Position numbers and translations under genes: made by a program. A stretch of 62,405 bases of DNA from Methylobacter luteus IMV-B-3098 (GTDB taxonomy: Bacteria > Pseudomonadota > Gammaproteobacteria > Methylococcales > Methylomonadaceae), in assembly GCF_000427625.1 (NCBI RefSeq), contig NZ_KE386569.1:3404156-3466560 (forward strand), given 5' to 3'. This document shows positions 1 to 62,405 of this stretch, piece after piece (within the stretch, counting starts at the first letter, position 1; each line of letters begins with the position of its first letter). The notes beneath the pieces were generated by a model. The model was not told the origin of the DNA. It did not search any database and worked only from the letters and a program-made list of their open reading frames with translations.

Positions 1-423
1 GCCACGATGCTGGCGACCCTGCAGGCCTTGGGCATCCTGCCGTCGTTCTCGCGACCGGCGGTGAGCAATGATAATCCGTATTCGGAAGCCTTGTTCAAGA
101 CCCTCAAATATCGGCCGGACTATCCGGTCCACCCCTTTACGGATTTGAATCAGGCCCGACGCTGGGTGTCGGGCTTTGTGGACTGGTATAACCATGAACA
201 TCGGCACAGCGCCATTCAGTTTGTCACGCCAGATCAGCGGCATAGCGGACAAGACTTCGCGATTTTGAAACAGCGAAAGGCGGCCTATGAAGCCGCCAAA
301 AAGCGCCGTCCGGAACGCTGGCGGAACAAAACACGAAATTGGGAGCCTGTACTTGAGGTCTATTTGAACCCTGACCAGAAGGACAAAAATATAATTCGGC
401 AGGCGCTGAAAAAAGCGGCCTGA
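1..423 (+). mobile_element. IS3-family transposase OrfB, 3' part (cut by window edge)
   Basis: The frame is open from the first base, so the gene starts outside the window. About 140 C-terminal residues remain of an rve/DDE integrase-core transposase. The segment NDNPYSEALFKTLKY carries the last catalytic Glu of the IS3 OrfB triad. It is followed by the conserved FVDWYNHEHRHSAIQFVTP stretch that is diagnostic of this family. The C-terminus is rich in Lys and Arg. The stop is at 421-423, and the element end must lie a short way downstream, since the next gene appears to have lost its 5' end there. The activity of the whole element cannot be judged because the start is not visible. Confidence 0.9.
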
Positions 424-448
424 TTTAACTGTTGAGGCGACAGTTATT

Positions 449-952
449 TTGACAATTACCGTCAAATTGAAGGCCGATTCAGATGGAACATTTAGTGTTC
501 TTTCCAAGGAAGCGCCTCCGGTTTCCACTACTGCCACTACTTATGATGCCACTAATGGCACAGTAACTATTCCAGCGGTGGAGGCTGATGGTAAGGTTGA
601 GTATGCCAATGTTAAATTGGGGTTTAATTCAGATGGAACCCTTAGTGTTCTTTCTACTGAAGCGCCTCCGGTCTCCGATAGTTTAAGTTGCTCTACTTAT
701 GTACCTGGAACCAGTTATTGCAATGACGGGAAGTATCCTTCTTGCATACCTGACTTATCCCAAGCAGCTCAGGTCCAGAAAGGGATGACCTATGATCAGG
801 TTGTTAAAATTATAGGTTGTCATGGAGTTTTTGACAGTATGTCTTCGGCTGGCGTAGATTTTTACTGGAGTGATGGCCAATATGGAACACCTTTTACTTC
901 GGCGACGTTTAGAGATGGTAAACTTGATTATTTCAGTTATAGTCCATCGTGA
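449..952 (+). pseudogene. BamE/DUF3862-like protein, 5' end lost at IS3 junction
   Basis: The frame is open from about 410, i.e. out of the IS3 end, and the only early start is a TTG at 449 without a clear ribosome site. No signal peptide remains, although the two Cys pairs and overall style suggest a secreted or lipid-anchored protein. The N-terminal half holds a direct repeat: DGTFSVLSKEAPPVS near residue 13 and DGTLSVLSTEAPPVS near residue 62. The last 60 residues (KGMTYDQVVKIIGCHG, then FYWSDG and FRDGKLDYFSYS) resemble the BamE/OmlA or DUF3862 fold. I infer that IS3 insertion replaced the true 5' end. A short intact gene with a TTG start is the alternative. Confidence 0.5.
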
Positions 953-1013
953 GCTGTTGTTTAAAAATTCGGGGCCATTTGAATAATGCATTCAAATAAT
1001 TTAGCGAGAGCCA

Positions 1014-2049
1014 GAGCGATTATCTTTTAGTCAGAAACATAACCTGAATGCCTGAAGAAGTTCAGGCATTCGTCGGGATGAAACCGATCCATTAATTGGC
1101 CCACAGTACGCCAGAGCATTTCATAGGTTCGTTCTGCCGCCTTGCGCAAAAGGGCTTTGAGCTTGGAGAATACCTGCTCGATCGGATTCAGATCAGGACT
1201 GTAAGGCGGCAGATATTTGATCGTCGCCCCTTGCGCTTCAATAATGGCTTGTACTTCCGCCACCTTATGTGCTGACAGGTTGTCACAGATTACAATATCG
1301 CCGGGCTTTAAGGTCGGTCCCAGCTGCGAGCGCAGATATTCTTTGAAGCCCTCACCGGTCATGGCCTGATCCAGGCACCAAGGCGCCGTGAGTTGGTCGG
1401 CACGCAAGCCGGCAATAAAAGTCAGCGTTTGCCAGTGGCCAGCCGGGGCGGCATCCCGACAGCGAGAACCGCCTAACGCACGGCCATAGCGACAGATCAT
1501 GTCCGTGGATAGCCCCGTTTCGTCCAGAAACACCAACTTCGACAGATCACAAGTTTGCTGCCAGGCTTGCCATTGTTCACGAGCTATCGCGACAGCCTCG
1601 CGCTGCTGTTCACTGGCGACCAGCGTTTTTTTATAGCGATAGCCCAGCTTGTGCCGGATAAACTTATCGATCGCCGAAATCGATACGCTCAAGGTTTGTT
1701 CAGTTTCCAGCCAATTTTGCAGTTCCTTCAAGGTCATCGACGGACTGTTCACCAGCTGTGCCTTGATGGCCGCTTCATAAGGTTCCAGCAGAGCCCGCCG
1801 ATAACCACCGATCGGCTTGCTCTGAACGCCGCCGGTGTTTTTCCAGAGTTGATGCACTCTGGAGATAAAGGAGGGGCTGACTTGATAGATCGCGCTGACT
1901 TCGCGTGTTGTTTTGCCGCTGTCAACGGCCCTCGCGACACGCAGGCGCAAGTCTTCTGAATAAGGTTTGGGCATCTTCGATGCATGTCTGTTATCAACAA
2001 AACTCTATTTTAGCAGTACAAGTTGATCTCAAGTAACAGACAATTGCTC
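1014..2049 (-). mobile_element. IS630-family insertion sequence, complete
   Basis: The element is bounded by imperfect terminal inverted repeats: GAGCGATTATCTTTTAG at 1014 and, read from the other end, GAGCAATTGTCTGTTA ending at 2049. The same terminus (GAGCAATTATCTTTTAG) begins the second copy at 61900. IS630 elements duplicate a TA dinucleotide; TA is seen at 2050-2051 but the left flank reads CA, so one side has mutated or the boundary is slightly off. Length is about 1.04 kb, and it holds a single transposase gene. Confidence 0.8.
1027..1974 (-). CDS. IS630-family transposase
   Basis: This 315-residue protein catalyses cut-and-paste transposition into TA sites. The N-terminal 60 residues form a helix-turn-helix of the paired/Tc1 type (SEDLRLRVARAVDSG, then VSAIYQVSPSFISRVHQLW). 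The DDE catalytic triad is complete: Asp151 in FLDETG, Asp231 in VICDNLSAHK and Glu266 in SPDLNPIEQVFSKLK. Unlike the second copy at the right end of the window, its A run at the YKK codons has seven A, so the frame is unbroken and the protein should be active. It lies inside well-matched terminal repeats. Confidence 0.95.
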   Translation of the reverse strand: MPKPYSEDLRLRVARAVDSGKTTREVSAIYQVSPSFISRVHQLWKNTGGVQSKPIGGYRRALLEPYEAAIKAQLVNSPSMTLKELQNWLETEQTLSVSISAIDKFIRHKLGYRYKKTLVASEQQREAVAIAREQWQAWQQTCDLSKLVFLDETGLSTDMICRYGRALGGSRCRDAAPAGHWQTLTFIAGLRADQLTAPWCLDQAMTGEGFKEYLRSQLGPTLKPGDIVICDNLSAHKVAEVQAIIEAQGATIKYLPPYSPDLNPIEQVFSKLKALLRKAAERTYEMLWRTVGQLMDRFHPDECLNFFRHSGYVSD

Positions 2050-2200
2050 TAGTTGACTTGCAATACATGGCTGGCAAAGGAATGCTGAGACGAATGCCGA
2101 AACGAATGCGCCGATGCCCATTTGGTAAGCTTGGCATGGTTAACCGCTCATTCATTAGGTAGTAGGAGCATGAGATGAGATATCCGTATCTGCTTATCCC

Positions 2201-2301
2201 GCCTAATAAATCAAGTTCTTCGTCTTTTTCACTATATTTTAATTTGCAACCGAGTCAGCTCAAGTGTAAATATACAGATTTAGATAATCATTTATTAGGT
2301 C
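2201..2301 (+). other. attC-like recombination site (left of cassette gene)
   Basis: The site starts with GCCTAAT (2201-2207) and ends with ATTAGGT (2294-2300). The outer arms CCTAATAAAT (2202-2211) and ATTTATTAGG (2290-2299) are exact inverted repeats about 80 nt apart, as expected for the R''/R' boxes of integron attC sites (consensus RYYYAAC and GTTRRRY), with one base off consensus in each core. The start codon of the next gene is 5 nt beyond it, the usual spacing in a gene cassette. Confidence 0.5.
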
Positions 2302-2305
2302 ACCC

Positions 2306-2659
2306 ATGAAACGGCCCCAGCTCGTCGCCTATTCGACTTTCTACTTCATTGCCATGGGTGCTTTCGCGGCGAGCCTTGTCTTCGCGGGCACTGCTCGGTC
2401 CTTGTTGCTCTTTCTTGGAAATGCTTCGCTTGTTGTCGCGGTACAGATCTCCCTTCATGGCGGTCCCGCGTCAAAAAGAAAACAGAGAAATCTTGCCATC
2501 GTCCTTTTAATCCTCGTGGCGTGTGTTGCCGCCGCGTTACTGGTAGTGTGGAGCGGAATGCTTGATTATGCTCCTGTTCGCTACGGCGCCGCATTCACCT
2601 TGGTCGTGTACGCATTAGTGGAATGGCGCAAAGAAGTGTCTAAGTGGGACGTGACCTAA
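2306..2659 (+). CDS. Small membrane protein in a gene cassette
   Basis: This 117-residue protein has four hydrophobic segments at about residues 7-27, 30-48, 62-83 and 90-107, with a short basic loop (PASKRKQRN) between the second and third. I do not recognise the family. The ATG lies 5 nt after an attC-like site, and the TAA stop is part of the ACCTAAC core of a second attC-like site. That is the classic layout of an integron cassette, so the gene was probably captured. No ribosome site is obvious; GGTCACCC precedes the ATG. Function cannot be assigned. Confidence 0.7.
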   Translation: MKRPQLVAYSTFYFIAMGAFAASLVFAGTARSLLLFLGNASLVVAVQISLHGGPASKRKQRNLAIVLLILVACVAAALLVVWSGMLDYAPVRYGAAFTLVVYALVEWRKEVSKWDVT

Positions 2660-2744
2660 CAATCTCCTTGAATCCGACGCGCTGGACGCATCGCCTCTTT
2701 GTCATGCAGTCGCAGCGGCGCACGGCTCAGGAATATCGTTGAAT
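2654..2744 (+). other. attC-like recombination site (right of cassette gene)
   Basis: The outer cores match the integron consensus exactly: ACCTAAC at 2654-2660 (RYYYAAC) and GTTGAAT at 2738-2744 (GTTRRRY). The 91-nt interval folds back as an imperfect palindrome: CTCCTTGAATCCGACGCGC on the left pairs, with a few bulges, with GCGCACGGCTCAGGAATAT on the right. The stop codon of the upstream gene lies inside the left core. Length, cores and imperfect pairing all fit attC. From 2745 to 3069 I see no convincing gene, only a hairpin ACCGACA/TGTCGGT near 2980 just upstream of the next gene. Confidence 0.65.
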
Positions 2745-3069
2745 GGCTCTTTTCAAACTTGCATCAGACCTTCAATAGAAATTGTTGATAGACCACTTTT
2801 GGCACATTGCTGCCAGCGTATCATTTTAGTCTACCCATACAAGACACAGCTATTGAGGCAAATTCAGTGTATCAATAGGATTCAATTTAAGTTTATGAGA
2901 CATTCTCGCTTGAAAGTCTAGGCCTTCAGGTAAGGTACATGTTGACGTATGGAAATAGCTGGATTTGATTTACAGATACCGACAATTCATGTCGGTTAGG
3001 AAGTCATAAAGTGAAACATATTAAGCTGTGGTAGAATTATCTATTTTAGTACGATTAATAAATAACAAT

Positions 3070-3798
3070 ATGTTTTTAAAAGAATTTTATTGCATTCATG
3101 AAGGCAATGTCAGTATTTCCGCCGAACAGGCCAGTACATTCGCCAAAGAAGTGGCGCATGATTTCAACCCTTTACACGATGTTGATGCCAAACGTTTTTG
3201 CGTACCAGGCGATTTGCTTTTCTCACTGGCATTGGAGAAATATGGCCTGAGCCAAAATATGCACTTTATCTTTTCTGGCATGGTCGGGCAGGGTGTGCTG
3301 TTGAACTTTCCCGACACCGATGCCGAGCAGATTGATGTGAACGACAATCAGGGTAAAACCTATTTGCAGATCGAACGTTCGGGGGACCTCAGCCGAGATT
3401 CAGCATTGATTGAAAGCTTTACTCGCGATTATGTGGCTTTCTCGGGACAAAATTTTCCCTATGTGCTGGTTCCATTATTGGCCAAGGAAAACGTTATGTT
3501 TAACCTCAACCGGCCACTGGTGATTTACGAAAGCATGACTTTGTCATTTCATCATCTTGATTTCCGGCAAGCGTCCGTTGAAATGATGGAACCGAAGATG
3601 GAAGTCAATGGCAAGCGCGCTACGGCTTTTTTACACTTTCAGATCAAGGCGGGCGAAAATGTGGTTGGCTCAGGCTTTAAAAAACTGGCGATCAGTGTAT
3701 CGAGCGTTTATGAATCTGAACCGATGCAGGCATTTGTCGATGAATATTTGGCCCGGAAAAACGGCTATCTGGGTAATTTGGCGGTTCTGTCGCATTAA
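3070..3798 (+). CDS. DUF3581 family protein
   Basis: This is a protein of about 242 residues matching the DUF3581 family, found in many gammaproteobacteria and without an assigned function. The conserved stretch EVAHDFNPLHDVDAKRFCVPGDLLF at residues 25-50 is hotdog/MaoC-like (note the H-D-x-N-P-L-H core), followed by LEKYGLSQNMHFIFSGMVG. I chose the ATG at 3070 (MFLKEFY) over the upstream GTG at 3028, because family members start at this point and the upstream codons look non-coding. The gene is a monocistron facing away from the cassette. A role in acyl-thioester chemistry is only suggested by the fold. Confidence 0.8.
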   Translation: MFLKEFYCIHEGNVSISAEQASTFAKEVAHDFNPLHDVDAKRFCVPGDLLFSLALEKYGLSQNMHFIFSGMVGQGVLLNFPDTDAEQIDVNDNQGKTYLQIERSGDLSRDSALIESFTRDYVAFSGQNFPYVLVPLLAKENVMFNLNRPLVIYESMTLSFHHLDFRQASVEMMEPKMEVNGKRATAFLHFQIKAGENVVGSGFKKLAISVSSVYESEPMQAFVDEYLARKNGYLGNLAVLSH

Positions 3799-4239
3799 GT
3801 CTGTCAAGCTGGATTGGAATATGCTCAGCGACTTTCAACAGAAACCGTATCACGTCATGCCCGATAATAAAAAGATACAACTTCCAATGGGCGTTAACTT
3901 GTTATCAACAGTTCCTGCACAGAATGAGCCTTAACCAGTCCGCTTGAGCCGCTCTTGGCAAGCCTCAATCCGCTGCTCAGCTTCAACTTCCAAAAAATTA
4001 ATTCGCCTGTTACTTAATGGTCGGTTTTCACTAGCTGGTTGACTGGCGAAATCCCGACCATTTTCTGTCAATTGAAGTGCATTCCGGAATGGCTGGTTTA
4101 TGGCACAAACTGCTCACTCACAACTTTAAGTAGGCACCTAAATTAGGTGCATGTCACACAGGATTTAAATAAATGAGCAGAGAATGATTGAACTGTGCGC
4201 TTGACACTATTGAATAGCATTATTAACAATGCCTAAAAA
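3799..4239. other. Gene-free stretch with a 17-nt palindrome
   Basis: I see no credible gene here. At 4134-4150 there is a perfect palindrome, GCACCTAA-A-TTAGGTGC, with no T run on either side, so it is more like a binding site or a collapsed recombination core (it contains ACCTAA and TTAGGT) than a terminator. The stretch separates convergent genes, so a terminator would be expected, but I cannot point to one. Confidence 0.4.
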
Positions 4240-4920
4240 TTACTTTTTCATATCGATGCTCTGCAAAACTTCATCAAGAGTAATTTCCAGATTAATTTCT
4301 TCGGCCGACTCTCCATCACAAGTTGTAGGCTTAGCCTCCCTGACTTTCCACTCCTCAACATTATTCGGATTTCTTTCCATCACAACATTGTAGTGTCCGG
4401 CGAAGATTGTTTGTTGCACGTCGACGCAAGGAATCACCAACAAGTTATTTGAAAAACTGATTATCACTTTCTTGCGCAGGTCATAATCTACCGTGACTTC
4501 TAATGTTCTGTCAGTTCCATCCTTGCCTTTGAACTCCGAAACACTCGGCATGCCGATGGCGGCCAGTACATCGTCGGTATCAATTTCATTGTCTAATGGG
4601 TAATCACAAACCGGGTCTGTTGTGACTTCAGCGCGTTTAAGCTTCCAGTCAAAGCCGCTGCCGTCACCAGCCAAGCTCATCAATACGTTGTAATGTCCAT
4701 CGAATGGAGAATTTCTCACATCAACACAAGGTATAACCAATAATTTATCACTAAAACCGGCTACAACTTTTTTCTTAGGTTCAATATCGCCTGATGTGTC
4801 GTTTGTAGACGATGCGCTCGATGAACTGATTCCATCATCAGGCCCATCCTTCGCAAGTAAAGGTGTAGTTGCGGCTAAAGAACCTGCTATTAGTATCGCT
4901 ATATTACTGCTTATTTTCAT
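4240..4920 (-). CDS. Secreted protein with a tandem duplicated domain
   Basis: This 226-residue protein has a clear signal peptide (MKISSNIAILIAGSLAATTPLLA, cleavage after ALLA-like residues near 23). A low-complexity Ser/Thr/Asp linker follows at about 30-50. Two copies of one unit come next: KLLVIPCVDVRNSPFDGHYN near residue 59 and LLVIPCVDVQQTIFAGHYN near residue 158, each followed by a Trp-Lys segment and a Cys (DPVCDYP and PTTCDGE). Each unit therefore has a Cys pair that could form a disulfide in the periplasm. GAGGGG-like bases (AGGGAGGGG) precede the ATG, giving a strong ribosome site. I do not recognise the family. Confidence 0.75.
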   Translation of the reverse strand: MKISSNIAILIAGSLAATTPLLAKDGPDDGISSSSASSTNDTSGDIEPKKKVVAGFSDKLLVIPCVDVRNSPFDGHYNVLMSLAGDGSGFDWKLKRAEVTTDPVCDYPLDNEIDTDDVLAAIGMPSVSEFKGKDGTDRTLEVTVDYDLRKKVIISFSNNLLVIPCVDVQQTIFAGHYNVVMERNPNNVEEWKVREAKPTTCDGESAEEINLEITLDEVLQSIDMKK

Positions 4921-5497
4921 AAACCCCTCCCTAATAGAAAGATAAATTTTAGAAAGATAAATTTCGTGCTAAGAATCACTTAATTGGAGTTTTTGGCAGT
5001 TCAAATACTAGATAGTTGAGCCCTTGAAAAAGCTAAAGGTTCAATTCGATATCGAGTTAAATTATTAATTGAGGACTTTTTAAGAGCGATCTGAGAGTTC
5101 TCTGAGAAATGCCGACAAAAGCTGTAAAAGAGGGGTTACCAAGGCTGTTCAGACCTGACCTCCTGCGGGGTAGATTAACCAAGAGGTACATGCCTGCCTG
5201 AGATCTGCGAAAGCAATATAGGTGAGTCGATGCCGCGACAAGCCCTGAGTATTTGTTAGTGATCCCAAGCGCATCCGTGGGCTCGAAACCAAACCGGTGA
5301 ACATTAAAATGCTGGGGTCGGACTATTCGTAGCCCGCAGGTGCATGTCCTGATTTACTGGCAGCTACCTGCCAGCTGTGCTGCGTATCACTTAAAACAGG
5401 ACGGAAGGACTATATTGAGTCGAATTCAGCCAGTCAATATCAGATTCAATTCCGATTAATATTTAAAGCCGCCAGATCAAGTCCAGAGTCTTAAGCT
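4921..5497. other. Gene-free stretch, possibly a structured RNA remnant
   Basis: There is no open frame of note over 577 bases. The part from about 5150 to 5400 has the look of structured RNA, with many short G/C-rich self-complementary segments (CTGGCAGCTACCTGCCAG near 5361 is one clear hairpin) and a GAAA-type loop near 5208. A decayed group II intron 5' end is one possibility, but I could not identify domain V or a reverse transcriptase, so I leave it unassigned. Confidence 0.25.
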
Positions 5498-6502
5498 TTA
5501 ATGTACTGGCTGGTTATCAATTTTGTAAACAGACAAAAATCCGCCCCAATGGCTCTGGTAAACCAGGCTGACACCTTCGGGCAATTTCTTTAGCGAATCG
5601 ATAAAAGGCAGCAACCTCACCAATAGAGTGTTTTTGGCTTTCGCATCGGGCGTGGACCAGACGCGGTAATAGTTGCCTTCTTTCTGCGCCAGATAATTGC
5701 CGTCGCCTGCTTCGAAAGCCCAGCGCTTGACCAGGGCAATATCCCCGTGCAGATCATTGCCTGCCGGGATGTTTTTCGAATCGAGCGACAGGGACGTGCC
5801 GCCGTAAGCCGCGAACTCGGCCAGATGCAGCAGCAGATCATTATTGACCAGCAGATAGACGGGCCGCGACACGCCAAAATGCGCGGCGATCTCGGACAGG
5901 GCTTTTTCGCTGTCCATGGTCAGCCAGCGCGCCATTTGTGTCAAACGCGCGCGTTCCTCGTCCGATGCTGCCGGCAGGCTGTCCTGTAGGGCTTTCCATA
6001 CCGGACCGGCAAAGGTTTTATCGGAAGGCTTGCACAGCCAGGCTTCCTTGCCGCTCAGATAATGAATGCGCTGACCGTCGTCCCACCAGCTCAGGAACAG
6101 GGCATCTTCCGGCGCCTTGCGGGCAATGATGTCGGCTGCCGATTGCCAGATATCATGACGCAACCCGGTCGGACTGGAAGCAATCTCCTGCGCGTCCTTC
6201 GGAAACAGGACCGCGCCCTGTGGCAGGCCGGTACTATCCTGATACCGGGCCACCAGCAGGCTGAACAAATCCTTGCCTTCCTGGCTGAAGGCATAGCGTT
6301 CGACCGACTGTGCAGGGAAACGGCCCTGCACATCGGCTTTCGGTTCCGGCGCATGGCGGACGCTGAGCTGATCACCGCTTTTCGCGCCATCCGCCTTAAC
6401 GGCGGGCGAGGGCAGCAGTTGCCGGTACAGTATCGTGCCGCCTGTCGCCAGCAGCACAATACTGATCACCATAAGCAGCCCTTGTCTTATTTTACGGGAC
6501 AT
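5498..6502 (-). CDS. haoB: Hydroxylamine oxidation protein HaoB
   Basis: This 334-residue protein has an N-terminal membrane anchor (residues 8-30: GLLMVISIVLLATGGTILY) and a large periplasmic part. It follows haoA, and its ATG at 6502 shares one base with the haoA stop (TGATG), so the two are translationally coupled. Position and size match HaoB of ammonia and methane oxidisers, a protein of unclear biochemical role always found with HaoA. A GTG one codon upstream is a possible alternative start. The C-terminal half contains HFGVSRPVYLLVNNDLLLHL and a WSTPDAKAKNTLLVRLLPF segment. No haem motif is present. Confidence 0.8.
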   Translation of the reverse strand: MSRKIRQGLLMVISIVLLATGGTILYRQLLPSPAVKADGAKSGDQLSVRHAPEPKADVQGRFPAQSVERYAFSQEGKDLFSLLVARYQDSTGLPQGAVLFPKDAQEIASSPTGLRHDIWQSAADIIARKAPEDALFLSWWDDGQRIHYLSGKEAWLCKPSDKTFAGPVWKALQDSLPAASDEERARLTQMARWLTMDSEKALSEIAAHFGVSRPVYLLVNNDLLLHLAEFAAYGGTSLSLDSKNIPAGNDLHGDIALVKRWAFEAGDGNYLAQKEGNYYRVWSTPDAKAKNTLLVRLLPFIDSLKKLPEGVSLVYQSHWGGFLSVYKIDNQPVH

Positions 6503-8211
6503 CACTCTTGCTCTCTGCCCTGTTCGCTCGCATCCTCCGGTTGCTCTTTGTCCTGCTCGCCCACCTCTTCCGGTTTTTTGATCCGGGCCGGTCTCAGGAC
6601 CATATAAGCCACACCCAGCCCGAACACGATCAGCAATAGGCCGCTGATGATCAGACTGTTGTCACCGCCCTCTTTCTCGCCAGTCGGAGATGATGCCGGA
6701 GCGGAAGCCGGAGCAGACGCCGTCTTGCCGGCCGCTTCACGCAGGCGTGTGTCTTCATCCATGATTTCAGTGTAGTCCTTCAGCAGTTCCGACCAGCCTT
6801 CGGTGTAAGTGAAGCCGCCGGGATTGGCGTGGAAAATGCCTTTATAATGCTTGATCAGGTCATGCTCCCACATATCGGCATGGATGCGTTCCACGTGACT
6901 GGGGTTGTTGCCTTTGGCCCAGAACAGCTGGAAGAATCCGCCCGGTACGTCTTTTTCCGGTGCCGGCGGATTGGGGCGGTTGGTTTTCTGACCGACCAGC
7001 AGGCCGTCGTCATAAAGTTTGGTGACGACTTTTTTGGCTTCCTGCTCAACGGCCAGGCCCTGAATGGTGCCTTTGTCGGCCGTGTCCAGATAAGCCTTGG
7101 CGAAGCTGGCCGAATGGCACAGACTGCACGTGTCAATCCACGCCTGTTTGCGGTCTTCAAACCAGGGATCGCCGAGGTTGTCGGCGATGGCGGGTGTCGG
7201 GTTGAACGCCCAGCGCACTTTGCGTACCAGATTGTGGGAATATTCGCCCTTGTATTCGAAATGGCAGACCTGACAGGTCGGCGCCGTATAGCCGCCCTTG
7301 GTGATGGCGTCTTTCAGCGGAACTTCGAAATTCCACTTGGCTTTGCCCTGTGTCTGGTACTGGGTGCCATGCTTGGACATCATGAAATTTTCAAACTCGT
7401 TGTGATCCACGCCATTGTGGCAGGTTGAGCAGGCCTCCGGTTGCCGGGCCTCGGCGACGGAGAAGGTGTGGCGCGTATGACACCCGTCGCATTTGTTCTG
7501 CTGGTAATGGCACATGTCACAGCCTTGCGCCACTTCCCGCTGAGGCATGGCCGCCCAAACGGTATTTTCGACGTTCGCTTCCCAGTCGACCGCATGGGAG
7601 GGATGGCCTTTGCCCCATTGCTTCTGCGGCCATTCCTGATCTCTTTCCGATTCCGCTTCGGCAAATTCATTCAAATGGCACGAGCCGCAGGCGGCGCGGT
7701 CCGGCATTACCAGATTCTCGGCGTGGTTGACGGTTTCCTTGCCGACGCCGCCGTGGCAATCGATACAGCCGACCTGATCGAGCTGTTGGCCTTCTTCCAG
7801 TAAATCCTGTTTAACCAGGTTGGCTTCCACTTGCGCCAGTTTTTCTTTCTTGTAGGCGCGCACATCGCTGTCCGGCAGGTTTCGAATCGCGGCCAGATCA
7901 CTGTGGACGCTGTTTTTCCAGGCATGGAATGCGCCCGGACTGGTGGCTTGATGGCAGCCTACGCAGTCATCTCGGCCGAATTCGCCCTGAACGGTTTTGG
8001 GTGGCTTGTAGAAATCTTTGGGATTCCAGTATTTCTGGATGGGAATCGGTTCCCAATAGTCGGCATGCGATCCCTTGCCCGGATGAGAGTCATAGTAATT
8101 CTTCCTGAGCTGTTCAAAATCGGGTATGTCCGCGTTGGCAACCCCGATGCAGCTGAGTCCTATTAAGCTGAATAACAACATACTCAGCAAATAAAGCATC
8201 TTGTGTTTCAT
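6502..8211 (-). CDS. haoA: Hydroxylamine oxidoreductase, octahaem cytochrome c
   Basis: This 569-residue protein oxidises hydroxylamine in the periplasm. In methanotrophs it removes the hydroxylamine made when methane monooxygenase attacks ammonia. A signal peptide covers residues 1-27. Eight CXXCH haem sites are visible in order: CVGCH, CIDCH, CGSCH, CDMCH, CDGCH, CSTCH, CQVCH and CSLCH. Near residue 465-480 the segment HYKGIFHANPGGFTYTEGW matches the conserved HAO region holding the Tyr that cross-links to the P460 haem; which Tyr does so cannot be read from sequence alone. A Ser/Ala/Pro linker leads to a C-terminal membrane helix at about 519-539 and an acidic tail, so the enzyme is probably membrane tethered. 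AGGGG precedes the ATG. haoB follows in the same operon. Confidence 0.93.
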   Translation of the reverse strand: MKHKMLYLLSMLLFSLIGLSCIGVANADIPDFEQLRKNYYDSHPGKGSHADYWEPIPIQKYWNPKDFYKPPKTVQGEFGRDDCVGCHQATSPGAFHAWKNSVHSDLAAIRNLPDSDVRAYKKEKLAQVEANLVKQDLLEEGQQLDQVGCIDCHGGVGKETVNHAENLVMPDRAACGSCHLNEFAEAESERDQEWPQKQWGKGHPSHAVDWEANVENTVWAAMPQREVAQGCDMCHYQQNKCDGCHTRHTFSVAEARQPEACSTCHNGVDHNEFENFMMSKHGTQYQTQGKAKWNFEVPLKDAITKGGYTAPTCQVCHFEYKGEYSHNLVRKVRWAFNPTPAIADNLGDPWFEDRKQAWIDTCSLCHSASFAKAYLDTADKGTIQGLAVEQEAKKVVTKLYDDGLLVGQKTNRPNPPAPEKDVPGGFFQLFWAKGNNPSHVERIHADMWEHDLIKHYKGIFHANPGGFTYTEGWSELLKDYTEIMDEDTRLREAAGKTASAPASAPASSPTGEKEGGDNSLIISGLLLIVFGLGVAYMVLRPARIKKPEEVGEQDKEQPEDASEQGREQE

Positions 8212-8490
8212 AGTGCACCCCTATGGCCTGCTTTAATTATTGTATCGATTCGAAACCAGATTCTAGCGCAACACGAGACATAAGCAAACAAATATTATGA
8301 TGGGCTTGCGTCTGACATCAGCGGCCATAAGATAAACAGTTCAATGAACTACGAACTTCGTGCGTCTGGCAATGGCTCCCGCATTCGCCCGACGGATGAG
8401 GCGAATGCGGGAAAATGGCGGGATCATTTCCTGTCCGTGCAGCCGTTCGTAATGTTTGTCCTGGAGTGCGTGCAACCAAACAGTGAAGCG

Positions 8491-9087
8491 CTATATTTGC
8501 ATCAATAATGAAGAGACCGCCTGAAAATAGAGCTCAAGCAACTGCGACAACAGGTAATGATAAGAAGCCTCCAGTGTTTCGGTGGGCTGTTCCAGAAACA
8601 TATTGAACAGGTCGGCCAGGGCATAATAACCGCTTACCAGGGCCGCTTCGGATGCTTCGGTCGCCGCGGCAAGATAAGCCGTGACAGGCTCGATTGCCGC
8701 AGCCGCGGCGGTCTCTGGGTTTTCCATGAAATTCTGCAGGTAAAGCTGTGTTTCCCGACCCGCATCGGCCAGATCGACGATAAGCTGTTGGTAAGACGCC
8801 TGTGCTTTCGGCAACAGCTCTCCGTTAATTCGTGCGTAAAGTTCAACAGAGCGACTGGCGGCCTGATCATACCAGGCCGTCAGGGTCGGCCCAGGCTGCT
8901 CATACAATTGTTTGGCCGATGAAGCCATCAGCGCATGGATATCGAACAGCTCTGCGCGGATATCCTGATACAGCGTCTGCAACTGGAAGTTCAGCTGCGT
9001 ATAGAGTCTTGAGGTGGGCAAAAACAACTTGTTTTCCAGATCAAGATCCTGAGCGGATGGAAAGTTCGGATTATCGAAAAAAATCAT
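8491..9087 (-). CDS. Uncharacterised all-helical protein
   Basis: I place the start at 9087, where AAGGAG sits six bases upstream of ATG; the longer reading frame has no such site. The product is 198 residues, acidic, almost without Gly, Pro or charge clusters after residue 20, and predicted to be nearly all amphipathic helix. It is rich in Leu, Ala, Gln and Tyr (YTQLNFQLQTLYQDIRAELF; VTAYLAAATEASEAALVSGY). There is no signal peptide or clear transmembrane segment. The composition is reminiscent of phasin-like or other surface-coating helical proteins, but I recognise no family. It is a single gene, with gene-free DNA on both sides. Confidence 0.6.
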   Translation of the reverse strand: MIFFDNPNFPSAQDLDLENKLFLPTSRLYTQLNFQLQTLYQDIRAELFDIHALMASSAKQLYEQPGPTLTAWYDQAASRSVELYARINGELLPKAQASYQQLIVDLADAGRETQLYLQNFMENPETAAAAAIEPVTAYLAAATEASEAALVSGYYALADLFNMFLEQPTETLEASYHYLLSQLLELYFQAVSSLLMQI

Positions 9088-9657
9088 AAAACTCCTTAAT
9101 AATTCAACTTTGGATTTAATGAGCCGAAAAAGAATGCGGACGGGAAGTCCGCATTTGAGAGGAAGGATAGATAAACTCTGATTCTCATAAAGAGAGCGCA
9201 TACAAGAGTCGGGTTTAGTGTATTTATCCCCGGGCTCATTGAAAATGCGACATGATGACGCGCGACAATATGCCTCTACAGTTGGCATACAATCTGCACT
9301 GTATAAATAGTTTTGCCTCCGGAAAATCAGCGCTACAGCGGCTTTTTCCCGGGTTGAAGTGCTCAGGATAAGGTATTTGGTGCACCAAAACTGTGTGATT
9401 TCACACATTCTTCAAACAAAACGGCATCAAGTGCGTGAGCTTGATGCTGATGTGCCGGTATTGATCCATGCTTAAAAAATACTTAAAATATTTCTAACGC
9501 GGGTAGTGAGCGGCAACGACTGCTTTCCTGATTCCGAACCCCTTTCACATTCCGCGCGGACGCGCTAGAGGTCCTAATCCGGTTTACTGCTGGCAGATGC
9601 GTCGTTAGCTGTGAATATCAGCAACTAAAATTTTCCCTCTATCCAAAAAAGGACACT
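9088..9657. other. Gene-free stretch between divergent genes
   Basis: This 570-base region between the helical-protein gene and the divergent methyltransferase gene holds no supported gene. An apparent N-terminal extension of the minus-strand frame runs to 9408 but lacks a start signal and family support. Promoters for both flanking genes must lie here, but I cannot pick a convincing -35/-10 pair. Confidence 0.4.
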
Positions 9658-10473
9658 ATGAAACCGATATCCAATACCGCCTTTTATTGCTGCGGCGTTC
9701 GCATGCAGGATGCCGAAACCGCAAACCCGGTCTGCCGGGACACCTATGCCAGGGTTTTTATGGATGAACGGGGCTTGAACATTTTTTCCGCTTTCAAAGA
9801 GGAAACCAATCCCAATGCCGGCAATGTGGCGAGGCATCGGATTATCGATGACTGCATCCGGCAGGAGCTGGCCAATAACCCGGATTTAAAGATTATCCTG
9901 ATCGGCGCCGGCTTTGACAGCCGTGCCTACCGGCTTGACGGCGGCGCATGGATCGAACTGGATGAGCCGCAAATCATCGCCTACAAAAACGAGCGGCTGC
10001 CGATTGAAGCCTGCAAAAACCGGCTGCAGCGCATCGCGATCGATTTCGAAACCGAATCGCTGGAAGAGAAACTGCAGGCGTTTTCCACCGATGAGCCCGT
10101 CATCGTCGTCATAGAAGGCGTTTTCATTTATCTGCAAGAGGATGCCATCAGGCAAACCCTGCAAACCTTACACCGGTTGTTCCCGGCGCATAAACTGGTA
10201 TGCGACCTCATGACGGAAAAGTTCTTCAACAAATACAGCCATACTCTGCAGCAGAAACTGGGCAGACTGGGCGCCGACTTCAGGTTTACGTTGCCAAATC
10301 CCGCCGAGTTATTCTGCCGGTACGGCTATCAGATCGGGCAAAAGCATTCCATCGTCGCCAAAGCCTCGGAATACGGATCGGTAAAAGTGCCCGTGCTACT
10401 CTTTAACCTGTTCATGAAAACACTGATGCATGGCTACTCGATTTTTGTGTTTGAACCGGCTCATAAGCAATAA
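9658..10473 (+). CDS. SAM-dependent methyltransferase, leucine carboxyl methyltransferase family
   Basis: This 271-residue protein matches the LCMT/PPM1 family of class I methyltransferases. The N-terminus has the family pattern (ISNTAFYCCGVRMQDAETANPVC, where C-x2-R and D-A/P are typical). The SAM-binding glycine loop is IILIGAGFDSRAYRL near residue 80-95, followed by WIELDEPQIIAYK (acidic residue after strand 2). The later acidic strand is VIVVIEGVFIYL near 148. AAAAAAGGACACT precedes the ATG, giving a good ribosome site. Bacterial members include many of unknown target; no substrate can be named. A thioesterase gene follows 17 bases later and is probably cotranscribed. Confidence 0.85.
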   Translation: MKPISNTAFYCCGVRMQDAETANPVCRDTYARVFMDERGLNIFSAFKEETNPNAGNVARHRIIDDCIRQELANNPDLKIILIGAGFDSRAYRLDGGAWIELDEPQIIAYKNERLPIEACKNRLQRIAIDFETESLEEKLQAFSTDEPVIVVIEGVFIYLQEDAIRQTLQTLHRLFPAHKLVCDLMTEKFFNKYSHTLQQKLGRLGADFRFTLPNPAELFCRYGYQIGQKHSIVAKASEYGSVKVPVLLFNLFMKTLMHGYSIFVFEPAHKQ

Positions 10474-10490
10474 AATATCGACCGGAATTG

Positions 10491-10964
10491 ATGTTTTTTA
10501 ACCCAAAGCGCAGCGGGGGCACAGTGCAGGACAATCTGTTAATAAAAATCAGGGAGTTGATAGGATCGAATCCGGGCATGGAACTGCCCCCCCAAATCTT
10601 CAAGGAAATGGAAGGCGAGTTTCTGGAATATGTTGAAGAGCAATCGCTGACCGCCCGGTTCCCGATCAAGGAGAGCTACAGCAACCCGTTCGGATTCATG
10701 CAGGGCGGCATGATCGTGGCGGCCATGGACAATACCCTGGCGCCGCTGAGCTACCTGCTATTGCCGCCCAGCATCACGACCCATGTCAACACCACGTTCA
10801 TCCGGCCCGTCAAAATGGCTTACGAATTCATCCATGTCACGGCCTTTCTGGTGGAAAGAACACCCATGCAGATCCATCTGCGGGCCGAAGTCAAAAACCC
10901 CGGCGGCAAGTTGCTGGCGACTTGCACGTCCAGTTCGGCTGTTATGAGAAGGCTGAAAGGGTAA
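10491..10964 (+). CDS. PaaI-family hotdog thioesterase
   Basis: This protein of about 157 residues has the single hotdog fold of the PaaI/YdiI thioesterase group, which cleaves acyl-CoA esters in the cytoplasm. The signature SNPFGFMQGGMIVAAMDNTLAP at residues 62-83 contains the usual N-P-x-G-x-x-Q/H-G-G pattern (Gln in place of His) and the acidic residue on the central helix. The tail TTHVNTTFIRPVK is typical of the beta sheet that carries the CoA pocket. The ATG at 10491 was chosen; a TTG directly before it is less likely. It is probably in one transcript with the methyltransferase upstream. Confidence 0.8.
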   Translation: MFFNPKRSGGTVQDNLLIKIRELIGSNPGMELPPQIFKEMEGEFLEYVEEQSLTARFPIKESYSNPFGFMQGGMIVAAMDNTLAPLSYLLLPPSITTHVNTTFIRPVKMAYEFIHVTAFLVERTPMQIHLRAEVKNPGGKLLATCTSSSAVMRRLKG

Positions 10965-10966
10965 TG

Positions 10967-11038
10967 AAGTAGGGTAAGCATTGCGTACCGTCTGTGATGA
11001 CTCAAACCGCAAAAAGGTACGCGGTGCGTACCCTACTT
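10967..11038. repeat. REP-like palindromic repeat
   Basis: The arms AAGTAGGGTA (10967-10976) and TACCCTACTT (11029-11038) are exact inverses, and the inner part GCATTGCGTACC pairs with GGTACGCGGTGC with mismatches. A related palindrome lies at 49205-49273. It sits between convergent genes, the usual site for REP elements. Confidence 0.7.
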
Positions 11039-11074
11039 GGCTACGCCCGATTAAGCGATCGCTAAGTCCATACC

Positions 11075-11545
11075 TCACAAATTCACTTTGAGCTTGCGGC
11101 CACCTGTAATGCTGAACCCCTCTTTCTCGTAGAATTCGAGTGTTCTTTCAAACTGGGGAAGTGGGGGCGTCGTTACTTCGAGCCGGGTCCATCCCTTCGT
11201 GGCGGCAAACTCTTTTGCCTTGTCGGTGAGTTTTTTACCGACACCTTTGGAACGGTACTCGGGGCGTACATAAAGCTCCGGTATCGTTCCAAACGCCCCT
11301 TCAGCATAAAGCGCATAGCCTTCATAGAGCGCTATGAATCCCACTGGCTCGCCCGCATCCTCTGCCACAAACACGAAGTATTTTTGATCCAGCAAAAACT
11401 GCCTCAGTCTGTCCCTGGTCTGGTTCCAGTCAAAATTGAAGGCTTTTACGCCGATGTTGTTCATGATTTCTTCCAGCAACTGTCCCACCATCTCAGCTAT
11501 CTCCGGGGATTGTTCCGGCGTTGCCTGCTTAATCTCAATACTCAT
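11075..11545 (-). CDS. GNAT-family N-acetyltransferase
   Basis: This 156-residue cytoplasmic protein has the GCN5-related acetyltransferase fold, moving an acetyl group from acetyl-CoA to an amine. The acetyl-CoA pyrophosphate loop is clear: VRPEYRSKGVGKKLTDKAKE at about 92-111 (Q/R-x-x-G-x-G/A pattern). The preceding strand is AFGTIPELYV, and the C-terminal FYEKEGFSITGGRKL is the usual motif B ending. The acceptor is not deducible. It stands alone; the convergent thioesterase and REP element lie downstream. Confidence 0.85.
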   Translation of the reverse strand: MSIEIKQATPEQSPEIAEMVGQLLEEIMNNIGVKAFNFDWNQTRDRLRQFLLDQKYFVFVAEDAGEPVGFIALYEGYALYAEGAFGTIPELYVRPEYRSKGVGKKLTDKAKEFAATKGWTRLEVTTPPLPQFERTLEFYEKEGFSITGGRKLKVNL

Positions 11546-11667
11546 TTTCGATCTTCATTAAGGTTATAAGATGCGCTAGTTTATAGGATGCGCCTCATGC
11601 CCCGGCATCCTATTGCACTGATAGCGCATCTATCGCTGTAGGGTTATTAATCTTGCTGGGAAAGGTT

Positions 11668-12708
11668 TTATGGTTTTGTGGCCGTTGCCATTTGCTTCAT
11701 TGCTTTACTGTTCCTCCAAAAGGATCGAATGGCCACTCTGGCGGGAACATCAATCACCGTGTTTATGAATGAAGCAAGCAGGACAGATGCAAGGCAAGTA
11801 AGGACTATGGCTGTAACGGGTTCCAGGTTGTTTGCATACCCTATGCGCAGCAGTACATAGCCTATATTTTGATGCAAGAGATAGAGGCTGTAGGAGATTG
11901 TCCCAAGATAGACGAATGGTCTGGCTGAAAGCAGGCTATTTAAAAATTTTATTTTCAAAACGAAAACGCTGTAAAACAGGCCGAAAAATACACCGCATAT
12001 CAGCCCCAATTTCCAACCGTGGATTATGAATTCCACAGCCAGGCAGGCACTGATGAGCAACTTGTTATGCAGCGGGTTATCAGCACGATATAGCTTATAA
12101 AACGCGATGCCGGCAAGAAACAGGTTGGCGTATTCCAGAATCAGGGTTGTCTTAACAAGATCAGGAAGTCGCAAAGCAGTGGAACGCTCTACTTTGTAAA
12201 CCACAATCATCAGGCTTAGCCATAGGATCGCCACCAGATTGATTCTATTGAGACAGCGCAAAAGAAACAGCGCGAGCATGATTGCATAGAACGACAGCTC
12301 TACAGTTAATGTCCAATAGGCTCCGTCAACATGCGGTACCCGGAACCAGTGCTGAAGCATGGTAAGGTTAACAAGCGCTTCGGAAAAAGATGTTTCTCTG
12401 CCCGGGAGTGATGCGATTGATACGAAAATATAGGTAAGGAAAACTGAAGTCCAATAGGCCGGATACAGCCTGGCGAAGCGGGAGACAACAAAGTCCCTGA
12501 AGTCTTCGGTCCGCTCAAGCGTCATGAAAATGACAAAGCCGCTTATCATAAAGAACAGCTGCACGCCATGGCGTCCAAGAGGCAATTCAAGCGGCAGCTG
12601 GCCTGGATGTCCATATAAATCCTGGTATCCCGTCGTGTAATGAAATCCGACGACCATCAAGGCGGCAAATCCCCGCATTGCATCAAGTTGAACTAAACGA
12701 TCGCTCAC
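11668..12708 (-). CDS. Acyltransferase 3 (OafA/YrhL-type) integral membrane protein
   Basis: This 346-residue polytopic protein starts with RLVQLDAMRGFAALMVVGFH, the hallmark of the acyltransferase 3 family: a conserved R-G in helix 1 and a His at its end. Next come GVQLFFMISGFVIFMTL and FVVSRFARLYPAYWTSVFLT, also diagnostic. About ten hydrophobic helices follow. Family members O-acetylate sugars of exopolysaccharide, O antigen or small lipids at the inner membrane. The start is a GTG with a GAGAG ribosome site. No sugar-transferase genes are adjacent, so the acceptor is unknown. Confidence 0.9.
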   Translation of the reverse strand: MSDRLVQLDAMRGFAALMVVGFHYTTGYQDLYGHPGQLPLELPLGRHGVQLFFMISGFVIFMTLERTEDFRDFVVSRFARLYPAYWTSVFLTYIFVSIASLPGRETSFSEALVNLTMLQHWFRVPHVDGAYWTLTVELSFYAIMLALFLLRCLNRINLVAILWLSLMIVVYKVERSTALRLPDLVKTTLILEYANLFLAGIAFYKLYRADNPLHNKLLISACLAVEFIIHGWKLGLICGVFFGLFYSVFVLKIKFLNSLLSARPFVYLGTISYSLYLLHQNIGYVLLRIGYANNLEPVTAIVLTCLASVLLASFINTVIDVPARVAIRSFWRNSKAMKQMATATKP

Positions 12709-14834
<2,126 letters not shown>

Positions 14835-14838
<4 letters not shown>

Positions 14839-15107
14839 ATCAACAGCGGCGATTAAAACAGCAGATAGAAAATCAGGTCAAACGCATCAAAAAAGCGGAC
14901 CGGGAACGCCCGAACCTGCTTTCGCAGACCGCTTATATCGGGACGCTCGGGCTGGTCATGGTGTTGCCCATCATAGGCGGCGCCTACCTGGGGCATTGGC
15001 TGGATAGTATAATGCCGGGTTATTCGATGTGCTGGACGCTCAGCCTGTTGTTCGCGGGCATTGTGGTCGGCATGTTTAACGTTTATTTTCTGATTCAAAA
15101 TAAATAA
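14835..15107 (+). CDS. atpQ: N-ATPase accessory membrane subunit AtpQ (AtpI-like)
   Basis: This 90-residue protein has a basic N-terminus (residues 1-30) and two membrane helices (about 35-54 and 65-87). It contains GGAYLGHWLDS, the glycine-rich helix typical of AtpI/AtpQ proteins. AtpQ, together with AtpR, belongs to N-ATPase operons and is thought to help c-ring assembly or ion supply. The ATG overlaps the atpC stop by four bases. The stop TAA is part of the TAAATAA target duplication of an inserted inverted-repeat element. The expected next gene, atpR, is missing. Confidence 0.8.
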
Positions 15108-15349
15108 CTGATGTTACGCACGGATAGCTTTTTATGCCGTTTGCCGCTCCCGAGCACTACAGTTCTTGAGCCGCCTTTAACGAAAGCGGCCAAATGCTCG
15201 CGTAGGTGCGAATTCACTTGTGCCCTTTGGGTATTCGCACTAAATGACTAACAGAGCGTCTCGGGTCGAATACCCATGGGGCACAAGTGAATTCGACCCT
15301 ACAGGCGCTTGACGCATGGGCAAATTGTCTGCGTAACATCAGTAAATAA
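15101..15349. mobile_element. MITE-like element inside the ATPase operon with 7-bp target duplication
   Basis: Perfect 13-bp terminal inverted repeats, CTGATGTTACGCA (15108-15120) and TGCGTAACATCAG (15330-15342), bound a 235-bp element with no coding capacity. It is flanked on both sides by TAAATAA (15101-15107 and 15343-15349), a direct repeat that marks the insertion. Inside lies a second long hairpin at 15202-15302, whose arms begin GTAGGTGCGAATTCACTTGT and end in the matching inverse. It fits a non-autonomous insertion sequence derivative. Removing it restores an atpQ-atpB spacing of about 43 bases. Confidence 0.75.
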
Positions 15350-15385
15350 TGCTTTGTAGGACGGCCTCTTTAGCAAGGTTAAATC

Positions 15386-16051
15386 ATGGAAAACGAATTG
15401 GTTTTTATGCTCGGGCCACTGGCCATTGGCGTATCGGTCCTGACCACCTGGGGCATCATGCTGGTCACTGCGGTACTGGCCTGGCTTGCAACCCGGCGTC
15501 TGGACATGCTGCCCGGTCCTCTGCAGGCCATGGTGGAAGGCATCGTCTCGGCGCTGGAGGAAGCTGTTCTCGCGGTCGCGCCGGAACATGGCCGGCAAAT
15601 CATGCCTTTTGTCGGGACCTTGTGGCTGTTTCTGATCGTCGCCAATCTGATCGGCTTAATACCCGGCCTGCATTCGCCGACACGCGATCTGTCGGTCACC
15701 TCGGCACTGGCCGTACTGGTGTTTTTTTCGGTACACTGGTTCGGTATCAAGACCTGGGGACTTAAACAATATCTGCGCCATTATCTGGCGCCCAGTCCGA
15801 TTTTACTGCCTTTTCACATCATCAGCGAATTGACTCGCACGCTGGCCCTGGCGATTCGGCTGTTCGGCAACATCATGAGCCTGGAAATGACGGCGATGCT
15901 GATTTTGCTGGTCGCGGGTTTTCTCATGCCGATTCCGATTTTGATGCTGCATATCGTCGAAGCGCTGGTGCAAGCTTATGTTTTCGGCATGCTCGCGCTG
16001 ATTTATCTGGCCGGCGCGATACAATCCCAACAACTTAATCGACAGGAATAG
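15386..16051 (+). CDS. atpB: N-type F1F0-ATPase, a subunit
   Basis: This is a 221-residue polytopic subunit of F0. The helix LTRTLALAIRLFGNIMS holds the essential Arg (near residue 157) that faces the c-ring carboxylate. Other family marks are LWLFLIVANLIGLIPG with its N-x-x-G-L-x-P, and the final helix HIVEALVQAYVFGMLALIYL. The start is ATG at 15386, preceded by AAGG. It is the first gene after the inserted element, so its transcription depends on read-through or on a promoter in that element. Confidence 0.92.
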   Translation: MENELVFMLGPLAIGVSVLTTWGIMLVTAVLAWLATRRLDMLPGPLQAMVEGIVSALEEAVLAVAPEHGRQIMPFVGTLWLFLIVANLIGLIPGLHSPTRDLSVTSALAVLVFFSVHWFGIKTWGLKQYLRHYLAPSPILLPFHIISELTRTLALAIRLFGNIMSLEMTAMLILLVAGFLMPIPILMLHIVEALVQAYVFGMLALIYLAGAIQSQQLNRQE

Positions 16052-16053
16052 TT

Positions 16054-16320
16054 ATGACAGACATCGCTTCAATCGTGTTCGGCTCCACTCTCGCCGCCAT
16101 CATCGGCATTGCCCTGGGCGTCATGATGCCGGCTCTGGCCATGGCAAAAGCGATCAGCAGCGCCTTGGAAGCCTTGGCCCGTCAGCCGGAATCGGAGCAG
16201 TCGATCATGCGGACGCTGTTTATCGGATTGGCGATGATCGAATCGCTGGCTATCTACTGTCTGGTGATTGTTTTGATCGTACTGTTCAGGAATCCGCTGC
16301 TTGAATTCCTGACCAAATAA
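16054..16320 (+). CDS. atpE: N-type F1F0-ATPase, c subunit
   Basis: This 88-residue hairpin of two helices forms the rotor ring. The second helix has the ion-binding carboxylate Glu63, followed by Ser64 and Tyr68 (IESLAIY), the pattern of Na+-binding c subunits. The first helix is unusual: where most have GxGxGxG it has alanines at 27, 29, 31 and 33 (PALAMAKA), as in alkaliphilic Bacillus c subunits. The position of the Na+-ligand Gln of Ilyobacter appears to be Met30 by alignment on the RQPE loop. The loop ARQPE is intact. Ion specificity is therefore probable Na+ but not certain. Confidence 0.92.
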   Translation: MTDIASIVFGSTLAAIIGIALGVMMPALAMAKAISSALEALARQPESEQSIMRTLFIGLAMIESLAIYCLVIVLIVLFRNPLLEFLTK

Positions 16321-16336
16321 TCGGGCCAGAACAGCC

Positions 16337-17086
16337 ATGGAATTCAATTTTTCCACCTTTGCGCTTGAAATCATCAATTTCCTGATCCTGATCTGGATCC
16401 TGCAACGGCTTTTTTATAAACCGGTACTGGCCGTCATTACCCGGCGCAAGCAGCACATCGACCAAACACTGGCCGAAGCCAAAAAGCTGCATCAAGAGGC
16501 CGAAGATTTACGCCAACACTATGAAAACCGGCAAAACGAGTGGGAGCAGGAAAAACAGGCCGCGCTTAGCGCGCTGCGCCGGGAAATCGAGGCCGAAAGA
16601 AAAACGCAAATGGATCAGCTGCAGGCCGATCTTGACCAGGAACGGCAAAAAGCCAAAGTAATCCTGTCAAGGCTGCAGCGTGACATCCAGCAGCAGGCCG
16701 AAAAAAAGGCGTTGCAAAACAGCGCCCGCTTTGCAGCCATATTGCTGCGCCAAGCCGCAGGTCCCGAACTGGAAGAGCGGTTGTGCGCCATGCTGCTGGA
16801 GCATTTCAATGATTTGCCCGAGGAATGCAGACGCTGCCTGCAAATGCTGGAGGCTGACCAATCGGTGTCCATTCACATTACCAGCGCCTATCTCCTGCCG
16901 GACGAGCTAAGACAAAATCTGGAGCAAAAGCTGGGGGCACTCATCAACAGGCCCGATGTGTTTCATTATCAACAGGACGCCGGGCTGATCGCCGGCCTGC
17001 GCATCGATATCGGCGCTTGGGTCCTGCACGCCAACCTGCAGCATGAACTGACCGGCTTTGCCGAGATTGCCCATGAATTCGACTGA
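16337..17086 (+). CDS. atpF: N-type F1F0-ATPase, long b subunit with delta-like C-terminus
   Basis: This 249-residue stator protein has one N-terminal membrane helix (residues 5-25) and then a long charged coiled coil to about residue 130. It is longer than a normal b subunit (about 156). The last 110 residues end in [20 protein letters not shown], which resembles the C-terminal G-G-x-x-I-x-I-G signature of delta subunits. The operon has no separate delta gene, as is known for N-ATPases, so this tail probably replaces it at the top of F1. atpA starts inside its 3' end. Confidence 0.85.
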
Positions 17087-18569
17087 TGCCGAAGCGCTCG
17101 CTGACTTGGTAGACAAGCAAAGCGCCTGGCTGGATCAGTATCAGCCGGAGCTTCGGGTCACCGAGCAGGGCACGGTCGTAACGATCGGGGACGGCATTAC
17201 CTGGATCATGGGATTGCCCTCGGCAGCCATCGACGACATCCTGATATTTGCCGATGGCAGCCGCGCCATGGTATTTGACCTCAACCGTGACCGGGTCGGT
17301 GCGATTCTGCTGTATGAAACCGAAGCGCTGACGTCCGGCACGCTGGTGCATTTGTCTAAAAACGCGCCCAGCATACCGGTCGGAGACGCTTTTATCGGCC
17401 GGGTGGTCGATCCTCTGGGCACTCCGCTTGACGGCATTCCCGCTCCGGTTCCCGCCGGACGGGGCGGCCTGGAGCGAGCGTCGCCGCCGATTATCGCACG
17501 GGATTTCGTTCACGACCCGCTGTACACCGGCATTAAAATCATCGACACCCTGATTCCGATCGGCAAAGGTCAGCGGCAACTGCTGATCGGCGACGAAGGG
17601 CTGGGCCGCAGTTCGATCGCAATCGACACCGTCATCAATCAAAAAGACAAAAATGTCGTCTGCATTTATGTGTTGATCGGGCAGAAACGCTCAACTGTGG
17701 TGAACACCATCGAAACCTTGAAAAAACAAGGCGCGATGGATTACACCGTTTGCGTCGTGGCCGAAGCCAGCGCCTTGCCCGGCCTGCAATATATCGCCCC
17801 GTTCGCCGGCTGTGCGCTGGCCGAACACTGGATGGCGCAGGGCCGCGATACGCTGGTCATCTATGACGATTTGTCGACCCACGCGAGAACTTACCGCGAA
17901 CTGTCCCTGCTGCTGCGCCGCCCGCCCGGGCGCGAAGCCTATCCCGGCGATATTTTCTTCGTGCATGCCCGCCTGCTGGAACGGTCGACCTGCCTGAATG
18001 CCGAAAACGGCGGCGGCAGCATGACGGCCTTGCCTATCGTCGAAACCCAGCAGGGTGAAATTGCCGCTTATATTCCCACCAACCTGATCTCCATCACCGA
18101 CGGCCAGATTTATCTGGATGCCAACCTGTTCGCCTCGGGATTCCGTCCCGCCATCGATATCGCCAAGTCGGTATCGAGGATAGGCGGCAAGGCCCAGCAC
18201 TTGAGCATCAGTAATCAGGCCGGGCGAATGAAGCTGGATTATTTGCAGTTTCTGGAACTGGAAGCCTTTTCCCGGTTCGGCCAGCGCCTGGAAGCCTCGA
18301 TGGAAGCGCGGATTCAACGCGGACGCGTGCTGCGGGAGATTCTCAAGCAGGAGCGGCTGAGCCCGCTCAGCAGTCTTTTTCAACTCGCCTGGTTGATTGC
18401 TTTCAATGAACACTTGTTCGACCAGGCCAAGCCGGAGGAGATTAAAGATTTTCTGGCGCGGATGAAAAAAGGCATCAGCGACACCAGGCTGACGCTGAAC
18501 AGCAGCCCTGACCAGTGGTTGCAAGCCATCGGCGACTGGCTGGGCATCGAACCGAATCCGCAGCCATGA
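17073..18569 (+). CDS. atpA: N-type F1F0-ATPase, alpha subunit with altered P-loop
   Basis: This non-catalytic nucleotide-binding subunit has about 498 residues. Translation probably starts at ATG 17073 ([13 protein letters not shown]), 14 bases inside atpF. The P-loop reads [12 protein letters not shown], where most alpha subunits have GDRQTGKT, so the conserved Lys is Arg. The arginine-finger region [14 protein letters not shown] is intact, as is [11 protein letters not shown]. Non-catalytic sites tolerate changes, so the enzyme may still work, with weaker nucleotide binding at these sites. Confidence 0.92.
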
Positions 18570-19390
18570 GCCAAAGCCGGCGTCTGCGACAGCATATCGC
18601 CCAGATGGAGGATATCCGGGGCATTTTAAATTCGATGAAAAATCTCGCGTTTATAGAAACGCACAAGCTGCTCCGCTTTCAATCCGTGCAGAACCAGGCG
18701 GTCAAGGCCATTGAAGATGCGGCCATGGATTTCCTGAGTTTTCACCCTTATCTGTTGGATACCGATGTCAAGGCCCCGCATATCGTTATTTTGATCGGGT
18801 CCGAGCGCGGTTTTTGCGGCGACTTCAATGACAGCCTGATTAATGAAATAGCGCCAGCAGCCTACTCGGAGGACATCATCCTCATCGGCAGCAGACTGGC
18901 CAACCGCTGGTCCGATGTCTATCCCGAGCCGGTTGCCACGCTTGAAGGCGCCAATGTCGCCGAAGAAGTGCCCGCCATTGTCAACCGCTTGCTCGGCGCG
19001 ATTACCTCGCTGCAGGAAACGCGCGGTTTCTTTGAATTGAGTGCCGTTTATCACGACAACACGCTGAGCCGGCCCACGCATCAGCCCCTGCTGCCGCCTT
19101 TTCAGCAAACCGTTCAGGAGCGCCCCCGCTTCGCTTTCCCGCCGCTACTGAATCTCGATCCGGCCGATTTTTTTGCGGACATGGTGGAACATTATTTATT
19201 CGCCGTACTGCATAAGCTCTGCTACACGTCGCTGATGGCGGAAAATCACCGGCGCTTGCAGCATCTGGATGGGGCCGTGCTGCATCTCGACAATGAAACG
19301 GCAAAACTGCACCGGAAATTCCAGATGCGCCGGCAGGAAGAAATCACCGAGGAAATTGAGGTCATACTGTTGAATGCGGAAAATCTTTAA
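18566..19390 (+). CDS. atpG: N-type F1F0-ATPase, gamma subunit
   Basis: This is the central-stalk subunit of about 274 residues, with coiled-coil termini. The N-terminus [20 protein letters not shown] matches the gamma signature, and the C-terminal helix has [14 protein letters not shown]. The middle part has the Rossmann-like [14 protein letters not shown]. It is more divergent than housekeeping gamma. The ATG overlaps the atpA stop by four bases. It is the last gene of the operon; a strong terminator follows at 19601. Confidence 0.88.
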
Positions 19391-19520
19391 CAAAGCCGAT
19401 GAATCCGACGCTTTCAAGTCATGCGGATGGCGCCTTGCTGATCGGCCAATTTTTAGTCAATCTGATTCAATGATCCGAATAATGAGGATTTGGGGGGGAA
19501 TTTCACTTTTTTGTAACAGA

Positions 19521-19545
19521 GTTATCCACAATTTTTGTGGATAAC
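19521..19545. promoter_or_regulatory. Inverted pair of consensus DnaA boxes
   Basis: Two perfect DnaA-box sequences (TTATCCACA and its inverse) face each other inside a 10-5-10 palindrome, GTTATCCACA-ATTTT-TGTGGATAAC. It lies between the ATPase operon and its terminator. Only one pair is present and no AT-rich unwinding region or dnaA/gyrase genes are near, so it is not an origin on present evidence. It could titrate DnaA or respond to it. Confidence 0.55.
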
Positions 19546-19600
19546 CCGTATCCCGCAGATCGAAAGGCGTTGAAAACTGCCGGTAAAGAGCGTCCGGATT

Positions 19601-19633
19601 GAGCATTAAAAGTGGCATTAATGCTCTGTTTTT
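19601..19633 (+). terminator. Rho-independent terminator of the N-ATPase operon
   Basis: The stem GAGCATTA (19601-19608) pairs exactly with TAATGCTC (19619-19626), with a 10-base loop, and is followed by TGTTTTT. It lies about 210 bases after atpG and just before the convergent membrane-protein gene. Confidence 0.7.
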
Positions 19634-19670
19634 AAATGGATGCGACAACTGTCAAATAGCTGACGCTGTT

Positions 19671-20066
19671 TTACAGCGATAAGGCATAATCCAGTAAACT
19701 GACACAAACCCAGCCAAAGCCTATCGTGGTAATGGCAAAACTAATCGCGGTGTAGGCTCTCCACACCGGCTTATTCCAAAAGTCCGGATCGAAGGCGGCA
19801 ATCACAAAAACACCGGGATTGCTGATGCCGCCGATGACCACCAGCCAGCAGGCGATTACGGGCAATGGCACCTTTACGGCGTAGAATCCCAAACAAAATA
19901 GCGCCATCAAGGCAAAATCGATATGAGCTCTAATAAGGGTCTTATAGTCGACCAGAAAATCGCCATCGATGCCTTTAACAGGAAACCATCTGGCAAAGGT
20001 CATCAACCATGCCGATGCCAGAACGGCAAAAATCATCAATACAGCGCCTATCAATAAAACTTCCAT
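19671..20066 (-). CDS. Small four-helix membrane protein, TetR-controlled
   Basis: This 131-residue protein has four hydrophobic helices (about 3-24, 50-68, 70-92 and 105-128). I do not recognise the family. It is transcribed away from a TetR-type gene, and the space between them holds a perfect 24-base palindrome, so the regulator very likely represses it. The loop ARWFPVKGIDGDFLVDYKTL after helix 1 is the main polar stretch. Confidence 0.7.
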   Translation of the reverse strand: MEVLLIGAVLMIFAVLASAWLMTFARWFPVKGIDGDFLVDYKTLIRAHIDFALMALFCLGFYAVKVPLPVIACWLVVIGGISNPGVFVIAAFDPDFWNKPVWRAYTAISFAITTIGFGWVCVSLLDYALSL

Positions 20067-20099
20067 TACCTGTTCCTATCACTAAGTTTTTAAATTAAA

Positions 20100-20147
20100 A
20101 CTATACAGACCGGTCTGTATAGTGTCGCAAAAGTATACTGATCGGTA
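20100..20147. promoter_or_regulatory. TetR operator pair
   Basis: A perfect 24-base palindrome at 20100-20123 has the half-site ACTATACAGACC. A second, weaker site lies at 20132-20147 (TATACTGA/TCGGTATA). Both sit between the divergent membrane-protein gene and the TetR gene, and their size fits TetR dimers. Confidence 0.8.
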
Positions 20148-20178
20148 TAATCGTTTGCAACCCTGCCACCGCCTGATC

Positions 20179-20796
20179 ATGAAAATGCCCACCCATCTGC
20201 AAGAAAAAATCCTGAATGTCGCAGCTGATCTGTTTTATCGCCAGGGCATTCGGGCAACAGGGGTGGATGCCATTGTTAAAGCGGCAAACACCACCAAGAT
20301 GAGCCTGTATAAATATTTCCCATCCAAGGATGATCTGGTGCTGGCTTTTCTGCGCAAACGGGACGGGGATTTCCGGCAGTGGTTTGTTGAGCAGGTGGAT
20401 TCAAAAGCCGATACGCCCGAAGGCAAATTGCTGGCGGTTTTTGATGTGATTGGCGCATGGATGGCCATTCCGGAGTTCCGAGGCTGCGCTTTTATTAATG
20501 CCGCTGCCGAATTTCCACTGGAAGGCAATCCGGTCCATCGGGTGTCCGCCGAGTTTTACGACAGTTTCCGAAGCTATATTTCAGATCTGGCGAAAGCGGC
20601 GGGATGCGCCGATCCGGAAAGCCTGGCTTTGCAACTGAGTTTACTGGTCGAGGGCGCGATCGTTTCTGAACAGATGAAACGCCATTCAGGCGCAGGCGAA
20701 TATGCCAAACAGGCTGCCAAAATGCTTATTGAAGGCAGCATACCCCATAAAAAAACAAGACATCCCCAAAAACAAACTTCCCAGGAGAGACAATGA
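20179..20796 (+). CDS. TetR/AcrR-family transcriptional regulator
   Basis: This regulator has about 205 residues. The N-terminal helix-turn-helix is typical (ILNVAADLFYRQGIRATGVD, then MSLYKYFPSKDDLVLAFLRKR). The C-terminal ligand domain has the EFRGCAFINAAAEFP stretch shared by a subgroup of TetR proteins. I prefer the ATG at 20179, since the upstream GTG at 20122 would lie inside the operator. It is coupled by ATGA overlap to a PPOX-type gene. It probably represses both itself and the divergent membrane protein; the inducer is unknown. Confidence 0.88.
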   Translation: MKMPTHLQEKILNVAADLFYRQGIRATGVDAIVKAANTTKMSLYKYFPSKDDLVLAFLRKRDGDFRQWFVEQVDSKADTPEGKLLAVFDVIGAWMAIPEFRGCAFINAAAEFPLEGNPVHRVSAEFYDSFRSYISDLAKAAGCADPESLALQLSLLVEGAIVSEQMKRHSGAGEYAKQAAKMLIEGSIPHKKTRHPQKQTSQERQ

Positions 20797-21425
20797 GTGA
20801 ATTTTTCCACGATGGCAGCCGGCAATTACAGGATCGCTTTGAGACGCGCCCGTTAGCGGACCGGCTGGTTGAAGCAATCGTCAGCTCGCAAATCAGCCCG
20901 GAGGACAAGGCATTCATCGAAGAACAGAACATGTTTTTCCTGGCAACTGTTGACCGGGAAGGCCGGCCCAACTGCTCCTATAAAGGCGGAAGCCGCGGCT
21001 TAGTCAAGGTGGTCGATGAAGCCACACTGGCTTTTCCGCTGTACGATGGCAGCGGCATGTACATTTCAGCGGGCAACGTCCTGGTTAATCCGCATGTCAG
21101 TTTGCTGTTCGTCGATTTTCAGCAGCAAGCCCGTCTCCGCCTGAACGGCGACGCGTTCATCCAGGACGATGAGCCCTTGCTCAATCACTGGCCGGAAGCT
21201 GAAATGGTCCTGCGGGTCAGCGTGCGTGAAATGTTCCCGAACTGCCCGCGTTATATCCACAAAATGGAGTTGATTGAAGAATCGGCTTTTGTACCCAAGG
21301 CCCAATGCGAAACGCCCGCGCCGGCCTGGAAGCATCTGGAGGTTGTGGCCGATGTATTGCCGCCCCGCGATGCGCATTTGGCCGGGCAAGAGCAGGATGC
21401 CGCAGCCGCACTGAACAGAAGCTGA
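20793..21425 (+). CDS. Pyridoxamine 5'-phosphate oxidase-family protein
   Basis: This 210-residue protein has the split-barrel flavin fold. The segment FIEEQNMFFLATVDREGRPN at about 41-60 and CSYKGGSRGLVKVVDE are typical of the PPOX-like general-stress and flavin-reductase group. NPHVSLLFVDF forms the following strands. The ribosome site is AGGAG before the ATG, which overlaps the TetR stop by four bases. The TetR partner suggests a role against a small toxic compound; the substrate is not readable. Confidence 0.82.
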   Translation: MSEFFHDGSRQLQDRFETRPLADRLVEAIVSSQISPEDKAFIEEQNMFFLATVDREGRPNCSYKGGSRGLVKVVDEATLAFPLYDGSGMYISAGNVLVNPHVSLLFVDFQQQARLRLNGDAFIQDDEPLLNHWPEAEMVLRVSVREMFPNCPRYIHKMELIEESAFVPKAQCETPAPAWKHLEVVADVLPPRDAHLAGQEQDAAAALNRS

Positions 21426-21554
21426 GAAACTTCTAACAGAGGGTGCCATTTTCAGAAGATGGTTGCACCATCTCATTGAAAATTTGCCAGCAAAGCGCAT
21501 CGAAATTGATCCATGCGTTGACTGGCAAATCGGCGGAAAATATTCGATGCTGTT

Positions 21555-22022
21555 TTACAGGCCCAGATCGCTCAATCCGGGATGCTCATCGGGGCGCCTG
21601 CCCAGCGGCCAGAAGAACTTGCGCTCGGATTCCTCAATGGGCAGGTCGTTAATGCTGGCGTAGCGGCGCATCATGAAGCCGAGCTCGTTGAATTCCCAGT
21701 TTTCATTGCCGTAGCTGCGGAACCACTGCCCTGAGTCGTCATGCCATTCGTAGGCAAAACGTACGGCAATGCGGTTGCCGGTACAGGCCCATAATTCCTT
21801 GATCAGCCGGTAGTCCAGTTCCCTGGCCCATTTGCGCGAAAGGAACTGTCGGATTTCCTCATGTCCGGCCGGAAATTCGGCGCGATTGCGCCAACGGGAG
21901 TCTTCCGTGTAGACCAGCACGACACGGTCAGGATCGCGGGTGTTCCAGGCATCCTCGGCCATGCGCACCTTTTGGGCGGCGGTTTCAGGTGTAAAAGGGG
22001 GAAGCGGCGGTTTGTTTTCCAT
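21555..22022 (-). CDS. DUF1348 (NTF2-like, SnoaL-type) protein
   Basis: This 155-residue protein belongs to the DUF1348 family, with a cone-shaped NTF2-like fold. Hallmarks are [37 protein letters not shown] and [15 protein letters not shown] at the end. The biochemical function is not established. It is divergent from a second TetR-type gene with operator palindromes in between, so it is likely its repressed target. Confidence 0.88.
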
Positions 22023-22056
22023 GTCTGATCTCCTGCGGCAATGAGTTGCGTTAGAT

Positions 22057-22114
22057 GTAGACAGGTTTGTCTACTGCGAAAAATAGTACCCTTTGTAGAC
22101 AGATCTGTCTACAA
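22057..22114. promoter_or_regulatory. Two TetR operator palindromes
   Basis: One site at 22093-22114 is a perfect 22-base palindrome with half-site TTGTAGACAGA. The other at 22057-22074 is imperfect (GTAGACAGG/TTTGTCTAC). They share the core GTAGACA and lie in the divergent promoter region, one near each start. Confidence 0.8.
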
Positions 22115-22121
22115 TACAAGG

Positions 22122-22691
22122 ATGCAAACTAATATGAACCCAGACAGGCAATCGCTCCCGGCGCGCGAGCGCATTCTTCTTACCGCGCATGATCTTTTTT
22201 ACCAGGAAGGCATCCGTGCAACCGGCATTGACCGGATCATTGCGGATGCAGGCGTCACCAAGGTGACTTTCTACCGGCACTTTCCGAGCAAGAATGATCT
22301 GATCCGCGCATTCCTGGAATACCGGCATCAGCGCTGGATGGCGTGGTTTATTGACGCGCTTGAACGCCATGGCGGTAATTTGAATGCGCTCATACCCACC
22401 CTGGCGGAGTGGTTTCGAAGCGGCAGCTTTCGCGGCTGCGCTTTCCTTAACGGCGTGGGGGAACTTGGCACCACTCTGCCCGAAGTGGTTAAGATCACCC
22501 GGAGCCACAAGCAAGACATGACAAAGGCCATTTCAGACCTGCTTCCGCCTTCCGAGCTTCGCGAACCGTATGCGCAGGCCATATCTGTGGCGGTGGACGG
22601 CGCCATCGTTCGGGCGCAATTCGACGAAAATTCCGAGGCGGCGCTTAAATCACTGAGCCTGGTCTTAGATGTGCTGCAAAGAAGTTTGTGA
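22122..22691 (+). CDS. TetR-family transcriptional regulator
   Basis: This protein of about 189 residues starts at ATG 22122 (MQTNMNPDRQ); the earlier frame start lies upstream of the operators. The helix-turn-helix is ILLTAHDLFYQEGIRATGID, then VTFYRHFPSKNDLIRAFLEY. The effector domain repeats the SFRGCAFLNGVGEL stretch of the other TetR protein at 20179, so the two are relatives with different operators. It probably represses itself and the DUF1348 gene. Confidence 0.88.
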   Translation: MQTNMNPDRQSLPARERILLTAHDLFYQEGIRATGIDRIIADAGVTKVTFYRHFPSKNDLIRAFLEYRHQRWMAWFIDALERHGGNLNALIPTLAEWFRSGSFRGCAFLNGVGELGTTLPEVVKITRSHKQDMTKAISDLLPPSELREPYAQAISVAVDGAIVRAQFDENSEAALKSLSLVLDVLQRSL

Positions 22692-22695
22692 TGTG

Positions 22696-22878
22696 ACGGT
22701 ACTTTTGTGGCCGCTGACCTATGTTTTCGTGTCCGGCCTGAAAGACCCGATGGTTTTCACGCTTGATAATTTCGCATCAGTACGGATTTTGGAAAAAGTC
22801 GGCTTCAGATTCTCCCATCAAGCGTTTCTTATGGGGATGCCAAGCAAAATATATGCTCTCCCGGATAGCAAATTTTGA
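22696..22878 (+). pseudogene. GNAT acetyltransferase, C-terminal fragment
   Basis: The peptide DNFASVRILEKVGFRFSHQAF is the usual C-terminal part of RimJ/RimL-type GNAT proteins (N-x-x-S-x-R-x-L-E-K-x-G-F). No start or N-terminal half precedes it; the frame begins just at the end of the TetR gene. It is a decayed copy. Confidence 0.55.
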
Positions 22879-23214
22879 TGCTGAACACTATAGATAAGGC
22901 AGAGCTTGAGCTTATTGCCAATCGGAAAGTTCTAGCGTATAAATTGAGCCGATCGGAAATGACGGTTGGCAAAAGACAATTTTTATAACTGCCAACGCCA
23001 TGGCTGGAATCCCGCCTTTACAGCCGCTCCACTGCAAATATCTTCGCTTGGGAAAGGGCCGCGCCTCGAAAAAACAACCCTGTTGAATTTTTAAAGGAAG
23101 CTACGGCGTTGCCGGGCAAGGGCTATGGACTGCTTAGGCGTGAAAATGCGGGATTCATCGGTATGACAGGGCTTTCTGATCAGATCATTTTACATATACA
23201 ACAAGGAAAGCTTT
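22879..23214. other. Gene-free stretch with a second GNAT-like fragment
   Basis: No intact gene is present. From about 23085 to 23180 one frame reads VEFLKEATALPGKGYGLL and NAGFIGMTGL, the pattern of the N-terminal half of a GNAT protein (G-F/Y-G-x-W-x-x, then F-I-G-x-x-G-L). With the C-terminal fragment upstream, this suggests remains of one or two acetyltransferase genes in scrambled order. Confidence 0.35.
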
Positions 23215-24462
23215 ATGAAAAAAACATCTGTACCCTCCATTGTCGCAGGCATGCTCATGTCCGCGGCATCGGTGTCGTCCCTGGCCGATACGCGCACGCC
23301 GGTCGTCGTGTTCCCTGCCTTCCATCTGACCACTCTCGAAGTGAAAGTCCATAACCAGACGGCATTCCCGGACTGTCCCGCATCCGGCAGTTTCGAAGAC
23401 TGGTTCCCCAACCCGAATCCCGGCACGGAATTCAGCCAGGTTTGCAGAGACAAACTGCTGACATTGGTGGTCGACCCGGACAAGAACCTGCCGATGTCAT
23501 CGCGCTTCTCCAATCAACCGGGCGTCAAGGTCAAGGTAAAACACTATGGCGATACCGAGAGTGCGCCTTTCTATGAGCCTCTGTACGTGTTTCTGGAAAC
23601 AAACGGCTACGCGCGCAACCAGAATATCCGCGTTGCCGGCTATGATTCCCGGCTGACGCCGGATATCGGCAGCTTTCTGGAGAAAACCAAGGAACTGATC
23701 GAGGAAACCTACCACCAGAACCAGAATACCCCCGTGCACCTGGTGGGGCACTCCAACGGCCCTCTGTACATACAGTACCTGCTCACGCACACGACCCAGG
23801 AATGGAAGAACAGATTCATCCACGGCTTCACGCCGCTGGCCGGCAACTGGCCCGGACAAGGACTCTTGTACCCCGTTTATTTTACCGGCCTGAATATCAT
23901 TGACTTCACCTTCCCGACCGACGCCGCGAATGCGGCCAGCAGCGCCGCCATGTACCAGAGCCATCCTTCCAGCTACATGAGTTCTGCCGATCCTGCGATT
24001 TTCAAAGATCAGGAAACCGTGTTGCAGGTTGGGGATATCTCGTACACGCCGGAGGATCACCAGCAACTGTTCGAGGATGCCCATCTGCCCTTGTCGAAAG
24101 AGCTGGCCGCTGCCTACATAGGCTTCGTCAAATTCAATGAGCCACAGCACTTCCCGAACGTGGATGTCTACGCCGAAAAAGGTTCCGGGCTTGATACGCT
24201 GGTGGGTCTGGGACTTCCGGACCTGTCGGTTGGGCAGGTGGTTGACTTCAACAGCGCGCCCGTGTTTGTCCGCGACGGGGATGGCAACCAGGAAGATCTC
24301 ACTAACGATGCGGCCTATGTCTGGCAGAACATGCCCTGCTACCATTTTGAGCTGAATGACAACGCGGGCGTGGACCATTTCGGGCTGGCCATTGATACGG
24401 CTGTCCTGAACCGCCTGCTGACTCATCTTCAGCGGACGAAATCGGTTTGCCCGGCCTCATGA
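23215..24462 (+). CDS. Secreted LCAT-like lipase/acyltransferase
   Basis: This 415-residue protein has a signal peptide (residues 1-24). It matches the lecithin:cholesterol acyltransferase family: PGVKVKVKHYGDTESAPFYE and NQNIRVAGYDSRLTPD correspond to the conserved pre-nucleophile region. HLVGHSNGPLYIQYLL carries the catalytic Ser near residue 180. The Asp is probably in VRDGDGNQEDL and the His in VDHFGL near residue 391. Members cleave or transfer acyl chains of phospholipids. The ribosome site AAGGAAAG is good. This family is mainly eukaryotic and scattered in bacteria. Gene-free DNA precedes it and a terminator-like hairpin follows. Confidence 0.85.
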   Translation: MKKTSVPSIVAGMLMSAASVSSLADTRTPVVVFPAFHLTTLEVKVHNQTAFPDCPASGSFEDWFPNPNPGTEFSQVCRDKLLTLVVDPDKNLPMSSRFSNQPGVKVKVKHYGDTESAPFYEPLYVFLETNGYARNQNIRVAGYDSRLTPDIGSFLEKTKELIEETYHQNQNTPVHLVGHSNGPLYIQYLLTHTTQEWKNRFIHGFTPLAGNWPGQGLLYPVYFTGLNIIDFTFPTDAANAASSAAMYQSHPSSYMSSADPAIFKDQETVLQVGDISYTPEDHQQLFEDAHLPLSKELAAAYIGFVKFNEPQHFPNVDVYAEKGSGLDTLVGLGLPDLSVGQVVDFNSAPVFVRDGDGNQEDLTNDAAYVWQNMPCYHFELNDNAGVDHFGLAIDTAVLNRLLTHLQRTKSVCPAS

Positions 24463-24487
24463 ACTAGCTGACCGTCTTACGACAGTC

Positions 24488-24527
24488 GCGGCCTGGTCCA
24501 ACGGTCGGGCCGCTTAAAGCTATTTTT
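24488..24527 (+). terminator. Possible terminator after the lipase gene
   Basis: The stem GCGGCC (24488-24493) pairs with GGCCGC (24508-24513) and a weak T run (TATTTTT) follows about ten bases later. The distance to the T run lowers confidence. Confidence 0.4.
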
Positions 24528-24554
24528 CAGAAGCATTCCTCAAAACCCATCCGC

Positions 24555-25571
24555 TCAGGCAAAATCCGCATCCAGCACGATACGGTAACGCGCCTTGCCC
24601 GCCGCCAGATGCTCAAGCGCCTCGTTGACCTGACTCATCGGAAAATGCTCGACCTGCGGGGCGATGTCGTGCCGTGCGGCAAAATCCAGCATCGTCGCTA
24701 TCTTTATGGGGCCGCCCGTCGGCGATCCCGAGACGCTCTTTTGTCCGAAAATCAGATCGATGGCCGGAATCGGCATCGGCTCGAGTACGGCGCCCACGAC
24801 ATGCAGACGGCCGTTGGGCTTCAGCGTTTTCAACAGCGCCGCCCAGTCCAGCGGCGCATTGACGGTCACGATCAGCATATCCAGCGAGCCGTCGATTTGC
24901 TGCATGGCCTCGCTGTCGTGGCTCGGGACCACGTGATGGGCGCCGAAGCCGCGCGCTTCCTCGGCCTTGGATGCTTGCGACGTAAAAGCTGTCACTTCGC
25001 AGCCCCAGGCATTGGCAAATCCGAGGCCCATATGGCCCAGGCCGCCGATGCCGACGACGCCGACGCGGTCGGTCGGTTTGACGCCGAAGGTCATCAGCGG
25101 CGCGAATACCGTGATGCCCCCGCACAGCAGCGGCCCCGCACTGGTCATATCGAGCGCGTCCGGCAGCGGAATGGTCCAGGCCCAGTGCGCCCGGACCCGG
25201 TCGGCAAAACCGCCCTGGTGCCCGACTATGGTCGGCACCGCTTCCGCACAGAGGTTGTTGTTGCCGGTCATGCATTCATGGCAATGCATGCAGCTGCCGG
25301 CATTCCAGTCGACGCCGACCCGCTGCCCGATACTTAAGCCCTTGGTGTAATCGCCCAGGGCCACGATTTTTCCTGTCACCTCATGCCCCGGAATAACCGG
25401 ATACTGGGACATGCCCCAGTCGTCATTGATGATCGACAGATCGGAATGGCAAAGGCCGCAATATTCGACGGCGATTTCCACCTCTTCCGGACCGAGCGGC
25501 CCGGCGTCATAGCTGAACGGTTTGAGTTTCTGCCTGGGACCGTGCGTGGCCCAGCCGTGAATTTCCGTCAT
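24555..25571 (-). CDS. Zinc-dependent alcohol dehydrogenase, cinnamyl-alcohol type
   Basis: This 338-residue enzyme interconverts alcohols and aldehydes with NAD(P)H in the cytoplasm. Catalytic zinc ligands are in EYCGLCHSDL and IPGHEVTG. The structural zinc site is the four-Cys cluster in CMHCHECMTGNNNLC. The nucleotide-binding loop is VGIGGLGHMGLG near residue 178-189. It belongs to the CAD/YahK branch. Its start is ATG with GGAGGAACATC upstream. No partner genes are close. In a C1 organism it may detoxify aldehydes, but the substrate is inferred only from family. Confidence 0.92.
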   Translation of the reverse strand: MTEIHGWATHGPRQKLKPFSYDAGPLGPEEVEIAVEYCGLCHSDLSIINDDWGMSQYPVIPGHEVTGKIVALGDYTKGLSIGQRVGVDWNAGSCMHCHECMTGNNNLCAEAVPTIVGHQGGFADRVRAHWAWTIPLPDALDMTSAGPLLCGGITVFAPLMTFGVKPTDRVGVVGIGGLGHMGLGFANAWGCEVTAFTSQASKAEEARGFGAHHVVPSHDSEAMQQIDGSLDMLIVTVNAPLDWAALLKTLKPNGRLHVVGAVLEPMPIPAIDLIFGQKSVSGSPTGGPIKIATMLDFAARHDIAPQVEHFPMSQVNEALEHLAAGKARYRIVLDADFA

Positions 25572-25765
25572 GAGATGTTCCTCCGGGTCAGTGGTGAACG
25601 TTCAGTACCGGCTTGTTTCAGGTCCTGTCTGGCCGGGTTTGCGCATGTTTACATTCTTCGCGGCGGATTCGGGTGCTTTCATGAGGTTTTCTCCCGAATT
25701 TTCAGATTTAACTATGACGGAGACAGAAAGGAAATGTTTCCGGGCATCGGCAACTTTATTCTGTC

Positions 25766-26497
25766 TCAGGACTTCGGCAGATTGAGCCGCAATAACCCCG
25801 CTGCCCGAACGGCAAGGCCGCCGCTCTTCGCGCCATAAGCCAATACCAGCAGGCCCAAAGGAATGCCGGTTACCCAAACGATGTACGCTGAATTCAGCGT
25901 GTTCCGGCCATCCACCCAGCCGCGCAGCAGCGGAATCAGTAGCGTTACGGTTAAATACAGCAATGCCGCAATCATCACGGACGCGTACCAATCGCGGCGC
26001 CGGTCCAGGCTCAGTTGCAGGCAGATACTCAGGAAATAGCTCAAAATGCCGATGAGGCGATGGCTGTCCGATGCCGGCAAGGCCAGTCCGTCGGACAGCG
26101 CTGCGCCTGCATAAACGCTGAGCAGAATCCGCAGGCTATTGGCGCACAAGGTAGTCAGCCAGGCCGCCAGAACCGCAACGGCGATGCGGCTCAGGGGTTG
26201 TCGCCGGTCCGGCAGCAACCACAAGTAACCGACCAGCGAGATAATGAAAAAATTGCCACCCGCACAGGCCTTGACGATGCGGATATGATGCCGCACGTCC
26301 AGCCATTCCCCGCCGGCCAGCGGTTCAAAGGACAGCGGGCTGAGCAGTTCCAGCAACAGAACCAAGGGATATAGCAGCCATTGCAGTTCGTCGGCGCTGG
26401 CCTGGCTGTAGTAGTGTTTTAGGCCGAAGACCATGAGGGCGGTCAACCCCCAATTGACCGCCGTACGGTTGAACATTTTCAATTTGCTGTTAAACAT
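25766..26497 (-). CDS. Exosortase (XrtK-like), integral membrane protease
   Basis: This 243-residue protein has about seven membrane helices. The exosortase active-site features are present: Cys in VKACAGGNFFIISLVG near residue 77, Arg in ANSLRILLSVYAG near 130, and His in DSHRLIGILSYFL near 155. Exosortases cut C-terminal PEP-CTERM-like signals and hand the protein to the envelope. Its ATG overlaps the stop of the VIT/vWA gene upstream by 8 bases, and that protein ends in a matching signal. This fits the dedicated one-enzyme, one-substrate type (XrtK). Confidence 0.8.
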   Translation of the reverse strand: MFNSKLKMFNRTAVNWGLTALMVFGLKHYYSQASADELQWLLYPLVLLLELLSPLSFEPLAGGEWLDVRHHIRIVKACAGGNFFIISLVGYLWLLPDRRQPLSRIAVAVLAAWLTTLCANSLRILLSVYAGAALSDGLALPASDSHRLIGILSYFLSICLQLSLDRRRDWYASVMIAALLYLTVTLLIPLLRGWVDGRNTLNSAYIVWVTGIPLGLLVLAYGAKSGGLAVRAAGLLRLNLPKS

Positions 26498-28484
26498 GGG
26501 GTTGGCTCTTACGCAGCGAGTTGGCGGCGATCAACGCCATGAGCATGGCCATCAGCCAGTAAAATTCGGGTTCCGGCATGGGCTGCGAGGCCAGCGCGTA
26601 TTCGGAAACGCCCTGCGGCAGAGGCAAAGGCTGCTGTACGTTTTCAGCCTGTTTTGCCGCATTGGCCACGACCTCATCCACGGCAATGAAAGCGGTGTAC
26701 GGCGTCAGCAGGGAATAGCCCAAGCCCAGCTTTACAATCTCGTCGCGATTCGATTCCATCTCGTTGCCCGCCATGTCCGCCAGATGCATCAACCGGTTTC
26801 TTGCCCACAGTACGGGGAGCAGTTCGGCGCGGCTGTCATGGCTTGCCTCGGCCAGCGGCATCGCGACATGATACACACCGTTCGCGCTTTGCCCGTGCAG
26901 ATCAATCACGGCTTGATCGCTCGTTGAGCGGTATTTGCCGAAAATCACGATGGGCCGTTCCGCGAGCATGAGCGGTACGTTTTTGGGTTCCTGATCATAA
27001 ATCTCGACATCTTTACCGCTCACGGCAATATTGCTCAGCAACGGCGCTTCAATATAGCGGCGAAAACGCGTGCTTACCGCATCCACCTCTTTTTCGCCGG
27101 TGACGATAAACGGCTCACCGGCGCCGGCTTTAGCCATGGATTCGATAAGATGGCGGTTCACCGAACTGCCTATGCCGAACGCAAACAGATTGCTGTCGTT
27201 GAGATTGTCGGCGATCAGCGTGTAGGCCTCGCGCTCGGCACTCACAAACCCGTCGGTGACCACGACCAGGCTGCGCGCCACATCGGGCTTGCGCGGCATG
27301 GCATACGCCTGGGTCAGGGCATTGATCAGTTCCGTGCCGCCACCGCCGGTATACGCCGACATCATGCCGAGCGCCTGCTGAATGTGCTTGGGCGTTGCCG
27401 TTAACGGCTCCGGCGACAAAACACGGGCATCGCCGGCAAAAAACAGGATGTTGAACGATTCGGTCGGTTTCAGTGCGCTCAGCAGTCTGGTCATCAACTG
27501 TTTGGTCGTATCGAGCGGGAAACCGATCATCGAGCCGGACACGTCCACCACGAACAGATATTCACGGTTCATGACTTGCCCGGACTGCACGCGGGCGGGC
27601 GGTTCGGCCATCATCAGAAAGTAATTTTCCGCGCCCTGGCTGTAAGTCATCAAGCCGGAGACGATTTGCTCATCCTGCAGGCGAAAGCGCAGAATAAAAT
27701 CCCGATTGCCCGGCTGCGTTTCGGAACCGGCCAGGCTGACCGTCGCCGATCTGTCGTTCTGCCAGTGGGTTTCGATTTCATGCTGAACCGATTGCAGGTC
27801 CTTAAGCGCGATGGGGCTGTCGATGCTCAGATTGATGCGGGTTTCGGTCGCCGCCGGATTGCGGCCGTCGCCGGTATCCTTGGCGTAAGGGTTGGCGATC
27901 CAGGCGGCATCGCGCGCCACCTGAAACGGATCGCTGCCATAGCGCGGCCCGACCACGGTCGGATACACCAGCTCGTAAACGCCTTGTTCGGGAATCAGCA
28001 GTTCGCTGTAGGTGAGCTTCAACTCCACGTCGTCGCCCGGCATGATATTGGCGACATCCATCATGAACACATTCGGCCGCTGCTGGGTCATCAGCGCGGC
28101 GCGCTTGCCTTCCTGTTGCGCCTTGGCGAATAAATGCTCGGCCTGGGCTTTTTCCTTGATTTTGGCTTTGACGATACGGTTGCCGATTTTCATCGTCAGG
28201 CCATGCACGGCGGAATGCGTGGAGCCCGGAAACACATAACGGGCATTGATCGCGCGTTTGCCGGCGTTGCTGTAATGCTGGGTGACGGTCACTTCGGCAA
28301 TCGGGCCGTTGATGCGAATATCGGCATGGCTGGCTTTTAACGGCAGCACATCGGTCGCAGGGTCTCCGTCCGGTATCCATAATCTGGGTGCAAGGCTTTC
28401 GGTGCAGTCGTCGCAAGTCGTCCCGGCATGGCTGCCGGCGGCGATGCAGAACAGCAGGATGATAATTGATAGGGGCTTGAACAT
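26490..28484 (-). CDS. VIT and von Willebrand A domain protein, probable exosortase substrate
   Basis: This 664-residue secreted protein has a signal peptide (residues 1-20). A VIT (inter-alpha-trypsin inhibitor) domain at about 45-170 contains TQHYSNAGKRAINARYVFPG. A vWA domain at about 300-480 has the metal-site motif FVVDVSGSM. The C-terminus has the sorting-signal shape PEPEFYW, a hydrophobic helix, then RKSQPHV. Such tripartite ends are cut by exosortases, and the next gene encodes one, overlapping by 8 bases. The likely role is adhesion or envelope attachment; the partner is unknown. Confidence 0.85.
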   Translation of the reverse strand: MFKPLSIIILLFCIAAGSHAGTTCDDCTESLAPRLWIPDGDPATDVLPLKASHADIRINGPIAEVTVTQHYSNAGKRAINARYVFPGSTHSAVHGLTMKIGNRIVKAKIKEKAQAEHLFAKAQQEGKRAALMTQQRPNVFMMDVANIMPGDDVELKLTYSELLIPEQGVYELVYPTVVGPRYGSDPFQVARDAAWIANPYAKDTGDGRNPAATETRINLSIDSPIALKDLQSVQHEIETHWQNDRSATVSLAGSETQPGNRDFILRFRLQDEQIVSGLMTYSQGAENYFLMMAEPPARVQSGQVMNREYLFVVDVSGSMIGFPLDTTKQLMTRLLSALKPTESFNILFFAGDARVLSPEPLTATPKHIQQALGMMSAYTGGGGTELINALTQAYAMPRKPDVARSLVVVTDGFVSAEREAYTLIADNLNDSNLFAFGIGSSVNRHLIESMAKAGAGEPFIVTGEKEVDAVSTRFRRYIEAPLLSNIAVSGKDVEIYDQEPKNVPLMLAERPIVIFGKYRSTSDQAVIDLHGQSANGVYHVAMPLAEASHDSRAELLPVLWARNRLMHLADMAGNEMESNRDEIVKLGLGYSLLTPYTAFIAVDEVVANAAKQAENVQQPLPLPQGVSEYALASQPMPEPEFYWLMAMLMALIAANSLRKSQPHV

Positions 28485-28600
28485 GGTTTTTCCTCGTCAT
28501 CTGTGGTTTGGGATGAAACGAGTATAAAAACCGGATAAGGGGTTTTTATGTGGCGAACATGTGTTTTTGATGGGGAATATGTGTAAAGCCCGTGCCCGCC

Positions 28601-28669
28601 TGTGGGGGCGAATTAATTCGCCCAAGGCGACTGCCAAAAGTAGGCGCTCTAGGCGAAGTCGCCCCTACA
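28601..28669. repeat. REP-like palindromic repeat
   Basis: The left arm GTGGGGGCGAATTAATTCGCC and the right arm GGCGAAGTCGCCCCTACA are partly inverse to one another. The left arm itself holds the palindrome GGCGAATTAATTCGCC. A related GAATTC-centred repeat lies near 33491-33510. Confidence 0.55.
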
Positions 28670-28886
28670 ATGTTGCTTAACCTGAATATTTCGCCATGAA
28701 CGACTTGTATGGGCAGGAGATGACCCCGTCATTTCTCTGCATTCGAAATAGCTCTGATTGAGTCTGAAATTAATTGTCTAACTTCGATCTGTCGCTGAGC
28801 GGCTTGGGCAAGGCAGTTGTAAACATGAGTATTGAAGTTATCTGGATCTGGTTATCGTGAAAATTACGTAGGTTATTCCGTTTAGA

Positions 28887-28969
28887 GCCATAACATTTTC
28901 AGAAAATTGTTTTGATACGGTGGCCCAGTATATAAAATATGCAGATCTAGAGAATCACTTGTTATAAGC
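28887..28969 (+). other. Weak attC-like site upstream of cassette-like genes
   Basis: Outer boxes are GCCATAAC (28887-28894) and GTTATAAGC (28961-28969), which pair over ATAAC/GTTAT. The inner part pairs poorly. The right part, CAGATCTAGAGAATCACTTGT, resembles the right half of the attC-like site at 2201 (CAGATTTAGATAATCATTTA). The next gene begins 6 bases later. The cores deviate from consensus, so I rate it low. Confidence 0.35.
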
Positions 28970-28974
28970 ATGAA

Positions 28975-29334
28975 ATGAAGTGTGTACAAATGGAAAAAAT
29001 TGGAAATCGAGAATTATTGTATTCTGGTGATTTTATAGTCCCAGCAGGAGAGCAAGTTGAGATGTTCCTTAACCTCAAAGGCTGGAAACTTAAAATTGTT
29101 GTTATTTTTGATCCAAATGGCAAGGAACAAGGAATAACAATTAGACCAATTAATGATTACGCTGAAATTACCCTAATAAAATGGGATAACGGGCTTGGTA
29201 CATGCACCACTAAACCAGCAGAGTTAGGTACATATCATTCAGGTGAAAAAATATTTTTTACAGCTGCCAATTTTTGTATCGGAGGAACGAACAATTTGAC
29301 CTTTCAAGTTCTCATGGGAAGCAAAAATGACTGA
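28975..29334 (+). CDS. DUF6864-like beta-rich protein of a cassette-like pair
   Basis: This 119-residue cytoplasmic protein starts shortly after an attC-like site; an ATG at 28990 (MEKIGNREL) is an alternative start. Its features are GNRELLYSGDFIVPAGEQVE near the start and IKWDNGLGTCTTKPAELGTY in the middle. They resemble the DUF6864 family seen in mobile DNA; I am not certain. AT-rich compared with the flanking core genes, it was probably acquired. It overlaps the next gene by 8 bases, suggesting that the two act together. Confidence 0.5.
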   Translation: MKCVQMEKIGNRELLYSGDFIVPAGEQVEMFLNLKGWKLKIVVIFDPNGKEQGITIRPINDYAEITLIKWDNGLGTCTTKPAELGTYHSGEKIFFTAANFCIGGTNNLTFQVLMGSKND

Positions 29335-29686
29335 ACCACAAGGTAAGTTAATTCCTGAGACTGTTGAAGTGACATACGTTCACAGCAACTTAAGTCAAGA
29401 AGTAATTAAAATAACCACAGACAAATTAAAGTTAATTCTAAAGGACCACCTACATCTCATGGAGAGAAAGAAGGAATGGATAGCTCCTTTAGGTATTGTT
29501 ATTACCTTGGTTGTTGTTCTTACAACAACCACTTTTCAAGAAGCTTATTTCTCGGCAGACACGTGGAAGGCGATATTTGTAATTATTCTAGTGCTATCTT
29601 CTTTATGGCTACTAAAGTCATTTTGGTACTTTTTTAAATCTCCTTCTATTGAGGAAATTGTAGAAAAGATCAAGAAAGGCGAATAA
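29327..29686 (+). CDS. Two-helix membrane protein paired with the DUF6864-like gene
   Basis: This 119-residue protein has a charged N-terminal half (residues 1-48) and two membrane helices at about 49-67 and 78-101, ending in a Lys-rich tail. The family is not recognised. The overlap with the upstream gene and its equal size suggest a linked pair, such as a soluble factor with a membrane partner. Gene content is AT-rich. Confidence 0.6.
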   Translation: MTEPQGKLIPETVEVTYVHSNLSQEVIKITTDKLKLILKDHLHLMERKKEWIAPLGIVITLVVVLTTTTFQEAYFSADTWKAIFVIILVLSSLWLLKSFWYFFKSPSIEEIVEKIKKGE

Positions 29687-30103
29687 TGTTTATAACAACG
29701 CGGTAAGGCGCACAAACCGTACCACGTACGGCACAACCTACCTACAGACGCCAAAGAAGTCTGGGATACCGTGCGATCGAAAGCAACGAAAAATCAAAAA
29801 ACTCACCGATGAAGCGAGCAAAATGGAAAAAATCCTTTCCTCGAAGGACAAAGCAGACGCTAAGCTGCCAGCTACAAACAAGCCTAACGTCCCCAAAAAA
29901 GTCGATAAATTTTAGACAGCCCTGATCGAAAACAATACAGTCCCCATTAATAAAGAATACGGGCTAAGCCAAACATCCAGGGCGGCTTAGTCCAACACGC
30001 ATTTATCTGTCATGCTCATACGGTAGATAAAATACTTATTTGTCAGTCGCTTATCACGCCATTCCACTTGCAAGCAATGTGATATTGGTATATTTTCTAT
30101 ACC
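29687..30103. other. Remnant region with direct repeat and decayed coding piece
   Basis: The sequence AACGCGGTAAGGCGCACAAA at 29697, part of a 25-base unit ending 29721, returns exactly at 30670-30694. From about 29733 to 29914 two frames together read like the end of a helical protein (PTDAKEVWDTVRSKATKNQ, then KKLTDEASKMEKILSSKDKA, stop), joined by a frameshift. No intact gene is present before brnT. Confidence 0.4.
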
Positions 30104-30104
30104 A
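30086..30104. promoter_or_regulatory. Palindrome at the brnT start, probable BrnA operator
   Basis: The inverted repeat TGGTATA (30086-30092) and TATACCA (30098-30104) has a five-base spacer and touches the brnT start codon. BrnA antitoxins autorepress by binding such repeats. Confidence 0.6.
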
Positions 30105-30367
30105 TGATTACATTCGAGTTTGATGAAAATAAGAGCCGGTCCAACTTTGAGAAACATGGAATTGATTTTGTCGGCGCTCAGCAACTTTGGGATGATCCAG
30201 ACCTTCTTGAAATACCCGCAAAAACTGTTGATGAACCCCGAGCGCTAATCATAGGCATGATTGCTGGAAAGCACTGGTCTGGTGTGATTACATACCGGGA
30301 TGGAAACATTAGAATTATTTCTGTGCGTCGAGCGCGGCAAGAAGAGGTGGATCTATATGAAAGCTAA
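30104..30367 (+). CDS. brnT: BrnT-family toxin (RelE-like ribonuclease)
   Basis: This 87-residue protein matches BrnT: MITFEFDENKSRSNFEKHGIDF at the N-terminus (the F-E-W/F-D-x-x-K-x-x-x-N-x-x-K-H-G-I-x-F signature) and IRIISVRRARQEEVDLYES at the end. BrnT is a type II toxin that cleaves RNA and is neutralised by BrnA. The start overlaps an operator-like palindrome. The antitoxin gene begins 11 bases before the toxin stop, the usual toxin-first order. It sits in an attC-bearing island, a common place for toxin-antitoxin pairs. Confidence 0.9.
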   Translation: MITFEFDENKSRSNFEKHGIDFVGAQQLWDDPDLLEIPAKTVDEPRALIIGMIAGKHWSGVITYRDGNIRIISVRRARQEEVDLYES

Positions 30368-30611
30368 AGAGCTTGACCAAAAATTTGATAACGGGGAAGA
30401 CATCCTGGATTCCTTGGATTTATCTAAAGCCAAAAGAATTATGCACGATCAAAAAAGGGTTAATGTCGATTTTCCTGCCTGGATGCTTGAGTCATTGGAC
30501 AGAGAAGCAAGCCGCGTCGGAGTAACACGCCAATCCATAATAAAAGTCTGGTTGGCTGAGCGCCTTGAACAACTGGCTGCTAACAAAGCATTACAGCGGA
30601 CAAGCCGCTGA
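30357..30611 (+). CDS. brnA: BrnA-family antitoxin
   Basis: This 84-residue protein has an N-terminal toxin-binding part (residues 1-35) and a ribbon-helix-helix DNA-binding end (RVNVDFPAWMLESLDREASR, then GVTRQSIIKVWLAERLEQL). The ATG lies inside brnT. The last ten residues, ANKALQRTSR, are encoded by the left arm of an attC-like site, so the natural C-terminus was probably shorter before the gene became joined to that site. It should repress its own promoter with BrnT. Confidence 0.88.
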   Translation: MKAKELDQKFDNGEDILDSLDLSKAKRIMHDQKRVNVDFPAWMLESLDREASRVGVTRQSIIKVWLAERLEQLAANKALQRTSR

Positions 30612-30625
30612 ATGCAGCGTTATGC
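30578..30625 (+). other. Short attC-like site overlapping the end of brnA
   Basis: The boxes TGCTAAC (30578-30584) and GTTATGC (30619-30625) flank an inner stem CAGCGG-ACAAG-CCGCTG, and the arms GCATTACAGCGG and CCGCTGAATGC pair with one extra-helical base. The 48-nt length is short for attC. The read-through peptide NKALQRTSR is widespread at such sites in other genomes. Confidence 0.5.
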
Positions 30626-31074
30626 TATTCAATGACTGATGATTGGTTTAAACAACTATTAATGTTTCCAACGCGGTAAGGCGCACAAACCGTAGGGCGC
30701 AATAGCGCTAGCGTATTGCGCCGCATGCCTGCCGATTACCGAATGGCGTTCCGTATGTCCGTATCGCATGTAGCGAAAGGGGCATTTGGTACCGCCGTTT
30801 TTGGGAACATGTGGTTCGGGATGACGAAGACTATGCGGCCATGTCGATTACTGCCCTATCAACCCTAAAACACGGCTTGGTTGAACAGATGGCCGATTAG
30901 TCTCGTTCAACCTTTCACCGTTATGTCGAGCATAGGCTTTAGCCGTCAAATCGAACCACTAAGCCAAGCATTACACATGCCGTTGGGGAATACGGATGAT
31001 CATCATGCTTATCCTAACTCGATCGATGCGGTTCGCGCCTCACCGCATCCTACCGAGCCGGGTTAAGTCGTCGC
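30612..31074. other. REP repeats and dead REP-associated transposase
   Basis: There is no intact gene. It holds the second copy of the 25-base direct repeat (30670-30694), a palindrome with arms GGCGCAATA (30696-30704) and TATTGCGCC (30714-30722), a degraded transposase, and an inverted half repeat near 31022-31060 (GCGGTTCGCGCCTCACCGC). Confidence 0.6.
30763..30943 (+). pseudogene. REP-associated tyrosine transposase (RAYT) remnant
   Basis: One frame reads SERGIWYRRFWEHVVRDDED, a neighbouring frame HVDYCPINP, then the first again KHGLVEQMAD, a stop, and SRSTFHRYVEHRL. In intact RAYT proteins these follow each other as one piece (R-R-F/Y-W-E-H, H-V-D-Y-x-x-x-N-P, K-H-G, and a Trp where the stop is now). 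The catalytic HUH part upstream is gone. It sits among REP palindromes, its normal setting. Confidence 0.75.
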
Positions 31075-32520
31075 TCATCCTCTTTGCGGAAACTTGAGCC
31101 GCGCTTCCGTGCCGTTATCATGCGAAACCAGTTCCACCCGGCCCTGATGCAGTTCCATCACTTCCTTCACAAAGTTCAACCCTAATCCTGAACTTCGTCC
31201 GCGATTAGCAGGGCGGGGCAGGGAATAAAAACGCTCGAAAATGCGTTCCCTGGCATAGTCCGGTATGCCCGTGCCATGATCGCGAATGGACACCACTAGC
31301 CAGTCCTCGTCGGCATAGCCGCTAATATGGATGCGCCCGGCATCGGGCGAAAAATCGATGGCGTTGTCGATCGCATTGAACAAGGCCTGACGAATCAAAA
31401 AGCGCTCGCCCTGCACGCTGAACGTTATCGGATTATCGAGGTTTAAACTGACTGAGCGCCGCTCCAGCGTGCCCTGCAAGGAACCGCCGATTTCATCCAG
31501 CAGTTCGGCAAGCGGAACCGTTTGCGCTTCAATCGAGCCTTGCCGGTTTTCCAGCGCCGCCAGTTCCAGCAGGCGCTGAATGAGATTTAACGCCCGGTCG
31601 TTTTCGGACTGAATGTTTTGAATGAACCGCTGGCGCTGGGCGGCAGGCATCTCTTCCAGCAATAATTCCGCCGACGCCTTGATCGACGTTAACGGACTTT
31701 TTAATTCATGCGCCAGGGTTTGCGTGTACTTTTCGATATAGTTCTTGCCGTCGAGGGCTTTGCGCATGGCATCGATGGCATTGACGACCGTGCCGATTTC
31801 ATTGCGGCCCAGATCGGGAACGCTAACCGGCTCGCCCGCGGCGATGCGTTCGGCAAATTGGGCCGCCTGATAAAGCGGACGGCTTACCCAAAGATAGAGC
31901 ATGGTGGCGATGGCAATCACCAGCACGGTGACGCCCAGGACCGTCCATAATAAATCCTCGCGGGCGGCCATAATAAAATGCGACACGGTGACCTTAGGCT
32001 TACCGACGCTGAGTACGCCGATGATGTCATTGCCGCGATAAATCGGTGCGGCAATGTAGGCGATGGAATTGCTCTCGCGTTGTTCGATCCCATGCATGCG
32101 CTTGTCATTCGGCGACGAACGGGCGCCATATTGGCCTTGTAAAGTCCTGGACACGTCGCGCCAGCCGGCAAAATTCTTACCGACATCGAGTTGGTATGAA
32201 TCGAATAATACTGTACCGGCCCTATCGGTAATGTAGATGCGGATATCGACATCGTTTTTTTTCAGGCCGTAAATATCGGCGTTGACCTGCCGCGCATAAA
32301 CATGGGTTAACGCGGCCTGCAGTTTGTCAAAGCGCGGCGCGGCCTGATTGAATTCAGGCGCGGCGATTTCGGCCAGAATGTTGGCCATGTCCACTAACGG
32401 CTCTTCGAACGATTGATAATAACGCGGCCGCAGCTCCAGGCTGAGCCAGCGCTCAAGCACAAAAAAACCGCTGCCCAGCGTGACCAGAAATATCAGCAGT
32501 ATGCGGGTCCTGACCGTCAT
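31075..32520 (-). CDS. creC: Sensor histidine kinase CreC
   Basis: This 481-residue inner-membrane kinase has an N-terminal membrane helix (residues 7-25) and a periplasmic sensor domain to about 190 with NIYITDRAGTVLFDS-like features. A second helix at about 195-215 and a HAMP linker lead to the dimerisation helix LAHELKSPLTSIK, with the phospho-His near residue 270. The ATPase domain has NAIDNAIDFSP, DHGTGIP and GLGLNFVKEV. It matches CreC in order and length. creB lies directly upstream with a 4-base overlap. No creD gene follows, so the usual output target is elsewhere or absent. Confidence 0.88.
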   Translation of the reverse strand: MTVRTRILLIFLVTLGSGFFVLERWLSLELRPRYYQSFEEPLVDMANILAEIAAPEFNQAAPRFDKLQAALTHVYARQVNADIYGLKKNDVDIRIYITDRAGTVLFDSYQLDVGKNFAGWRDVSRTLQGQYGARSSPNDKRMHGIEQRESNSIAYIAAPIYRGNDIIGVLSVGKPKVTVSHFIMAAREDLLWTVLGVTVLVIAIATMLYLWVSRPLYQAAQFAERIAAGEPVSVPDLGRNEIGTVVNAIDAMRKALDGKNYIEKYTQTLAHELKSPLTSIKASAELLLEEMPAAQRQRFIQNIQSENDRALNLIQRLLELAALENRQGSIEAQTVPLAELLDEIGGSLQGTLERRSVSLNLDNPITFSVQGERFLIRQALFNAIDNAIDFSPDAGRIHISGYADEDWLVVSIRDHGTGIPDYARERIFERFYSLPRPANRGRSSGLGLNFVKEVMELHQGRVELVSHDNGTEARLKFPQRG

Positions 32521-33209
32521 GCCGGCGGATTCAAGGCATAGCCGATGCCGCGCAAGGTGCGAATGGGGTCTTCATCGGGACGGATGGCATGCAGTTTGGC
32601 TCGCAGGGTTTTGATATGCGTGTCGATGGCCCGGTCCAGGCGATGCTCCGGCGCGTCCCAGCAATGCGCCAGCAGCGCTTCCCGGGTAAAGACCCGCTGC
32701 GGCTGATTGATGAAAGTATGCAGGAGCCGGTACTCCTGCAGCGTTAAATCGAGAGGGATGCCGTAATAATGGATTTCATACTGTTCGGGAATAATCCGGA
32801 AACGCTCGGTGGCGGCAATCGATGGCGGCGCTTCCGGTTTCGGCTGGCTGCGGCGCAATACGGCCCTGACCCGGGCATTGAGTTCGCGTGGACTGAACGG
32901 TTTGCCGATATAGTCATCGGCGCCCAGCTCCAGGCCGACAACCCGGTCGATCTCCTCGGTGCGCGCGGTCAGGAAAATCACCGGCGGCGGTGCGGCCAGT
33001 CTGGCTTGCAGCGATCTCAGGACATCGAAGCCGTTCATATCCGGCAGGCCGATGTCCAGAATTATCAACTGCGGGCGCAGCGCTAACGCTTGCTGTATGC
33101 CATCGGCGCCGGTAGCGCACCAATGCGTTTTAAAACCATCCGTATTCAACGCGTAACAGATCGTTTCCGCGATGACGGGTTCGTTTTCAATTATCAGTAC
33201 CGCGGACAT
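32517..33209 (-). CDS. creB: Response regulator CreB (OmpR type)
   Basis: This 230-residue regulator has a receiver domain (phospho-Asp in LIILDIGLPDMNGFD, Lys in GKPFSPREL) and a winged-helix DNA-binding domain (LTLQEYRLLHTFINQPQRVF, then DTHIKTLRAKL and RTLRGIGYAL). The pairing and order with CreC make CreB the best name. In enterics CreBC respond to carbon source and envelope stress; the signal here is unknown. Confidence 0.88.
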   Translation of the reverse strand: MSAVLIIENEPVIAETICYALNTDGFKTHWCATGADGIQQALALRPQLIILDIGLPDMNGFDVLRSLQARLAAPPPVIFLTARTEEIDRVVGLELGADDYIGKPFSPRELNARVRAVLRRSQPKPEAPPSIAATERFRIIPEQYEIHYYGIPLDLTLQEYRLLHTFINQPQRVFTREALLAHCWDAPEHRLDRAIDTHIKTLRAKLHAIRPDEDPIRTLRGIGYALNPPA

Positions 33210-33542
33210 ATCATTGGGTCAGTAGGGGCGAAAGCTGGAAAGGGTCGATTATAACCAAAATTAATGCAGGGTTTTCCATTCGCTACGTCATCGGCTTGGC
33301 ATGGTCTGAGAAAATCAGGATCTTGCGCGGGACGATATGCATCCCGTCCCTAACGTTTATCTATTGTCTGAGCCAAGTGGCTACACTTAACAAGGCAAAT
33401 CGCTCCAAATCAGCAGTATAGCCCAAAGCATGAAGGTAATGGCCGCATCAAACGCTTGGGACGGGGCTGTAAAACCCGGTCCCGCAGGAAGTGTGCGAAT
33501 GAATTCGCACCTGCAAATTCCTGATTTATTCCGTGCTCATTA
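33210..33542. other. Gene-free stretch with palindromic repeats
   Basis: No gene is seen. Two inverted repeats are visible: GGGACGGG with CCCGGTCCC near 33459-33483, and GTGCGAATGAATTCGCAC near 33494-33511. The first may end transcription between the creBC operon and the ligase gene; the second resembles the core of the element in the ATPase operon. Confidence 0.45.
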
Positions 33543-34694
33543 CTAAACGGCTAGATCCTCCTCCAATTCCCTGACCAGCGTGGCGACCAGGATTTTTAAG
33601 GAGCCGGTCTCCTGAAAAAGCCGCCGTTGGCGAAGATAGCTGGGTTGCTTGACAAGATGGCTTTCCAGATGCTGCAAGTAAGCCGTGGTTCCCAGTTCAA
33701 GAGCGGTTGGGGTCAGCTTTTGGAAAGTTTCCAGAATCACTTCCCTGAGAGGACTGCTGTGGCCCTGGCCATCGAAGATATAGTCGGCCTCCAGTCCCTG
33801 GCAGGATGCGTTGAAATGATTCATTTTTTCCATCCACCAATGATGCGGGGGAAGATGGCCACATGCTCCCTGTTCGTGGCAACGCAGGAGATAGACGATC
33901 AGGGTGTAGACCAGCGCCGCCATCATTATATTCTCGCGGACTGTAGGCAGCGCATCCATCACCCTGACTTCAAGGGTGCCGAAACCGGGGGAGGGGCGCA
34001 AATCCCAGTGGAGATCGCGACAGATGGCGCTCAGTCCGGCCGTACGGGTATTTTGGAAGAATTCGGCAAAATCGCTCCAGGCACTGAAACTGGGCGGCAC
34101 GCCGTAATCTTTCATTATCGCCAGGAATCGCTGACGGAAAGAGGCAAAATTGGTGTCTTCTCCTTCCCAAAAGGGTGAACTGGCCGATAACGCCAGCAAG
34201 ATAGGCAAATAGGGCTTGAGCAGGGTCATGACGGCAAGCGCCGCATCGCCGGAAGGCATCCCTACATGGACATGCAGGGCGAAGGTTTTCAGGCGGTGCG
34301 ACAGGTACGCCATTCTCTTCTCGATGGCGAGATAACGCGGCCGCGGGGTGATGCGGACCGGACGCTGGCTGAAAGGATGGGTGCCGGCGGTACAAAGGGC
34401 CATGCCTAAAGACTCACAGCGTCCCTTCAACGTCCTGACCAGCGAAATCACATCCGCTTCCAGCTCCCGGATGTTTGCGCAGACCTTCGAGTTGATCTCA
34501 ACGGAACACTGGGTCAACTCCGGCTTGATTTCCGGCGTTTCGGGATAGCTGTTCAGCAGGACTGATATGCCATCCGTCAAATCCAGTGTAACAGGATTCA
34601 GCAGTTGGAACTCGATTTCCATACCCAACGTGGCATCGGGGCATGCCTTGAATTCGATGTAGGGATGAATCTCGTGCTCAGGCATGTCAGGCAT
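33543..34694 (-). CDS. YbdK-type carboxylate-amine ligase (glutamate-cysteine ligase 2)
   Basis: This 383-residue enzyme matches the GCS2/YbdK family, which joins a carboxylate to an amine using ATP. Signatures are ATLGMEIEFQLLNP at about 20-33, TQCSVEINSKVC, CTAGTHPFSQ, HVHVGMP near 150, and GTLEVRVMDALPTVREN. In E. coli YbdK has weak gamma-glutamylcysteine synthesis. Its start lies inside the end of the M20 gene upstream (8-base overlap), so both are one operon, suggesting a shared amide-bond substrate. Confidence 0.88.
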   Translation of the reverse strand: MPDMPEHEIHPYIEFKACPDATLGMEIEFQLLNPVTLDLTDGISVLLNSYPETPEIKPELTQCSVEINSKVCANIRELEADVISLVRTLKGRCESLGMALCTAGTHPFSQRPVRITPRPRYLAIEKRMAYLSHRLKTFALHVHVGMPSGDAALAVMTLLKPYLPILLALSASSPFWEGEDTNFASFRQRFLAIMKDYGVPPSFSAWSDFAEFFQNTRTAGLSAICRDLHWDLRPSPGFGTLEVRVMDALPTVRENIMMAALVYTLIVYLLRCHEQGACGHLPPHHWWMEKMNHFNASCQGLEADYIFDGQGHSSPLREVILETFQKLTPTALELGTTAYLQHLESHLVKQPSYLRQRRLFQETGSLKILVATLVRELEEDLAV

Positions 34695-35853
34695 AAACTC
34701 TGATCGCTTCTCTTGCGACCTCGTTGAAGAAGGCGGCTCCGACCTTCAAGGCTTCTTCATCAAAATCGAAGGCCGGACTATGCAAGGGAATGTTCTCCCA
34801 GCCTTCTCGCCGGGCGCCGAACCGGACATAACAGCCCGGAATCTGCTCAAGATAGTAAGCGAAATCTTCCGCTCCCATGCTGGGATAATCAAGGGGGACC
34901 AGTCCCTGCTGCCCGACCACCTTAAGCGCCGCGAGTCTGGCGATCTCCGCCTCCTGTTCGGTATTAACCACGGGCGGGTAACCTTCCGCAACCTCCACAT
35001 CGACGACTGCGTTATGCAAGACGCCGGTCGCTTTCGCCATGCGGTTGAGGCCCTCGATGATTTGCTTTCTCACTTTGCGCTGGGTGGTTCGAATCGTTCC
35101 CTGCAGGACGGCATGCTCCGCAATGACATTGGGCGCCGTACCGGCCTGTACCTGGCCGATGGTCACCACCGAAGGATGAAACGGGTTGATTTCCCGTGAA
35201 ACCAGGGTCTGCACCGCCATGATCAACAGACCGGCGACGACCACGGCATCGACGGCCTCATGGGGTCTTGCACCGTGTCCCCCGCGGCCTCGTACCCGGA
35301 TGGTGAACCTATCGGACTGGGCGGTAATGACACCATGGGCGACCATGATCTCACCTACCCTGAACTGACGCATCACATGACCGCCAAAGATCGCCTTTAC
35401 GCGATCGAGAGCCCCGGACTGGATCATCACCCTAGCCCCGGCCCCCCGCTCTTCGGCCGGCTGAAAAATCAGCACCACGTGGCCTGGCGGCGGATTCTGC
35501 TTGAGCATGGCCGCAGCTCCCAGGAGCATGGCCATGTGGCCATCGTGCCCGCACGCATGCATCTTGCCCGGATTGACGGAAGCAAAAGGCAGACCGGTCG
35601 TTTCGTCGCCGGGAAGACCGTCCATATCGGCCCGCAACGCGATTGTCGGGCCATCATCCTGGCCGGTGATCCTGCCGACAATGCCGCCGCCCACCCCGCC
35701 ATATTCGAAAGGAATATCCAGGCGCCGCAGTTCCTCCATGATGACCGAAGCGGTTCTCTCTTCCTCAAACGCCAGCTCCGGATAGCGATGGAAGGTCCTG
35801 CGCAGTTCCACCATTCGGGGAAATATCAACTCGGTCAATGCCTGCCTGCTCAT
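34687..35853 (-). CDS. M20-family amidohydrolase (hippurate/IAA-amino acid hydrolase type)
   Basis: This 388-residue metallopeptidase hydrolyses N-acyl amino acids. Metal-site features are present: ALRADMDGLP, KMHACGHDGHMAMLLGAA (Cys and His ligands), IFQPAEERGAGARVMI (Glu base) and SMGAEDFAYYLEQIPG near the C-terminus. The dimerisation insert has RGRGGHGARPHEAVD. It is the first gene of a two-gene operon with the YbdK-type ligase. Cleavage plus ligation of amide bonds in one operon suggests turnover of a gamma-glutamyl or acyl-amino compound; this is inference. Confidence 0.9.
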   Translation of the reverse strand: MSRQALTELIFPRMVELRRTFHRYPELAFEEERTASVIMEELRRLDIPFEYGGVGGGIVGRITGQDDGPTIALRADMDGLPGDETTGLPFASVNPGKMHACGHDGHMAMLLGAAAMLKQNPPPGHVVLIFQPAEERGAGARVMIQSGALDRVKAIFGGHVMRQFRVGEIMVAHGVITAQSDRFTIRVRGRGGHGARPHEAVDAVVVAGLLIMAVQTLVSREINPFHPSVVTIGQVQAGTAPNVIAEHAVLQGTIRTTQRKVRKQIIEGLNRMAKATGVLHNAVVDVEVAEGYPPVVNTEQEAEIARLAALKVVGQQGLVPLDYPSMGAEDFAYYLEQIPGCYVRFGARREGWENIPLHSPAFDFDEEALKVGAAFFNEVAREAIRVYA

Positions 35854-36142
35854 AACCCCTCACACTGCTTTATTATTCGGAAACGGCTATTGTTACATTT
35901 GATTCGGTTCGTCGTGTAAGATTCCGCTAACGTTTAAATGTTGGCCAATATTGCATAAACATTGCGGCTGCGATGAATGCCACGCCCGGTTTGAGGTACG
36001 GTGTGATTGCAAATGATCCCAGGAACTCGTAGGATGCGGAGAAGCACTAAGCGCATCAATTGCGAATGTTAGGCTTCCTTCGTCAGCCAGCCTTAGCGCG
36101 CTGAGTACGCGAATTAGAAAAAACACTACTGAAATACACAAC

Positions 36143-36487
36143 ATGGCCAAAAATGTTTACCAAAAACCATCGCCGGAAACCCAGTCGGAAGCGTTGAAAA
36201 TCGCCAGGGCAACGCAGCGTCCCGGACAAACCAAGGAACAAACCAAACTGATCGCCCAGGGCATTGAAAAAGGCATTGCTCTTTATAAGAAGCAGCAAAA
36301 GGAAAAGGCGAGGGAGTTGAGCCGGAAACTCAAGAGAGCTTCAAGCCAGCAGCAGAGCTCTGCCGAACCGGAGGATCAGGAAATCACGGAACGGATCGTT
36401 TACCGGCAACATTGGCTGCCCTGGCTTCTGCTGGCTTTGAGCTGGTTAGGCTGGGGCGTTTATTTTTTCGTTTCCCAAGGCCAATAA
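36143..36487 (+). CDS. DUF2956 family membrane-anchored protein
   Basis: This 114-residue protein has a charged N-terminal part (SPETQSEALKIARATQRPGQ, then TKEQTKLIAQGIEKGI, and a Lys/Arg/Gln coil) and one C-terminal membrane helix at about 91-110 (WLPWLLLALSWLGWGVYFFV). This layout is the DUF2956 family of gammaproteobacteria; the function is unknown. The start is ATG at 36143. Upstream is gene-free DNA with a REP-like GTAGGATGCGG near 36031. Confidence 0.85.
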   Translation: MAKNVYQKPSPETQSEALKIARATQRPGQTKEQTKLIAQGIEKGIALYKKQQKEKARELSRKLKRASSQQQSSAEPEDQEITERIVYRQHWLPWLLLALSWLGWGVYFFVSQGQ

Positions 36488-36610
36488 CATCCATTGCAGT
36501 TAACTGCGCGGGGATACCGCTTGATGTCGGTAAAGGCCTCTGCTTTTGCTATCCCCAAATACCGGAACACAGGACGGAATCGTGAGATGAATTCCGCCGC
36601 ACAATGGCCT

Positions 36611-38356
36611 TTATGCGGCGGATACTACTTGTTTCTCCGCCGAATTCGTCAACTCTTCAAAATACTCCACCACCCGCTCCGCCTTGCTATGCGAATTCAG
36701 TTCTTCGGCCAAAATGATGTTGCCCGAGGCGGTTTTGGCGATGACCTGGTAATTGATGTGATGGGTGTTGCCGGACTGGTAGCTGCCGTTATGCTTGATT
36801 TCTATAGCATGGATCAGCGGGTAGGTGACGGTCTTATTGCCGACCTGGATGCCGAGGATTCGGCGCACGGCGGTGAGCGAACGGCCGTCGAATTGGACGT
36901 GCAGCGAATTGAACAGCGCGTACAAGCCCCACAGCACGATCAGGCCACCGACGAAATGAAAAATACTGCTCATGATATACAGCGGGAAGCCATCCTGCAC
37001 GGCCCGATGCCATAAAAACGCGCCGCTGCCGTTGAAGATGCCGCCGAACAGGATGAGGCCGAGCGCGTTCAGCGGCTTGCGCAACATCGGGTAGTGGATG
37101 TCGACGCGGTTGCCGATTTGGGTTAACGGCAACAATGTGACGGCGTCGGGTTGCACGTGCCCATACGGCAGGTGCTGCGAGGATAGGGTGGCAATGTGCC
37201 GGGATTTTTCTCTGCCGGGGTAGACGGGAATTTCGAAGCTGCGTTGCAAATCCACGCCGGGCATGTCGCCGTGGACGTTGAGCCGCCACAAATGGTAATT
37301 GTTGCTGGGTTCTTCGCTTTCAGGCAGGCCGTCCGGCACTTCGAAGCGGAATTGCAGGCGGACGCCGCGCATCGCCGGCTGGACCTCGGCATAGCCTTTG
37401 TGCTGCCAGATGACTTTTTCGCTGCGCGAACGGTTTTTTCCGCTGCCCGATATATGGCTGTTGATGCAGCTCAGTGTCACTTCGAAGGCCGTGGACGGTT
37501 GATAAGGAATATTGACGAGTATCTCGCCGCCGACGTCACCGCCGATCGCGCCGGGGAACGGATCCATGGTCATTGGCGTCGCACCGAAGCGTTTCCATTC
37601 CAGCGTGATCTTGCCCGCCCAAAACAACAGACCCAAACCGACGCACGGGAATGCCAGCACCAGCAGCGCAATCGCGCCTTTTTCGCGCCAGATGTCCGTG
37701 ACCGCAAAAGTAGCCGGGGCGCTGAGCAGATTCCAGAGTACGGCGAAGCCCCAGGCGAAGTACATGCCGGTTTTCCCACCGGAACGGATGACACCGCCTT
37801 GCCATTCGGGCCGATGTAACCAGGGTTGCGTGCCGCTTGCCGATGTAATGGTGGCTTTTGTGCCGCGCAGACCGAAATAGATCATCGTAAAACCGATGCC
37901 GCCGAAGGCGATGACGAAAATCAATTTGAAACCGAGCAAACCCCAGCGGATGTCGCGATTCAACACCGCATCATTCGGACTTGCCGGATCGTACCAGACA
38001 CTGACCGTTTGGCCGGTTTGATAGGCATTGTCTAAACGGTTCCCCAGCGTTTGCTGAAAATCGCCGACGTTGTCGGCGCTTGTGCCGATGGCGACGCGGC
38101 TGCCGCGATAGTTACGCCCGTCGACGTCATAACGGTATTCGGCTTCTACCCGATAGGTTGTGGACTTGCTGGAATGGTTGGTGACGAGCTGCGCTTGCAG
38201 TAAGGTGCCCGGTGTTTCCGACCAGGAAGCCATGCGCAGAGCGTCGTACAGCGCCGGCGCGATGGAGAACAGCAGGAAGCCTGCGCCGATACAGAAAAAC
38301 GGCAGCCCGAACAGGGCGAGAAGCCAACTTCTTTCGGTTTTGACGGTAGAGGGCAT
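36611..38356 (-). CDS. DUF3592 multi-pass membrane protein
   Basis: This 581-residue protein begins with a membrane helix (12-34) and a DUF3592 domain at about 45-160 (ETPGTLLQAQLV, YRYDVDGRNYRGSRV, VSVWYDPASPNDAVL). Further helices lie at about 145-165, 200-220, 230-250 and a pair near 445-490. A central beta-rich part (270-400) is probably outside the membrane. Such proteins occur widely and have no known activity. It is a single gene, followed on the left by DUF2956 in convergent direction. Confidence 0.8.
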   Translation of the reverse strand: MPSTVKTERSWLLALFGLPFFCIGAGFLLFSIAPALYDALRMASWSETPGTLLQAQLVTNHSSKSTTYRVEAEYRYDVDGRNYRGSRVAIGTSADNVGDFQQTLGNRLDNAYQTGQTVSVWYDPASPNDAVLNRDIRWGLLGFKLIFVIAFGGIGFTMIYFGLRGTKATITSASGTQPWLHRPEWQGGVIRSGGKTGMYFAWGFAVLWNLLSAPATFAVTDIWREKGAIALLVLAFPCVGLGLLFWAGKITLEWKRFGATPMTMDPFPGAIGGDVGGEILVNIPYQPSTAFEVTLSCINSHISGSGKNRSRSEKVIWQHKGYAEVQPAMRGVRLQFRFEVPDGLPESEEPSNNYHLWRLNVHGDMPGVDLQRSFEIPVYPGREKSRHIATLSSQHLPYGHVQPDAVTLLPLTQIGNRVDIHYPMLRKPLNALGLILFGGIFNGSGAFLWHRAVQDGFPLYIMSSIFHFVGGLIVLWGLYALFNSLHVQFDGRSLTAVRRILGIQVGNKTVTYPLIHAIEIKHNGSYQSGNTHHINYQVIAKTASGNIILAEELNSHSKAERVVEYFEELTNSAEKQVVSAA

Positions 38357-38604
38357 GGTTGTGCTCCAAATAGCCGCTGATGGGATAAATGAATGTCTGG
38401 GCGCCAGGCTTTGTCTGGTCTCGGCGTTTCTTGCGGGTCAGGGCGGGTTTGCCACGCATGGTAATATTTTAGTAGATGTGGCGTAATGTGCTAACTATGG
38501 ATGAAAGCTCATGAAAAACGGACTCATGCAAACTTATGGAGAATTCCTGTTTGCTGCGGTATTTGGCTTGAAGTGATCTGATAGAATCGGGTTTACGGGG
38601 CAGG

Positions 38605-38639
38605 TTTTGTAAGATCGCCTCCATCCGCAATGTTAGCTT
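38605..38639 (-). other. Half attC-like site after the ankyrin gene
   Basis: On the minus strand GCTAACATTGCGGATGGAGG includes the stop codon of the ankyrin gene, as the left box of an attC would. I cannot find a matching right half downstream, so this may be a truncated site at the edge of the array. Confidence 0.3.
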
Positions 38640-39307
38640 CTGAGGGACTTCTGTATTAGAGAATAACTCAACTCTAAATCAGAGATTAGGCACCGATCTT
38701 GTATTAATCCCTCATCGTATGCTGACTTCGCTTCGGATATTCGTTCTTCGCAATATTGCAAAATCGTTGGATTATATTCGTACCTGTAGTTTATTAAGGA
38801 CTTGACCATATCAGGTTCAGAGACAGTCACTTCCGCTAATGAACGGTCTCTCACAAATACGGGGAATGAAGTTTTACCGTAACGCACATACGGATTACAA
38901 CCTATAGATAACAGAGCGCGGAATTCGAGGTCTGATCCTTCTGCCGCCACTGCCATGAGCGGAGTCCAACTCCAATGTGTTCTGACCTCCAATTTCGCCC
39001 CCGCGTCTTTCAAAAGCCGCGCAATTTCAAATGTTGAAGATTCATCGTGCTGGTAATACGGTTCGTAAAACATATGCAATGCAGTATATCCATCCGATGT
39101 CCTTGCATTGGCATTGGCCCCGCACTCCAGCAGGCGCCGTACGATATCCGAATCGCGTCCCTCTTGCGCAACAGCTGCCATTAAGGGTGTATAGCCTTCA
39201 CCATCTGACACGGTTGCCAATTCTGGCGCCTCTGAAAGGATGGACAGTACGTGATCTTTACTCTCAAGGTAAACTGTATCGATAAATTTTCGGGCGGGTT
39301 GCATCAT
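38633..39307 (-). CDS. Ankyrin-repeat protein in the cassette array
   Basis: This 224-residue protein has about three ankyrin repeats. The clearest are GYTPLMAAVAQEGRDSDIVR, TSDGYTALHMFYEPYY, and SWTPLMAVAAEGSDLEFRAL. These bind other proteins. There is no signal peptide. The start lies about 15 nt beyond an attC-like box, and the TAA stop is inside another half site. It is AT-richer than DUF3592 next to it. Function beyond protein binding cannot be said. Confidence 0.75.
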   Translation of the reverse strand: MMQPARKFIDTVYLESKDHVLSILSEAPELATVSDGEGYTPLMAAVAQEGRDSDIVRRLLECGANANARTSDGYTALHMFYEPYYQHDESSTFEIARLLKDAGAKLEVRTHWSWTPLMAVAAEGSDLEFRALLSIGCNPYVRYGKTSFPVFVRDRSLAEVTVSEPDMVKSLINYRYEYNPTILQYCEERISEAKSAYDEGLIQDRCLISDLELSYSLIQKSLRS

Positions 39308-39314
39308 ATAGAAG

Positions 39315-39408
39315 CTAACGTTTGATATAACTGGCTGGCTGCAGCGGGATCAGGGCTTGCAATCCAGCCTGGCAAGCAGAATACACTTCTTCGGCTGGTA
39401 TTAGGTTC
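39315..39408 (-). other. Possible attC-like site between array genes
   Basis: On the minus strand ACCTAAT (39408-39402) and GTTAGCT (39321-39315) have the right spacing (94 nt) and place. An inner hairpin GCTTGC/GCAAGC is present. The flanks between cores do not pair well, so this is the weakest complete site of the array. Confidence 0.35.
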
Positions 39409-39442
39409 AAGCCGGCTAAGCTGAAAACATGACCTCGCCGGT

Positions 39443-39973
39443 TCATTCAAGCCGTCTTGCTATGTCACCCGGGTTTCCTTCATAACTGCCAACAGAACAA
39501 GAGTATGTAGTCCAGCCGCCTTCTGCCCATTCCTGCCATGAACCATTACCATTCTTTATATCTATTCCTGTAAACAATTGCTCATCGCCTCCCCCTGAGG
39601 TTCTGAGAATGTACATTTTATTTTGCGAATAAAATGAAATTTCATAATTAAATATATCTTTACTATCATCAATGGGATTGTGATGATAATTACTCTGGCT
39701 ACTGAAATCTGATAATGCCCCACCTTTATCGCTTGGATATATAACGCTAGGTTTCCCTTTTTTTCCTAATCTGAATTGTAACGTTTCATTGCCATCGCTT
39801 TCATTGGAACATAGAGATGCTACCTCGTTTATGCCTTCAATTGAACATGAAAAGTACGTAACTTCATCCGGATGGCAATGAGAATAGAAGTCTGACGCAT
39901 TTGTTAAAGAAGAAAATAAACATAAGATTGAAAAGTGGCCGGCCCTGTCATAACGTACCGATCGAACTGACAT
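39443..39973 (-). CDS. Uncharacterised, probably secreted protein in the cassette array
   Basis: This 176-residue protein has a hydrophobic N-terminal stretch (FSILCLFSSLTNASDF) that looks like a signal peptide, then Cys-containing segments (CHPDEVTYFSCSIEG, VASLCSNE) and a final Cys in TTYSCSVG. The family is not recognised, although the CSI-x-G start recalls small secreted proteins of other cassettes. It lies between two attC-like sites, 27 nt after the stronger one. The ATG is preceded by GGAG. Confidence 0.6.
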   Translation of the reverse strand: MSVRSVRYDRAGHFSILCLFSSLTNASDFYSHCHPDEVTYFSCSIEGINEVASLCSNESDGNETLQFRLGKKGKPSVIYPSDKGGALSDFSSQSNYHHNPIDDSKDIFNYEISFYSQNKMYILRTSGGGDEQLFTGIDIKNGNGSWQEWAEGGWTTYSCSVGSYEGNPGDIARRLE

Positions 39974-39999
39974 ATCTAATATTTCTCCAATTTTTATAT

Positions 40000-40093
40000 G
40001 CCTAATGTTGAGTTCAGGGACCGCCGGAGATAGAAACCGGAGAGTACCAGCAAGCGCTGCTTGCCGGCGGCCCCTTGGAACGAGATGTTAGGG
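40000..40093 (-). other. attC-like site, strong palindrome
   Basis: On the minus strand the boxes are CCCTAAC (40093-40087), which contains the stop codon of the upstream gene, and ATTAGGC (40006-40000). The arms pair well: AAGGGGCCGCCGG on the left faces CCGGCGGTCCCTG on the right. Length is 94 nt. The layout matches integron attC sites. Confidence 0.65.
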
Positions 40094-40831
40094 GTTAGCA
40101 AGATCAACCTTAGACATTGGGATGGCGCTTTCCATGACGATCTTTAACGCCAAGGCTGGATCAATGACGCTCTTCCCTGCTTCAATGGCTTCCTGAATTG
40201 CAAGACCATAAAGAATTGGCCAGTCGGCCGGATTCGGGCAGAACAGCTTCACGGTTGGAAATAGCGCCGGCCAAATAGCCAAGTAGCTAATGGGGGTGTC
40301 ACTCGCCCTATGGTTTTCAGGGACGCGAGGAATGCCGAACTGGTCGCCGCCCAACACGGATGATGTGTGTTGAAAAATTTCATTGAGGTCAGGCAGTTGT
40401 TTGGCGCCTGCATGTTGCGCCGCTCCACCGGCCAAGCCCCAAACTGAATACTGAGAGCCTGCAAGGGCATTGTTTAATGGGTCGCCAAAAAAGTACCGTT
40501 TGCCATCTTTAGAATCAAGGATTTGAAATGCGGCTGTTTCGGGCAAGCCCTTCGCCAGGGCTTGAGCCCGAAGACTGGCTTGGCACGAGTAGCCGGCTAA
40601 AGCACCCAGAGCGCAGAGGAGGGACTCGATATGTACTCCCTTCTCGCTTTTCATGCCATTGAGCAGGAGCTGGAAAACCTCTTTTGCGCCTAGCTTCGCG
40701 CCAATCAAAGGATCTTCCTGGCTTCGTTCTCGAATTGCGTGAATCAAAGCCTCCGTTTTTGGGTCTAATTGAAGTGTGTTTTGCTCAGATGATTTTGAAT
40801 CCGGCAACTTGTCAAATATTTTCTTAGACAT
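40088..40831 (-). CDS. Uncharacterised cytoplasmic protein in the cassette array
   Basis: I start the gene at ATG 40831 (MSKKIFDKLPD), which has GGAG eight bases upstream; an earlier frame start at 40873 lacks one. The 247-residue product has KTEALIHAIRERSQEDPLIG, GVHIESLLCALGALAGYSCQ and a Trp-rich ISYLAIWPALF segment. No domain is recognised. It ends within an attC-like site. Its upstream region holds a long inverted repeat rather than a clear attC. Confidence 0.65.
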   Translation of the reverse strand: MSKKIFDKLPDSKSSEQNTLQLDPKTEALIHAIRERSQEDPLIGAKLGAKEVFQLLLNGMKSEKGVHIESLLCALGALAGYSCQASLRAQALAKGLPETAAFQILDSKDGKRYFFGDPLNNALAGSQYSVWGLAGGAAQHAGAKQLPDLNEIFQHTSSVLGGDQFGIPRVPENHRASDTPISYLAIWPALFPTVKLFCPNPADWPILYGLAIQEAIEAGKSVIDPALALKIVMESAIPMSKVDLANP

Positions 40832-40918
40832 TTTTATAGCTCCAAATTGGAAGAGAAAAAATGGTGCAAGCATACGAGACTGTGAAAGAATTCATTTTTT
40901 AGCCCAATTAATAACTAA

Positions 40919-41003
40919 CCACAGAGGACACAGAGAGCACAGAGTTTTTAATGCATTGAATTAATTAACATTATTTTCTCTGTGTCCTCTGTGCTCTCTG
41001 TGG
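40919..41003. repeat. Inverted repeat of the CCACAGAG type
   Basis: The left arm CCACAGAGGACACAGAGAGC (40919 on) faces the right arm ending CTCTGTGCTCTCTGTGG (41003). The arms are built of the same short words in slightly different order. This is a common dispersed repeat of many genomes. A related one is at 41831-41879. It occupies much of the gap between cassette genes. Confidence 0.75.
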
Positions 41004-41057
41004 TGAATCACTTTTTAACTTGGCAGGAATAATACTTTCACACTCTCATACGAAACT

Positions 41058-41146
41058 CCTAACAGTTAAAGTAACCGGTACCGAGCCAGAGGCGAGTGAA
41101 CCCAAAAGTGTAGCTTTTGGGTGTTCGGTTAACTGAGGCGTTAGGT
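41058..41146 (-). other. attC-like site with consensus cores
   Basis: On the minus strand ACCTAAC (41146-41140, exact consensus) and GTTAGGA (41064-41058) bound 89 nt. The arms CTAACGCCTCAGTTAACCG and CGGTTACTTTAACTGTTAG pair, and an inner stem ACCCAAAAG/CTTTTGGGT is perfect. It lies 8 bases after the stop of the membrane-protein gene. Confidence 0.65.
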
Positions 41147-41153
41147 GTAACCA

Positions 41154-41558
41154 TTAGTTTATGCTCGTGGCAAGACTGCCAACAAATGATCTGCCCAATT
41201 TTTCACTGGCAGAAATTTTATATTTTAGCTCTTTGTCTGAGGTGAGAACTGTGGCGATAAAAAGGCTCGCGCCTGCCACTGCCCCAGGCGCCGAATTAAT
41301 CCTGAGATTGTGCCCATTGGGTAGCCATTCAATGAAAGTTACTGATACCACACCGATAACGAATGTTATCAGCCAAATAAGCCAATATTTGTTGTATGTA
41401 ACAAGCTCGGACATGAATACACCTAACATGATATACACGACATTGTTTACCCAATAATCTGTCTCAAGTGTCGTATAATCATTCTTAATTGAAACTATGT
41501 CTTTGTTAATAATAATTAAATACGACTCAACGCGACCAGTCTGCAATAAGCACGACAT
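41154..41558 (-). CDS. Three-helix membrane protein in the cassette array
   Basis: This 134-residue protein has a polar N-terminus and three hydrophobic segments (about 36-54, 58-77, 90-108). A downstream ATG (MLGVFMSELV) is a possible start. The family is not recognised. It is the first gene of the minus-strand array and ends just before an attC-like site. It is AT-rich. Confidence 0.6.
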   Translation of the reverse strand: MSCLLQTGRVESYLIIINKDIVSIKNDYTTLETDYWVNNVVYIMLGVFMSELVTYNKYWLIWLITFVIGVVSVTFIEWLPNGHNLRINSAPGAVAGASLFIATVLTSDKELKYKISASEKLGRSFVGSLATSIN

Positions 41559-41905
41559 CTTTTCAGGCCAGAAATTACTGGATCAAGTGCAGGATAAGAT
41601 TTGTTTAAAGAAACTATAGTCTAATTACTAAAAACAGCTATGTTTCCTGGATTAAATAACTCATTTCTATTTAGAAGAGACCATCTTGGTAAAATGAGCG
41701 TTGCGGAAGCGGAGTTTTTTAAATCTATCTTGCCAACTAAGCGGCATACCTCCAGTCCGACTCAGAACAAGCGCTATCGATGGTTATCACAGTAGTGCTG
41801 ACGGTTTTATCCGCATATCCCTCTGCCATAAACCACGAAGAAAACAAGAAACTTCGTGTTCTCTGTGCCCTTCGTGGTTGATTAATCAATCTGCTGAGCT
41901 TGGTC
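41559..41905. other. Gene-free stretch with an inverted repeat
   Basis: No supported gene. At 41831-41879 the arms AACCACGAAG and CTTCGTGGTT are exact inverses, a relative of the repeat at 40919. The stretch lies at the border between the cassette array and the formate dehydrogenase operon. Confidence 0.5.
41831..41879. repeat. Inverted repeat AACCACGAAG
   Basis: Ten-base arms are perfect inverses around a 29-base centre that holds a smaller inverse pair (AAACTTCGTG/ CACGAAG type). It could act as a weak bidirectional stop after fdsD. Confidence 0.65.
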
Positions 41906-42130
41906 TCAGCCCTGCTCCAGAGCAAGACGCTTAACTGCCTGTCTGACCAGTTCGCTCAGTTCACTGCCATCTTCCCGGTAGTACTGGATGATTTCCTTGC
42001 GCATTCTTGGTTCCCAGGATTTTCGCAGGTGGTCGAAAATGCCATCTACCGCGGCTTCCTTGTCGGGGTCGGAATTAAAAAAGTTGCCAATGTCATTGGC
42101 CATTTTTATCAGTCTTGCTGTGTGGTGCAT
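41906..42130 (-). CDS. fdsD: Formate dehydrogenase delta subunit
   Basis: This 74-residue protein matches FdsD: LIKMANDIGNFFNSDPDKEA, IFDHLRKSWEPRMRKEII. It is the last gene of the operon, two bases after fdhD. FdsD is needed for a full, active FDH complex, though its exact place is small and peripheral. The order G-B-A-C-D is canonical for soluble NAD-linked formate dehydrogenases. Confidence 0.92.
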   Translation of the reverse strand: MHHTARLIKMANDIGNFFNSDPDKEAAVDGIFDHLRKSWEPRMRKEIIQYYREDGSELSELVRQAVKRLALEQG

Positions 42131-42132
42131 GG

Positions 42133-42984
42133 TTATTTCAATAAGGTAGGGTAAGTCGTGTGGGTTAAACGTTCGGTATGGGTATAGACGACATGCTGGT
42201 CGTTGCGTGCGAAGCCGACCAGCGTCAGGCCGTTGTCTTCGGCCAGGCGGATCGCAAGGCCGGTCGGGGCGGAGATAGCCGCCAGCAGCGTGATGCCGAC
42301 AGTCGCGGCTTTCTGGACTAGTTCATAACTGGCGCGGCTGGTCATGATCAAAAAGCCGTCGGCCGGATTCTTGCCGGCGCGCAGCAGGAGTCCGATCAGC
42401 TTATCCAGTGCGTTATGACGGCCGACATCCTCGCGCACATGCTGTATGCCTTGTTCCGGCACAACCCAGGCGGCCGCATGGACCGCGCCGGTCAGCTGGT
42501 TCAGCGTCTGCCGCTCGCGGAGCTGGGCCAGTGCATTGCAAAGCTCCGTTGCCGTCACGGCCAGGCGGCCGCTCACGGGGGCGGTGGGGCGTATGGCCTG
42601 ATCCAGATTGTTGGAACCGCACAAACCACAGCCGGTGCGTCCGGTCAGGTTACGTCCTTTATCAGCCAAGCAGCTAAAGCGCTGCTCGGTGATCCTGATG
42701 CGTACTTCGATGCCGTTGGAGCGCTGGTACACGCGCGTTGAAAGCACTTCATCCGCCCGCTGCACAATGCCCTCGGTGATGCTGAAACCGAGGGCAAAGT
42801 CTTCCAGATCTGTCGGTGTCGCCAGCATAACGACATGCGGCATGCCGTTATAGATCAGCGATACCGGCGCTTCCTCGGCGATATAATCTAACTGCCGGGA
42901 ATAACTATTGCCCTTCCAGCGCTCAACGGTACTCTGTTGATAACTGGGCCATCCCAATTCCAGATTTGAAGGCAACGTTTGCAT
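42133..42984 (-). CDS. fdhD: Formate dehydrogenase accessory sulfurtransferase FdhD
   Basis: This 283-residue protein (also called FdsC) moves sulfur onto the molybdenum cofactor before it is inserted into the formate dehydrogenase. The family signature is present: TGRTGCGLCGSNN with the CxxC pair, DFALGFSITEGIV near residue 62, and VREDVGRHNALDKLIG. It sits between fdsA and fdsD in the operon, 15 bases after fdsA. Confidence 0.93.
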   Translation of the reverse strand: MQTLPSNLELGWPSYQQSTVERWKGNSYSRQLDYIAEEAPVSLIYNGMPHVVMLATPTDLEDFALGFSITEGIVQRADEVLSTRVYQRSNGIEVRIRITEQRFSCLADKGRNLTGRTGCGLCGSNNLDQAIRPTAPVSGRLAVTATELCNALAQLRERQTLNQLTGAVHAAAWVVPEQGIQHVREDVGRHNALDKLIGLLLRAGKNPADGFLIMTSRASYELVQKAATVGITLLAAISAPTGLAIRLAEDNGLTLVGFARNDQHVVYTHTERLTHTTYPTLLK

Positions 42985-42999
42985 GGTCCGTCCCCGTTA

Positions 43000-45837
43000 C
43001 TAATGCTGGGATGCTTTATCCAGCAATTGCAACTGTTCTTCGGTAAAGTCCTGGTAGCTGCGCTGCCATTCCGAAGTCTGGCTGACTTTGGAGACCTGTA
43101 CCGCCGTGACCTTGTACTCTGGGCAGTTGGTTGCCCAGTCCGAGTTGTCGGTGGTGATAACGTTGGCGCCTGATTCCGGGAAATGGAAAGTCGTATAGAC
43201 GACACCGGGCTGGACGCGGTCCGTAATCAAGGCACGCAGCACAGTCTCGCCCGCACGGCTCTTAATGCCGACCCAGTCGCCATCGTTGATACCGCGGTCT
43301 TCGGCGTCATGCGGATGGATTTCCAGGCGGTCTTCGGCATGCCAGGCGACGTTGTCGGTACGGCGCGTTTGCGCACCCACGTTGTATTGCGACAGGATAC
43401 GTCCGGTGGTCAGAATCAGCGGGAACTGCTGGTTCGTACGTTCCTGTGTCTGCACATATTCGGTCACCATGAACCGGCCCTTGCCGCGCAGGAATTCATG
43501 TTCGTGCATGGTCGGTGTGCCTTCCGGCGCTTCGTCATTGCACGGCCATTGTACGCTGCCCATCTGGTCGATTTTTTCGTAACTGACGCCGGTGAAGCTG
43601 GGTGTCAGTCTTGCGATTTCGTCCATGATCTCGGACGGATGACTGTAGTTCATCGGGTAACCCATGGCATTGGACAGCAGTTGTGTAACCTCCCAGTCCT
43701 GATAACCAGCCAATGGCGCCATGACCTGACGCACGGGCGAGATACGGCGTTCGGCGTTCGTAAACGTGCCGTTCTTTTCCAGGAAGGACGAGCCAGGCAG
43801 GAACACGTGCGCAAACTTGGCCGTTTCGTTCAGGAACAAATCCTGTACGATCACGCATTCCATCGCGCGTAGGGCCGCGTGCACGTGCTTAATGTCCGGA
43901 TCTGATTGCGCGATGTCTTCACCTTCGACATACAAACCTCTGAAGCTGCCGTCCAGTGCCGCATCGAACATGTTCGGAATACGCAGACCCGGTTCGGATT
44001 CCAGCGTAACACCCCAGTTTTGTTCAAATAACTGCCGCGTTGCCGTGTCGGATACATGGCGGTAGCCGGGGAATTCATGCGGGAATGAACCCATGTCGCA
44101 CGAACCCTGTACGTTGTTCTGGCCGCGCAACGGGTTGACGCCGACGCCGATGCGTCCCAGGTTGCCTGTGGCCATGGCCAGGTTGGCGATGCCGATAACC
44201 ATGGTCGAGCCTTGGCTATGTTCAGTTACGCCCAGTCCATAGTAGATCGCGCCGTTGCGAGCCTGAGCATACTGTCTGGCTGCGGCCCGGACATCGGCAG
44301 CCGGTACGCCGGTTATGGCTTCGGATGCTTCAGGCGAGTTGTGTTCTTCGGCGACGAAATTTTTCCATTTGTTGAAGGAAACGATATCGCAGCGCTCTTG
44401 AACGAATGCCTCATCAACCAGGCCTTCAGTGACCACGACGTGGCCCAGAGCGTTGATCAATGCCACGTTGGTGCTGGGGCGCAGTTTCAAGTGATGGCTG
44501 GCTTTGACATGCGGGCTCTTGACCAGATCGATCTCGCGCGGATCAGCTACGATCAGCTTGGCGCCCTGGCGCAGGCGTTTTTTCATTTGCGAGCCGAACA
44601 CGGGATGGCCGTCAGTCGGGTTGGCGCCGATAACCATGATGACATCGGCCTGCATGACTGAATCGAAATTCTGCGTACCGGACGATTCACCAAAGGTTTG
44701 CTTCAAGCCGTAGCCGGTAGGGGAATGGCACACGCGCGCGCAGGTATCGACGTTGTTGTTGCCGAAGCCGGCACGTATCAGTTTCTGTACGAGATAGGTT
44801 TCTTCGTTCGTGCAGCGTGACGAGGTAATGCCGCCGACCGCATCTTTGCCATAATTGGCCTGGATGCGTTTCAGTTCGGAGGCGGCGTAGTTGATTGCCT
44901 CTTCCCAGCTGACTTCCTGCCATGGATCCTTAATGCTTTTGCGGATCATCGGTTTGGTAATGCGGTCTTTGTGTGTCGCATAACCAAACGCGAAGCGGCC
45001 CTTGACGCAGGAATGGCCGTGGTTGGCCTTGCCGTCTTTGTCGGGGACCATGCGGATAACCTTGTCGCCTTTCATTTCGGCTCTGAACGAGCAGCCGACG
45101 CCGCAATAAGCGCAGGTCGTGACGACGGCGTGCTCAGGCTGGCCGTGTTCGATGACGGATTTTTCCATCAGTGTCGCGGTCGGGCAGGCCTGTACGCAGG
45201 CGCCGCAGGAGACGCATTCGGAATCCATGAAAGCCTGGTTCTGGCTCGGCGAGACTTTGCTGTCGAAGCCGCGCCCGTCCAGCGTCAGGGCGAATGTGCC
45301 CTGGGTTTCCTCACAGGCTCTGACGCAACGCGAGCATACGATGCATTTGCTGGGATCGAAGCTGAAATAAGGGTTGCTGTTGTCTTTCTCGGCTTTCAGG
45401 TGAGTTTTGACCGGGTTGTAGCGCACTTCGCGCAGGCCAACCGCACCGGCCATGTCCTGCAGTTCGCAATCGCCGTTCGATGAACAGGTCAGACAGTCCA
45501 GCGGGTGATCGGAGATATACAACTCCATGACGCCGCGGCGCAGATCGGCCAGCTTGTCGTTCTGCGTGGTGATCTTCATGCCGTCGGCGCAGGGCGTCGT
45601 GCACGAGGCCGGATAGCCGCGACCGCCTTCCACCTGAACCAGGCATAAGCGGCAGGAACCGAACGGCTCCAGGCTGTCGGTCGCGCACAGTTTAGGAATT
45701 TCAATACCGATAGAGGAAGCCGCACGCATGACAGAGGTGCCGGCCGGCACTGTGGCCTTGAAACCGTCGATTTCCAGTGTGACCAATTGGTCACACTGGC
45801 TGGCTGGAGTGCCAAAATCTTTTTCGAATTTAGACAT
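43000..45837 (-). CDS. fdsA: NAD-linked formate dehydrogenase, molybdenum alpha subunit
   Basis: This enzyme of about 945 residues oxidises formate to CO2 in the cytoplasm. I start at ATG 45837 with AAGGAG upstream. Domains in order: a [2Fe-2S] ferredoxin part (CATDSLEPFGSCRLCLVQV), a NuoG-like His/Cys cluster (DCLTCSSNGDCELQ), two [4Fe-4S] clusters (CIVCSRCVRACEE and CVSCGACVQACP), and the molybdopterin domain with its own cluster (CAYCGVGCSF). The Mo ligand Cys lies in DTCARVCHSPTGYGL. The C-terminal cofactor domain has LILTTGRILSQYNVG. It works with FdsB and FdsG to reduce NAD+. Confidence 0.96.
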   Translation of the reverse strand: MSKFEKDFGTPASQCDQLVTLEIDGFKATVPAGTSVMRAASSIGIEIPKLCATDSLEPFGSCRLCLVQVEGGRGYPASCTTPCADGMKITTQNDKLADLRRGVMELYISDHPLDCLTCSSNGDCELQDMAGAVGLREVRYNPVKTHLKAEKDNSNPYFSFDPSKCIVCSRCVRACEETQGTFALTLDGRGFDSKVSPSQNQAFMDSECVSCGACVQACPTATLMEKSVIEHGQPEHAVVTTCAYCGVGCSFRAEMKGDKVIRMVPDKDGKANHGHSCVKGRFAFGYATHKDRITKPMIRKSIKDPWQEVSWEEAINYAASELKRIQANYGKDAVGGITSSRCTNEETYLVQKLIRAGFGNNNVDTCARVCHSPTGYGLKQTFGESSGTQNFDSVMQADVIMVIGANPTDGHPVFGSQMKKRLRQGAKLIVADPREIDLVKSPHVKASHHLKLRPSTNVALINALGHVVVTEGLVDEAFVQERCDIVSFNKWKNFVAEEHNSPEASEAITGVPAADVRAAARQYAQARNGAIYYGLGVTEHSQGSTMVIGIANLAMATGNLGRIGVGVNPLRGQNNVQGSCDMGSFPHEFPGYRHVSDTATRQLFEQNWGVTLESEPGLRIPNMFDAALDGSFRGLYVEGEDIAQSDPDIKHVHAALRAMECVIVQDLFLNETAKFAHVFLPGSSFLEKNGTFTNAERRISPVRQVMAPLAGYQDWEVTQLLSNAMGYPMNYSHPSEIMDEIARLTPSFTGVSYEKIDQMGSVQWPCNDEAPEGTPTMHEHEFLRGKGRFMVTEYVQTQERTNQQFPLILTTGRILSQYNVGAQTRRTDNVAWHAEDRLEIHPHDAEDRGINDGDWVGIKSRAGETVLRALITDRVQPGVVYTTFHFPESGANVITTDNSDWATNCPEYKVTAVQVSKVSQTSEWQRSYQDFTEEQLQLLDKASQH

Positions 45838-45856
45838 AGTCTTCTCCTTAAATGGG

Positions 45857-47410
45857 TTAGGCCGCGTTCGCTTTATCATGATCCCCGAAATCTTCAGGGA
45901 AATGATTCAGCGCGCTCAGTACCGGATAAGGTGTCATTCCTCCCAAAGCGCAGAGGGAACCGTTCAGCAGCGTGTCGCAAAGATCGCGCAGCAGCGGAAT
46001 ATTTTTGCTTAGGTCGTCACCCTTGATGATGTCATCCATGAGCTCTGTGCCGCGCGTGGAGCCGATGCGGCACGGCGTGCATTTGCCGCAGGATTCGATC
46101 GCGCAGAATTCCATGCTGTAGCGCGCCATTTCGGCCATGTTGACCGTATCGTCAAACGCGACGATGCCGCCATGACCCAGGACAGCCCAGATGGCTGAGA
46201 ACGCTTCGTAATCGAGCGGCGTATCGAATTGTGATTCAGGCATGTAGGAGCCTAAAGGGCCTCCGACCTGCACGGCCCGAATCGGACGTCCTGATGCCGA
46301 GCCGCCGCCGAAGTCGTACAGCAGTTCGCGCAAGGTCAGGCCGAATGCGCTCTCAACGAGGCCTGCGTGTTTGATGTTGCCCGACAGCTGGATCGGCAGC
46401 GTGCCGCGCGAGCGGCCCATGCCGAAGTCGCGGTAATAGTCGCCGCCCTTATCCAGTATGATTGGCACGGAAGCCAGTGAAATGACGTTGTTCACGACGG
46501 TCGGCTTGCCGAACAGGCCGCTGATGGCCGGCAGTGGCGGCTTGAAGCGCACCAGGCCGCGTTTGCCTTCCAGACTTTCCATCAATGAAGTTTCTTCGCC
46601 GCAGACATAGGCGCCGGCGCCCAGGCGGACTTCCAGATGGAAGCTGTGGCCGCTGCCCAGAATGTTGTCGCCGAGGTAGCCTGCTTCATAGGCTGCCGCG
46701 ATGGCCGCGTTCAGGGTTTGTTCGGCATGGGGGTATTCGATGCGCAGATAAATGTAACCCTGCGTGGCGCCTACACCGAGGCCGGCAATCGTCATGCCTT
46801 CGATCAGCACGAACGGGTCGCCTTCCATGATCATGCGGTCAGAGAAAGTGCCGGAATCGCCTTCGTCGGCATTGCAGATGATGTACTTTTGGTCAGCGGG
46901 TGTATTCAGCACCGTGTTCCATTTGATGCCGGTAGGGAACGCTGCACCTCCGCGGCCGCGCAAACCGGAGTCGGTGACGTGCTTGACGATATCGGAGCTG
47001 TTCATAGCTAACGCATTTTTTAGGCCGCGGTAACCGTCGTGCTGGAGATAATCGTTCAGGCTGGTCGGGTCCGTGATGCCGACGCGGGCAAACGTCAGGC
47101 GCTGCTGGCGCTTGAAGTAGTCAAGTTCCTCAGTGAGGCCGAGATTCAGCGCATGTGCGCCGCCATTCAGGAAATTGGCATCGAAAAGACTTTCGACATC
47201 GTTTTTTTGAACCGGTCCGAAAGCTACGCGGCCTGCTGCCGTTGCTACTTCAACCATTGGTTCCAGCCAATACATGCCACGCGAGCCGTTGCGCACGATG
47301 TTGACAGCCAGCCCCCGTTGTTGGGCTTGTTTTGAGATAGCCGCAGCGACCTGGTCGGCGCCCATGGAAACGGCGCAGGAATCGTTCGGTACATAAACGG
47401 TGATGCTCAT
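45857..47410 (-). CDS. fdsB: NAD-linked formate dehydrogenase, FMN/NAD beta subunit
   Basis: This 517-residue subunit matches FdsB/NuoF. The N-terminal 100 residues are a thioredoxin-like part. Then come the NADH/FMN site ([19 protein letters not shown] and [20 protein letters not shown]) and the [4Fe-4S] cluster [16 protein letters not shown]. Electrons pass from FdsA through FdsG clusters to FMN here and onto NAD+. The ATG overlaps the fdsG stop by four bases. fdsA follows. Confidence 0.95.
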
Positions 47411-47883
47411 AAGGAAGTCTCCAATTCGTTGACGATCTCGTCAAAGCGGTCGCCGGTGACGCGGCCGTAAACGGAGTCATCGATTTGCATGGACGGAGAA
47501 CGGGCGCACAGGCCGAGACAATACACAGGCTCTAGAGAAAACTTTCCGTCGGCTGTGGTTTCATGAAAGTCGATGCCGAGCTTGCTTTTGATATGGCTCT
47601 CCAACTGCTTGCTGCCCATGGCCTGACAGGATTCGGCGCGGCAGACATGCACGGTGTGCTTGCCGGGCGGCGTATCGCGGAAATAATGATAAAAACTGAC
47701 GACGCCATGCACTTCGGCACGGGAAAGATTCAGTGCTTTGGCAATTTCTGGAATGCTATCGGCAGGAATGTAACCTAGCGCGTCCTGCACGCTATGTAAA
47801 ATCGGTAAAAGCGCTCCAGGCTTGTCTTTTAAAGAGGCGATAGCGTTCCGTACCGCTTCTTGTTTACCGTTAAGGTCTGTCAT
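47407..47883 (-). CDS. fdsG: NAD-linked formate dehydrogenase, gamma subunit
   Basis: This is a NuoE-like subunit of about 158 residues. I start at ATG 47883 ([11 protein letters not shown]). The [2Fe-2S] ligands are in [10 protein letters not shown] and [11 protein letters not shown]. The helical front [17 protein letters not shown] is typical. It is the first gene of the operon. A promoter must lie in the gap upstream, next to the remnant of a regulator. Confidence 0.94.
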
Positions 47884-48323
47884 ATTGGTCTCGCTGTGTT
47901 GCTTTTCGTCTCGGAAAATGATCGCAAGAATAGCATGTTTTGGACTCTGAGTAAAAAACAAATAGAAGTAACAAATTGTGCAATTTCATTGTGGTTTTAG
48001 GTTTATTACCGTAACAATTCTGCAAGATATAGATACTTTTGCTGCGCAATAGATCCTTGCATATGTGAAATAAATCCTTATATACAGGCTAAAGATTATT
48101 AGTAATAAAGTTCAGCACCGGCTTTAGACAGGTGAATAGTAACTATGAAAATAAAACATAATTTTGCATAATCAACAGAGTTTCAGTCCTTATCGGTTGA
48201 ATTACCGGCGCAGGCAACCTCGTTATGATGTTTCATCAATATTTAATAAATAACTGAGAGGATAAGTGCTTGCCTGAAAGATGATCCTGCATGAGGTCGC
48301 GGAATATTATAAAGAATCAAAGA
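47884..48323. other. Regulatory gap between fdsG and the regulator remnant
   Basis: There is no intact gene. This AT-rich region of about 440 bases should hold the fds promoter on the minus strand. I see no firm -35/-10 or operator. The missing N-terminal half of the FdsR-like regulator would be expected in the right part but is not found. Confidence 0.4.
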
Positions 48324-48611
48324 ATGCAAGATTTACGATTTAATCGCGCAAAAGCCGATGCCGGTATTGCCATGGGCGTTTATAGCCAGGCAATTGCGCT
48401 GGACTTCATACCGCGGGCAACCAAGCGTTTCGACCTGGGTATGCGCAGGCGTGATTGTTTCGCGCCGCCGATTCAAGCCTTGTTCGCACTGAGCCGTTCT
48501 AAAGCTCTTGTCGAAAAGGCTGAGGAGCTGGGTGCTGACGATATCAAGGGTCTGGGCAATATCATTGTAATATGTGATAGATTCAAATTTACAGGGCGTA
48601 AAGTCTCTTAA
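48324..48611 (+). pseudogene. Remnant of an FdsR-like regulator (substrate-binding C-terminus)
   Basis: The 96-residue frame reads KADAGIAMGVYSQAIALDFI, PRATKRFDLGMRRRDCFAPP, IQALFALSRSKALVEKAEEL and KGLGNI. This is the C-terminal end of the periplasmic-binding-like domain found in regulators of formate dehydrogenase genes (FdsR type). The N-terminal DNA-binding part and most of the sensor domain are gone. Its place, divergent from fdsG, is exactly where such a regulator sits in other bacteria. It cannot bind DNA now, so control of fds must be elsewhere. Confidence 0.65.
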
Positions 48612-48664
48612 TAGAGGACAGCTTTTTGCCCGTCCGGAATTTATAAAATTATCAGGATCGAATT

Positions 48665-49201
48665 ATGAGCCAAAGAAAATTATCGTTACAGGAGCAGCTG
48701 TTAAAATCGGGCCTGACGACCGATGCCAAGGCCAAACAGATCCGCTCGGAAAAACGCAAGCAGCAGCGGCAAAACAACGCCGGCGGCGAAGATGAAGCCA
48801 GGCGTCTGGCGCAGAAAGCCAGAGAGGAGCAGGCGGCCCGCGATCGCGAGCTCAGTCTGTTGAGAAAAGAGCAGGCGGAGCAAAAAGAGATCGCCGCTCA
48901 AATCAAGCAGTTGATCGACCTGAACCGAAAGGATCAGGATGATGACGGCATTGCTTACAAATTCAGTGACAACAATAAGGTCAAGAGCGTGTATGTATCG
49001 GAAATCATGCGCGATCAGATCAGCAACGGCCGCCTGGCTATCGTGAAATGGGAGCAGCAGTACGAAGTCGTTCCGGCCGATGTCGCGCTAAAAATAAAAG
49101 CACGCAATGAAAGTTGCGTGCTGGTGCTGAACGATCATATTGAAGAAAAAATCGATGACGCCTATGCGGCTTACCAGGTGCCTGATGATTTGATCTGGTA
49201 G
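48665..49201 (+). CDS. DUF2058 family protein
   Basis: This 178-residue protein matches DUF2058 (YaiL-like): SLQEQLLKSGLTTDAKAKQI at the start, a long charged helix to about residue 85, and a compact end with FSDNNKVKSVYVSE and ARNESCVLVLND. The function is unknown; the family is common in gammaproteobacteria. A good ribosome site is not obvious (CAGGATCGAATT). It is a single gene followed by a REP-like palindrome. Confidence 0.88.
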   Translation: MSQRKLSLQEQLLKSGLTTDAKAKQIRSEKRKQQRQNNAGGEDEARRLAQKAREEQAARDRELSLLRKEQAEQKEIAAQIKQLIDLNRKDQDDDGIAYKFSDNNKVKSVYVSEIMRDQISNGRLAIVKWEQQYEVVPADVALKIKARNESCVLVLNDHIEEKIDDAYAAYQVPDDLIW

Positions 49202-49204
49202 TCG

Positions 49205-49273
49205 TGTAGGGATGCATCGCATATCTTTTTCAGGTTTGCCGATTCTGAAAAGGTACGCGATGCGAACCCTACA
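49205..49273. repeat. REP-like palindromic repeat
   Basis: The arms TGTAGGG (49205-49211) and CCCTACA (49267-49273) enclose GCATCGC, which faces GCGATGC, and a CAGG/TTCTGAAA centre. It is related to the repeat at 10967. It lies between convergent DUF2058 and dsbA genes. Confidence 0.65.
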
Positions 49274-49279
49274 ATTGAT

Positions 49280-49906
49280 CTATTTGCTTAAGTTGGCGCT
49301 TTCCTGCTTGACCAGCTGGTTCATGACTTCAATCATCTTTTCATGCGAGCCGGCTAAAGGGCCGTTGGTTTTGTATTTGCCGTTGATGACAATGGCCGGC
49401 ACGCCGGTTATGCCGTAACGGGCTGCGATCGCTCCGGCCTGGCGCATTTTCGTATCAACCAGAAATGAATTGTAAGCGGTGCGGAATTGCGCTTCATCGA
49501 CGCCATGCGCGACAAAGAACTTGGCTAGCTGGTCTTCGTCTTCAAGTTTTTGTTTTTTAACTTGGATAGCATCAAAAAAGTCGGCGTGCACTTTGTCGAC
49601 CACGCCCAGCGCCTCGGCCGTGAAATAAGCCTTGGCATGTTTGCCCCAAAGGCTGCTGAAAACGGCCGGCTGGCGGATGAATTCGACGTTGGCGGGCTGA
49701 CTTTTTACCCATTTTGCCAGCAGCGGTTCAAAGTCATAGCAATGCGGACAGCCGTACCAGAAGAACTCGATGACTTCCACTTTGGCCGGATTGTTGGTCG
49801 GTTGTGCCGGCGACAGGGTTTCATAGCCGGCCGACTCGGCTTTTAATAACGTGGAGCATGAAAACAGCAGGATCAAAAGGCCGGTTGGGATGATTTTTTT
49901 TAGCAT
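49280..49906 (-). CDS. dsbA: Thiol:disulfide interchange protein DsbA
   Basis: This 208-residue periplasmic oxidant has a signal peptide (1-24). The active site is FFWYGCPHCYDFEP (CPHC near residues 55-58). The cis-Pro loop is GITGVPAIVINGKY. It inserts disulfides in exported proteins. It is the last gene of a run c4-resB-ccsA-dsbA, three bases after the ccsA-type gene. The position near polA-engB-c4 matches pseudomonads. Confidence 0.93.
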   Translation of the reverse strand: MLKKIIPTGLLILLFSCSTLLKAESAGYETLSPAQPTNNPAKVEVIEFFWYGCPHCYDFEPLLAKWVKSQPANVEFIRQPAVFSSLWGKHAKAYFTAEALGVVDKVHADFFDAIQVKKQKLEDEDQLAKFFVAHGVDEAQFRTAYNSFLVDTKMRQAGAIAARYGITGVPAIVINGKYKTNGPLAGSHEKMIEVMNQLVKQESANLSK

Positions 49907-49909
49907 GAT

Positions 49910-51079
49910 TTATAGTTCTCCATAAGAATGTAATCCGGACAAAAACATATTGACGCCAAGGAACGCGAAAAGCGTGACGAAAAAGCCAATGATAGCCCAC
50001 CAGGCCATCGGTCTGCCATTCCAGCCTTTGGTCAGACGCATGTGCAGCCAGGCTGCATAATTAAGCCAGACGATTAAGGCCCAGGTTTCCTTGGGGTCCC
50101 AGGACCAGTAGCCGCCCCATGCTTCCGCCGCCCATAAGGCACCGAGTATAGTGGCCAGCGTGAAAAAAGCAAAGCCGAGGGCGATGGCTTTGTACATGAC
50201 GTCTTCCAGCAAAGACAGCGCCGGCAGGCGTGTGGCGACCAAACCGTGCGGATTTCCGGTTTCGGCGCCGGATTTCAGAATGAACACGACGCCGATCATG
50301 GCGGCCAATGAGAACGAACCGTAGCCGATAAAGTTGGCGGGCACGTGGATTTTCATCCAGTAACTGTTCAGCGCAGGTACCAGCGGCTGGATTTCATGAG
50401 CCTGTTTGTCGAACGTGTACCACAGTAGAAAGCCTACCGCGGCGCTGATAACGAGCAACACAAAGCCGCCCAGGGAGCGCGTTCTGTAGCGCTGCTCGTA
50501 ATACAGGTACAGCAGCGCCGTGATGATCGAGAACAGAATGAACACCTCATACAGGTTGCTGACCGGGATATGGCCGATATCGACGCCCATCAAATACGAT
50601 TCGCGCCAGCGCACCATCAGGCCGATCATGCCCAGTGTCGTGGCCGACCAGGCCAGGTTGCCAGCCACCTTGCCGGTGAATTCATTGCCCGAAAACAAGT
50701 GGCCGAAGTAAGTCACGGTCGCCATCACATACAGCGCGCTCATCCACATGATGGCCGACTGGCTGGACAGCAGGTATTTGAGGAAGAAATTCGTATCGGC
50801 GGCCGAAAGCGCCATGCCGTAGCGCGAGATGGCGAACAGACTGAGGCCGGCGACGGCCAGGGTAAAGGTTCTCAGCGAAGGCCAGAACCAGCCCAGCCAG
50901 ACTGTCATCAGGCCGGTGCCGAGCAGGATGGCGATTTCGAATCCATCCATCAAATGCCGGTACTGGCTGAAGGCGAATACGGTGCCGGCCATGACCAGCA
51001 GTGCCCAGGTCCAGTCAAAGAGCGAGCGCTGTTTTAAAAAGCTGTCTGCTCTGAATTCTTGATCTAAAAGATTTTCCAT
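49910..51079 (-). CDS. Cytochrome c biogenesis protein CcsA/ResC
   Basis: This 389-residue inner-membrane protein has about eight helices. The haem-handling WWD motif is WGGYWSWDPKETWALIVWLN near residue 315. Conserved His residues flank it. It forms the system II (Ccs) haem export and ligation machine with ResB, its upstream neighbour. It is required for covalent haem in cytochromes such as HaoA and c4, if system II is the main route here. Confidence 0.92.
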   Translation of the reverse strand: MENLLDQEFRADSFLKQRSLFDWTWALLVMAGTVFAFSQYRHLMDGFEIAILLGTGLMTVWLGWFWPSLRTFTLAVAGLSLFAISRYGMALSAADTNFFLKYLLSSQSAIMWMSALYVMATVTYFGHLFSGNEFTGKVAGNLAWSATTLGMIGLMVRWRESYLMGVDIGHIPVSNLYEVFILFSIITALLYLYYEQRYRTRSLGGFVLLVISAAVGFLLWYTFDKQAHEIQPLVPALNSYWMKIHVPANFIGYGSFSLAAMIGVVFILKSGAETGNPHGLVATRLPALSLLEDVMYKAIALGFAFFTLATILGALWAAEAWGGYWSWDPKETWALIVWLNYAAWLHMRLTKGWNGRPMAWWAIIGFFVTLFAFLGVNMFLSGLHSYGEL

Positions 51080-51120
51080 AGCGGTATGCGGGTATTGGTT
51101 ATAGATGAGATCCGGCTGGA

Positions 51121-53100
51121 TCAGGTTAGCTTTTGGGTCAGGTCTTGCCTGATAAGTTCAAACTCCCTGTCGAAGTCATAACGGTTGCGCAGGGCGCTGC
51201 CGGCCAGGGTTAGTGACGATTTTTCGCCTTCGGGTTTGATGATCACCCAGAGCCGGCGCTGCGGCAGGTAGAACATGAAGAACACGCCGACGGCGAGCAG
51301 CAGGCAGCCCGGAAACACCAGCCACTGGCCCGGCGAACGTGTGAGTTGCAGGCCTGTCGCTTCGATGTGCTTGAAGCTGTTCAGCGTCACCAAGACCGGT
51401 GAGCCATACTGATAGGCGACGCTAAGGGCATTGACGGCATTCTCAAAGAAGCGCATGTCGAAATCGCTGACCGGCTGGGTAGCGTCCATGCCCTCCTGTT
51501 CCAGCACCGATAAATAGACGTTTATCAGGAATTGATGCAGTACCGTGGCATAAAGCTCGGCGACCTGTTTACGCTGGGCTTCCGGCACCGATTTTTCAAT
51601 CTGGGCCGAGATGCGCTCGTTGCCGCCCTCGGTGAACTGCCGGCTGAGGGCGATCATGAATTCGGCGACTTTTTGCTGTTCGGCAGCCGGCAAATTTTTG
51701 CTGTTTTCGGTGGATTGTGCCGTAGCTGTGGCGACCTGGTTGAGTCGGCCCGGATTGTTCAGCGCCGCCAGAAAGTTCAAAAAGCGGTCCGGGCGTTTGT
51801 CCGCACCGGCCGGAATGAACCAGTATTGAAACGGCTCGGCCGGCGAGCGGCGCATGCCGCTGAGGTAAAAGTAGGCGCCGTCCTGCTCAACAGGCTGCAT
51901 ATAGTTCAGATATTCATAGGCCACGCCGTTGGCTTTGCGCAACTTAAACTGAAAGCTGGGCCCGATATTGCGGAATTTCTTGACGCCGGTCGGGTCCGGA
52001 TTGACGTTGAACGGACGGAAGTCGGCGATTTCCAGCGACAGCTCGCCGGCAGCGGTTCTGATCGGATGCGCTTCCTTGACCGCCGCCTCGATTTCCTGCG
52101 CCTTGCTGTCTGCGCCGGTCAAGGGGTGCAGGGCCAGCTTCAGCAGCGATCCGCCGTCGCCGAAGCTGTTCTGGTAGATCGTATAGCCCTTGTAGCTGAA
52201 TGGATGATTGACCGAGATGGTCTGCCTGATCGGCGCGCTTAAGTTTTTGTCGATAATGGTCAGGTCGCTTTCGAATGACTTGGGCTGGCCGCTTTCGTAA
52301 TGCTCGATGCGAAAATCGTCGACGCGGATCGTAAACGGCAGCTTTTGCACGAGGTAGCCGTCCTTGAAATCGATGAAGGCAATGTTGGCGGCTTTGCCCT
52401 CGGTAATGTCGATGTTGGCGCGGAAAGACAGGTTGTCAGCCGGCAGCGCGCTTTTTTCGGGCACTTCGCTGGCCGGGATTCTGCGTGTCTCGACCGCGAT
52501 ATCGCCGCGCATCTGCGCGATTTTTAGCGGCACATTGCCATCCAGTAGGCCCCCTATGCAGATGATGATGATCGCGACATGCGTGAAAATGTAACCCAGG
52601 CGGCTGCCGGCGCCTTTCTTGGCCGCGATCAGCAGGCCGCCCTTCGTATCGAGCTGTTTGATCTTGTACCGCTTGTGTCTGAGCAAGGCACTGACATAAT
52701 CAATACTGTGCTTGAGCGGCTGGCCGCTTTGCCATTGGGCATGATGAGCCAGTCGCTGCAATGCACTCTGGTGCGCATGTTCATGGAAATTGCGCATGTC
52801 CCTGAGCATGTGCGGCGTGTTGCGGTACACGCAGACGCTGGTTGAAATGACCAGAAACGTCAGAATCGTTAAGAACCAGCTGGAAGAGTAAACGTCATAC
52901 AGATCCAGCGTCTTGAAGATTTCAAACCAGAACGGGCCGAATTTCAGCACGTAATCGGCATAGGGCTGGTTCTGCTTCAGGACCGTGCCGATGACGGCGG
53001 CAATGGCCACGGCCACCAACAGCGTGATGGCCAGGTTCATGGAGCCCAAAAAGCGGAAAAGAGTACGGGATAGGGACTGGGATGCGCTAACGGAAGACAT
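51121..53100 (-). CDS. Cytochrome c biogenesis protein ResB/Ccs1
   Basis: This 659-residue protein has three N-terminal membrane helices (about 20-40, 70-92, 170-187), a large periplasmic part to about residue 580, and a last helix (LVFPGCLLLAVGVFFMFYLP). The start FRFLGSMNLAITLLVAVAIA and NTPHMLRDMRNFHEHA are typical. It holds apocytochrome for haem attachment by the CcsA partner. It is cotranscribed with the next two genes. Confidence 0.92.
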   Translation of the reverse strand: MSSVSASQSLSRTLFRFLGSMNLAITLLVAVAIAAVIGTVLKQNQPYADYVLKFGPFWFEIFKTLDLYDVYSSSWFLTILTFLVISTSVCVYRNTPHMLRDMRNFHEHAHQSALQRLAHHAQWQSGQPLKHSIDYVSALLRHKRYKIKQLDTKGGLLIAAKKGAGSRLGYIFTHVAIIIICIGGLLDGNVPLKIAQMRGDIAVETRRIPASEVPEKSALPADNLSFRANIDITEGKAANIAFIDFKDGYLVQKLPFTIRVDDFRIEHYESGQPKSFESDLTIIDKNLSAPIRQTISVNHPFSYKGYTIYQNSFGDGGSLLKLALHPLTGADSKAQEIEAAVKEAHPIRTAAGELSLEIADFRPFNVNPDPTGVKKFRNIGPSFQFKLRKANGVAYEYLNYMQPVEQDGAYFYLSGMRRSPAEPFQYWFIPAGADKRPDRFLNFLAALNNPGRLNQVATATAQSTENSKNLPAAEQQKVAEFMIALSRQFTEGGNERISAQIEKSVPEAQRKQVAELYATVLHQFLINVYLSVLEQEGMDATQPVSDFDMRFFENAVNALSVAYQYGSPVLVTLNSFKHIEATGLQLTRSPGQWLVFPGCLLLAVGVFFMFYLPQRRLWVIIKPEGEKSSLTLAGSALRNRYDFDREFELIRQDLTQKLT

Positions 53101-53306
53101 TGATTTATGGGGTAACTATCACATCCCGTATACAGGGATGTCTGGTAAATACTGGAAGTTCGGTAGGCCGGGTTGGTAAACCCGGCATTTCGAAGCCGTC
53201 TGTGCGGGGTTTACGCTAAAGCTCCAACCCCGCCTACATCGGCGCCGGTTTCATCCGCAAACCGGGAAGCTATTTTTTAGCCAAAACCTTAATGGCAGTG
53301 ATGCTG

Positions 53307-53987
53307 TTATTTCATCATGGAAATACGATAAGAAACGGCTTTGATTTCCTCATCGGTCATTTTTTTGGCGATCATGTGCATCATGTTGTCCGGATTGTTG
53401 CTGCGGGCGCCGGATTTAAAGTCTTTGAGCGCTTTGATCAGATAATCGGCATGCTGGGACTTCAACGCAGGAAATGCCGCCGGCTTGTTGCCTTCGCCGA
53501 AAGGACCGTGGCAGGCGATACAGGCGGAGACTTTCCGCTTCAGGTCGCCGTTGCGGTAAAGATCGCTGCCTTGGGCGATCAGGGCTTGAACGGGGTCTTC
53601 TTTCTTTTCGGTTTCCGCAGCGGGTTCCTCATCTTCATCGTCTTCGTCCGGAACCGGCAATTGGTTTGCTGAAATTCTGCGGGAGGCATAGTAGGCGGCA
53701 ATGTCGGCCATGTCTTCTTCGCTCAGGGGCATCGCCATCGGTGACATCACCGGATCCTTGCGCGTACCGTCCTTGAAATCCTTGAGCTGTCTTTCCAGAT
53801 AGGATTCATGCTGCTGGGCAAGTTTGGGGAATGTTGATACCATGCTGTTGCCGTCCTCTCCATGACAACTGGCACAGGCGGCCGCTTTTTCTTGTCCTGC
53901 TTTAATAGAGCCTTCGGCATGTACGATACTTGTAGCGCCCCCGGTAAACGCCAGAGCCATTGAGAATGCCAGCAATTTTTTCTTCAT
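53307..53987 (-). CDS. Dihaem cytochrome c4
   Basis: This 226-residue periplasmic electron carrier has a signal peptide (1-24) and two similar haem domains, with CASCH near residue 37 and CIACH near residue 140. An acidic linker (PDEDDEDEEPAAETEKKED) separates them. It probably carries electrons from the respiratory chain to a terminal oxidase. GGGGAACC precedes the ATG. The neighbouring resB, ccsA and dsbA support its maturation. Confidence 0.92.
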   Translation of the reverse strand: MKKKLLAFSMALAFTGGATSIVHAEGSIKAGQEKAAACASCHGEDGNSMVSTFPKLAQQHESYLERQLKDFKDGTRKDPVMSPMAMPLSEEDMADIAAYYASRRISANQLPVPDEDDEDEEPAAETEKKEDPVQALIAQGSDLYRNGDLKRKVSACIACHGPFGEGNKPAAFPALKSQHADYLIKALKDFKSGARSNNPDNMMHMIAKKMTDEEIKAVSYRISMMK

Positions 53988-54096
53988 CAGGTTCCCCTTC
54001 GGAATAAAGTCATCATTTATGGTAGCCTTTATAGTTATTGGTCGGCTACTTAACAGTCGAATTCTACTCTAATTAACAAGCTTAAGCGAGGCAACG

Positions 54097-54729
54097 ATGA
54101 ATCCCATTTATCATCAGGCAAAATTTATCAACAGCTCGCCGCATATCCGCAATGCGCCTGCCGATCAGGGCCTGGAAGTGGCCTTTGCAGGGCGCTCCAA
54201 TGCGGGGAAGTCGAGCGCGATCAATACTCTGACGCGACAAAACGCATTGGCCCGGATCAGTAAAACGCCGGGCAGAACGCAGATGCTCAATTTTTTCGAA
54301 ATCAATGCCGAGCTGCGTTTCGTCGACTTGCCCGGTTACGGTTATGCCAAAGTGCCGGTGGACGTGAAGAAAAAGTGGCATGAGCTGATGGAACATTATT
54401 TGACGCACCGCAAGTCATTGTGCGGCATCATTCTGGTTATGGACGTGCGTCATCCCTTGACCGAATTCGATTGGCAGATGGTCGAATGGTGCCAGCATGC
54501 CGGCCTGCCGCTGCATATCTTGCTGACCAAAGCCGACAAACTGACTTACGGTGCCGCTAAAAATACGCTGCTGCAGGTCAAGAGAGAGCTTAAGGATATC
54601 AGTTGTCCGCTGACGATACAGCTGTTCTCATCCTTGAAGAAAACCGGCATCGATGAAGTGCATGAGGCGCTGGACAATCTGTTCAGACGCGCGGAACCCG
54701 ATCAAAGCGAGATTTCAATGCCTTCCTGA
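54097..54729 (+). CDS. engB: Ribosome biogenesis GTPase EngB (YihA/YsxC)
   Basis: This 210-residue GTPase helps assemble the 50S ribosomal subunit. G1 is FAGRSNAGKSSAINTL (about 30-45), G3 is DLPGYGYAKVP, and G4 is LTKADKLTYG. GAGG precedes the ATG. It is convergent with polA, an order shared by enterics and pseudomonads. The gap between holds the candidate small RNA. Confidence 0.95.
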   Translation: MNPIYHQAKFINSSPHIRNAPADQGLEVAFAGRSNAGKSSAINTLTRQNALARISKTPGRTQMLNFFEINAELRFVDLPGYGYAKVPVDVKKKWHELMEHYLTHRKSLCGIILVMDVRHPLTEFDWQMVEWCQHAGLPLHILLTKADKLTYGAAKNTLLQVKRELKDISCPLTIQLFSSLKKTGIDEVHEALDNLFRRAEPDQSEISMPS

Positions 54730-54800
54730 GCCAATAATAACCCGAAGCCGGTATCGGAGGTGAACCGCAACACTTTCTGCCCGATTTGCGGACCGGCGTT

Positions 54801-54840
54801 AAAAAGAAAGCCCCAAATGCACATAAGCATGTTGGGGCTT
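54801..54840 (-). terminator. Rho-independent terminator downstream of polA
   Basis: On the minus strand AAGCCCCAA (54840-54832) pairs with TTGGGGCTT (54816-54808) around a 15-base loop, followed by TCTTTTT. It ends polA transcription or, more likely, the small RNA proposed between them. Confidence 0.85.
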
Positions 54841-54909
54841 GAAAGAAAAATCAGCCAATAATAAAGGGGGGGATTGGACTGATTCGACGCCGTTTTAAGG
54901 CGTACGTCA
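54801..54909 (-). ncRNA. Candidate Spot 42/ErsA-position small RNA with C7 loop
   Basis: The region lies on the minus strand between polA and engB, where Spot 42 (enterics) and ErsA (pseudomonads) are found. Right after the polA stop is a promoter-like pair: TTGAGT (54944-54939) and TATACG (54921-54916) with a 17-base spacer. Transcription from about 54909 to the terminator gives about 109 nt. Visible folds are ACGCC/GGCGT, and CCAAT/ATTGG closing a loop that exposes seven C, followed by a U-rich stretch and the terminator hairpin. A C-rich loop is a typical seed against Shine-Dalgarno sites. No sequence match to known RNAs was tested. Confidence 0.5.
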
Positions 54910-54915
54910 CTAAGA

Positions 54916-54944
54916 CGTATATGAAAATGAAAAGTTCCACTCAA
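54916..54944 (-). promoter_or_regulatory. Sigma70-like promoter for the candidate small RNA
   Basis: TTGAGT and TATACG match the -35 (TTGACA) and -10 (TATAAT) hexamers at four positions each, with the ideal 17-base spacing. It begins ten bases after the polA stop codon. Confidence 0.5.
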
Positions 54945-54954
54945 ATTAAATTTA

Positions 54955-57666
54955 TTAATGCGCCTCGTCCCAATTGTTGCCAATACCGATATCGACAACC
55001 AGTGGCACGTTGAGATCGGCGGCTGAGCACATCAGTTTCCTAATGCCGGACGTGCAGAGGTCCAGTTGATCTTCGGCGACTTCAAAAACCAGCTCATCAT
55101 GTACCTGCATGATCATCTTGGCGTCGGGCTTTTGCTGTTGCAGCCATTGATCGGTGAAGATCATCGCGCGCTTGATGATGTCTGCGGCCGTGCCCTGCAT
55201 CGGCGCATTGATGGCCGTGCGTTCGGCATACTGGCGGCGCGCCGCGTTGCGCGATTTGATTTCGGGCAGATACAGGCGGCGGCTGAACAGGGTTTCCACG
55301 TAACCCTGTTCCCGTGCCAGCGCGCGGATGTTGTCCATGTAATCCCTGACGCCCGGATAACGGGCAAAGTACAAGTCGATATAGGACTGCGCCTGGTTGC
55401 GCGACAAGCCGAGCTGCTGCGCCAGCCCGAACGAGGACATGCCGTAAATGAGCCCGAAATTGATCGCTTTGGCCGAGCGGCGCAGGTCGGGGGTGACCTG
55501 GTCGGGCGCTACGCCGAACACGTCGGCCGCGGTCGCGCGGTGCACGTCCTCGCCGGCGCTGAAGGCTTTCAGCAGGCCGGCGTCATTGGACAAGTGCGCC
55601 ATGATGCGCAACTCGATCTGCGAGTAATCGGCTGCGACGATGTTATAGCCTTTCGGCGCGATAAACGCCTGACGGATTTTGCGGCCTTCATCGCTGCGTA
55701 TCGGGATGTTCTGCAGATTGGGGTCCGAGGACGACAGCCGGCCTGTCGCGGTCACGGCCTGATGATAGGATGTATGGATGCGGCCGGTTTTATCGTCGAC
55801 CTGTTGCGGCAGTTTGTCGGTATAGGTCGATTTGAGCTTGCTGAGGCTGCGGTATTCGAGAATCAGCTTGGGCAGCGGGTAGTCCAGGGCCAGTTCCTGC
55901 AGCACCGATTCTTCGGTGGACGGCTGGCCTTTCGGCGTTTTCTTCAGCACGGGCAATTTCTGGCGATCATAGAGGATGTTCTGGATTTGCTGCGGCGAGC
56001 CGAGATTGAACGTTTGTCCTGCCAGGTCGTGGGCACGCTGCTCCAGCGCTACCATATGACTGGCCAGTTCCAGGCTGTGCTGCGCCAGCATGGCGGTGTC
56101 GATCAGCACGCCGTTGCGCTCGATGCGCGCCAGCACGCTGATCAGCGGGATTTCGACATGCGAGTATAGATTCATCAACGCCTTGTTCGGAGCAAGTTTT
56201 GCCATGAGCACCTGATGCAGTTTCAGCGTAATGTCGGCATCTTCGGCCGCATACGGCGTGGCCTGTTCCAGCGGCACTTCCTGAAACGGAATCTGTTTCG
56301 CGCCCTTGCCGGCCACATCCTCGTAATGAATCGTGTCTACACTTAAGTATTCCTTGGCCAGATCGTCCATATTGTGTTTCGTGGCCGTGCTGTTCAGCAC
56401 GTACGATTCCAGCATCGTGTCATGGGCGATGCCGCGCAGTGTGATGCCGTGGTTGGCCAGCACATGCATATCATATTTCAGGTTCTGGCCCAATTTGGCT
56501 TTATGCGGGTCTTCCAGCAACGGACGCAGGCGTTCCAGAATGTCGGTTCTGTCCAGCTGATCGGGTACACCGGGATAGTCGTGTGCCAGCGGCACATAAG
56601 CGGCGTGGCCTGGCGTGACGACGAAGGAGACGCCGACGATTTCGGCCTGGCTGTAGTCCAGGCTGGTGGTTTCGGTGTCAAAGGCGAACAGCGGCGCCTG
56701 ATCGAGCTGCTCAAACCATTGATTGAACTGCTCTTCGGTAAGAACGGTTTCATAAACCGCTTCCGGTGCGGCCTCTTTCTCTTCAGGCGTATCCAGGGCC
56801 TCGGGTTGGCTGTCGAGCATTTTCAGCCACGATGAAAAGCCGAGCCCGGTCAGCAGATTTCTGAGTTCGGCTTTGTCCGCGGGCCGGCGTTTCAGGTCTT
56901 CCAGATGGTATGGCAGGTCCAGATCGCATTTGATCGTCGTAAGCTGCTTCGATAACGGCAGCTGATCCAGGCTGGCGCGCAGGTTCTCGCCGATCTTGCC
57001 CTTGATCTGATCGGCACAGGCGATCAGGTTTTCCAGTGTTTCGTACTCTTCCAGCCATTTGGCCGCCGTTTTGGGGCCGACTTTGGGCACGCCGGGGATG
57101 TTGTCGACGGTATCGCCGATCAGAGCCAGATAATCGACGATCTGCTCAGGCCTTACGCCGAACTTGTCGATGACGCCCTGAATGTCAAGCCGTACATTAG
57201 ACATGGTGTTGTCCAGAGTGATGTGCTCGGTCACCAGTTGGGCCATGTCCTTGTCGCCGGTCGAGATCACCACATGAAATCCTTGCCGCTCGGCCTGTTG
57301 CGCCAGGGCGCCCATGATGTCATCGGCTTCCACGCCGTTTTCGATGATCAACGGCAGGCCCATGGCGCGGATCAGCTGATGCAGCGGCTCGATCTGTATG
57401 CGTAGATCGTCGGGCATGGGCGGCCTGTGCGCTTTGTATTGGTCGTAAAGGTCATTGCGGAAGGTTTTGCCCGGCGCATCAAAAATGACCGTGATGTAGT
57501 CGCTTTGGTAATCGTCGATCAGTTTGCGCAGCATGTTCGAAACGCCGAGGATCGCATTGGTCGGTTCGCCTTTCGCATTAGTTAGCGGCGGAAGGGCATG
57601 GTAGGCACGGAACAGGAACGAGGAACCATCGACGAGGATCAGGCGTTTTTGTGTGTCTTGGGGCAT
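54955..57666 (-). CDS. polA: DNA polymerase I
   Basis: This 903-residue enzyme fills gaps and removes RNA primers. Domains: 5'-3' exonuclease (1-290; LILVDGSSFLFRAYHAL, VEADDIMGALA), 3'-5' exonuclease (about 310-490; LFAFDTETTSLDYSQAEIVG keeps the D-x-E pair) and polymerase (500-903; ADYSQIELRIMAHLS, RRSAKAINFGLIYGMS, QVHDELVFEV). All three look active. relA lies 65 bases upstream in the same direction. Confidence 0.96.
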   Translation of the reverse strand: MPQDTQKRLILVDGSSFLFRAYHALPPLTNAKGEPTNAILGVSNMLRKLIDDYQSDYITVIFDAPGKTFRNDLYDQYKAHRPPMPDDLRIQIEPLHQLIRAMGLPLIIENGVEADDIMGALAQQAERQGFHVVISTGDKDMAQLVTEHITLDNTMSNVRLDIQGVIDKFGVRPEQIVDYLALIGDTVDNIPGVPKVGPKTAAKWLEEYETLENLIACADQIKGKIGENLRASLDQLPLSKQLTTIKCDLDLPYHLEDLKRRPADKAELRNLLTGLGFSSWLKMLDSQPEALDTPEEKEAAPEAVYETVLTEEQFNQWFEQLDQAPLFAFDTETTSLDYSQAEIVGVSFVVTPGHAAYVPLAHDYPGVPDQLDRTDILERLRPLLEDPHKAKLGQNLKYDMHVLANHGITLRGIAHDTMLESYVLNSTATKHNMDDLAKEYLSVDTIHYEDVAGKGAKQIPFQEVPLEQATPYAAEDADITLKLHQVLMAKLAPNKALMNLYSHVEIPLISVLARIERNGVLIDTAMLAQHSLELASHMVALEQRAHDLAGQTFNLGSPQQIQNILYDRQKLPVLKKTPKGQPSTEESVLQELALDYPLPKLILEYRSLSKLKSTYTDKLPQQVDDKTGRIHTSYHQAVTATGRLSSSDPNLQNIPIRSDEGRKIRQAFIAPKGYNIVAADYSQIELRIMAHLSNDAGLLKAFSAGEDVHRATAADVFGVAPDQVTPDLRRSAKAINFGLIYGMSSFGLAQQLGLSRNQAQSYIDLYFARYPGVRDYMDNIRALAREQGYVETLFSRRLYLPEIKSRNAARRQYAERTAINAPMQGTAADIIKRAMIFTDQWLQQQKPDAKMIMQVHDELVFEVAEDQLDLCTSGIRKLMCSAADLNVPLVVDIGIGNNWDEAH

Positions 57667-57731
57667 AAGTGCAGATATAAGGTTAAGGGATATAATGCGA
57701 AAGGCGGATTTATTTGTCCTGAACGGCTACA

Positions 57732-59843
57732 TCAGGTTTTACGCGTAACATCGATTATGTTGGGTAATTGATTGATTTTAGTCAGCACCTGGCTTAATTG
57801 ATCGGTATTTTCGATTTGAATGGTCAGGTTGAGGTCCGCTGAGAAATCAGGATGCGTATTCAATACCGCATTGGAAATATGAATTTTGGTCTGGGCCAAA
57901 ACCTGCGATACGTTATTTAACAGATTCTGCGCGCTAAAGGCATGAATGACAATAGGCACGGCATGGTTGGATTTTTGCGAGCCCCAGTTTACGGCAATCA
58001 GCTGGGACTGCTTTTCCGGACCTAAGTGCATGATGTTTTCGCAGGTCTTGCGGTGCACGGTGATGCCTTTATTGTGCGATATGTAACCAATAATGTCATC
58101 GCCAGGAACCGGTTGGCAACATTGTGCAAAAGAGGTCTGCACGTTATCGATGCCGGCCACGGAAACGGCGGATTTGGCCGGCGCTTTCGGTTGTTTGGCT
58201 TTGGCGGGCGGCGCTTCCTCCAGTTCGGGTATTTTAAAAAAGGCTGTCAGCTGACGGACATTGATATCGCTACGGCCAATTGCCTCGAGCAGCTTATCGG
58301 TATCGGGCTGCTTGAAATGTCTGGCCAGTTCTTCCAGATTAACCATTTTCAGCCCCAGTTGCTGGCATTTTTTATCCAGAATGGCTTTGCCGGTCGCGAT
58401 GTTCTGCGCCTGTTGCTGATTTTTAAACCAGCTTTTGACGCGGCTGATGGCGCGCGATGATTTTAAATAGCCCAGATTCTGGTCTATCCAGTTGTGATTG
58501 GGGCCGCCTTCCTTAGCCGTCAGGATTTCCACCTGCTCGCCCGATTTCAGCGTATAAGTCAGCGGCACGATGCGGCCGTTGACTTTGGCCCCGCGGCAGC
58601 GATGGCCTATTTCGCTATGGATCGCATAGGCAAAATCCAGTGGCGTGGAACCTTTGACCAAATCGATCAATTTGCCGGCCGGCGTCAGCACATAGACGCG
58701 GTCATCGAACAGATCGCTGCGGAGGTTTTCAACCAGCGCTTCGTCACTTTCCTTTTCTTCCAGCAGTTTACGCAGCGAAGCGATGCTTTTTTCAATGGCG
58801 GCATTGTGCCTGCCTCCTTCTTTGTAAGACCAGTGCGCGGCGACCCCGAGTTCGGCAAAGTTATGCATTTCGTGCGTGCGGATCTGGACTTCGATGCGAT
58901 TGCCATCCGCATCCAGGATGACCGTGTGCAGGGACTGATAGCCGTTCTCTTTGGGATTAGTAATATAATCGTCAAATTCTTTTGGTATCGTTTGCCAGTG
59001 GCCATGGACAAGGCCCAGAACGGTATAGCAATTGGCCAGGTTGTCGACGATGACGCGCACTGCCAGCAGATCGTAAAGTTCTTCTATGTCCAGTTGCTTG
59101 CGCTGCATCTTCTTCCAGATGCTGTAAATATGTTTGGGGCGGCCGTAGATTTCAGCGGAAATGCTTGCCTCGGCCAGCGTTTTCTGTAACTGGGCAATAA
59201 AGCTGTTGATACAGGTTTCCCTATGCGTGCGCTTACCGGCGAGGGATTTGGCGATACGACGATAGACTTGCGGTTCCAGATAACGGAACGCCATGTCTTC
59301 GAGTTCCCATTTCAACTGATGAATACCGAGCCGGTTGGCAATCGGCGCATAAATATCCAGCGTTTCCTGAGAAATAAAATGGCGGACCTCGTAAGATTCC
59401 CGAGGCAGATTGCGCAGGCGCTGTACACGGTAAGCCAGTTTTATCAATACGGCGCGCACGTCCTGGGTCATGGACAGCAGCATGCGGCGCAGGGTTTCCG
59501 CCTGATTTGGCTGGCTGGCCATTTCCGGCGTGTAAACGGTCAGGGTATTGAGCCAGTTGACATCTTTAACCAGCGCCGCGACTGTTTCGCCGAACTGTTC
59601 GGCAACGTTTGGCTGGGGATTTAATTTTGCCAGGCGAGGATCGCTCAGGATCGCCGCAAGGATGGTTTTCAGGTCGATATTAAACCCCATTAAGATACCG
59701 GCCACGTCGATTCCCTTGGGGCGGTAATACTGAGGGTCGTCAGGAATCTGAGCAATGATAGCTAGCGCCTGGTTGATTTGCTCTCTGTCCGGAGCGGAAA
59801 AACCGGCGAACAGCGCTTCATTGGGATGGGTGTGTGTTTGCAT
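57732..59843 (-). CDS. relA: (p)ppGpp synthetase RelA
   Basis: This 703-residue protein makes the stringent-response alarmone. The N-terminal hydrolase domain has lost its metal-binding HD pair (FNIDLKTILAAILSDPRL). The synthetase domain has KEFDDYITNPKENGYQSLHT, where EFDD is the E-x-D-D type of monofunctional RelA rather than the R-x-K-D type of SpoT. TGS (VYVLTPAGKLIDLVKGSTPL) and ACT domains follow. Ribosome binding and response to uncharged tRNA are expected. It is followed by polA. Confidence 0.93.
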   Translation of the reverse strand: MQTHTHPNEALFAGFSAPDREQINQALAIIAQIPDDPQYYRPKGIDVAGILMGFNIDLKTILAAILSDPRLAKLNPQPNVAEQFGETVAALVKDVNWLNTLTVYTPEMASQPNQAETLRRMLLSMTQDVRAVLIKLAYRVQRLRNLPRESYEVRHFISQETLDIYAPIANRLGIHQLKWELEDMAFRYLEPQVYRRIAKSLAGKRTHRETCINSFIAQLQKTLAEASISAEIYGRPKHIYSIWKKMQRKQLDIEELYDLLAVRVIVDNLANCYTVLGLVHGHWQTIPKEFDDYITNPKENGYQSLHTVILDADGNRIEVQIRTHEMHNFAELGVAAHWSYKEGGRHNAAIEKSIASLRKLLEEKESDEALVENLRSDLFDDRVYVLTPAGKLIDLVKGSTPLDFAYAIHSEIGHRCRGAKVNGRIVPLTYTLKSGEQVEILTAKEGGPNHNWIDQNLGYLKSSRAISRVKSWFKNQQQAQNIATGKAILDKKCQQLGLKMVNLEELARHFKQPDTDKLLEAIGRSDINVRQLTAFFKIPELEEAPPAKAKQPKAPAKSAVSVAGIDNVQTSFAQCCQPVPGDDIIGYISHNKGITVHRKTCENIMHLGPEKQSQLIAVNWGSQKSNHAVPIVIHAFSAQNLLNNVSQVLAQTKIHISNAVLNTHPDFSADLNLTIQIENTDQLSQVLTKINQLPNIIDVTRKT

Positions 59844-60085
59844 CTGATGATTGTAAACGATTCGAAGATCTTGGCAATTATGAAAAGGTTATGACTATCA
59901 ATGTTCAGTTCGATGGCAATAAATTGAAAATTTATGATGCTGTAATAATGATTAAATCATAAACCCATTAAACTAATATTTATGCCTGTAATAGTGCTCA
60001 TTAACTTTGAGTTTACGGCCAATAAATGATTCATTGGCTCTAAGTCGGCAGGTAAACCAGTTTTAATAGTGAAGGACAAAAAAAC

Positions 60086-61405
60086 ATGAAAATTACTATA
60101 TTCGGCAGCGGTTATGTGGGACTGGTGACCGGAACGTGTCTGGCGGAAGTCGGTAACGATGTCATCTGTATGGACGTTGATGTCGCAAAAATAGAAAAGC
60201 TCAAACAAGGCATCATCCCGATCTATGAGCCTGGACTGGAAGTGATGGTCAGGGAGAATCAGGCCGAAGGCCGGCTAAGATTTACCGCCGATATCAAGGA
60301 AGCCGTCGATCATGGCCTGTTTCAATTTATCGCCGTCGGAACGCCGCCTGATGAAGACGGTTCGGCCGATTTACAGTACGTCCTGGCCGTAGCACGCGGC
60401 ATTGCCGAGCATATGCACGGCTACCGGGTCATCGTCGACAAATCGACCGTACCGGTCGGCACAGCTGACAAGGTCAGGTCTACGGTTCGGAAAATATTGA
60501 CCAACCGTGGCCTGGACCTGGAATTTGATGTGGTTTCAAACCCTGAGTTCCTGAAAGAAGGCGCTGCGCTGGCCGACTTCATGAAGCCGGACCGCATCAT
60601 CATCGGCACCGATAATCCCAGGACCGCGGAATTGCTGAAAGCCTTGTACGCACCGTTCAACCGCAGTTATGAGCGTGTCATTACCATGGATATCCGCTCG
60701 GCGGAATTAACCAAATATGCGGCCAATGCCATGCTGGCGACAAAAATCAGCTTCATGAATGAACTGGCCAATCTGGCGGAACAATTGGGTGCTGATATTG
60801 AACAGGTAAGGCAGGGGATAGGTTCCGATACCCGGATAGGCTATAGTTTTATTTACCCCGGTTGCGGCTATGGCGGCTCTTGTTTTCCGAAGGACGTCAA
60901 AGCGCTGGAAAGAACGGCAAAAGAGTGCGGCTATCATGCGGAACTGCTCAGCGCTGTGGAGAATGTAAATAATCGCCAAAAACACCGCTTGTTCGAGAAG
61001 ATCAATCAACACTATCAGGGCGCTTTAAACGGCAAGACATTTGCCCTGTGGGGGTTGTCATTCAAGCCTAATACCGATGATATGCGTGATGCCCCAAGCC
61101 GGGCAGTATTGGAAGCTTTGCTTGAGGCCGGCGCGACCGTTCAGGCGTATGATCCCGAAGCGATGGAAGAAGCCCGGCGCATTTATGGCAACAGACAGGG
61201 ATTGAGCTATTGTGATTCGCCCAAGGATGTCCTGAAACAGGCTGATGCGTTGGTTATTGTGACGGAATGGAAGCAATTTCGCAGTCCGGATTTTGATATG
61301 CTAAGCCTGCAGTTGCAGGATAAGGTCATTTTTGACGGTCGCAACATGTATGAGCCCCATCTGGTCAAGCGCAGCGGGTTGCAATATTACGCAATCGGCC
61401 GATGA
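60086..61405 (+). CDS. ugd: UDP-glucose 6-dehydrogenase
   Basis: This 439-residue enzyme oxidises UDP-glucose to UDP-glucuronate with NAD+, a precursor for exopolysaccharide. The NAD loop is [20 protein letters not shown] (residues 4-23). The catalytic Cys is in [16 protein letters not shown] near residue 268. The ends of the UDP domain are [17 protein letters not shown] and [18 protein letters not shown] precedes the ATG. It stands alone between relA (divergent) and a ComEA-like gene. Confidence 0.96.
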
Positions 61406-61530
61406 ATTTTTGGTTGTCTTTGAATACTGGTATTTTGCACGCTAACGTCTAGACTATATCGTGAATAGTTAATTATTTTGGTTGGCGATAAGCAAGACTA
61501 TTCAAATTTAAATTTATTTAAGGACAAAAC

Positions 61531-61836
61531 ATGAAAAAATTATTGATTGCTTTATTTGCCACCTTTTGCGCTGCCAATGTTATTGCCGCTCCCGTCAATA
61601 TCAATACCGCTGACGCCAAAACGATATCGGAATCCATCTCAGGCATTGGTCAGAAAAAAGCCGAAGCTATTGTTAAGTACAGGACTGAGGTAGGTCCGTT
61701 CAAAACGGTAGAAGAGCTGGCCAATGTTTCCGGTATTGGCGAGAAAACCGTGCAAAAAATCAAAAATGATATTTTGTTAAGTGACTCCGGGGCGGCAACG
61801 TCAAAGAAAGACGCAAAAACAGATAAGCAGCAGTAA
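61531..61836 (+). CDS. ComEA-like helix-hairpin-helix protein
   Basis: This 101-residue secreted protein has a signal peptide (1-19) and one double helix-hairpin-helix domain: VNINTADAKTISESISGIGQ, KKAEAIVKYRTEVGPFKTVE, then VSGIGEKTVQKIKND. It is the short ComEA form of Gram-negatives, which binds incoming DNA in the periplasm during natural transformation. The tail is Lys-rich. AAGGA precedes the ATG. Given the number of foreign islands here, a DNA-uptake role is of interest, though other pilus parts are not in the window. Confidence 0.9.
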   Translation: MKKLLIALFATFCAANVIAAPVNINTADAKTISESISGIGQKKAEAIVKYRTEVGPFKTVEELANVSGIGEKTVQKIKNDILLSDSGAATSKKDAKTDKQQ

Positions 61837-61899
61837 ATCCTTGAGCCACTAGTATAATACGCATCGAGATAGCCATTATCCTGACGTATCGTTGTACTA

Positions 61900-62405
61900 G
61901 AGCAATTATCTTTTAGATAAAAACATGATATAAACTAACCTCTTGTTAAACGAAATGAGCCATTTTTATCATGCCCAAGCCTTATTCCGAAGATTTACGC
62001 AGCCGGGTGGCTGAAGCGGTTGCCGCAGGCCACACCGTGCGGGCCGTGGCTTTACAATACAAAGTCAGTCCGGCCTTTGTCTGCCGAATGCACGCCTTGT
62101 GGCGTGAAACCGGAGCCGTTCAAGGCAAGCCCTTTGGCGGCTACAGACGCTCGCGGCTGGAACCTTATGAAGCCGCCATCAAGGAACAGTTAGCGAGTAG
62201 TCCGTCGATGACCTTGCAGGAACTGCAGGCTTGGCTGGGACGCGAACACAGCCTAAGTGTTTCGATCTCGGCCATTGATAAGTTTATTAGGCGCAAGCTG
62301 GGCTATCGCTATAAAAAAAACGCTGGTCGCCAGTGAGCAGCAACGCGCAGATGTCGCGATGGCCCGAGAGCAATGGCAAGCCTGGCAGCAAACCTGCGAT
62401 CTGTC
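61900..62405 (+). mobile_element. Second IS630-family copy, cut by window end
   Basis: The left terminal repeat GAGCAATTATCTTTTAG starts at 61900, right after TA (61898-61899), the expected target. It matches the ends of the element at 1014-2049. The right end is beyond the window. Confidence 0.8.
61971..62405 (+). pseudogene. IS630 transposase with +1 frameshift in an A8 run (partial)
   Basis: The first 118 residues (MPKPYSEDLRSRVAEAVAAG on) are close to the copy at 1027-1974 but clearly a different subtype. At the YKK codons the run has eight A (62313-62320) against seven in the first copy. This shifts the frame to NAGRQ and a stop at 62336. The other frame then continues TLVASEQQRADVAMAREQW to the window end. 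Either the gene is broken or slippage on the A run yields the full protein, as in some IS630 members. Confidence 0.75.

Follow-up and report, generated by a model that had tools for sequence, protein, structure and literature searches.

Does the gap between polA and engB in the window, as we call the whole 62,405-nt stretch of DNA analysed here, hold a gene of its own, and if so, what would switch it on and to which known RNAs is it related? The initial annotation had placed in this gap a small RNA gene of its own whose product exposes a C-loop. That proposal holds up well, and the RNA is kept in many Methylomonadaceae. We put at roughly 0.7 the probability that a gene in its own right lies here, encoding a trans-acting small RNA of about 106 nt that is transcribed with RpoE upon envelope stress and whose C-loop pairs with G-rich ribosome-binding sites. 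Here and below, we infer that the RNA is transcribed, that it depends on sigma-E in vivo, that it pairs and what it targets.

We read the polA-engB gap on both strands and found the stem CCAAT/ATTGG, the run CCCCCCC (54872-54866) and the terminator (54840-54801), so that both the strong minus-strand terminator and the stem with its exposed cytosines described earlier are confirmed. The features of the locus are as follows.

54097-54729, plus strand: engB (YihA/EngB GTPase), from the list of open reading frames, convergent with the small RNA; we assigned the name from a presumed protein likeness.
54801-54906, minus strand: the small RNA, about 106 nt, from the fold, the covariation and the matches of covariance model R1.
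54801-54840, minus strand: intrinsic terminator, AAGCCCCAA...UUGGGGCUU followed by a U-rich tail, from the fold and the covariation.
54841-54848, minus strand: linker UUUCUUUC, single-stranded in the fold, a possible Hfq site.
54849-54884, minus strand: hairpin 2, AAUCAGUCCAAU / AUUGGCUGAUU, which bears the C-rich loop, from the fold and the covariation.
54866-54872, minus strand: the CCCCCCC loop, proposed from the sequence as the pairing site for G-rich mRNA.
54885-54906, minus strand: hairpin 1, ACGCC-UUAAAAC-GGCGU, from the fold and the covariation.
54911-54915, minus strand: -10 element TCTTA, 16 nt from GAACTT, a spacing kept in the alignment.
54932-54938, minus strand: -35 element GGAACTT, with AACT invariant in 33 aligned sequences.
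54955-57666, minus strand: polA (DNA polymerase I), from the list of open reading frames and PolA searches.

The polA stop codon occupies 54955-54957, and 16 nt separate it from the promoter. The start of the small RNA, placed by the position of the -10 element, would lie at about 54906, only a few bases from the 54909 given earlier. The layout is two hairpins and a terminator, that is, three stems with a C-rich loop on one of them (hairpin 2). The 114-nt stretch 54801-54914 folds at -37.6 kcal/mol, against -20.1 +/- 3.0 in shuffles (n=200); the z-score is -5.77, and none of the 200 shuffles is as low. Elsewhere in the window, near its far end, an open reading frame at 61971-62336 resembles what we take to be the N-terminal part of an IS630-like transposase.

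The promoter is where the initial annotation needs changing. It had proposed TTGAGT-17-TATACG, and those hexamers are present (54944-54939 and 54921-54916, 17 nt apart), but they do not appear to be the promoter. That a sigma-70 small RNA acting on C1 or carbon-storage genes starts from them is very improbable, in spite of the 17-nt spacer, since neither hexamer recurs in three congeners (L013, L014, L015), where GGAACTT-N16-TC is kept, since GAACTT-N16/17-TC is kept instead in the alignment, and since a consensus scan for sigma-70-like sites in 54000-56000 came up empty. Across the aligned rows [GA]AACTT occurs in 32 of 33, AACT is invariant, and the spacer from the -35 element to TC is 16 or 17 nt in all 33. 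A 16-nt spacer is also found upstream of rpoE and rpoH of the same genome. GAACTT-N16-TCTRA is the textbook form of a sigma-E/AlgU promoter. The RpoE of this genome scores 306 bits against TIGR02939 (NCBIfam; cut-off 236), an open reading frame that we presume to be RseA-like follows rpoE, and GAACTT-N16-TCTAT starts 48 nt upstream of the first listed rpoE start codon. The strict pattern GGAACTT-N16-TCTNA has three matches in the 5.0 Mb of the genome: at the small RNA, upstream of a gene that we take to be RpoH-like following a presumably FtsX-like open reading frame (L365), and at a place with no clear gene (L367). A reversed control gives four matches against these three, so the count shows no enrichment and the promoter argument rests on which genes are matched, not on how many. 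The promoter of the small RNA appears to be of the RpoE (sigma-E) type, and the gene would depend on sigma-E in vivo.

If the small RNA is a gene, its parts should be recognizable in relatives. Of 61 genomes covered by a DNA search, 12 gave a match to the stretch, the source genome among them; the match in G029, which falls within a different gene-like stretch, was set aside. The end of polA could be placed in 189 of the 201 family genomes, and 80 of the stretches that follow it were retrieved. Twenty-seven of these, together with the window and five copies from the DNA search (four away from polA, one with polA not found), make up the 33-row alignment. Covariation was computed on the unfitted MAFFT alignment A2 for 24 pairs in three helices. 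Standard pairs fill 89.3% of the cells and 18 of the 24 pairs have changed on both sides; none of 500 shuffles reaches any of the five measures used, and helices slid out of register fall to 23.5-55.9% paired. The terminator is paired in 93% of cells, with both-side changes in 9 of 10 pairs, and hairpin 2 in 92%, with such changes in 4 of 9. The weakest helix is hairpin 1, paired in 76% of cells, with both-side changes in 5 of 5 pairs. A C-run of at least four within bases 50-100 is present in 31 of 33 rows. Structure, C-run and terminator are thus kept in relatives, as the initial annotation had anticipated; the promoter that it proposed is not.

Covariance model R1 scores above 40 bits in 56 of the 201 family genomes, with one such match in each, spanning 14 of 29 genera (hand counts); 33 of the 56 genomes supplied training rows, partly selected by promoter, and 23 are new. 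All eight new strong matches with stored loci carry [GA]AACTT-N15-17-TC. Genus g16 (Methylobacter) has no R1 match above 40 bits. We considered weak matches, in Methylobacter and others, as relocated copies and rejected them: among the 20 fetched (18 of R1 under 39 bits and two of model R3 under 27 bits) none carries a sigma-E-type promoter, and they look like plain terminators. At the level of sequence, alignment and model matches establish a predicted small RNA in a single strong copy per genome, with promoter, stems, C-loop and terminator conserved, which moves as a unit.

The inferred start, about 48 nt past the polA stop, and the terminator at the end of the RNA would also suit a 3' untranslated or terminator region of polA that is no trans-acting RNA. 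We regard this as highly unlikely, because R1 copies, although downstream of polA in 37 genomes (same strand, within about 1 kb), are elsewhere in 18 (for example L012 and L093), with polA not found in one (G007; all hand counts), because the relocated copies inspected keep the promoter, and because in one congener (L015, G001) the promoter stands about 970 nt away from polA, with the RNA unit kept behind it. The relocated unit at L012 (1467-1602) stands beside a gene that we take to be of HDOD type, and that at L093 (about 1474-1610) beside one that is presumably LexA-like.

As a trans-acting regulator, the RNA might work as follows. Envelope stress would free RpoE, and RNA polymerase with RpoE would transcribe the small RNA, which would accumulate. 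Hairpin 2 would hold the seven-C loop open, and the loop would mask G-rich stretches at ribosome-binding sites, such that translation of selected mRNAs would stop. Pairing of the C-loop with Shine-Dalgarno-like G-runs is plausible by analogy with sX13, and C-rich loops that recognize ribosome-binding sites are reported as a known device (PMC8383071). When we searched the genome for sites complementary to AAAGGGGGGGATTGG with up to three mismatches, 92 were found against 52 in a reversed control, the 92 counting the gene of the small RNA as well as a 15-mer with eight occurrences. The 29 complementary sites inspected include no convincing ribosome-binding site, and no evidence for C1 or carbon-storage targets emerged. 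The 15-mer, AAAGGGGTGGACCGG, occurs at eight places in the genome, one of them at 3404279 (near window base 124); two copies inspected have the same flank, and it is probably part of a repeated element. Envelope proteins may be considered candidate targets by analogy. Instead of pairing with mRNAs, the C-loop could act as a sponge or decoy that titrates some other RNA or a protein; partners of another kind are conceivable for C-rich loops, and no target came out of the search. We consider this improbable, as sX13, which has a similar design and is the best studied of such RNAs, is reported to repress mRNAs through its C-loops (PMC3771888).

We then have to ask whether the RNA stands alone. Promoters of the same type recur behind polA: in 79 named loci (many of them family members; L185 was omitted from that scan) the first 400 nt past polA contain the loose pattern in 21 cases, against 2.25 expected, and 128 class regions, mostly one per family, contain the strict promoter in 22 cases on the polA strand and three on the opposite strand, with 1.55 expected. 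L247 left this survey, with no polA end found, and G262 and a few other genomes with a PolA match are not among the fetched regions. Many of the RNAs behind these promoters have hairpin loops such as CCUCCC, UCCCCAA and CCCCCC, and there are often three C-loop hairpins when the terminator is counted. On 20 of the wider loci, Rfam returned only sub-threshold matches, to anti-hemB, sX13, Pseudomon-1/ErsA, ar7 and ar14, at the same places. At L246, L280, L300, L312 and others, one RNA group appears to be divided in Rfam among these families, always below threshold.

Model R2 was built from 20 wider-group RNAs with alignment A4, from which hairpin 1 was excluded because the MAFFT alignment that had it (A3) was too ragged. 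L264 was omitted from A4, and the promoter-bearing loci L179, L195, L201, L220, L227, L230, L235, L245, L250 and L257 are in neither alignment. R2 and R3 were both trained without Methylomonadaceae rows; R3 training includes one sX13 locus (L330), and the fair tests of R3 are L398 and L410 only. At E<=0.001 R2 matches 185 of 369 gammaproteobacterial genomes, and covariation is strong in A5 (43 rows, fitted to the model). In 80 named loci R2 has 20 matches at E<=0.05, all on the same strand as polA; three of the 20 are training rows. The strict promoter stands within 140 nt upstream in 28 of 30 loci returned by R3 in the order Methylococcales, and in 25 of 30 class loci returned by R2, where 11 of the 30 are training rows picked by promoter, which leaves 14 of 19 for a fair comparison; the control stretches have it in 2/30 and 3/30. 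L373, whose contig starts 435 nt before the match, was counted as a promoter miss, and L455 has the same coordinates as L187, which is a training row of R2 and not of R3. Since only 10 of the 30 order loci (R3) and 23 of the 30 class loci (R2) are within 700 nt of polA, the promoter precedes model-found RNAs also away from polA, and promoter and RNA belong together there too. In 31 of the 53 genomes with a known place of polA and an R2 match among those listed, which extend to about E 1.4e-7, the best R2 match among those listed is just after polA, and in 22 it is not (hand count). Tandem arrays of four R2-type C-loop RNAs occur at G394:C33:13150-13885 and G501:C8:6558-7475.

Does the window RNA belong to this group? 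R2 has one match in the window at E<=10, at 54803-54910 on the minus strand (16.2 bits, E 0.023), and the best R3 match is at 54803-54880 (18.7 bits, E 0.012), the next having 9.1 bits; the R3 alignment covers hairpin 2 and the terminator and skips the middle C-loop hairpin. Genome-wide, the small RNA of this genome is matched neither by R2 (E<=0.001) nor by R3 (E<=0.1). In 85 family loci, 23 of 24 R2 matches and 26 of 27 R3 matches coincide with the small RNA, while in the 32 family loci bearing it R2 misses nine and R3 six, among others all five Methylotuvimicrobium-group rows (L066-L070). Nine family genomes have a genome-wide R3 match, which is at the small RNA in one (G012) and elsewhere in eight. 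The window RNA has two features of the group, GAACTT-N15-17-TC directly upstream and a C-run at the apex of one or more hairpins, and differs from it in having neither a second C-loop hairpin nor a C-rich terminator loop.

An independent origin, by which a sigma-E small RNA specific to the Methylomonadaceae arose in the polA gap, acquired its C-loop by convergence and is unrelated to ErsA, sX13 and the wider group, must be taken seriously, even if we think it unlikely. It would account for the single C-loop, for cross-family model scores on the small RNA of 11.7 to 28.1 bits, for the lack of anything near in Rfam, and for the R1 results in 369 class genomes, where the best match apart from two family genomes has 37.5 bits, which is background level. 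Place, strand, promoter and spacing all agree with the wider group, however; the small RNA is the best match of both R2 and R3 in the window, and strong R3 matches are found in six other families of the order (f2, f4-f8), although f3, which was matched in the DNA search, has none among those listed. Descent of the window RNA from the wider C-loop group therefore seems likely, and most likely it is a derived, one-C-loop form of a sigma-E-driven, often polA-linked group that includes ErsA and sX13.

On the reading of the locus as an RpoE-driven regulator, the methanotrophs gain a candidate envelope-stress small RNA with a named regulator. The enteric sigma-E small RNAs are MicA, RybB and MicL. 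If the RNAs considered here are one group, several single-lineage stories would become one regulon question, that of sigma-E silencing by way of C-loops outside the enterics.

How, then, does the RNA compare with those already named? An Rfam scan of the whole window gave no matches, and a scan of the gap at E<=10 gave only NsiR1 (18.9 bits) and CRISPR-DR47 (13.9 bits), which are far below the gathering scores and were taken as chance. Spot 42 (RF00021) occupies the same polA-engB gap and was one of two RNAs that the initial annotation had named from it, ErsA being the other; neither model matches at the locus, and RF00021 has no match in window or gap. The promoter of Spot 42 is of a different type from that of the window RNA. 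The true Spot 42 loci L228 and L224 have no R2 match at E<=0.05, and R3 gives 17.8 bits (E 0.17) at Spot 42 in L228, whereas its 15.4-bit match in L224 does not lie at Spot 42. In L224 (Neiella marina), at about 5280-5605, polA is followed by a promoter of sigma-E type and a short stretch that has a terminator of its own, and Spot 42 comes about 200 nt later, so two polA-linked RNAs may coexist there. Three other families, anti-hemB (RF02837), ar7 (RF02342) and ar14 (RF02344), have sub-threshold matches on the wider loci and none on the window RNA at E<=10; C-rich loops are reported for ar14 (PMC10746234) and ar7 (PMC3771888).

ErsA (Pseudomon-1, RF01719) of Pseudomonas is reported from the polA-engB gap, as is the case for the window RNA (PMC8575079). 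The initial annotation had seen no link in primary sequence to a known RNA, but a sigma-E-type promoter right after polA is such a link: at the ErsA locus L410, polA is followed by GAACTT-N17-TC and then the RNA, and ErsA expression is reported to depend on sigma-22 (PMC7565897). ErsA is longer (132 nt, PMC5819304, against about 106 nt) and carries its C-run in the terminator loop rather than in hairpin 2; algC and oprD are among its reported targets (PMC7565897, PMC5819304). RF01719 has no match at E<=10 near the locus and none at E<=0.001 in the genome.

The sX13 RNA of the Xanthomonadaceae (RF02232; 115 nt) is likewise described as lying downstream of polA and having three stems, with three C-rich loops where the window RNA has one; these loops are reported to act on G-rich motifs near translation starts, and repression was found experimentally to require C-motifs as well as G-motifs but to do without Hfq (PMC3771888). 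RF02232 also has no match at E<=10 near the locus or at E<=0.001 in the genome. R2, trained without sX13 or ErsA, nonetheless found sX13 twice (E 4.2e-6 and 5.2e-6) and ErsA once (E 1.4e-5) in a 10-kb test. Two sX13 loci have no AACTT-N15-18-TC upstream; at these loci (L398, L399) TTATAG stands where the -10 element could be and the GAACTT promoter is absent, and a promoter swap is possible.

No description of this RNA was found in the titles and abstract openings of the literature searched. Reviews covering ErsA do not mention sX13 in a search for the term, and the two were not found together in the literature searched, which leaves most subscription papers, the ErsA discovery paper among them, outside. 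We lean towards the view that ErsA, sX13 and the window RNA all branch from a single old family of gammaproteobacterial C-loop RNAs driven by sigma-E, which was ancestrally downstream of polA, occurs in roughly half of the genomes sampled and has so far been treated as a set of separate RNAs, each peculiar to its lineage; the Methylomonadaceae form would be stripped to one C-loop and the xanthomonad promoter seemingly swapped. The authors of the sX13 study noted the polA neighbourhood that Spot 42 and alpha-r7 have, and asked whether other polA loci encode small RNAs (PMC3771888); the sequence evidence gathered here suggests that they do, and widely.
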